This document shows, piece by piece, positions 1-35,209 of a DNA stretch of 35,209 bases. The first letter of the stretch is position 1; each line of letters begins with the position of its first letter. Below the pieces are notes generated by a model. The model saw only the letters and a list, made by a program, of their open reading frames with translations, had not been told where the DNA came from and did not search any database. Made by a program: the position numbers and the translations under genes. The stretch is from Thiobacillus denitrificans (GTDB taxonomy: Bacteria > Pseudomonadota > Gammaproteobacteria > Burkholderiales > Thiobacillaceae), in NCBI GenBank assembly GCA_020725005.1, contig DYFW01000013.1, forward strand, positions 1 through 35,209, given 5' to 3'.

Positions 1-1981
1 CGAATACATCCAGACCGACATCTGGGTGCGCTTCCAGAAGATGCGCGGCCACGACTGCCGCTACCTGTGCGCCGACGACACCCACGGCACCGCGATCATG
101 CTGCGTGCCGAGAAGGAAGGCATCACGCCGGAGGCGCTGATCCAGCGCGTATGGGGCGAGCACACGCGCGACTTCGCCGGTTTTCACATCGGCTTCGATC
201 ACTACTATTCGACGCATTCGGAGGAGAACCGGCAGCTCGCGTCGAAGATCTACCTCGCGCTGAAGGACGCGGGCCTGATCGAGGTGAAGACGATCGCGCA
301 GCTGTACGACCCGGTGAAGAACCTGTTCCTGCCCGACCGCTTCATCAAGGGCGAATGCCCGAAGTGCGGCGCGCCGGACCAGTACGGCGACAACTGCGAG
401 GTGTGCGGCGCAACCTACAGCCCGACCGACCTGAAGAATCCGGTCTCCGCCGTGTCGGGCGCCACCCCGGTGCACAAGGACTCCGAGCACCATTTCTTCA
501 AGCTCGGCGACTGCGAGGCCTTCCTGCGCGAGTGGACGCGCTCCGGCGCGCTGCAGGACGAGGCCGCCAACAAGATGCAGGAATGGTTTGCGCAGGGCCT
601 GTCGAACTGGGACATCAGCCGCGACGCGCCCTACTTCGGCTTCGAAATCCCCGGCGCGCCGGGCAAGTATTTCTATGTGTGGCTCGACGCGCCGGTGGGC
701 TACATGGCGAGCTTCGCCAAATACGCGCAAGACCACGGACTCGACTTCGACGCCTGGTGGGGCGCGGAATCCAAGGCCGAACTGGTGCACTTCATCGGCA
801 AGGACATCCTCTATTTCCACGCCCTGTTCTGGCCGGCGATGCTCAAATTTTCCGGTTACCGCCTGCCGACGAAGATCTACGCGCACGGCTTCCTCACGGT
901 AAACGGCCAGAAGATGTCGAAGTCGCGCGGCACCTTCATCACTGCCGCAAGCTACCTCGAGCAGGGCATGAATCCCGAGTGGCTGCGCTACTACTATGCG
1001 GCCAAGCTCAACGGCAGCATGGAGGACATCGACCTCAACCTGGAGGACTTCGTCGCGCGGGTCAACGCAGACCTGGTCGGCAAGTTCATCAACATCGCCA
1101 GCCGCACCGCCGGCTTCATCCACAAGCAGTTCGGCGGCAGGCTTGCCGAAGGCGTCGCCAACCTCGAACTGATCGGTGATTTCCAGGCGGCGGCGGAAAC
1201 CATCGCCGCCCACTACGAAGCGCGCGACACCGCCCGTGCCCTGCGCGAGATCATGGCGCTCGCCGACCGCGCCAACCAGTACGTCGCGGACGAAAAACCC
1301 TGGGAACTGGCCAAGAAGCCCGAGGCCGTCTATCGCCTGCACGAAGTGTGCACGGTCGCGCTCAACCTGTTCCGCCTGCTGACGCTCTATCTCAAGCCCG
1401 TGCTGCCGCGACTCGCGGCCGAGGTCGAGACCTTCCTCGCCATCGAGCCGCTTGCCTGGAAGGATGCGCAGGCGCTGTTCCTCCGCCAGAAAATCAACCC
1501 CTACACCCACCTCATGACCCGTATCGACCTGAAAGCCATCGACGCCCTGATCGACGCCAACCGGCAGAATCTCGAGCCGGCGCCGGCGCCCGCACCGGTA
1601 CGCCACGCCGAAGCCCAGGCACACGCCGTGCAGGCCGCGGCGCCCGTCGCCGAAACCATCGGCATCGACGACTTCGCCAAGGTCGACCTGCGCATCGCGC
1701 GCATCGCAGAGGCCGCCCACGTCGAAGGCGCGGACAAGCTGTTGCGCCTCACACTCGATCTCGGCCCGCTCGGCACGCGCCAGGTGTTTGCCGGCATCAA
1801 GTCGGCGTACGCGCCGGAAGCGCTGGTCGGCCGCCTCACGGTGATGGTCGCCAACCTTGCGCCGCGCAAGATGAAGTTCGGCATGAGCGAAGGCATGGTG
1901 CTCGCCGCCTCCGGGGATGCCCCCGGCCTCTTCCTCCTGTCGCCCGACGCCGGCGCCGCGCCGGGCATGAAAGTGAAGTGA
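1..1981 (+). CDS. metG: Methionyl-tRNA synthetase, 5'-truncated by the window edge
   Basis: Cytoplasmic enzyme that charges tRNA-Met with methionine using ATP. The frame is open from base 2, so the true start lies to the left; by recall of the E. coli protein about 27 residues are missing, including the HIGH-type ATP motif. Visible parts: the zinc-binding connective insert with two CxxC pairs (Cys codons at 356, 365, 395 and 404), the KMSKS loop at 911-925, an alpha-helical anticodon-binding region after about 1020, a low-complexity Ala/Pro linker near 1575-1660, and a C-terminal EMAP/tRNA-binding domain from about 1660 that drives dimer formation in long bacterial MetRS. The length and domain order match the long (about 680-residue) proteobacterial form. 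acyP follows after 4 bases, so the two are probably co-transcribed. Family assignment is very secure. Confidence 0.97.
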
Positions 1982-1985
1982 TCCG

Positions 1986-2255
1986 ATGAAGACGCGTCAC
2001 CTGCGCATCCACGGCCGCGTGCAGGGCGTCTGGTTTCGCGAATCGATGCGGCAGGAGGCCGCGCGGCTGGGCGTGACGGGCTGGGTACGCAACACGGCCG
2101 ACGGGAAAGTCGAGGCCGTGGTGCAGGGGCCGGCCGAGGCGGTCGACGCGCTGATCGCCTGGGCGCACAAGGGACCGCCCATGGCGCGGGTGGAACGGGT
2201 CGAGGTCAGCGAGGCCGGAGGAACGTTCCAGGGCTTCGAGAAGCGGCGGGATTAG
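1986..2255 (+). CDS. acyP: Acylphosphatase
   Basis: Small (89-residue) cytosolic enzyme that hydrolyses carboxyl-phosphate bonds of acyl phosphates. It shows the family signature GRVQGVWFR with the phosphate-binding arginine at residue 18, and the catalytic asparagine at residue 36 in the GWVRN motif. The length is normal for the family. The ATG lies 4 bases after the metG stop, and a weak purine-rich sequence in the end of metG would serve as ribosome binding site. No T-rich terminator follows on this strand: the strong hairpin downstream is followed by A/T-mixed sequence on the plus strand and points the other way. Confidence 0.93.
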
Positions 2256-2273
2256 GCCGGACGGCGACAAGCC

Positions 2274-2303
2274 AAAAAAATGCCCGGTTCGGGGGAACCG
2301 GGC
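2274..2303 (-). terminator. Rho-independent terminator of the sRNA (and any dnaE read-through)
   Basis: A perfect 9-bp stem, GCCCGGTTC / GAACCGGGC (2303-2295 with 2290-2282), has a four-base loop and is followed on the minus strand by one A and seven T (2280-2274). On the plus strand the bases after the stem are AAATAT, so it does not terminate acyP. Confidence 0.88.
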
Positions 2304-2370
2304 AAATATCCACCAAAGGAGGAGGATTGGAGGAGACAACACCAAAACACCCTTGCGGTGCATCAGTGTT
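2274..2370 (-). ncRNA. Candidate small regulatory RNA with CU-rich anti-Shine-Dalgarno loop
   Basis: About 97 nt, predicted from a promoter (TTGACA at 2405-2400, spacer 17) to an intrinsic terminator. Reading the minus strand it folds into three stem-loops. Stem-loop 1 spans 2370-2338: AACACU pairs with GGUGUU, and inside it CACC (2360-2357) pairs with GGUG (2351-2348). Stem-loop 2 spans 2333-2310: CCUCCAA and UUGGUGG pair with one U-U mismatch and display a 10-nt loop UCCUCCUCCU at 2326-2317. Stem-loop 3 (2303-2282) is the terminator with a CCCC loop followed by A and U7. The linker before stem-loop 2 reads UUGUCUCC. Both CU-rich segments are complementary to Shine-Dalgarno sequences, which suggests a trans-acting, probably Hfq-dependent repressor of translation. 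The layout recalls the three-stem sibling sRNAs of Neisseria, from memory and without a search. It could instead be a processed dnaE 3' product, but it has its own promoter. Confidence 0.7.
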
Positions 2371-2405
2371 ATTAGAATTTTCTAATATTAGAAAACGCTT
2401 GTCAA
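2371..2405 (-). promoter_or_regulatory. Promoter of the candidate sRNA, overlapped by AT-rich dyads
   Basis: The -35 hexamer is a perfect TTGACA (2405-2400). After a 17-base spacer comes GAAAAT (2382-2377, 4 of 6 matches to TATAAT), predicting a start near 2370. An 18-bp perfect palindrome, TTTTCTAATATTAGAAAA (2378-2395), covers the spacer and most of the -10. A second dyad, ATTAGAA-AA-TTCTAAT (2386-2371), overlaps it, giving three half-sites (2393-2387, 2386-2380, 2377-2371). This is the expected look of an operator for a dimeric repressor; the regulator is unknown. Confidence 0.55.
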
Positions 2406-2455
2406 ACACTTTTTGCACCGCCCTGCCCGGCCCTGTCGTATCCGTCTGAATTCGC

Positions 2456-5400
2456 TCAATAAACAACCTGTACCGCGGCGGGATCGAGCCAGTCGCCCAG
2501 GGACTCGATCAGGCGGTCGTCCAGCCGCACACGCCAGTCGTCGCCCAGACGCACCCGGCAGCGGGCCCGGGGGTTGTGGTAATCGACCCAGACCGGGCAA
2601 CCGTCTTGCTCGGCCCGGTAAGGCGCGAGCAGTTCCCTGAGCTTGCGGCCGCTCGACTGGCCGTTGCAGGCGAGCCGCAGTGCCTGGGCAAAGCGGGTAC
2701 GCGCGCCCGCCAGGTCATGGATGCGCTCGCCGGTCACCCGCACGCCGCCCGAATAATCGTCGCGGTTGACCTTGCCCTCGATCACCAGCAGCGCGTCCTC
2801 TTTCAGCAGGTGGCGGTTCTGTTCGAAAAGCTCGTTGAAGATCACGACCTCGACCTGCGCGGTCGCGTCGTCGAGCAGCAGGATCAGCATCTTGCCGCGC
2901 CGCGTCATCTGCGTGCGCAGCGACACGACGATGCCGGCGAGCAAGACCGGCTCGCGTGACGGCTCCAGGCTGTCGAGCCGCTTCCTGGCGAAACTGGCGA
3001 CTTCCTGGCTGTAGACGGTGAAGGGGTGGCCGCTGAAAAAATAACCGAGCGCGGATTTTTCCTGGGCGAGTCTTTCCTGCTCGGACCAGCGCGGCGCGGC
3101 GACCAGATCCTCGCCGCCGCCGTCGAGCGCTTCGCCGAACAGCCCCACCTGGCCGCCGCTCTTGGCCTTGCGGTCGGCCGCTTCCAGCGCGGGGCCGATC
3201 GATGCCATCAGGCTTGCACGGTGGTCGTTCAAGCTGTCGAAGGCGCCGGCCTTGACCAGCGCCTCGAGCACGCGACGGTTGAGATAGCGCTTGTCGACGC
3301 GGCGGGCGAGGTCGAACAGGCCCTGGTAGGGGCCGTTCGCCTCGCGCTCGGCGACGATCGCGCCAATGGCCGCCTCGCCGCTGCCCTTGATCGCGCCGAG
3401 GCCGTAGCGGATCTCGGTCGGGCTCACCGGTTCGAAACGGTAGCCGGAAAGGTTGATGTCCGGGCCGAGCATGACGAGGCCATTGGCGCGGCAATCCTCG
3501 TAGAAGACGCGCACCTTGTCGGTATCGGACATTTCCGAGGACATCGTCGCCGCCATGAATTCGGCCGGGTAATGCGCCTTCAGCCACGCCGTTTGATACG
3601 CCACCAGGGCGTAGGCCGCGGAGTGCGACTTGTTGAAGCCGTACTCGGCGAATTTCTCCATCAGGTCGAACAGGCGCTCGGCAACCTTGGTGTCCGCCCC
3701 GCGCCTGGCCGCGCCGGCCAGGAAGATCTCGCGCTGCTTGGCCATCTCCTCGGGCTTCTTCTTGCCCATGGCGCGGCGCAGCAGGTCGGCGGCACCGAGG
3801 CTGTAGCCCGCGAGGATCTGCGCGACCAGCATCACCTGTTCCTGGTAGACGATGATGCCGTAGGTCGACTTCAGCACCGGCTCGAGATCGGGGTGGAAAT
3901 ACTCCGGCTTCTGCTTGCCCTGCTTGCGCGCGATGAAGTCATCCACCATGCCCGAGCCGAGCGGGCCCGGGCGGTTGAGCGCCATCAGGGCGATGATGTC
4001 CTCGAAGCAGTCACCCTTGAGCTTTTTCTCCAGATCCTTGGCCGAGCGCGATTCCGACTGGAACACCGCGGTGGTGTTGCCGTCGGCGAAGAGCTTGTAG
4101 ACGGCGGGATCGTCGAGCGGCAGGTCTTCCAGGCGGAAATTCTCCATGCCCGGGCGGCGCTGCACGAAGCGCACCGCCTCGGCAAGGATGGTGAGCGTGC
4201 GCAGGCCGAGGAAGTCGAACTTGACCAGGCCGATCGCCTCGACGTCGTCCTTGTCGAATTGCGACACCACCGCGTCCGAGCCTTCGGCGCGGTAGAGCGG
4301 ACAGAAGTCGGTGAGTTTCCCCGGCGCGATCAGCACGCCCCCGGCGTGCATGCCGACATTGCGCGTGAGTTCCTCGAGCTTTTCCGCCAGGCCAAAGAGC
4401 TCCTGCACTTCCTCTTCCTGCTCGTAGCGCTCCTTCAGCTGCGGCTCCATCTCCAGCGCCTTCGCGAGCGACACCGGCTTCACGCCTTCGATCGGCACCA
4501 GCTTGGAGAGCTTGTCGCAATAGTTGTAAGGCATGTCGAGCACGCGGCCGACGTCGCGGATGACCGACTTGGAGCCCAGCGTGCCGAAGGTGGCGATCTG
4601 CGATACCGCCGCGTGGCCGTACTTGTCCTTCACGTACTGGATCACGCGGTCGCGACCGTCCTGGCAGAAGTCGATGTCGAAGTCGGGCATCGACACCCGC
4701 TCGGGGTTGAGGAAGCGTTCGAACAGCAGGTCGTAGCGCAGCGGATCGAGGTCGGTGATCGACAGGCAGTAGGCGACCAGCGAGCCCGCGCCCGAGCCGC
4801 GCCCCGGCCCCACCGGCACGCCGTTGTGCTTGGCCCAGTTGATGAAGTCCGAGACGATCAGGAAATAGCCCGGAAAACCCATCTGGATGATCGTGCCGAG
4901 CTCGAACTCGAGCCGCGCGGTGTATTCGGGCAGCTTCGCCGCGCGCTCGGCCGCGTCCGGATAGAGGCGCGCCATGCGCGCGTGCAGCCCCTCGTAGGAA
5001 CGCTGCCGGATATAGTCGTCCAGGCTCATGCCGTCCGGCGTCGGGAAATCCGGCAGGCGGCTCTTCCCGAGTTCCAGCGTGAGGTTGCAGCGCTTGGCGA
5101 TCTCGACGCTGTTCGCAAGCGCCTCGGGCAGGTCGGCGAACAACTCGGCCATCTCGTCTGGCGATTTGAAATACTGCTCGGCGGTGAAGACCCGCGGGCG
5201 GCGCGGGTCGCCCAGCATCATGCCTTCGGCGATGCACACGCGCGCCTCGTGCGCCTTGAAGTCGTCTGCCGCAAGAAACTGGATCGGGTGGGTCGCGACG
5301 GCGGGCAGGCCCAGGGCCGCGCCGATGTCGAGCAGGCCGTCGATCAGGCGTTCGGCGTGCGGCTGGCCGTAACGCTGCAGTTCCAGGTAATAGCGCCCGG

Positions 5401-5887
5401 GGAACAGGCCGGCCCAGGTCTCGGCGGCGGCGCGTGCGGCGTCGGGTTTGTCGTCGAGCAGCGCCTGCGCGACATTGCCGGCGTCGCCGCCGGACAGCGC
5501 GATGAGGCCCTCGGTGCCTTCGGCGAACCAGGCCGGGTCGATCTCCGCGCGACCGCGATACATGTTCTCCTGGTAGGCGCGGGAGAGCAGTTCGCACAGG
5601 CGGCGGTAGCCCTCGCGGTGCTGGACCAGCAGCAACAGGCGCGACGGGCGGTTGCGGTCGGTGGCCTGGGAAAGCCACACGTCGCAGCCGAACAGGGGCT
5701 TCACGCCCGCGCCGCGCGCCGCACGGTAGAACTTGATCCAGCCGAAGGTGTTGGACAGGTCGGTCAGGCCCAGCGCCGGCATGCCGGTCGCACGCGCACG
5801 CTCGACCGCGTCGTTCAGCCGCACCAGCCCGTCGGTGATGGAAAACTCGCTGTGCAGGCGGAGGTGGATGAAGCGCGGCTCGGTCAT
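2456..5887 (-). CDS. dnaE: DNA polymerase III alpha subunit
   Basis: Catalytic subunit of the replicative polymerase (1143 residues; E. coli 1160). The N-terminal PHP domain starts at once with HLRLHSEFS (His8, His12). The C-family polymerase core carries the acidic motif PDFDIDF near residue 400, and the finger/tau-binding regions follow. An OB-fold lies near residues 970-1060 (SLRTQMTRRGKMLILLLDDA region), with a C-terminal segment after it. The ATG at 5887 gives the normal N-terminus. A -10-like TAAAAT lies at 5920-5915, about 30 bases upstream, without a good -35. There is no terminator directly after the stop; the nearest on this strand is the sRNA terminator about 150 bases further, so dnaE transcripts could run through the sRNA gene. 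Assignment is secure. Confidence 0.98.
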   Translation of the reverse strand: MTEPRFIHLRLHSEFSITDGLVRLNDAVERARATGMPALGLTDLSNTFGWIKFYRAARGAGVKPLFGCDVWLSQATDRNRPSRLLLLVQHREGYRRLCELLSRAYQENMYRGRAEIDPAWFAEGTEGLIALSGGDAGNVAQALLDDKPDAARAAAETWAGLFPGRYYLELQRYGQPHAERLIDGLLDIGAALGLPAVATHPIQFLAADDFKAHEARVCIAEGMMLGDPRRPRVFTAEQYFKSPDEMAELFADLPEALANSVEIAKRCNLTLELGKSRLPDFPTPDGMSLDDYIRQRSYEGLHARMARLYPDAAERAAKLPEYTARLEFELGTIIQMGFPGYFLIVSDFINWAKHNGVPVGPGRGSGAGSLVAYCLSITDLDPLRYDLLFERFLNPERVSMPDFDIDFCQDGRDRVIQYVKDKYGHAAVSQIATFGTLGSKSVIRDVGRVLDMPYNYCDKLSKLVPIEGVKPVSLAKALEMEPQLKERYEQEEEVQELFGLAEKLEELTRNVGMHAGGVLIAPGKLTDFCPLYRAEGSDAVVSQFDKDDVEAIGLVKFDFLGLRTLTILAEAVRFVQRRPGMENFRLEDLPLDDPAVYKLFADGNTTAVFQSESRSAKDLEKKLKGDCFEDIIALMALNRPGPLGSGMVDDFIARKQGKQKPEYFHPDLEPVLKSTYGIIVYQEQVMLVAQILAGYSLGAADLLRRAMGKKKPEEMAKQREIFLAGAARRGADTKVAERLFDLMEKFAEYGFNKSHSAAYALVAYQTAWLKAHYPAEFMAATMSSEMSDTDKVRVFYEDCRANGLVMLGPDINLSGYRFEPVSPTEIRYGLGAIKGSGEAAIGAIVAEREANGPYQGLFDLARRVDKRYLNRRVLEALVKAGAFDSLNDHRASLMASIGPALEAADRKAKSGGQVGLFGEALDGGGEDLVAAPRWSEQERLAQEKSALGYFFSGHPFTVYSQEVASFARKRLDSLEPSREPVLLAGIVVSLRTQMTRRGKMLILLLDDATAQVEVVIFNELFEQNRHLLKEDALLVIEGKVNRDDYSGGVRVTGERIHDLAGARTRFAQALRLACNGQSSGRKLRELLAPYRAEQDGCPVWVDYHNPRARCRVRLGDDWRVRLDDRLIESLGDWLDPAAVQVVY

Positions 5888-5941
5888 GGCAAAACGGCGG
5901 GGGATCAGGGCGCCATTTTAACGCCGCGCCACAGCCCGCTG

Positions 5942-5970
5942 AAAAACAAAAGGCAGCCGCAGCTGCCTTT
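5942..5970 (-). terminator. Terminator downstream of efp
   Basis: Perfect 9-bp stem AAAGGCAGC / GCTGCCTTT (5949-5957 and 5962-5970) with a four-base loop. On the minus strand the stem runs into T-rich sequence (complement of the A-rich 5942-5951). It lies about 120 bases past the efp stop, leaving a long 3' untranslated region that contains the inverted repeat at 5990-6092. It may also work weakly on the plus strand (CTTTGTTC). Confidence 0.72.
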
Positions 5971-5989
5971 GTTCGATCAAACGAGTGCT

Positions 5990-6092
5990 ATTCCGATTCG
6001 ATTAGGGCCGAGACGCGAAGACGAGCCGAAGACAGTGCTGAAGCACGGCGAGGCGAAGTCGACAAAGTATCGGCTCTAACTCGAGTCGGAAT
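5990..6092. repeat. Long imperfect inverted repeat overlapping the efp stop codon
   Basis: The left arm (5990-6011) and right arm (6070-6092) pair over 22 positions with one bulged base. Between them are 58 purine-rich bases with a small hairpin, GTGC-TGAA-GCAC. The right arm reaches the first bases of the efp stop codon (6092-6094). The two non-Watson-Crick positions are U-G and G-U pairs if the plus strand is transcribed, but A-C mismatches if the minus strand is, so the fold is better on the strand opposite to efp. I do not recognise the element. Confidence 0.6.
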
Positions 6093-6652
6093 CAGTTTGC
6101 GCGGCGCTTGAATTCGTTCGTGCGGGTGTCGATCTCGATCATGTCGCCGATCTCGACGAAGGCCGGCACCTGCACTTCAAAGCCGGTGGGCTTGATGCGC
6201 GCGGGTTTCAGCACCTTGCCGGACGTGTCGCCGCGCACGGCAGGCTCGGTATACTCGACTTCGCGCACCACGGTGGTGGGCATCTCGACCGAGATCGCCT
6301 TGCCATCGTAGAACACGACTTCGACCGGCATGCCGTCTTCGAGATAGTTGAGCGCATCGCCGAGGTTGTCGCCCTCGACTTCGTACTGGTTGTACTCGCT
6401 GTCCATGAACACGTACAGCGGGTCCGCGAAGTAGGAATAGGTGCATTCCTTGCGGTCGAGCACGACGGTGTCGAACTTGTCGTCGGCACGATAGACCGAC
6501 TCCATGCCTGCCCCGGTGAGCAGGTTCTTCATTTTCATCTTGACGACGGAAGCGTTGCGGCCGGATTTCGAGAATTCGGCCTTCTGCACCACCATCGGGT
6601 CTTTGCCGACCATCACGACGTTGCCGGCGCGGAGTTCCTGGGCAATTTTCAT
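6092..6652 (-). CDS. efp: Elongation factor P (Arg32, EarP-modified type)
   Basis: 186 residues; relieves ribosome stalling at polyproline stretches by acting between the P and E sites. It has the KOW-like N-domain and two OB-fold domains of the family and ends with the usual [12 protein letters not shown]-type tail. The tip of the first domain reads SKSGRNASV, placing arginine at residue 32; the lysine-type EF-P has Lys34 in this loop. Arg32 is the residue rhamnosylated by EarP in Pseudomonas, Shewanella and Neisseria, and earP is the next gene upstream on the same strand (43 bases between them). The start at 6652 is preceded by AGGA at a suitable distance. It is followed by a long structured 3' region and a terminator. 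Very secure. Confidence 0.97.
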
Positions 6653-6695
6653 GGATGTATCCTGGAAAAAATGAGCTAGGGATTGAGAAAACCCG

Positions 6696-7841
6696 CTATT
6701 TTAACTTGCTTTCCGCAAACTCCGCCAGCGCATCGGCCAGGTTGCCGAGCGCCTGCAGGCGCCCGGCCCAGGCGCGCGCGTGCGGCAGAAGCGCGGCTTC
6801 GTGTTCCCGCCACGCCGCCCACGCCGAGGCGATCGGCGGCGCGCCGGCCACGCCGTTCCAGCCTCGCCACAGGCCCCTGACGGCGTCGGCGGCGGCCGCG
6901 TCCAGCCCGCCGACGTACCGCCCGAGCAAGGCCTCCAGTTTGTCCCAGTGCGCGCGCCCGGCCTGGGGATAGGCCTGCCACACCAGGGGGCGCGCCGCCG
7001 CCTGTGCCCGCACGCAGGAATCCTCGCCACGCACGAAATTGAGGTCGCACGCCCACAGCAGGCGGTCGTAGGCGTCCTGGTCAGTGAACGGCAGCACCCG
7101 GATGCGCAGTGCGTCGCGCTGCGCCGTGTCGCCCGCCCTCAGCGCGGGCACTCCCAGCCAGGCCGCCAGCTGGGGAATCGCCCGCCCTTCCGGCACCAGG
7201 CAGGTGATCCGCCGCGGCTCCGCCGCCCAGGCGTCGAAAAGCGCGGGCAGCGCGGTATTTTCGTAGGCGAACAGGGAAACGCGCAATTCGTCCGGCGCCG
7301 GCATGCCAAGACCCAAGGCGCGCCAATAGCCGTCAATCTCCGCGGCCTGGAACGCGTCGCGCCGGGCCGGCAGTTCGCGCTCGATCAAGAGGCCGCCGGT
7401 GCCCGGCGTGTAGCCGGGAAAGAAGAAATGCTTGGTCAGGGGCAGCCGCGGGTGCGGCGACGGCAGGCCGTGGTGGCCGGCGACCCAAGCTTCCGCGCTG
7501 AGGTATTCGAGGTTGATCCACACCGGCGGCGGCGACAATTGCGCCATCGCGGCGAGATAGCTGTCGGGCAGCGCGCAGCCGAAAGCCTCGACGACGACCT
7601 GCGCCGGCTCGGCCGCGGCAAAGGGCGTGCGCCAGGCGTGCACCGCCACGCCCTCGCACGTCTGCGCGTCCAGGCCCGCGTCGATCGCCGGCCACAGGCG
7701 CCGGAACACGCCCAGATCGTCGACCCACAGCCGCACCCTGCGGTCCGGCGCGGCGGCGAGGCCGCGCGCCAGGCGCCAGGCCACGCCGATGTCGCCGTAG
7801 TTGTCGACGACATTGCAGAAGATGTCCCAGGTCACGCGCAT
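6696..7841 (-). CDS. earP: EF-P arginine rhamnosyltransferase EarP
   Basis: Inverting GT-B glycosyltransferase (381 residues; formerly DUF2331) that transfers rhamnose from dTDP-rhamnose to Arg32 of EF-P. The start was placed at ATG 7841 because the protein then opens with [20 protein letters not shown], the conserved N-terminus containing the catalytic Asp region and the [11 protein letters not shown] segment. The C-terminal nucleotide-sugar domain has [31 protein letters not shown], with the RGEDS-type motif. The frame is open further upstream but without family similarity. Ribosome binding site is weak. Enzyme and substrate genes are adjacent, which supports both calls. Confidence 0.95.
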
Positions 7842-7919
7842 GGCGGGCATGCTACCGCATCGTCCCCGTGCGCGTCGGCAGGAAACCACAGTCGGCGCAA
7901 AGCCCTTGATATTTCACGC

Positions 7920-8113
7920 TTGACTCTTGTAAAAAGCCGGGGGCGGGAGTAAAAATGCAGTCAGTTTGGCTTCAAGAACCGTGCAGGTTTGGCATTACCG
8001 CAGGGGCATCACCGGGTAGCGCGCTTGAACTCAGACCGACGGCAACAAAAATCCGCCGTCCTGTCAGCCGCCGTAGCGGTTATGTTTCGTGTCACGCCAA
8101 GGAGGGAGTTTCA
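7920..8113 (+). promoter_or_regulatory. Promoter region and structured leader of the cold-shock gene
   Basis: Bases 7842-8113 carry no gene. TTGTAA (7927-7932), 17 bases and TAAAAA (7950-7955) form a possible promoter, which would leave a leader of about 150 nt. The leader contains hairpins such as GACGGC/GCCGTC (8038-8043 with 8055-8060) and CCGC/GCGG (8068-8071 with 8076-8079) before the strong ribosome site AAGGAGGGAG at 8099-8108. Long, temperature-sensitive leaders are characteristic of cspA-type genes; that this one acts so is inference. Confidence 0.5.
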
Positions 8114-8320
8114 ATGGCAACAGGTACTGTCAAGTGGTTCAGCGACGCCAAGGGCTTCGGGTTCATCACCCCCGATGACGGCGGCGAGGATGTATTCGCG
8201 CACTTCTCCGCCATCCAGACCAGCGGTTTCAAGACGCTCAAGGAAGGCCAGAAGGTGTCGTTCGAAGTCAGCCAGGGCCCCAAGGGCAAGCAGGCTTCCA
8301 ACATCCAGCCGCAAAGCTGA
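8114..8320 (+). CDS. Cold-shock protein, CspA family
   Basis: 68-residue single cold-shock domain, a five-stranded OB-fold that binds single-stranded RNA/DNA and melts secondary structure. RNP1 is KGFGFI (residues 13-18) and RNP2 is VFAHF (27-31); the protein opens with MATGTVKWF as usual. The start at 8114 follows an excellent ribosome binding site. The same frame is open upstream to 7955, but that part is leader, not protein. A strong bidirectional terminator follows 15 bases after the stop. Which csp paralogue it is cannot be told from the sequence. Confidence 0.96.
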
Positions 8321-8334
8321 GCGGATTCCAGTCC

Positions 8335-8368
8335 AGCAAAAAGCCCCGCCTTGGCGGGGCTTTTTGCT
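8335..8368. terminator. Bidirectional terminator between csp and icd
   Basis: A perfect 16-bp inverted repeat (8335-8350 and 8353-8368) with a GC-rich core GCCCCGCC/GGCGGGGC and A5/T5 flanks. It ends the csp transcript on the plus strand and the icd transcript on the minus strand, as expected for convergent genes. Confidence 0.94.
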
Positions 8369-8382
8369 GCCGGAAATGCCCA

Positions 8383-9624
<1,242 letters not shown>

Positions 9625-9693
9625 GGCGGTTTCAGGTTTAGAGCGGCGCTCGGGTAACGGTAAAATGGATGTTTTTGCGAGTATGTCTGCAGC

Positions 9694-10236
9694 GTGGCGC
9701 GACTGATCCTGTTCAACAAACCCTACGGCGTGCTCTCCCAGTTCACCCCGGAGGGACGCTGGCAGGGCCTGCGCGACCACCTGGCCATCCCCGGCGTCTA
9801 CGCGGCCGGACGGCTGGACGCGGACAGCGAGGGGCTGCTGATTTTAACCGATGACGGCGCGCTCCAGGCCCGCATCGCCGACCCGCGCCACAAGCTGCCC
9901 AAGACCTACTGGGCGCAGGTCGAAGGCGCGCCGACCGACGCCGACCTCGAACCGCTGCGCCGCGGCGTCGATCTCGGCGATTTCGTCACGCGCCCGGCGC
10001 GGGTCCGGCTGATCGACGAACCCGCCCCGCTCTGGCCGCGCACCCCGCCGATCCGCTTCCGCGCCCGCATACCCACGGCGTGGATCGAACTCGAGATTCA
10101 GGAAGGCAAGAACCGCCAGGTGCGGCGCATGACGGCCAAGGTCGGCCTGCCGACGTTGCGGCTCGTCCGCGCCGCCGTGGGCGAATGGAAACTGGGCACG
10201 CTCATGCCCGGAGAATGGAAGGAACTGCATGTCTGA
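9694..10236 (+). CDS. rluE: 23S rRNA pseudouridine synthase, RluE type
   Basis: 180 residues of the RsuA/RluB/E/F family, which isomerises uridine in rRNA; RluE modifies U2457 of 23S rRNA. It has the catalytic [11 protein letters not shown] motif with Asp42, followed by [10 protein letters not shown] and the C-terminal [20 protein letters not shown] block. There is no N-terminal S4 domain, as in RluE. The start is a GTG at 9694, which gives the expected [14 protein letters not shown] opening; no in-frame ATG is nearby. TAAAAT at 9661-9666 could be the -10 of its promoter. Its end overlaps nudJ by 8 bases. Confidence 0.92.
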
Positions 10237-10684
10237 CCCGCAAACCTGGCTGCCCCACGTCGTCGCCGCCGCCATCGTCGAGCGCGACGGCCGTTTCCTG
10301 CTGGTCGAGGAACACACGGCGGAAGGCCTGCGCCTCAACCAGCCTGCCGGCCACTGGGAACGCGGCGAAACGCTGATCGAAGCGGTGCGGCGCGAGGCGC
10401 TGGAGGAGACCGCGCACCACGTCGAGCCCACCGCGCTGCTGGGGTGCTACACCACGCATTATCCGCGCCGCGACATCACCTACCTGCGCTTTGCGTATGT
10501 CTGCCGCGTCAGCGGCGTCGACGCGGACCGCGCGCTGGACGCCGGCATCGTGCGCGCGCTGTGGCTGACGGCCGACGAAATCGCCGCCCACCCCACCCCG
10601 CACCGCAGCCCGCTGGTGATGCGCTGCATCGAGGACTATCGCGCCGGGCGGCGTTTCCCGCTCGACTTCGTTGCACACCAATGA
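10229..10684 (+). CDS. nudJ: Nudix hydrolase, NudJ-like phosphatase
   Basis: 151 residues. The Nudix box lies at residues 41-64 and has GHWERGE and REALEET; the usual glycine of EExGU is alanine here, a change I recall in other proteobacterial NudJ relatives. NudJ of E. coli hydrolyses thiamine-precursor pyrophosphate and nucleoside di/triphosphates. The N-terminal WLPHVVAAAIVERDGRFLLV and the C-terminal RSPLVMRCIEDYRAGRRFPL blocks also match NudJ. The start overlaps the end of rluE by 8 bases, so translation is probably coupled. The exact substrate is inferred by family only. Confidence 0.87.
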   Translation: MSDPQTWLPHVVAAAIVERDGRFLLVEEHTAEGLRLNQPAGHWERGETLIEAVRREALEETAHHVEPTALLGCYTTHYPRRDITYLRFAYVCRVSGVDADRALDAGIVRALWLTADEIAAHPTPHRSPLVMRCIEDYRAGRRFPLDFVAHQ

Positions 10685-10697
10685 ATTCAATTTCTGC

Positions 10698-10770
10698 CAT
10701 TGCGAGGAACGAAGTGACGGAGCAATCCAGCCGCGCGCAGCCCGGATTGCTTCGGCTGCGCCTCGCAATG
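10698..10770. repeat. Dispersed palindromic repeat directly upstream of mnmA
   Basis: Outer arms CATTGCGAGG (10698-10707) and CCTCGCAATG (10761-10770) are a perfect 10-bp inverted repeat. Inner arms AGCAATCC (10721-10728) and GGATTGCT (10744-10751) form a second one. The sequence strongly resembles a 'CATTGCGAGGAACGAAG' type repeat that I recall as dispersed in many unrelated bacterial genomes. It fills the nudJ-mnmA gap and ends 4 bases before the mnmA ribosome binding site. Confidence 0.82.
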
Positions 10771-10783
10771 ACATGGAGTGCCC

Positions 10784-11857
10784 ATGACTAAAGTCGTCGT
10801 CGGCATGTCGGGCGGGGTCGACTCCGCCGTCGCCGCCTATCTCCTGAAACAGCAGGGCTTCGAGGTGCTCGGCATCTTCATGAAGAACTGGGACGACGAC
10901 GACAATACCGAGCAGTGCACCGCGCGGCAGGACTTCCTCGACGTGCTTCTGGTTGCCGACGTGCTCGGCATCGAGATCGAGGCCGTGAACTTCGCGAAGG
11001 AATACAAGGAACGCGTGTTCAGTTATTTTCTCGCCGAATACCAGGCGGGACGCACGCCCAATCCGGACGTGCTGTGCAACGCCGAGATCAAGTTCAAGGC
11101 CTTCCTCGACGACGCCATGGCGCGCGGCGCGGAATACATCGCCACCGGGCACTATGCCGGCAAGGGGCACGACCCCGCCGGCCGCGCGACGCTCCTGCGC
11201 GGGCTGGACGCCAACAAGGACCAGAGCTATTTCCTCTATCGCCTGAGCCAGGCGCAGCTCGCGCCCGCCCTGTTCCCGCTCGCCCGACTGCCCAAACCCG
11301 AGGTGCGGAAAATCGCCGCCGCCATCGGCCTGCCCAACGCCGCCAAGAAGGACTCGACCGGCATCTGCTTCATCGGCGAGCGCAATTTCCGCGAATTCCT
11401 CGAACGCTACCTGCCGCGCGACCCCGGCGACATGGCAACGCCCGACGGCCGCGTCGTCGGCCGCCACCAGGGGCTCATGTATTACACCCTCGGCCAGCGC
11501 CAGGGCCTCGGCATCGGCGGACAGAAGGGCGCGAGCGAGGAACCCTGGTTCGTCGCCGCCAAGGACACGGCCACGAACACGCTCGTCGTCGTGCAGGGGC
11601 ACGAGCATCCGCTGCTCAAGCGCAGCACGCTGACGGCGGGACAGCTCAGCTGGATCGCCGGCGTCGCGCCCGATCCGGGCCGGCCCTACACGGCGAAGAC
11701 ACGTTACCGCCAGGTCGACGCGCCCTGCCACATCACGAAGCTCGACGCCGACACGCTGGAACTGGCGTTCGACGCGCCGCAATGGGCGGTCACGCCGGGC
11801 CAGTCGGTGGTGCTGTACGACGGCGAGCTTTGCCTGGGCGGCGGCGTCATCACCTGA
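10784..11857 (+). CDS. mnmA: tRNA-specific 2-thiouridylase
   Basis: 357 residues; makes the 2-thio group of the wobble uridine in tRNA-Lys, -Glu and -Gln. PP-loop SGGVDS at residues 9-14; catalytic Cys98 in [13 protein letters not shown] and Cys195 in [12 protein letters not shown] form the persulfide/disulfide pair; the C-terminal beta-barrel domain is complete. I chose ATG 10784, with GGAG at 10775-10778 upstream, over an in-frame GTG two codons earlier. The whole region between nudJ and this ribosome site is a dispersed repeat, so the promoter is either in nudJ or in the repeat. Confidence 0.96.
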
Positions 11858-11896
11858 ACCCGCTACAATTCCCGCTTTCCTGCACCACACCCCATC

Positions 11897-13597
<1,701 letters not shown>

Positions 13598-13629
13598 CGA
13601 GGCTTACTTTCCCGCAGGCCCACGCTCGA

Positions 13630-13721
13630 TTATTGATCCGAAACTTTCGAACTTGAATAACAGCCAGCACCAACAACACACAGGATACGCTGGAAAGCCG
13701 CGCCGGGTTTCGGATCGATAA
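13630..13721 (-). repeat. 92-bp MITE-like repeat, copy A
   Basis: Bounded by near-perfect 15-bp terminal inverted repeats (TTATTGATCCGAAAC, one mismatch). Its reverse complement matches copy B at 18533-18624 at 83 of 92 positions with no gaps; both ends are almost identical and most changes are central. It contains no ORF of its own. It is part of a 151-bp composite with the palindrome at 13741-13780, in the gap between the convergent glnS and msrA. Confidence 0.88.
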
Positions 13722-13740
13722 CACTCAAGCCTCGGCGCGT

Positions 13741-13780
13741 TATGGATGGGAAATTCAAGTTCTTGAATTTCCCATCCATA
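13741..13780. repeat. 40-bp perfect palindrome, copy A, overlapping the msrA 3' end
   Basis: Arms of 19 bp (13741-13759 and 13762-13780) separated by two bases. The same palindrome recurs at 18474-18513, the only difference being one base pair changed on both arms (G-C here, C-G there). The msrA stop codon (13757-13755) and its last codons lie inside it. Confidence 0.9.
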
Positions 13781-14303
13781 GCTTCGCGAACTTCGCCTCT
13801 GCCTTCGCCACCTTCGGCGCGACCACGAGCTGGCAGTACGGCTGCTGCGGGTTCTGCTCGTAGTAGCGCTGGTGGTAGTCCTCGGCGGGATGGAAGGTCG
13901 TCGCCTCGGTGACTTCCGTCACGATGGGCGCGGCGAACTGCCCTGATGCATTCAGCGCCGCGATCACCGCTTCCGCCTCGGCCTTCTGCTCCGGCGTGTG
14001 CCAGAAGATGGCCGAGCGGTACTGGGTGCCGATGTCGTTGCCCTGGCGGTTCAATTGCGTGGGGTCGTGGATCGTGAAGAAAACGTCGAGCAGGTCGCGG
14101 AAGGCAATCACGTCGGGGTCGAACGTGACCTGCACGACTTCGGCGTGGCCGGTGTCGCCGTTGCAGATGTCGCGGTAGGTGGGGTTGGGCGTGTGGCCGC
14201 CCATGTAGCCTGACACCGCCGACTCGACGCCGGCGAGACGGTTGAAGACGGTCTCGAGGCACCAGAAGCAGCCGCCGGCGAGGGTTGCGGTTTGGGTGGG
14301 CAT
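13755..14303 (-). CDS. msrA: Peptide methionine sulfoxide reductase A
   Basis: 182 residues; reduces methionine-S-sulfoxide in proteins and free form, with thioredoxin as donor. The signature GGCFWC is at residues 10-15 with catalytic Cys12. The EVVQVTFDPDVI, FFTIHDPTQLNRQGNDIGTQYRS and FHPAEDYHQRYY blocks are complete, and a later Cys in QQPYCQLVV may be the recycling residue. ATG 14303 follows CAGGAG at a good distance; the frame is open further upstream but unlike MsrA. The last residues (about WMGNSRT) and the stop are encoded by a repeated palindrome rather than by typical msrA sequence, so the C-terminus appears to have been replaced by repeat DNA. Core enzyme function should be intact. 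Confidence 0.95.
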   Translation of the reverse strand: MPTQTATLAGGCFWCLETVFNRLAGVESAVSGYMGGHTPNPTYRDICNGDTGHAEVVQVTFDPDVIAFRDLLDVFFTIHDPTQLNRQGNDIGTQYRSAIFWHTPEQKAEAEAVIAALNASGQFAAPIVTEVTEATTFHPAEDYHQRYYEQNPQQPYCQLVVAPKVAKAEAKFAKLWMGNSRT

Positions 14304-14359
14304 GGTGGGCTCCTGAACGCTACGGGCTGATGGCTTCGACTTCGCCCCGCCACGGCGCT

Positions 14360-14968
14360 TCAGGCGACGGGCACGGTGTCCTTGAACGAGGGGCGGGTCA
14401 TGAGCTTGTCGTAGAGCTTCGCCAGGTTCGGGTGCGCGGTGCGCCAGTCGATCTCGGGGAAACGCAGATCCAGATAGCCGAGGGCGCAACCGCAGGCGAT
14501 GTCGGCAAGGTTCATGCCGTTGCCAAGAAAGTGGGTGTTCTCGCCGAGCGCTTCGGCGAGCGCTTCCAGGCCGCGGAACAGGGTCTTTTCCTGCAGCACG
14601 AGCCAGTCGGCGCTCTGTTTGTCGGCCGGGCGCTTCCGTTCGAGGTAGAGCGCGACCGCGGCGTCGGTGACGCCGTCGGACAGGGCCTCGATGCCGCGCA
14701 CGGCCATGCGGCTCTTGTGCTCGGCGGGAATCAGGTTGGACACGGGGCTGGCGTGGTCGAGGTATTCGACGATGACGCGCGAATCGAAGACGGAGACGCC
14801 GCCTTCGAGCACCAGCACCGGCACCTTGCCGAGGGGATTGTAGGTCGCCACCGGGCTGTCCGGCGCCCAGGGGTCTTCGACCTGAAGCTGGAAGGGGATT
14901 TTCTTTTCCGCGAGCACGACACGGACCTTGCGGCCGTAGGGGCTGGTGAGCGAAGTGACGAGTTTCAT
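14360..14968 (-). CDS. Glutathione S-transferase family protein
   Basis: 202 residues with the thioredoxin-fold N-domain (MKLVTSLTSPYGRKVRVVL; Ser9 or Ser6 as likely thiol-activating residue), the cis-proline segment GKVPVL, the glutathione gamma-glutamyl site FDSRVIVEYL, and an all-alpha C-domain with the N-capping motif NLADIACGCALGYLDLR. It most resembles the YibF-like bacterial GSTs, for which the physiological substrate is not known. It is 56 bases upstream of msrA on the same strand. The specific reaction cannot be assigned. Confidence 0.88.
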   Translation of the reverse strand: MKLVTSLTSPYGRKVRVVLAEKKIPFQLQVEDPWAPDSPVATYNPLGKVPVLVLEGGVSVFDSRVIVEYLDHASPVSNLIPAEHKSRMAVRGIEALSDGVTDAAVALYLERKRPADKQSADWLVLQEKTLFRGLEALAEALGENTHFLGNGMNLADIACGCALGYLDLRFPEIDWRTAHPNLAKLYDKLMTRPSFKDTVPVA

Positions 14969-14989
14969 GAAATGTCCTGGAAAACGGGT

Positions 14990-15652
14990 TCACCCGGTTG
15001 CGGCGTCATTATCGCTCGCCCGCAAGGCGTCTCCAACCCGTTTGCGCAGGCTGGGCAGGACTTCGGTTTCGAACCAGGGGTTGCGCTTCAGCCAAGCGCG
15101 GTTGCGCGGGCTGGGATGCGGCAGCGGCAGGAAGTCGGGGGCAAAGTCGCGCCAGGCGGCGACGGTATCGGTGAGCGTGCGGCCGCGGCGTTTTCCCAGG
15201 TAATACGCCTGGGCGTAGGCGCCGATCAGCAGGGTGAGCTGGATGTCGGGCATCGCCGCGCGCAGCACGGGGTGCCACAGCGGCGCGCACTCGGGACGCG
15301 GCGGCAGGTCGCTGCCGTGGACGGTGCCGGGATAGCAGAATCCGGTCGGCACGATGGCGATGCGCGATTCGTCGTAGAACTGGTCGCGCGTCATGCCGAG
15401 CCAGAGACGCAGTTGATCGCCCGACGGATCGTTCCAGGGTATGCCGGTCTCAAACACGCGGCGGCCGGGCGCCTGGCCGACGATCAGGAGGCGCGCCGTG
15501 GGGGACGCGCGCAGGATGGGTTTCGGCGGGTTGGGCAGGTAGGGCGCGCAGACGGTGCAGGCGCGCACCCGCGCGAGCAGGTCGGCGAAGGACTCGCCGG
15601 GGCGCGGCTCAGCGGGCGTGCGCGACGATGTAGCGCTTGACCGCTTCGACAT
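14990..15652 (-). CDS. Uracil-DNA glycosylase superfamily protein
   Basis: 220 residues as called. The core has the glycosylase fold signatures: LLIVGQAPGRRVFETGIPWND (a GQAPG-type variant of the GExPG water-activating motif), DQLRLWLGM, and the C-terminal LPHPSPRNRAWLKRNPWF, which supplies the histidine of motif B. Cysteines at CTVC, GFCYPG and PECAP could bind an Fe-S cluster as in family 4 enzymes, but the spacing is not diagnostic. The ATG at 15652 makes it overlap thrC by 44 bases; a later start near the CTVC motif cannot be excluded. Base-excision activity on uracil is inferred from the superfamily. Confidence 0.78.
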   Translation of the reverse strand: MSKRSSATSSRTPAEPRPGESFADLLARVRACTVCAPYLPNPPKPILRASPTARLLIVGQAPGRRVFETGIPWNDPSGDQLRLWLGMTRDQFYDESRIAIVPTGFCYPGTVHGSDLPPRPECAPLWHPVLRAAMPDIQLTLLIGAYAQAYYLGKRRGRTLTDTVAAWRDFAPDFLPLPHPSPRNRAWLKRNPWFETEVLPSLRKRVGDALRASDNDAATG

Positions 15653-17051
15653 CGGCGTCCATCACGTGCTTTTTCTGCGGCAGGGTTTCGAGCTTGGCGA
15701 GTTCGGCCGGACGCACCGGCTCGATGCCGAGCGCCTCGCGGATCGCGTCCTCGAACTTGGCGGGCTGCGCGGTTTCCATGCAGACGAGCGGCACGCCGGG
15801 CTCGCGGTGTTCCAGTCCGACCTTGATGCCGTCGGCGGTGTGCGGGTCGATCATGGTGCCGTAGACCTCGTACACGGTGCGGATGGTATCGATGCGGTTG
15901 GCGTGGTTGCTCGAGCCCGAGACCATGCCGAACTCGGCGACCCGGTCGAACAGGCTGCCGCCCCTGGGGTCGGCATGGGCCTTGAGGTCGAAGCTGCCGC
16001 CCTGCTCCACCGCGCCCCACAGGCTGCGGATTTTTGCCGCGTCGCGCCCGGCGAGGTCGAACACGAAGCGCTCGAAGTTGGACGCCTTGGAAATGTCCAT
16101 CGACGGACTGGACGTGTGCTTCGTTTCCGGGCGCGGGCGGTAGACGCCGGTGCGGAAGAACTCGTCGAGCACGTCGTTCTCGTTGGTGGCGACGATCAGT
16201 TTCTTGATCGGCAGGCCCATCTGGCGCGCAATGTGGCCGGCGCAGACGTTGCCGAAGTTGCCCGACGGCACCGAGAACGAGACCTGCTGGTCGTTGCTGT
16301 GCGTCGCCGCGAAATATGCCTTGAAGTAGTAGACGCTCTGCGCCGCGACGCGCGCCCAGTTGATCGAGTTGACCGCGCCGATGTGGTATTGCGTTTTGAA
16401 ATCGAGGTCGTTGGAGACGGCCTTGACGATGTCCTGGCACTGGTCGAACACGCCGCGGATCACCAGGTTGTGGATGTTGGGGTCCTGCAAGGCGTACATC
16501 TGCGCCTGCTGGAAGCGCGTCATGCCGTGCTCGGGCGACAACATGAAGACGCGAATGCCGCGCTTGCCACGCATGGCGTATTCGGCTGCCGAGCCGGTGT
16601 CGCCCGAGGTCGCGCCGAGGATGTTGAGTTCGCCCCGGGTCTTGTCGAGCACGTACTCGAACAGGTTGCCGAGCAGTTGCATCGCCATGTCCTTGAACGC
16701 GAGCGTCGGTCCGTTCGACAGCGCGAGCACGTGCAGGCCCGGCTCGAGCGTTTTCAGCGGCGTGATGTCCTCGGCGTTTTCCTGGTCGGTGACGTAGCGG
16801 TAGACCTCGGCGGTGTAGGTCTTGTCGATGAGCCGGCGCAGGTCGTCGGCGGGAATGTCGTCGATCAGGCGCGACAGCACCGCGAAGGCGAGCTCGCGGT
16901 AGTTCATGCCTCGCATGGCCGCGAGTTCGGCGGCGGAGAAGCGCGGATAGGCTTCCGGCACGTAGAGGCCGCCGTCGCTGGCGAGTCCGCCGAGCAGTAT
17001 TTCCGAGAAGCGGAGTTGCGGGGCCTGCCCGCGGGTGCTGAGGTATTTCAT
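15609..17051 (-). CDS. thrC: Threonine synthase
   Basis: 480 residues; the last step of threonine synthesis, O-phosphohomoserine to threonine, PLP-dependent. The PLP lysine is Lys120 in SNGPTLAFKDMAMQLLGN; the phosphate-binding loop is seen in SVPSGNFGNVCAGH, and the family-specific ATSGDTGSAA is present. It belongs to the long (fold-type II, yeast/E. coli-like) threonine synthases with the N-terminal STRG segment. Its ATG overlaps the hom stop (ATGA), a sign of translational coupling within a hom-thrC operon. The start at 17051 is supported by the typical MKYLSTRG opening. Confidence 0.97.
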   Translation of the reverse strand: MKYLSTRGQAPQLRFSEILLGGLASDGGLYVPEAYPRFSAAELAAMRGMNYRELAFAVLSRLIDDIPADDLRRLIDKTYTAEVYRYVTDQENAEDITPLKTLEPGLHVLALSNGPTLAFKDMAMQLLGNLFEYVLDKTRGELNILGATSGDTGSAAEYAMRGKRGIRVFMLSPEHGMTRFQQAQMYALQDPNIHNLVIRGVFDQCQDIVKAVSNDLDFKTQYHIGAVNSINWARVAAQSVYYFKAYFAATHSNDQQVSFSVPSGNFGNVCAGHIARQMGLPIKKLIVATNENDVLDEFFRTGVYRPRPETKHTSSPSMDISKASNFERFVFDLAGRDAAKIRSLWGAVEQGGSFDLKAHADPRGGSLFDRVAEFGMVSGSSNHANRIDTIRTVYEVYGTMIDPHTADGIKVGLEHREPGVPLVCMETAQPAKFEDAIREALGIEPVRPAELAKLETLPQKKHVMDADVEAVKRYIVAHAR

Positions 17052-18361
17052 TTGGCAGCCAGTTCCTCGAGACGGATGCGCATCACCTGCCCCACGACGG
17101 TGTCGAGCGCCTCGATCTTGCTGATCGCGGCGTTGACGTTCTTTTCCACCGTGACGTGCGTCAACAGGATGATGTCGACCTGCTCCTCGCCCTCGGCCGG
17201 TTCCTTCTGCACCATGGCGTCGATCGAGATGTCGCCATCGGCGAGGATGCGCGTGATGTCGGCGAGCACGCCGGGGCGGTCGAAGGCGGAGAGACGCAGG
17301 TAGTAGGCGGTGCGCACCTCGTCCATCGGCAGAATCGGGGTCGCGGCGAGCCGGTCGGGCTGGAAGGCCAGGTGCGGCACGCGGTGGTGCGGGTCGGCGG
17401 TGTGCAGCCGCGTGACATCGACCAGGTCGGCGACCACCGCCGACGCAGTCGGCTCGGCGCCGGCGCCGGCGCCGTAATACAGCGTCGGGCCGACGGCGTC
17501 GCCCTTCACCAGCACCGCGTTCATCGCGCCGTCGACGTTGGCGATGAGCCGCCGCGCCGGGATCAGCGTCGGGTGCACGCGCAGTTCGATGCCGGCTTCG
17601 GCGCGTCGCGCGATGCCCAGCAATTTGATTCGATAACCCAGTTCCTCGGCGTACCTCACGTCCTCGCGCGTCAGCTTCGAGATGCCCTCGGTATAGGCGC
17701 GGTTGAACTGCATCGGAATGCCGAAGGCGATCGCCGACAGGATGGTGAGCTTGTGCGCGGCGTCGATGCCCTCGATGTCGAAGGTCGGGTCGGCCTCGGC
17801 GTAGCCGAGTCGCTGCGCTTCCTTCAGCACGTCGTCGAAGGCTGCCCCCTTGTCGCGCATCTCGGTGAGGATGAAGTTGCTGGTGCCGTTGATGATGCCG
17901 GCCAGCCACTCGATGCGGTTGGCGGTGAGGCCCTCGCGCAGCGCCTTGATGATGGGAATGCCGCCCGCCACCGCCGCCTCGAACGCGACCATCACGCCTT
18001 TCGCCTGTGCCGCGGCGAAGATTTCGTTGCCGTGCTTGGCGACCAGGTGCTTGTTGGCGGTGACCACGTGCTTGCCGTTGGCGATCGCCTGCATCACCAG
18101 TTCGCGCGCGGGTTCCAGGCCGCCCATCAGTTCGACGACGATGTCGATCGCGGGATCGTCGACGACGTCGAAGGGGTTGGTCGTGAGCGGCAGGTCGCCG
18201 GCGGTCCTCTTCGCCTTGTCGAGGTTGCGCACCGCGGCGCGCACGACGCGGATCTCGCGCCCGGCGCGGCGGGTGATTTCTTCGGCGTTGCGGGTGAGCA
18301 CGGTGAGCGTGCCGCCGCCGACGGTTCCGAGGCCCAGCAGACCGACGTGGATGGGTTTCAT
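17048..18361 (-). CDS. hom: Homoserine dehydrogenase with C-terminal ACT domain
   Basis: 437 residues; reduces aspartate semialdehyde to homoserine for threonine and methionine. NAD(P)-binding motif GLGTVGGG at residues 10-17; the catalytic region ANKHLVAKHG and the substrate segment EAAVAGGIPIIKAL with the GIINGTSNFIL block follow. The C-terminal ACT domain (about 350-430; AFDRPGVLADITRILAD) suggests allosteric feedback by threonine. It is monofunctional, without an aspartokinase domain. The stop overlaps the thrC start. Upstream lies a cluster of repeats, the nearest of which is a hairpin followed by T-tracts about 16-30 bases before the ATG. Secure. Confidence 0.97.
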   Translation of the reverse strand: MKPIHVGLLGLGTVGGGTLTVLTRNAEEITRRAGREIRVVRAAVRNLDKAKRTAGDLPLTTNPFDVVDDPAIDIVVELMGGLEPARELVMQAIANGKHVVTANKHLVAKHGNEIFAAAQAKGVMVAFEAAVAGGIPIIKALREGLTANRIEWLAGIINGTSNFILTEMRDKGAAFDDVLKEAQRLGYAEADPTFDIEGIDAAHKLTILSAIAFGIPMQFNRAYTEGISKLTREDVRYAEELGYRIKLLGIARRAEAGIELRVHPTLIPARRLIANVDGAMNAVLVKGDAVGPTLYYGAGAGAEPTASAVVADLVDVTRLHTADPHHRVPHLAFQPDRLAATPILPMDEVRTAYYLRLSAFDRPGVLADITRILADGDISIDAMVQKEPAEGEEQVDIILLTHVTVEKNVNAAISKIEALDTVVGQVMRIRLEELAAK

Positions 18362-18395
18362 TTATTGGTCTCGTTCAAAAAATCAAAAAATCTTC

Positions 18396-18473
18396 ACCAC
18401 AGAGGCACCGAGGCGGGGAGAAACGCCATCCATCCAAACCTTGCATTTCACCGTGTCTCCATGCCTCTGTGGT
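18396..18473. repeat. Dispersed inverted repeat upstream of hom
   Basis: Perfect 12-bp arms ACCACAGAGGCA (18396-18407) and TGCCTCTGTGGT (18462-18473). Inside are further near-complementary segments (GGAGAAAC and GTGTCTCC). I recall a 'CACCACAGAGGCAC' repeat as widespread between genes in many bacteria. Reading towards hom, the stem is followed by GAAGA and two T6 tracts (18390-18385, 18382-18377). Confidence 0.75.
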
Positions 18474-18513
18474 TATCGATGGGAAATTCAAGAACTTGAA
18501 TTTCCCATCGATA
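18474..18513. repeat. 40-bp perfect palindrome, copy B
   Basis: Arms of 19 bp separated by two bases, extendable by one more pair to 18473-18514. It is identical to copy A apart from one compensated base pair. It begins exactly where the preceding inverted repeat ends and stands 19 bases from the 92-bp repeat, the same spacing as at copy A. Confidence 0.9.
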
Positions 18514-18532
18514 ACGGGCCGGGGTTCGATTG

Positions 18533-18624
18533 TTATTGATCCGAAACCCGGCGCGGCTTTCCAGCATATCCAGCATGTTGCTGGTGTTGGCTGCTTTTCA
18601 AGTTCGAAAGTTTCGGATCAATAA
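18533..18624 (+). repeat. 92-bp MITE-like repeat, copy B
   Basis: Perfect 15-bp terminal inverted repeats TTATTGATCCGAAAC / GTTTCGGATCAATAA. It matches copy A in inverted orientation at 83 of 92 positions. A small internal hairpin CCAGCA-TGT-TGCTGG is intact here but not in copy A. No ORF or transposase is encoded. It lies 22 bases downstream of the alaA stop. Confidence 0.88.
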
Positions 18625-18645
18625 AGCGCCTCCGGAAACAAAAAT

Positions 18646-19890
18646 TCAGCGATGCGCCCGCTGGCGGTCGAGGAAGCGGCCGATACGGCCGATCGCCTCG
18701 GTGAGATCTTCCTCGTGCGGCAGGAACACCACGCGGATGTGGTCCGGGCGCGGCCAGTTGAAGCCGCTGCCCTGCACCACCAGCACGCGCTCCTCTTCCA
18801 GCAGGTTGAGGATGAATTTCTGATCGTCGTGGATGTGATACAGCTTGGGGTCGAGCCTGGGGAACAGGTACATCGCCGCCTTGGGTTTCACGCAACTCAC
18901 CCCCGGAATCGACGTCAGCAGCGCGTGCGCGAGGTCGCGCTGGCGCGTGAGCCGGCCGCCCGGCGCGACCAGGTCGTTGATGCTCTGATAGCCGCCGAGC
19001 GCGGTCTGTATGCCATACTGCCCCGGCACGTTCGAGCACAGACGCATCGACGCCAGCATGTTCAGGCCTTCGAGGTAATCCTTGGCGTGGCGCTTGTCGC
19101 CCGACACGATCAGCCAGCCGGCGCGGTAGCCGCAGGCACGGTAGTTCTTCGACAGGCCGTTGAAGGTGACGATGAGCACGTCGTCGGCGAGCGAGGCGAT
19201 CGAGGTGTGCGTGGCGCCGTCGAACAGCACCTTGTCGTAGATCTCGTCGGCGTAGATGATGAGCTGGTGCTGGCGCGCGATCTCGACGATCTCTTTCAGC
19301 AGTTCGGTCGGGTACAGCGCGCCGGTCGGGTTGTTGGGGTTGATGACGACGATCGCGCGCGTGTTGGGCGTGATCTTGGCGCGGATGTCGTCGAGGTCCG
19401 GCAGCCAGCCGGCCGCCTCGTCGCACAGGTAGTGGCGCGGCCTGCCGCCGCCCAGGCTCACCGCCGCGGTCCACAGCGGATAGTCGGGCGCCGGCACCAG
19501 CACCTCGTCGCCGTTGTTGAGCAGCGCCTGCATGGCCATCACGATCAGCTCGGAGACGCCGTTGCCGATGATGATGTCGTCGATCGTCACGCCGGCGATG
19601 CCCTTCTTCTGCGTCTCGTGCATGACCGCCTTGCGCGCGGCGAACAGGCCCTTGGAGTCGCTGTAGCCCGACGCGTTCGGCAGGTTGACGATGACGTCCT
19701 GCACGATTTCCTCGGGCGCCTCGAAACCGAAGGGCGCGGGGTTGCCGATGTTGAGCTTGATGATGCGGTGGCCTTCCTCCTCCATCTGCCGCGCGCGCGC
19801 CATCACCGGGCCACGAATGTCGTAGCAGACGTTGTCGAGCTTGCTCGACTTGTGGATGGTGCGCAGGCGGGGCCTGGAGTCAGCCGTCAC
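18646..19890 (-). CDS. alaA: Glutamate-pyruvate aminotransferase, AlaA type
   Basis: 414 residues; class I/II PLP aminotransferase that makes alanine from pyruvate and glutamate. It matches E. coli AlaA (YfbQ) closely from KSSKLDNVCYDIRGPV to the FNWPRPDHIR block near the end. PLP lysine is Lys248 in TFNGLSKNYR; the cofactor-contact motifs NPNNPTGA and YADEIYDK are present. The start is GTG at 19890, giving 14 residues before the conserved KSSKL; no nearer ATG exists. A promoter with a structured leader precedes it. It is separated from hom by repeats, so the two are unlikely to be a simple operon. Confidence 0.94.
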   Translation of the reverse strand: MTADSRPRLRTIHKSSKLDNVCYDIRGPVMARARQMEEEGHRIIKLNIGNPAPFGFEAPEEIVQDVIVNLPNASGYSDSKGLFAARKAVMHETQKKGIAGVTIDDIIIGNGVSELIVMAMQALLNNGDEVLVPAPDYPLWTAAVSLGGGRPRHYLCDEAAGWLPDLDDIRAKITPNTRAIVVINPNNPTGALYPTELLKEIVEIARQHQLIIYADEIYDKVLFDGATHTSIASLADDVLIVTFNGLSKNYRACGYRAGWLIVSGDKRHAKDYLEGLNMLASMRLCSNVPGQYGIQTALGGYQSINDLVAPGGRLTRQRDLAHALLTSIPGVSCVKPKAAMYLFPRLDPKLYHIHDDQKFILNLLEEERVLVVQGSGFNWPRPDHIRVVFLPHEEDLTEAIGRIGRFLDRQRAHR

Positions 19891-19942
19891 GATATTTTCC
19901 CGGAAAATGCCTCAAGGTCTGGAATGCCTTGAAAAACCGGGG

Positions 19943-19971
19943 ATTTTACCGGAGCCGCCCAGCCCCGGCAA
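19943..19971 (-). promoter_or_regulatory. Putative alaA promoter
   Basis: TTGCCG (19971-19966), a 17-base spacer and TAAAAT (19948-19943; 5 of 6 consensus). The predicted start near 19936 leaves a leader of about 46 nt that holds two dyads (19912-19932 and 19894-19908). Confidence 0.45.
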
Positions 19972-20025
19972 ACCGGCGCGGCACGAATCTGCTAAGGTTG
20001 CCGGACACGAAAACCGCATCACGCC

Positions 20026-20406
20026 ATGAAACTGCATCTCGACACCAACGCCAACCAGCCACTTTTCACCGGCTACGGGATCGACCACGTACTCATCGCT
20101 GGCCAGCGCTTCGATGCCGGCCTGCTGCTGACAGCAAGGGGCGTCGAGGTCGCGCCCTGGGCCGGGCTCGATTTTTCCGCCCTCACCGCCGCCCATTTCG
20201 AATGGGTCGCGCGGCGTGAGCTCGACATCCTGCTGTTCGGCACCGGCAACCGCCTGCGCTTTCCCCCGCCCGCGCTCACCCGCGCGCTGGTCGAGGCGCG
20301 CATCGGGCTGGAGGTGATGGACATCGGCGCGCTCTGCCGCACCTACAACATCCTCGCCGCCGAGGGCCGCAGGGTCGGCGCGGCGGTGCTGTTCGACCGC
20401 GCCTGA
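20026..20406 (+). CDS. Mth938-like domain protein (DUF498 family)
   Basis: 126 residues, almost entirely one Mth938/NDUFAF3-like domain: ITGYGxxxVLIAGQRF near the N-terminus, the central LLFGTGNRLRFPPP motif, and the end MDIGALCRTYNILAAEGRRVGAAVLF. The family is widespread; eukaryotic members help complex I assembly, but the bacterial role is not established. It is divergent from alaA and convergent with the cytochrome gene, with only 7 bases between the two stops. No partner gene in the window suggests a function. Confidence 0.88.
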   Translation: MKLHLDTNANQPLFTGYGIDHVLIAGQRFDAGLLLTARGVEVAPWAGLDFSALTAAHFEWVARRELDILLFGTGNRLRFPPPALTRALVEARIGLEVMDIGALCRTYNILAAEGRRVGAAVLFDRA

Positions 20407-20413
20407 GCGCGGT

Positions 20414-20890
20414 TCAGCGCTGCTTCAGCGCCTCGCGGCGCAGGGCCTCTTCCTTGCGGATCGCCTCCAGCATCGCAGCGTCGGGGTCCGGCCAGTCGAC
20501 GCCGGCGCTGCGCGCCATCCACGCGGTGGCGCGCGCGAATTCTTCCAGGCTCAAGTCGGCGCGGCCACCCTTGGGCGGCATGCCGCGAATGCCGACCCAG
20601 CCGTGCGCCGTCACCGCGGCCTGGCCTTCGCCGGCCAGCGCCGCCCAGCCGCCGGGCTCGCCCGCCTTCGGGGCGCCGGCCACGCCGGACGCATGGCAGG
20701 CCAGGCAGACTTGTTTGTAGACCGCCTCGCCGCTCTTGAGCATGTCTGCCGCGGGCGCGGCGGCCTCGGGGGCGGGCGGCGGACTCGCCGGCGCGGCGGC
20801 TTCCGTCCGGGTCGCGGCGGAGGGGTTCTCCTGCTGGCCGCAGGCGGCGAGCGCGAGAACGGCCAGCAGGGGGAACAGGGTGCGTTTCAT
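20414..20890 (-). CDS. Class I c-type cytochrome, predicted lipoprotein
   Basis: 158 residues from the ATG at 20890, chosen because it gives a clean lipoprotein signal (MKRTLFPLLAVLALAAC, lipobox cysteine Cys17) and AGGAAG upstream; the open frame extends 18 codons further without a signal. An Ala/Pro-rich linker precedes one heme c site, CLACH, in VYKQVCLACHASG. GMPPKGG downstream should supply the methionine axial ligand, a pattern of cytochrome c5-like proteins. It is probably anchored to the outer leaflet of the inner membrane or the inner leaflet of the outer membrane, for electron transfer in the periplasm. Redox partner unknown. Confidence 0.88.
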   Translation of the reverse strand: MKRTLFPLLAVLALAACGQQENPSAATRTEAAAPASPPPAPEAAAPAADMLKSGEAVYKQVCLACHASGVAGAPKAGEPGGWAALAGEGQAAVTAHGWVGIRGMPPKGGRADLSLEEFARATAWMARSAGVDWPDPDAAMLEAIRKEEALRREALKQR

Positions 20891-20918
20891 CGGGCTTCCT
20901 TTCGGGGGCAAAACTGAT

Positions 20919-21593
20919 TCAATCCGGGATTCGCGTCGGCACATCAGGCATCACCTCGGCGAAGCTGGTGATGCCGCGGAAGGCGCCGCTGTCCTTGTGC
21001 GGCTGCCTCGAGTCCGGGTTGCACACGGCGAGCAGGTGGGCGATGCCGTAGGCCTTTGCGCTTTCCAGCACCGGCAGGCTGTCGTCGACGAACAGCGTGC
21101 GCTGCGGGTCGTAGGGTTCGATCGCCTGCAAGGCCTGCCAGAAGTCCGGGTGCTCTTTCGGCAAGCCGATCCGGTGCGCGGAGATCAGGGCGTCGAACCA
21201 GGCATCCAGGCGGGTTTCGCGCATTTTGAGATCGAGGCTCCTGGGATGCGCGTTGGTCACCATCACCACGCGCCGGCCGGAGGCGCGCAGCGCCCGCAGG
21301 AAGGCCGGCACGTCGGGGCGCACGGCGATCAAGTGCACCACTTCCTCCTTCAGTCGCACGACGTCGAGCGCGAGCTCGCTGCTCCAGAAATCGATGCAGT
21401 ACCAGTTGAGCGTGCCGGCATGGCGATCGTAGTGCTGCGCCAGCCGCTCGCGCGCGAGCGCCTCGTCGAGACCGTGATACTCGGCGTAGCGGCGCGGCAT
21501 GTGCTCGCGCCAGAAGTGGTTGTCGAAATAGAGGTCGAGCAGGGTGCCGTCCATGTCGAGGAAGACGGTGTCGATGCGAGACCAGTCGATCAT
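20919..21593 (-). CDS. yrfG: HAD-superfamily GMP/IMP nucleotidase, YrfG type
   Basis: 224 residues. HAD motif I is FLDMDGTLLDL (nucleophile Asp13, acid/base Asp15), motif II lies in VMVTNAHP, and motif IV is LFVDDSLPVLESA. It matches E. coli YrfG in the diagnostic FDNHFWxxxxP, TLNWYCIDFWS and NPDSRQPHK segments. YrfG dephosphorylates GMP and IMP. It lies 19 bases downstream of rpoS and may be transcribed with it. Confidence 0.9.
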   Translation of the reverse strand: MIDWSRIDTVFLDMDGTLLDLYFDNHFWREHMPRRYAEYHGLDEALARERLAQHYDRHAGTLNWYCIDFWSSELALDVVRLKEEVVHLIAVRPDVPAFLRALRASGRRVVMVTNAHPRSLDLKMRETRLDAWFDALISAHRIGLPKEHPDFWQALQAIEPYDPQRTLFVDDSLPVLESAKAYGIAHLLAVCNPDSRQPHKDSGAFRGITSFAEVMPDVPTRIPD

Positions 21594-21612
21594 GACGGGC
21601 AGCCCACAGGGC

Positions 21613-22551
21613 TCAGAACAGCTCGTCCTTGGTAACGCCGCGGCGCCGCAGCATCTGGCGCAAGAGACGCAGCGATTCCATCTGGATCTGGCGCACCCGC
21701 TCGCGCGTGACCTGCAGTTCCAGCGCGAGATCCTCGAGCGTGCAGGCCTCGCATCCGTTGAGGCCGAAACGGCGCTCGATCACCCAGCGCTGCTTGTCGT
21801 TGAGTTGCGAGAGCCATTCGTGGACGTGGTGCTCGATCTCCTCGATCTGCAGCAGCTCGTCGGGCAAGTGGGCGTTGTCGTCGGCGATCGCCTCGCCCAG
21901 CGACAGCGTGGGATCGACGTCGAGCGGCGCGTCGAGCGAGGCGACGCGCTCGTTGAGCTGCAGGATGCGGCGCACGTCCTCGACCGGGTGGCCGGTGAGC
22001 GCCGCGATGTCGTCGGCGCTGGCGTCGGTGACGCCGTGCGTTTCCAGGTGCCGCTTGGCGCGCAGGTAGATGTTGAGTTCCTTGATGATGTGCACCGGCA
22101 GGCGGATCGTGCGCGACTGGTTCATGATCGCGCGCTCGATGTTCTGCCGGATCCACCAGGTCGCGTAGGTGGAAAAGCGGAAGCCGCGCTCGGGATCGAA
22201 TTTCTCCAGCGCGTGGATCAGGCCGAGGTTGCCCTCCTCGACCAGGTCGAGCAGGGTGAGCCCCCGGTTGGCGTAGTGCTTGGCGATGTTGACGACCAGG
22301 CGCAGGTTGCGCTCGATCATGATCTGGCGCGCCTCGAAGTCGCCCTCGACGACACGACGCGCGAGCGCGACCTCCTCTTCGGCGGTGAGGAGAGGCGACT
22401 GCCCGATCTCGTTGAGGTAGAGCTGGGTGACGTCGACCTGCGGCTCGTCGAGGATGGCGGAGGCGAGTTCCTCCGCCGAATCGGGCGCTTCGGCGGGCTC
22501 AGGCTCATCGCGCATGAGATCGTCGGATTCGTCGCTGGGGTGGGTGCTCAT
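21613..22551 (-). CDS. rpoS: RNA polymerase sigma factor RpoS
   Basis: 312 residues; the stationary-phase/general stress sigma factor. Region 1.2 ([27 protein letters not shown]), region 2 core-binding and -10 recognition ([31 protein letters not shown]), region 3 and the region 4 helix-turn-helix ([23 protein letters not shown]) are all present. It is RpoS rather than RpoD because of its size, the lack of region 1.1 and its place directly after nlpD. The ATG overlaps the nlpD stop by 4 bases. In E. coli the main rpoS promoter lies inside nlpD; I could not identify one here. Confidence 0.97.
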
Positions 22552-23441
22552 GAGCGCTCCGGGAGGAAATTCAGGGGATCCAGCGGCTTGCCATAGCGGC
22601 GGATTTCGAAATGCAGCTTGACGCGATCGGCGTCACTGTCGCCCATCAGCGCGATGCGCTGGCCCGCGGTGACGGTGTCGCCCTCCTTCACCAGGATGGT
22701 CTCGTTGTGCGCGTAGGCCGAGAGATAGTCGTCGGCGTGCTTGACGATCACGAGGCGCCCGTAGCCGCGCAGGCCGGCACCGCTGTAGACCACCTTGCCG
22801 GGCGCCACGGCGACGACGGGCGTATTGCGCTGGCCGGCGATCTGGATGCCCTTGCCGCCGGCCGCGCCGAAGCGGCCGATGAGCGTGCCTTCCGCCGGCC
22901 ACAGCCAGGTGTCGCCAGCGGCGGCGGCCGGCGTCGCTGCCGGTGGCGTTGCCGGTGGCGTTGCCGGCGCCGGTGCGGGGGCGGCGGCAACCGGTTTTGC
23001 CGCATTGAGCTGCGCCCACTGGGCGTCGGAATACGGCAGCAGCAGCGCCTGCGGTTCGCGCACCTCGGGGGGGTCCGCGAGCGGCCGCGCCTTGGGCGGC
23101 GGTTCGTCGTCGAGCGGGCGGATCTCGATCTTGCCGCCCTCGGGCGGCGTCAGCCGCAGCACTTGTCCGACGAGGATGCGGTCGGGCGATTCGAGCCGGT
23201 TCCAGATCGCGAGCTCGCGATAGTCGAGGCCGTTGGCGAAAGCGATGGCGTACAGCGTGTCGCCGCGTTGCACGGTGTGAAAACCGGTGGTCGACGCGGC
23301 GATCTGGGGCGTGGCGGCGGCCGGCGCGGCCGGGGGCCCGCCCGGCGAACGCGCCGCGCTGCGATCGATCACGGGTGCCGGGACGCTGGCAGCGCAGCCC
23401 GCCAGCACCAGTGCGCCCGCGACGAGCCAGGGCGCGCGCAT
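22548..23441 (-). CDS. nlpD: Murein hydrolase activator NlpD
   Basis: 297 residues; outer-membrane lipoprotein that activates amidases during septal peptidoglycan splitting. Lipobox LVLAGC ends a short signal; a LysM domain follows ([27 protein letters not shown]); then an Ala/Pro-rich linker; then an M23-fold C-domain (GKGIQIAGQ ... [21 protein letters not shown] ... [11 protein letters not shown]). The zinc ligands of active M23 peptidases are missing, as in E. coli NlpD (GIQIAG where HxxxD is expected, and KLH instead of HxH), so it is a regulator rather than a hydrolase. The ATG at 23441 shares its last base with the pcm stop (TGATG); a GTG one codon earlier is possible. Confidence 0.94.
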
Positions 23442-24121
23442 CACGCCACCCCCGGCAAGAGCGGCACGAACTTCACGCCTTCGAGACGCCGCTCGTTATA
23501 GCTGTCGCCCTGGCGCTCGATCACGCACAGCGTCTGGTTGACGCTGCCGAGCGGCATCACGAGGCGGCCGCCGTCGGCGAGCTGCGCGAGCAGTTCCTGC
23601 GGCACTTCGCCGAACGCGGCGGCGATGACGATGGCGTCGAAGGGCGCAAAGTCCCTGGCGCCGTGCATGCCGTCGCCATGCTTGGGCTTGACGTTGTTGA
23701 CGCGCAGTTCGCGCAGGCGCGCACGGGTCTTGCCGACCAGTTGCGCGATGCGGTCGATCGAAATCACCTCGCGCGCGAGCCGGGCCAGCACCGCGGCCTG
23801 GTAGCCGCAGCCGAGCCCGATTTCGAGCACCCGGCCGAGGGGGCGTCCCTGCCCCGCTTCGCCGTGGCGCGCGAGTTCGGCCATGCGCGCGACGATGTAG
23901 GGGTTGGAAATGGTCTGGCCGAAGCCGATCGGCAGCGCGGTATCCTCGTAGGCGCGCGACTCCAGCGCCTGGTCGACGAAAAGATGGCGCGGCACCGTGC
24001 CCATCGCCGCCAGCACGGTCTCGTCCCTGATGCCCTGCTCGCGCAGGCGCTCGACCATGCGGCCGCGGGTGCGCGCCGAGGTCATGCCGATGCCGGCGCG
24101 CGGATTCACGGCTTCAACCAT
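23441..24121 (-). CDS. pcm: Protein-L-isoaspartate O-methyltransferase
   Basis: 226 residues from the ATG at 24121; repairs isoaspartyl damage in aged proteins using S-adenosylmethionine. The SAM motif I is [16 protein letters not shown], and the [33 protein letters not shown] block is typical. I chose 24121 because GGAGAG stands 9 bases upstream; the internal ATG at 24085 gives the MTSARTR opening seen in Pseudomonas Pcm and has no ribosome site. The post-motif sequence is [10 protein letters not shown] instead of the more usual TAAPxxVP, a mild variation. It overlaps the surE stop by 16 bases. Family is secure; the start is not. Confidence 0.92.
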
Positions 24122-24849
24122 TTGCTCACGCTCTCCATCTGGCTGAAGCGGGTAAGGTCCATCTGCAGCGGGGTGATCGACACCCAGCCGTGGGCCACCG
24201 CGTGGAAATCGGTGCCTTCGCCCGCGTCCTGCGCGGCGCCGGCGGCGCCGACCCAGTACACGGTCTGGCCGCGCGGGTTGGTCGTCTTCACCACCGACTC
24301 GGCCTTGTGGCGCTTGCCCAGGCGGGTCACGGCGAGGCCCGCCAGTTCGTCCCACGGACGGTCGGGCACGTTGACGTTGAGCAGCATCGGCTCGGTCGGC
24401 GGCTGCGCCTGGATGCGCCGCACCAGGTCGACCACCACGCGCGCGGCGGTGTCGAAGTGTTTCCCGTCGTGATTGGCGAGGGAAACCGCGATCGACGGAA
24501 TGCCGAGCAGATAGCCCTCGGTGGCGGCGGCCACGGTACCGGAGTAGATGGTGTCGTCCCCCATGTTCGCGCCATGGTTGATGCCGGAGATCACCATGTC
24601 GGGCAGGTGATCGAGCATGCCGGTCACGGCCAGGTGCACGCAATCGGTTGGCGTGCCGTTGACGTAGTAGAAGCCGCCCGGCGCCTGGCGCAGCATCAGC
24701 GGGCGGTCGAGCGTGAGCGAATTGGAGGCGCCGCTGCGGTCGCGCTCGGGCGCGACCACGGTGATCTCGGCGTGCGCGGCGAGCGCCTGCGCCAGCGTCG
24801 CAAGGCCGGGCGCGAAATAACCGTCGTCGTTGGAAAGCAGGATGCGCAT
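24106..24849 (-). CDS. surE: 5'/3'-nucleotidase SurE
   Basis: 247 residues; metal-dependent nucleoside 5'-monophosphate phosphatase/exopolyphosphatase induced in stationary phase. The N-terminal [15 protein letters not shown] carries the metal-binding Asp8-Asp9; [24 protein letters not shown] and the metal-binding [22 protein letters not shown] motifs follow. First recognisable gene of the surE-pcm-nlpD-rpoS cluster. The ATG overlaps the stop of a 22-codon upstream ORF, inside which lies the GGAGG ribosome site (9 bases before the ATG). Confidence 0.97.
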
Positions 24850-24917
24850 CAGCGGCGGCCTCCGGGTGCGGGCGTCCTGGGGGAGCGATTCAGGGCATTG
24901 ATGCGAAGCAGGGACAT
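24849..24917 (-). CDS. Possible 22-residue leader peptide of surE
   Basis: ATG at 24917, stop TGA at 24851-24849, which overlaps the surE ATG as TGATG. It begins [12 protein letters not shown] and ends in an Arg/Gly-rich tail. A TAGAAT hexamer ends 7 bases before the ATG, so the message might start at the ATG itself (leaderless). Translation of this ORF would feed ribosomes to surE. It has no known homologue that I can name and could be chance. Confidence 0.35.
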
Positions 24918-24924
24918 GCGGCGG

Positions 24925-24930
24925 ATTCTA
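24925..24930 (-). promoter_or_regulatory. -10 element candidate for the surE cluster
   Basis: TAGAAT (5 of 6 matches to TATAAT) on the minus strand, 7 bases before the leader ORF ATG. The -35 at 17 bases is CTGAAT, which is weak. This is the only promoter-like sequence between surE and tamB, whose stop is at 25066. The remaining gap sequence (24931-25065) shows no gene. Confidence 0.4.
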
Positions 24931-25065
24931 ACATCGGGATTTGGCCGATTCAGCCATTCAAACCGATGCGGCCGCGCAGGGCGCGAAGAAACGCGAAAAC
25001 GCCTTGCGGCATGGCGCCGGCGTCCTGGGCAGAAGGTTTGCCTCCCTGCGCGGCCAAGCCGGTTG

Positions 25066-28000
25066 TCAGTCGTATTCCCGCGTATAGAAGGCGTCGAAGC
25101 TGCTCTGCTGGCCGGCCTGCGCCTCCAGCCGCACGCGCGGGCTCAACTGGTAAATCACCTTCACCACCTGGTTGAGGCCGTCGAGGCTCTGTTCGTAGGC
25201 GAGCGTGGTGCGCGAGGACAGGCGCTTGCCGAGGCTGACCACGGTGGTGCCGAGATTCTCGCCTTCGCCGGCGCGCACGCCGAAGCTGTCGATGCGCAGC
25301 GCCTCGGCGATTTGTGCCTGCAGGCTCGCCGACTGGGCCTGCGACAGAAGCGCGCCGGCGGCAAGCTGGAGCAGCGCGAACTCCTGCTGCCCGCCGCGCT
25401 CGAGACCGTGGCCCAGCACCAGCCAGGCGAGCTTTTCGGCATCCGGCAAGGCGGGGTCGGAATACAGGGTCACCAGCGGGTTCTGCACGGTGCCGCGCAC
25501 CTGCACGCCGACTTTCACCGTCGGCGTCTTGCGCACCGCGAGCACGTCGAGGCCGGGATTGTCGATCGGCCCGACGAAGCTCAGCACGCCGCGCTCGATG
25601 TCGAGCGCCTGCCCATAGGCCGCATAGCGTCCGCGCCTCACCTGGATGCGGCCTTCGCCGCGCAGCGTGTCGTTGCGCGTGAACACACGCAACTGCCCGC
25701 CCAGGCGCGCGTCGAGCCCGCCGCCCTGGAACAGGAAATCCTCGCCCAGGTTGAGCTTGAGATCGAGCAGCAGCGGCAGGCGCTGCGCCGCCGTCTGCTC
25801 GCGCGGCGGCCGGCCGGCGACGACCACGTCGCTCGACAGCGCGGGACGGGTCGCCTCGGGCATTTCCAGCCGGGCACGGTCGGCCGTCAGTTCACCGCTG
25901 AGCTGCAGCCGCTTCGCATCGAGGCTGAGACGCGTGGTGCCCGATACCGTCACGCGGCGGTCGCTGCGCGAGGTGGCGGAAAATTGCTCGAAATCGAGCG
26001 TGAGCCCCGCCTGCGGGTTTTTCAACTGCGCCTCGCCACCCAGCCTGATGCGCCCGCTCTGTCCCCGCAGCTCTCCTTCGCGCACGCGCACGCGGTCGCC
26101 GGCGAGCGCCAGCTTCAACGATCCGTCGGTAATGGCAATGCCTTCATCCGGCAGGCTGAAACGGATCCGGTCGGCGTCGATTTCGCCATCGACGCGCGGC
26201 ACGGCGAGGCTCCCGCTGCCGGCGAGGTTCGCGCGCAGCCTCGCATCGGCACGCATGCCAACCGGAAGCAGCGGCCGCAGCAGGCGCAGGTCGGGCACGT
26301 CGGCCGCAGCCGTCCACGCCAGCGGCGCGCTGCGCGACAGGCTGAAGAAAACGCCGCTGCGCACCAGCGTCGCCTGCCCTTCGGCACGCACCTCGCCCGC
26401 TTCCGCACGGGTCGCCACCGCCTTCGCGCTGACGCGGCTGGCCACCGCATCGATGTCGAGCGTGAGCGCGGCCAGGCCGAGGTCAAGCGCGGGAGCCTCG
26501 AGGCGCACGTCGCCCGAACGGCGCGCCAGACGCGCGCGCCCGTCGAGCGTGTCGCCGGCGCGGAGGTCCCACTCGCCGTCGACGCGCAGGTCGGTCGTCA
26601 CGGGCTGCGGCGTTTCGAGCAGTGCGAGAAGCGGCGCCAGCGGCAGGTCGGCGAACGCGCCGCGGCTGGCGACGCGCGCGTCGGCATGGCTGACGTGGTC
26701 GAGCGTGACGCGGCCACCGGCCAGCGTGAACGCGAGGCCATCGACCTGCTGCCGTTCGCGTGACAGCAGCAGCGTCGCCGGCGCAGCAAGCATCATCGGC
26801 CACGGCCCCTGCGCCGCGGCCTGTTTGAGCTGGCCGCGCCAGACGCGCGCAGCGTCGAGCCCGCCCGCCAGGCTCGCCGTCACGCGCCAGTCGGGCAGGC
26901 GCGCGTCGATCTCCAGCGCATGCGCGTTGCGGCGCCCCTGCAGGGTGGCGCGCACGAGGTCCACGCGCTGGCCGGCCAGCACCACGCCGCGCGCGTCGAG
27001 CCGGCCGTCGAAGGCGCCGTCGGCGGCTGCCTCGAGATCGAGTTCCAGGGTGAGGCGCTCGGCAGCGATGTCGCCCGGCAGGCGCAGGCCGCTCGCCATG
27101 GCGCTCGCCTCGATCTGCGGCGCGGCCGGATCGCCGCTCACGCTGCCGCGGCTGGCGAGCCGCCCGCCCAGGCCGAGGTTGAGCCGCGCGAGCGCCGGCG
27201 CGTCGACGTCCCAGGCCAGGCGGTCGCCGGCGCGGCCATACGCGCCCGTGAGCTTCGCCCGGTTGCCCGCCAGATCGAGGTCGACGTCGGCGTCGGCGAG
27301 GTGGCGGTTGGCATAATGCAGCCGCCCGCGTCCCGACACCGGACGGCCTTCGAGCTCGCCCGGCGGCAGGCTGAACTGTGCCTGGAGCGCGACATCGGGC
27401 GCGAGCACGCCGCGCGCGGTGCCGCGCGCGTTCAGCCGCGCACGCGGGAATTTGCCGAAGCGTGCGGGATTGAGGTTCGCTGCGTCGAAATCGAGGACGA
27501 ACGCGCGCGCGGCGTCGAGCTGCAGCCGGCCGCTGGCCGTCAGCCGGCCGGCCTGCCCGCTGAAGTCGGCGGTTTCCAGCACCAGCGCGGCGGCGTCGTG
27601 CGTGAGCGTGAAGCTGCCCCGGCCCCAGGACTCGGCGACGTCGACGACGAGCGTCTGCCGCGTGGCGTCGCCGCGCAATTGCAGGGTGGTGCTGATTTGT
27701 GTCGCGTAAAGCGCGCGATGCAGGCCGGCGAGGTTTACGCGCGGGCTTTCCAGGCGCACGGCGAAGCGGCCGCCGCGCCAGCTGCCGCTGCCGGTGAACT
27801 GCCCGGCGTCGCCGACATCGAGGGCAAGCGCGCTGAAGTCGGCGTGCGCGGCATCGCCGAGCACCGCGCCGGACAGATTCGCGAGCGGCAAGCGTTGCTG
27901 GTCGAGGCGGCCGGCGAGCCGGTTCGACAGGCTGAACGTGCCGAGCAGGCGTTCGCCCGGCCGGCCTTCGAACATGCCGGAAAACGCCAGGTCGGCGGCC

Positions 28001-28791
28001 GGCGCGCCGGCGACGAACATCCGCGGATCGACCCCCTGCCCCGCCACCCGCACCCGGCGCAACCGCACCGCGTCGAACGGCGCCGCTTCGCCGGTGGCCA
28101 TCATCGACATGCCTTCGGCCGCGGCGTCGAGGCGGAAAACCGGCGCAGCGAGCGTGCCGCCCAGGGCCAGCCGCGCCGCCACCGGCAGCGGCGCCTCCCG
28201 TTTTGCGTCGAGCCTGCCGCGCACCGCGAACGGCGCGTCCTTGCCGATTTCGAATTCGCCCCGCAATGCGGCCCAGGGCGTGTCGGCCGCCACCTGCGCG
28301 AGGCGGTAGCGGTCGCCCCTGCCGTCGAGCCGCGCACGCAAGGTGCGCAGCGCGAGCGTCCGCCCGGCGTCGACGACTTCCAGTGTCGCCACATCGAGCG
28401 TGCGAACCGTCACGTCGAGCGGCACGCGCAGGCTCGCCGGCAGCGCGAGCGGCGTCGGGTCGGGCTTGAGCGTCGTCACCCGCAGCGTCTGCGCGGCGAG
28501 GAGATCGATGTCGAGCCGGCGCTGCCAGAGCGCGCGCGGCCGCCATTCGAGGCGCCCCCCCTCGATTTCGACGCGCCGGAATTCATCGCTGAAGGTCAGC
28601 TTGCCCACGCGGATCGGCACGCCGAGGTGGCCGTCGACGCCTTCGAGCGCGAGACGGCCGCCGCTCGCGGCCGCCACGGTCTGCGTCAGCCAGCGAAAAC
28701 CGCTCGCGGTCGTCGCAAGCCACGCCAGCGCGCCGACGGCAGCCGCCAGCAGCGCGAGCGCGCCCGCCGTGATCCACGCCGCGCGCTTCAA
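25066..28791 (-). CDS. tamB: Translocation and assembly module subunit TamB
   Basis: 1241 residues; inner-membrane-anchored protein that spans the periplasm as a long beta-taco groove and works with TamA in outer-membrane biogenesis (protein assembly and, by recent work, phospholipid transport). An N-terminal signal-anchor (about residues 5-26, AAWITAGALALLAAAVGALAW) is followed by about 1000 residues of repeating beta-strand sequence and the conserved C-terminal DUF490 domain, with VRRGRYAAYGQALDIERGVLSFVGPIDNPGLDVLAVR and the barrel-like end DAFYTREYD. The start is a TTG at 28791 whose last bases overlap the tamA stop; GGGGGTG stands upstream. The frame is open further upstream inside tamA, but that part is not TamB. 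Length agrees with E. coli TamB (1259). Confidence 0.93.
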   Translation of the reverse strand: MKRAAWITAGALALLAAAVGALAWLATTASGFRWLTQTVAAASGGRLALEGVDGHLGVPIRVGKLTFSDEFRRVEIEGGRLEWRPRALWQRRLDIDLLAAQTLRVTTLKPDPTPLALPASLRVPLDVTVRTLDVATLEVVDAGRTLALRTLRARLDGRGDRYRLAQVAADTPWAALRGEFEIGKDAPFAVRGRLDAKREAPLPVAARLALGGTLAAPVFRLDAAAEGMSMMATGEAAPFDAVRLRRVRVAGQGVDPRMFVAGAPAADLAFSGMFEGRPGERLLGTFSLSNRLAGRLDQQRLPLANLSGAVLGDAAHADFSALALDVGDAGQFTGSGSWRGGRFAVRLESPRVNLAGLHRALYATQISTTLQLRGDATRQTLVVDVAESWGRGSFTLTHDAAALVLETADFSGQAGRLTASGRLQLDAARAFVLDFDAANLNPARFGKFPRARLNARGTARGVLAPDVALQAQFSLPPGELEGRPVSGRGRLHYANRHLADADVDLDLAGNRAKLTGAYGRAGDRLAWDVDAPALARLNLGLGGRLASRGSVSGDPAAPQIEASAMASGLRLPGDIAAERLTLELDLEAAADGAFDGRLDARGVVLAGQRVDLVRATLQGRRNAHALEIDARLPDWRVTASLAGGLDAARVWRGQLKQAAAQGPWPMMLAAPATLLLSRERQQVDGLAFTLAGGRVTLDHVSHADARVASRGAFADLPLAPLLALLETPQPVTTDLRVDGEWDLRAGDTLDGRARLARRSGDVRLEAPALDLGLAALTLDIDAVASRVSAKAVATRAEAGEVRAEGQATLVRSGVFFSLSRSAPLAWTAAADVPDLRLLRPLLPVGMRADARLRANLAGSGSLAVPRVDGEIDADRIRFSLPDEGIAITDGSLKLALAGDRVRVREGELRGQSGRIRLGGEAQLKNPQAGLTLDFEQFSATSRSDRRVTVSGTTRLSLDAKRLQLSGELTADRARLEMPEATRPALSSDVVVAGRPPREQTAAQRLPLLLDLKLNLGEDFLFQGGGLDARLGGQLRVFTRNDTLRGEGRIQVRRGRYAAYGQALDIERGVLSFVGPIDNPGLDVLAVRKTPTVKVGVQVRGTVQNPLVTLYSDPALPDAEKLAWLVLGHGLERGGQQEFALLQLAAGALLSQAQSASLQAQIAEALRIDSFGVRAGEGENLGTTVVSLGKRLSSRTTLAYEQSLDGLNQVVKVIYQLSPRVRLEAQAGQQSSFDAFYTREYD

Positions 28792-30515
28792 AACGACACC
28801 CCCAGCGAGAAGTGCAGGCGGAATTCGTCGCTGGCTTCGCCGTAGGCGAGATCGAGGTTGACCGGCCCCACCGGCGAGCGGTAACGCGCGCCGACGCCGA
28901 CCCCGAACACCGGCGACAGCGCACCCGGCGCGTCGGCGGCGTCGCCGGCGTCGACGAACACAGCCGCGCCCCAGTCGCCGCCAAAGAAATGGTTGTACTC
29001 GACGCTGCCGGTGGCGAGATGCCGCACCGAGGCGACGCCACCGGCGAGCGACCGGCCCAGGCTCTGGTAGGCGTAGCCGCGCACCGAGTTGTCGCCGCCG
29101 GCGCGGAACAGGAAATCGGTGGGGATGCCGTCGCGCGTCTTCGCCAGCACGCTGCCCCATTCGCCGCGCAGGATCAGGCGGCCGTTCTCGCCCACCGGGA
29201 AATACTGGGTATGCCGGGCGTAGAGGCGGGCGAACGTCGTGTCCGACAGCAAGGATTCGACCGCGCCGCCGCCCTGCAGCGTGAGCACGTGGCCGCGCCG
29301 CGGGTAAAACGCGCGCCCGAGGGTGCGCTGCGTCCACGCATAGTTGGCGGTGAGCGCCTGGTTGCGCGTGCCGGCCGTGCTGCCGACTTCCACGGTCTCG
29401 TTCTGGAACTGCAGCGACAGTGTCGCCTCGATCGGGCCATCGATGCGGCTGCGCCGGGCCGCAAGCAGCCAGGCCCGGGTTTCCTGTCCCTCGATGTCCT
29501 CGTGCCTGAGCTGTGCCCCGAGGCTGTTCTCATAGCCGTTGGCGTTGCGCGGCCAGGCCAGCGCCGCCGCGCCGGTCTGGCGGGCGGTTTCCAGGCGGGC
29601 GTCGAGCTTCAGGCGCAGGCCCCGGCCGGCGAGATTGCGGTGCTGCCACCCCGCCTGCACGCGCGCGCCGGTATCGGTGCTGACGCCGGCGCCAATGCTG
29701 AATGCCTTGGCCGGCCGCTCGACGACCTCGACCTCGACCGGCACCGCCGCCGCCCGCGCCGGGTCCGGGTCGACGCGCACCGTTGCCTGCGCGTAGTAGC
29801 CGCTGGTCTCGAGCGCCGCCTGGTAGTCGAGCAGGTCCTGCTGCCGGTAGGGCAAGCCCTGCCGCGCCGGGTTGAGGTGATGGACGATGGAAACAGGGTA
29901 GCGCGCCGCCCCTGTCACCACCGGCGCACCGTAGAAAAAAGCCGGCCCGCTGTCGATGACGAGGCGGAGGTCGGCGGACTGCGTCGCCGGATCGATGCGC
30001 GCCGCACTCGCCGCCAGCCGCGCCGCCGGATAACGATCGCCGAGCAAGGGCCGCAGCACGGCAAGCTTGGCGGCCTGCCAGTCCGCCTGGCGGAAAGGCA
30101 TGCCCGGTTGCAGCGTCACGCTGCGCTCGACCCGAGCGCGCAGCGCCGCGTCGCCGGCGCGCGCGTCGCCCTCGAATTGGACCGTCAGCGTGCGCACTGT
30201 CGTGCGCGCGCCAGGCACCACCTCATAGGTCATGCGCCAGTCGCCGTCCACCCATTCGGCGGCACTGGCGATGCGCGGCGAGAAGTAGCCCTCGGTCGCC
30301 AGCAGTTCCTCGGCCGTCCGCTCGCTCTGCCGCTGCAGGCGCGCGATTTCCCACGCGTCGAAACGTTCGCCCAGCCGGGCCGCGCGCGCGGCTTCCAGAT
30401 GCTGGACCAGCAGAAGCTTCAGCGCATCGGGCGCGTCGATCTCGACCGTGAGCGCGCGCGCGGGCGGCACCCACAGTATGGCAAGCAGCAGCAGAAGATT
30501 GAAGCGGCGAAACAC
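28788..30515 (-). CDS. tamA: Translocation and assembly module subunit TamA
   Basis: 575 residues; outer-membrane Omp85-family protein. Signal peptide (residues 1 to about 22, RFNLLLLLAILWVPPARA), three POTRA domains to about residue 265, then a 16-stranded barrel. The lid-lock motif of the family is visible as FRAGGDNSVRGYAYQSLG (the xRGY/F motif in the L6 loop), and the C-terminus ends in a beta-signal with final Phe (LHFSLGVSF). The start is GTG at 30515 or TTG at 30518; no ATG is available. The stop overlaps the tamB start, so the two are coupled. Not BamA, since it has three rather than five POTRA domains and is followed by tamB. Confidence 0.93.
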   Translation of the reverse strand: MFRRFNLLLLLAILWVPPARALTVEIDAPDALKLLLVQHLEAARAARLGERFDAWEIARLQRQSERTAEELLATEGYFSPRIASAAEWVDGDWRMTYEVVPGARTTVRTLTVQFEGDARAGDAALRARVERSVTLQPGMPFRQADWQAAKLAVLRPLLGDRYPAARLAASAARIDPATQSADLRLVIDSGPAFFYGAPVVTGAARYPVSIVHHLNPARQGLPYRQQDLLDYQAALETSGYYAQATVRVDPDPARAAAVPVEVEVVERPAKAFSIGAGVSTDTGARVQAGWQHRNLAGRGLRLKLDARLETARQTGAAALAWPRNANGYENSLGAQLRHEDIEGQETRAWLLAARRSRIDGPIEATLSLQFQNETVEVGSTAGTRNQALTANYAWTQRTLGRAFYPRRGHVLTLQGGGAVESLLSDTTFARLYARHTQYFPVGENGRLILRGEWGSVLAKTRDGIPTDFLFRAGGDNSVRGYAYQSLGRSLAGGVASVRHLATGSVEYNHFFGGDWGAAVFVDAGDAADAPGALSPVFGVGVGARYRSPVGPVNLDLAYGEASDEFRLHFSLGVSF

Positions 30516-30547
30516 CAAGGTCGGGTACGCGGGAAGCTCGTCACTGC

Positions 30548-30576
30548 ATTGTAGGGGGCGAGTCTGCGCGCCACAA
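30548..30576 (-). promoter_or_regulatory. Putative tamA promoter
   Basis: TTGTGG (30576-30571), a 17-base spacer and TACAAT (30553-30548; 5 of 6). The predicted start is about 26 bases before the tamA start codon. It partly overlaps the T-tract of the second clpB terminator hairpin. Confidence 0.4.
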
Positions 30577-30642
30577 AAAAACCGCCTTGCGGCCTGGCCG
30601 TCGCGTGGCGCGCAAGAAAAAAGGGCGGTCGCCCGCCCTTTT
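30575..30642 (-). terminator. Tandem intrinsic terminators after clpB
   Basis: First hairpin: GGGCGG/CCGCCC (30623-30628 with 30633-30638), followed on the minus strand by T6 (30622-30617) and flanked by T4 on the plus strand, so it could act in both directions. Second, weaker hairpin: CCGC/GCGG (30582-30585 with 30589-30592) followed by T7 (30581-30575). Together they separate clpB from tamA. Confidence 0.8.
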
Positions 30643-30664
30643 CTCGTCGTGTTGCCCGGCCCGG

Positions 30665-33247
<2,583 letters not shown>

Positions 33248-33285
33248 GGGGGATCCTCGTCCTTGGGTTATATTCGATGGTAACC

Positions 33286-33313
33286 AAATAAGGCTGCCCA
33301 AACCGATTTCAAC
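33286..33313 (-). promoter_or_regulatory. Sigma-32 type heat-shock promoter of clpB
   Basis: GTTGAAA (33313-33307) matches the sigma-32 -35 consensus CTTGAAA at 6 of 7 bases. After 13 bases, CCTTATTT (33293-33286) matches the CCCCATnT -10 well. The predicted start is about 33280, some 32 bases before the clpB ATG. A heat-shock promoter is what clpB has in other proteobacteria. Confidence 0.6.
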
Positions 33314-33318
33314 CCGCC

Positions 33319-34164
33319 ATGTCCGAAATCTTGCTTGCCTCCGTCGAAACCGACGTCGCCCGTGCGCTCGACGAGGACGTCGGCAGCGGCGACCTCACCG
33401 CCCGCCTGATTCCGCCCAGCCAGACCGCCCGCGCCCGCGTGATCACCCGCGAGGCGGCGGTGATCGCCGGCCGGCCGTGGTTCGACGCCTGCCACCGGGC
33501 GCTCGACCTCGCCTGCGAAATCGACTGGAAGGTGAACGAGGGCGACGCCGTCGCGGCCGGCACGACGCTGGTGGAGCTTGCCGGCAACGCCCGAGCGCTC
33601 CTTACCGCCGAGCGCCCTGCGCTGAATTTCCTGCAGACATTGTCGGGCGTGGCCACCGCCACCCGCTCTTACGTCGAGGCGGTGCGCGGCACCCATGCGG
33701 CGATCCTGGACACCCGCAAGACCCTGCCCGGCCTGCGCCTGGCAGAAAAGTACGCGGTGCGCGTGGGCGGCGGCCAGAACCAGCGCATCGGCCTGTACGA
33801 CGGCATCCTGATCAAGGAAAACCACATCGCGGCGGCCGGCGGCATCGCCCAGGTGCTGGACGCCGCCTTCAGGCTGGCCGAAGGCCGCGTCAGCGTGCAG
33901 ATCGAGGTCGAGACCCTCGACGAGCTCGGCCAGGCGCTCGCCGCCGGCGCCAATCTCATCCTGCTCGACAATTTCAGCCTCGACGACCTGCGCCACGCGG
34001 TGCAGATCGCCCATGGCCGCGCCCTGCTCGAGGCCTCGGGCAACATCACGCTGGAAACGGTGCGCGCGGTGGCCGAAACCGGCGTCGACCGCATTTCCAT
34101 CGGCGGGCTGACCAAGCACGTCCGCGCCATCGACCTGTCGATGCGCATCCAGGCGGATGCCTGA
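33319..34164 (+). CDS. nadC: Nicotinate-nucleotide pyrophosphorylase (carboxylating)
   Basis: 281 residues; converts quinolinate and PRPP to nicotinate mononucleotide in NAD synthesis. N-terminal open-faced sandwich domain, then the barrel with [51 protein letters not shown] and [25 protein letters not shown], all family hallmarks. The quinolinate-contact motif, NHR in most homologues, is NQR here. Only 71 bases separate its ATG from the divergent clpB ATG, so the promoters must share this gap. The last 8 bases overlap the next gene. Confidence 0.96.
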
Positions 34165-34654
34165 GCCGGCCCGCCTGCGCATCGTCCGCGCCGACTACGC
34201 CGATGCCGCGCATGCCGCCGCGCTGATCGAGCTGCTCGACCATTACGCGCGCGACCCGGCGGGCGGCGGCGAGCCCCTGTCCGAGTTCGCACGCGCGCAT
34301 GTGATCGACGCGCTGGCCGCGCGCAGCTTCGTGTTCAGCGTGCTCGCCTTCGACGGCGACACGCCGGTCGGTCTGGTCAACGCGATCGAAGGCTTCTCCA
34401 CCTTTGCCTGTGCGCCGCTCGTCAACCTCCACGACGTCGTCGTGCGCGATACGCACCGCGGCCGCGGCGTCGCCCGGCAGCTCCTCGCCGCGGCCGAGGC
34501 GATCGCGCGCGAACGCGGCGCGTGCAAGCTCACGCTGGAAGTGCTGTCGGGCAACCGCGCCGCGCGCGCGCTCTACGCGAAACTCGGCTTCGACGACTAC
34601 CGCCTCGACCCGGCGATGGGCGAGGCGCGTTTCCTGCAGAAGTGGCTGGGCTGA
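34157..34654 (+). CDS. GNAT-family N-acetyltransferase
   Basis: 165 residues. Acetyl-CoA-binding motif A is VNLHDVVVRDTHRGRGVARQLL (R-G-x-G-x-A pyrophosphate loop), followed by motif B LTLEVLSGNRAARALYAKLGF. The substrate is not recognisable. ATG 34157 overlaps the nadC stop by 8 bases, suggesting translational coupling. Its stop and the stop of the convergent next gene form the palindrome TGATCA (34652-34657). Confidence 0.9.
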   Translation: MPEPARLRIVRADYADAAHAAALIELLDHYARDPAGGGEPLSEFARAHVIDALAARSFVFSVLAFDGDTPVGLVNAIEGFSTFACAPLVNLHDVVVRDTHRGRGVARQLLAAAEAIARERGACKLTLEVLSGNRAARALYAKLGFDDYRLDPAMGEARFLQKWLG

Positions 34655-35209
34655 TCAGGTCAGCCAGACGAGCGAGGCCATGCGGCCGGTGACGCCGTCG
34701 CGGCGATAGGAATAGAAGGTCTCGGCTTCGGTAAACGTACAGCGGCCGCCGCCGTGGATGGCGCGCACGCCGGCACTTCCCAGGCGAATCCGCGCGAGCG
34801 CATAAATGTCGGCCAGCCACTTGCCGGGCGCGTGCGGCACGAAAGCGGCCGTGGCCGCGGGATGCCGCGACACGAAGGCGGCGCGCACCTCGTCGCCCAC
34901 CTCGAAGGCCTGCGGGCCGATGGCCGCGCCCAGCCACGCCAGGATTTCATCCGGCGGCACGCCCATCGACGCCACCGTGGCCTCCAGTACGCCGTTCGCC
35001 AGCCCGCGCCAGCCGGCGTGCGCAGCCGCGACCACGCTGCCGGCGCGGTCGCAGAACAGCACCGGCAGGCAGTCTGCGGTAAGCACGGCGCACACCTGGC
35101 CCGGCATGCGCGTGAACGCGGCGTCGGCCTCGAGATCGACGTCGCGCCCGAGCTCGATCACGCGGGCGCTGTGCACCTGCCGGAGCCAGCCGGGTTCGCC
35201 CGGCAGGGA
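34655..35209 (-). CDS. pgeF: Purine nucleoside phosphorylase/laccase-domain protein (PgeF/YfiH family), 5'-truncated
   Basis: The frame is open to the right edge, so the N-terminal quarter of about 60-70 residues lies outside; 184 residues are visible. Signatures: LRQVHSARV near the visible start (metal-binding His), LTADCLPVLFCD (ligand Cys in the DC motif) and AAAHAGWRGLANGVLEATV (second ligand His). The family was long called 'polyphenol oxidase/laccase'. E. coli YfiH (PgeF) edits peptidoglycan precursors that contain L-Ser in place of L-Ala, and other members act as purine nucleoside enzymes; which applies here is unknown. It ends back-to-back with the GNAT gene. Confidence 0.93.
   Translation of the reverse strand, partial: SLPGEPGWLRQVHSARVIELGRDVDLEADAAFTRMPGQVCAVLTADCLPVLFCDRAGSVVAAAHAGWRGLANGVLEATVASMGVPPDEILAWLGAAIGPQAFEVGDEVRAAFVSRHPAATAAFVPHAPGKWLADIYALARIRLGSAGVRAIHGGGRCTFTEAETFYSYRRDGVTGRMASLVWLT

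Follow-up and report, generated by a model that had tools for sequence, protein, structure and literature searches.

Within the window, the whole 35,209-nucleotide stretch of Thiobacillus denitrificans DNA that was analysed, a short minus-strand gene for a small RNA (sRNA) lies between dnaE and the acylphosphatase gene acyP (Table 1). A minus-strand transcription unit had been proposed at this place by an earlier note made from the sequence alone, and its -35 element, predicted 97-nt transcript and terminator with U7 tract were all located. The promoter consists of TTGACA, a 17-nt spacer and GAAAAT (10 of 12 matches; one site found against 0.2 expected from shuffles), so that the consensus promoter described in that note stands for the -35 hexamer but not for the -10 hexamer. 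The predicted start at 2370 is the first base of stem 1, in agreement with the 5′ end having been placed at the base of the first stem. The 102-nt stretch 2375-2274 folds with an energy of -44.8 kcal/mol (z = -7.0), which none of 200 shuffles equalled, and the 97-nt sRNA with -42.4 kcal/mol. Both the minimum-energy fold and the consensus gave stem 2 as AUCC-U-CC/GG-U-GGAU and left all of UGUCUCCUCC but its first base single-stranded; the 7-bp stem with the loop UCCUCCUCCU that had been drawn previously contains a U-U mismatch and was dropped. Absent from the earlier note is an 18-bp palindrome inside the promoter, a predicted operator.

Table 1. Features of the sRNA locus, with positions counted in the window.
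Feature	Position	Strand	Remarks
sRNA gene, RF02278 member	2274..2370	minus	97 nt; Rfam score, fold z, covariation
-35 element TTGACA	2400..2405	minus	promoter scan
-10 element GAAAAT	2377..2382	minus	4/6 consensus matches; promoter scan
Perfect palindrome TATTAGAAAATTCTAATA, arms TATTAG/CTAATA	2370..2387		predicted operator of an ArsR/BigR-type repressor, about -18 to +1
Stem-loop 1	2338..2370	minus	outside the Rfam model save for its last base
Seed 1, UGUCUCCUCC	2329..2338	minus	predicted single-stranded bar first base; complementary to GGAGGAGACA-type ribosome sites
Stem-loop 2, AUCC-U-CC/GG-U-GGAU, loop UCCUUU	2308..2327	minus	contains the second CU-rich run
Terminator hairpin	2281..2304	minus	10 pairs, covarying
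U7 tract	2274..2280	minus	
dnaE	2456..5887	minus	upstream neighbour
acyP, acylphosphatase gene	1986..2255	plus	convergent downstream neighbour

Comparison with Rfam showed that the sRNA is of a known kind, a member of RF02278 (Betaproteobacteria toxic sRNA), with a score of 60.2 bits, above the cut-off of 50 (2274-2338, model positions 1-64). It has the features of this family: two CU-rich stretches with complementarity to ribosome sites, a pair of hairpins and a U-rich end. The covariance-model search that the earlier note had suggested therefore gave a match over the cut-off, and the idea of an undescribed sRNA family was dropped; the statement that no description was known fails at the family level, since RF02278 has been published in Burkholderia and Herbaspirillum and has a homologue in Bordetella. 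A likeness to the sibling sRNAs of Neisseria had also been suggested, and is borne out by a full-length match to NmsRb (RF02877) that remains below threshold (34.6 bits, cut-off 52), a score with which orthology to NmsR in the strict sense was rejected. The anti-hemB, ar14 and suhB models all scored under their cut-offs and were dropped as identities. The proposed reading as an anti-Shine-Dalgarno riboregulator holds, given the NmsRb match together with the covariation and seed conservation described below, and hfq is present in the sRNA's genome. Four members of RF02278 are reported in Burkholderia cenocepacia (ncS27, ncS03, ncS05 and ncS62; PMC4603805, PMC5688073) and four in Herbaspirillum (Hsnc59, Hsnc63, Hsnc86 and Hsnc107; PMC7011215). 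Cloned members are described as inhibiting growth of E. coli (PMC4603805) and overexpression of Burkholderia ncS27 as attenuating growth (PMC5688073, PMC10987360), whereas Bordetella S17S is reported to show no similar toxicity under the conditions tried (PMC11722255).

Matches to RF02278 at E <= 0.001 were obtained in 47 of 60 relatives (over the cut-off in 38), in 33 of the 36 genus genomes (G000-G035) and in none of 14 control genomes. Rfam supplied the 33 genus loci, which were then placed by motif with two changes allowed. The seed (UGUCUCCUCC / TGTCTCCTCC) is exact in 32 of them, L040 being the one that differs; dnaE is present at 32 and the acylphosphatase gene at 26. Wider relatives were retrieved with a pattern that demands both seed and operator, so their agreement at these two elements is by construction. 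Among these 102 operator-sRNA loci, 69 have dnaE no more than 600 nt upstream, and in the others it is further off or outside the available stretch; operator and sRNA may therefore share another site in some lineages.

Covariation was assessed in 44 sequences picked by hand from 99 distinct operator-sRNA sequences, the set omitting rows that an early T-run had truncated as well as roughly half of those remaining, including Sulfuriferula-type rows, in which stem 2 appears different. Standard pairs filled 96.9% of the cells and both members had changed in 10 of 22 pairs; not one of 500 shuffles reached any of five covariation measures, and slid controls dropped to 32-44% paired. Both-side changes were found at 4 of 8 basal pairs of stem 1, at 5 of 8 terminator pairs and at 1 of 6 pairs of stem 2. 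The covariation anticipated for three stems is therefore seen in stems 1 and 3, while stem 2 is almost invariant, so that covariation neither supports nor contradicts it. Loss of the stems or of the CU-rich loop in relatives had been named as evidence against the sRNA; the covariation of stems 1 and 3 and the near-universal seed of the genus loci indicate the opposite. When all 99 sequences were folded computationally, 72 left 9 or 10 of the 10 seed bases unpaired and 16 left only 2 of them free; this last, unfavourable outcome may represent either folding error or a real alternative.

Other elements related to this family were observed. L052 (G000:C97:3668-3712, minus) is shorter, with a GUUGUCUCCUCC seed followed directly by a strong terminator and no stem 2; it follows, in the same orientation, a response regulator gene judged by eye to be of the LytTR type. 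A similar short seed-terminator element was found in G002 (L053), and elements of this type are possibly siblings derived from 3′ ends. G006 and G035 gave weak RF02278 matches, and the exact motif was not found there. The order-level genome G042 (L021, L042-L047, L058) has nine matches at E <= 0.001, eight of them over the cut-off and three within about 4 kb (1642577-1646602). Elsewhere in the window, positions 7965-8367 of the plus strand match the cspA thermoregulator RF01766 (83.9 bits, cut-off 78), and the open reading frame beneath resembles, by eye, a cold-shock protein.

The palindrome TATTAG-N6-CTAATA spans the -10/+1 region of the sRNA promoter, and this position, combined with a perfect -35 element, fits repression. 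With up to two mismatches the operator was found in 31 of the 33 genus sRNA promoters; the best match upstream of the seed had 0 mismatches at 19 loci, 1 at eight, 2 at four, 3 at one and 6 at L040 (G014), where the operator is absent. Of the 98 distinct operator-sRNA promoters whose upstream DNA was long enough, 72 have their best -35-like hexamer starting 18 bases ahead of the operator. A matrix trained exclusively on sites away from the sRNA (training range 22.2-36.5) gave the window site a score of 36.5, higher than any other place in the window; the runner-up (10.4) overlaps it. The highest resampled scores were 6.3 (30 first-order Markov versions of the window) and 23.2 (2000 versions of the local AT-rich stretch). 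Scores of at least 23.6 were obtained in 32 of the 33 genus promoters, L040 scoring 1.7. A set of 20 RF02278 loci from other families was also analysed; 14 were placed by motif and 6 were not. Only one of the 14 has the operator (L031, genome G049), indicating that the wiring is lineage-specific. Genomes G037, G039, G045 and G056 encode an ArsR orthologue (68-86% identity), yet have no operator at the located sRNA.

Copies of the operator were also found at other genes. Searching the 36 genus genomes with up to two mismatches returned 74 forward and 81 reverse matches, as sums over a per-genome table, against 1 and 2 for a reversed-pattern control; forward and reverse counts overlap because the site is nearly symmetric. 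Of at least 61 copies away from the sRNA, 56 adjoin the starts of six gene groups, at distances from overlap to 71 nt. Among the copies listed these are RND adaptor (17), rhodanese (16), DUF302 (11), LTXXQ periplasmic protein (5), divergent Hmp/Rrf2 (5) and 1-Cys peroxiredoxin (2) genes; one rhodanese of its group (at L365) is only 37% identical. The remaining 5 of the 61 listed copies have none of the six groups beside them, and one of these lies at a contig end. The groups were defined on the first 41 sites, 40 of which fit, and 16 of 20 later sites then fitted them; the sites are copies in related genomes rather than independent events.

Judged by their sequences, the six groups appear to be mostly sulfur or thiol genes. 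Operator-linked operons encode DsrE2 (264 bits, cut-off 210) and glutaredoxin 3 (104.6 bits, cut-off 90), and further domain matches of operator-linked genes were to a YgaP-like transmembrane domain, DUF302, LTXXQ, AhpC/1-Cys peroxiredoxin, Rrf2 and globin. The RND permease and rhodanese matches fell under curated cut-offs, and the names TusA, RND adaptor and thioredoxin were assigned by eye. A metallo-beta-lactamase-fold protein, which matches GloB and part of Blh under their cut-offs, is a putative persulfide dioxygenase. In the window's genome, a second operator copy precedes a rhodanese-TusA-DsrE2 operon and a weaker copy, TATAATTAAATTCTAATA, lies 147 nt after an ArsR gene. At L119, L143, L354, L356 and L360, operator-like palindromes (TATTAGRTGAATCTAATA) lie between divergent Rrf2 and flavohaemoglobin genes, and these may be NsrR rather than ArsR sites. 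Genome G059 has no RF02278 match at E <= 0.001; it carries a perfect operator copy (L201, G059:C8:304663) and an operator 49 nt after an ArsR gene (L189, G059:C14), suggesting that the regulon may exist without the sRNA.

A candidate regulator was found beside the operator copies. The RND/YgaP-like/rhodanese operon is often preceded by an ArsR gene, and in G032 an ArsR protein is encoded immediately upstream of the RND operon. The best solved relatives of this protein are BigR (biofilm growth-associated repressor, 3pqj), HlyU and YgaV (3cuo), followed by 6o8k-6o8o, which we take to be SqrR. In four alignments the cysteines of BigR, HlyU and YgaV are matched by the two of this protein, and aligned genus orthologues have two cysteines in the same places. 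The score against the NCBIfam BigR equivalog NF040642 is below the cut-off (74.5 against 155 bits); by this score, the protein counts as a relative and is not classed as BigR itself. Persulfide-sensing ArsR proteins are reported to form a sulfur bridge between two cysteines, after which DNA binding is lost (PMC10451225, PMC10509353). The available text of the literature on these regulators contained no published SqrR, BigR, SoxR or YgaV operator sequence, so a motif comparison was not possible.

Of the 36 genus genomes, 35 encode an ArsR orthologue that is nearly full-length and at least 91% identical, G022 giving only a fragment and distant matches. The 300 nt downstream of the ArsR gene contain the operator core (up to two mismatches) in 21 of 30 genus loci (control 1/30). 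The corresponding counts are 3 of 9 other-family loci (control 0/9; 3 of 12 dropped for identity below 60%) and 14 of 19 loci of the named collection (control 2/19; 1 of 20 dropped as too short, and L348 from the same genome as L186). No operator was found just downstream of ArsR in 9 of the 30 genus loci; in G004, G005, G010, G014 and G016 the adaptor site is on another contig or about 9 kb away, so that no ArsR-adjacent copy is expected.

The 102 stretches used above came from scanning named genomes for the operator together with the sRNA seed. Taxa among the 80 listed include Thiobacillus, Sulfuricella, Sulfuriferula, Parasulfuritortus, Tepidiphilus, Gallionellaceae and Hydrogenophilales, alongside bins with less precise names. 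Many of these organisms oxidise sulfur. RF02278 was over the cut-off in 12 of 18 named-genome loci scored and under it in 6. All 20 operator-sRNA genomes picked by hand from the 102 to span names encode an ArsR orthologue (80-94% identity), compared with 8 of 23 order-level genomes where no operator-sRNA was seen (identity of at least 60%), a contrast that is due in part to shared descent.

Candidate targets of the seed were sought in the window's own genome. The sequence TGGAGGAGACA, with up to one mismatch, occurs at 14 places (control pattern 3), one of which is the sRNA gene itself, and 5 of the other 13 were judged to stop 2-5 nt short of a plausible start codon. The five genes are a branched-chain amino-acid ABC binding-protein-like gene and a ribonuclease I-like gene (both under curated cut-offs), an anaerobic ribonucleotide reductase, a 2-oxoglutarate dehydrogenase E1 (scanned as a fragment) and a PEP-CTERM sigma-54 response regulator. 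The genus-wide comparison covered two of them, prsR (the sigma-54 response regulator) and sucA. At prsR, 15 of 27 distinct genus start regions contain at least 8 contiguous seed bases, with a mean duplex energy of -17.2 kcal/mol. The same count was 0/29 for sucA, 0/27 for acyP, 0/13 for rhd, 0/9 for DUF302 and 0/13 for tusA; the control dsrE2 gave 2/13, and its mean duplex of -15.6 is also strong. Although the ribosome site of sucA matches 7 contiguous seed bases in this genome, sucA was rejected as a target on the genus count. The best candidate found is therefore prsR, as a lead and not as proof, since GGAGG is also a normal Shine-Dalgarno sequence. S17 of Bordetella pertussis, described as Hfq-dependent and cut by RNase E, is reported to repress a sigma-54 activator (PMC11722255), a parallel to the prsR candidate that is suggestive only.

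Taken together, the family membership and conserved structure of the sRNA, the sharing of its operator and the regulator gene beside operator copies point to a circuit in which an ArsR-type persulfide sensor represses an RF02278 anti-Shine-Dalgarno sRNA and sulfane sulfur releases it with its co-regulon, a reading to which we assign a probability of roughly two in three. In Thiobacillus and related sulfur oxidisers, the ArsR-type repressor would bind TATTAG-N6-CTAATA across the sRNA -10/+1 region. Thiosulfate, sulfide or polysulfide would raise sulfane sulfur, the two repressor cysteines would become bridged and the repressor would leave the DNA, a release predicted from the reported loss of DNA binding by bridged persulfide-sensing ArsR proteins. 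The sRNA would then be expressed along with the rhodanese-TusA-DsrE2 operon, the RND/YgaP-like/rhodanese/glutaredoxin operon, the peroxiredoxin gene beside the putative persulfide dioxygenase and DUF302 genes; because its switch is shared with sulfur-handling genes, the sRNA is probably turned on by reactive sulfur. Its CU-rich seed would pair with the ribosome-binding sites of selected mRNAs, and their translation would stop.

Three other explanations were weighed. The palindrome could be the operator of a different regulator, for example NsrR (Rrf2 family) or another repressor, with a signal other than sulfane sulfur. The five sites between divergent Rrf2 and flavohaemoglobin genes would suit this explanation, as would the nine genus ArsR genes that have no copy just downstream; however, the regulator gene directly beside operator copies in four families (f1, f12, f15 and f25) is ArsR, and most other operator-linked groups are sulfur-transfer or thiol-redox genes, and we regard it as unlikely. 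It is less plausible still that starvation or growth arrest induces this sRNA, as is reported for Burkholderia ncS27, making it an ordinary member of RF02278 with sulfur at most a minor input. While ncS03, ncS05 and ncS27 are reported to rise in biofilm, starvation and glucose medium, by authors who describe the regulator of their accumulation as unknown (PMC5688073), the operator is missing from 13 of the 14 placed other-family promoters (a set without Burkholderia), so the control of those sRNAs need not apply here. The conserved 18 bp overlap the -10 element, and conservation is expected among orthologous promoters in any case. That they are mere AT-rich promoter sequence is nevertheless very improbable, since the same palindrome recurs before unrelated genes, the reversed pattern had a single forward match where the true pattern had 74, and not one of 2000 local shuffles reached the site score.

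The kind of sRNA is thus known, and the new part would be its control circuit, as read from sequence. Among the matches listed in the openly licensed literature, titles and the first parts of abstracts gave no description of the locus, the operator or a persulfide-sensor-controlled sRNA, and no sRNA target of BigR, HlyU, YgaV, SqrR or SoxR was found among the matches listed there. RF02278 sRNAs are widespread in Betaproteobacteria, and the shared operator supplies a candidate regulator and signal for the sulfur-oxidiser branch. If the circuit is correct, an sRNA joins the persulfide-sensing regulon; small-RNA effects of persulfide sensing are raised by the authors of a Hyphomicrobium study only as a possibility (PMC12423496). 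The circuit is directly testable in a cultivable lithotroph.

With the RF02278 model the sRNA has in common the UGUCUCC of site 1, the CU-rich hairpin and the terminator; it differs from the published members in having a promoter of its own, over which a BigR-type operator is predicted, and an additional covarying 5′ stem-loop beyond the model. S17S, by comparison, is reported to be released by RNase E from a 190-nt precursor (PMC11722255). NmsRA and NmsRB (NgncR_162/163) are described with a similar layout of three stem-loops and anti-Shine-Dalgarno stretches between stems 1 and 2 and in stem-loop 2, and as acting via these two stretches (PMC5362039); the Neisseria sRNAs are reported as tandem siblings, in contrast to one full match and one weak short element here. 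The candidate regulator resembles BigR, HlyU and YgaV (also SqrR and SoxR), its closest solved relatives, in keeping both cysteines, and the operator-linked operon resembles BigR-type systems in its YgaP-like and rhodanese-like genes. In the Fur-RyhB circuit, a metal sensor represses an sRNA. The likeness to this system is one of logic only, a repressor released by a signal state controlling a trans-acting sRNA, while RNA and sensor are unrelated to those described here; RyhB under Fur is mentioned in PMC5688073. On balance we lean towards seeing the locus as a sulfur counterpart of Fur-RyhB, in which a persulfide-sensing ArsR protein would directly control a broad anti-Shine-Dalgarno sRNA in Betaproteobacteria that oxidise sulfur, with sulfane sulfur switching sulfur-handling genes on and, by way of the sRNA, the translation of other mRNAs, such as those of sigma-54 regulators like PrsR, off.
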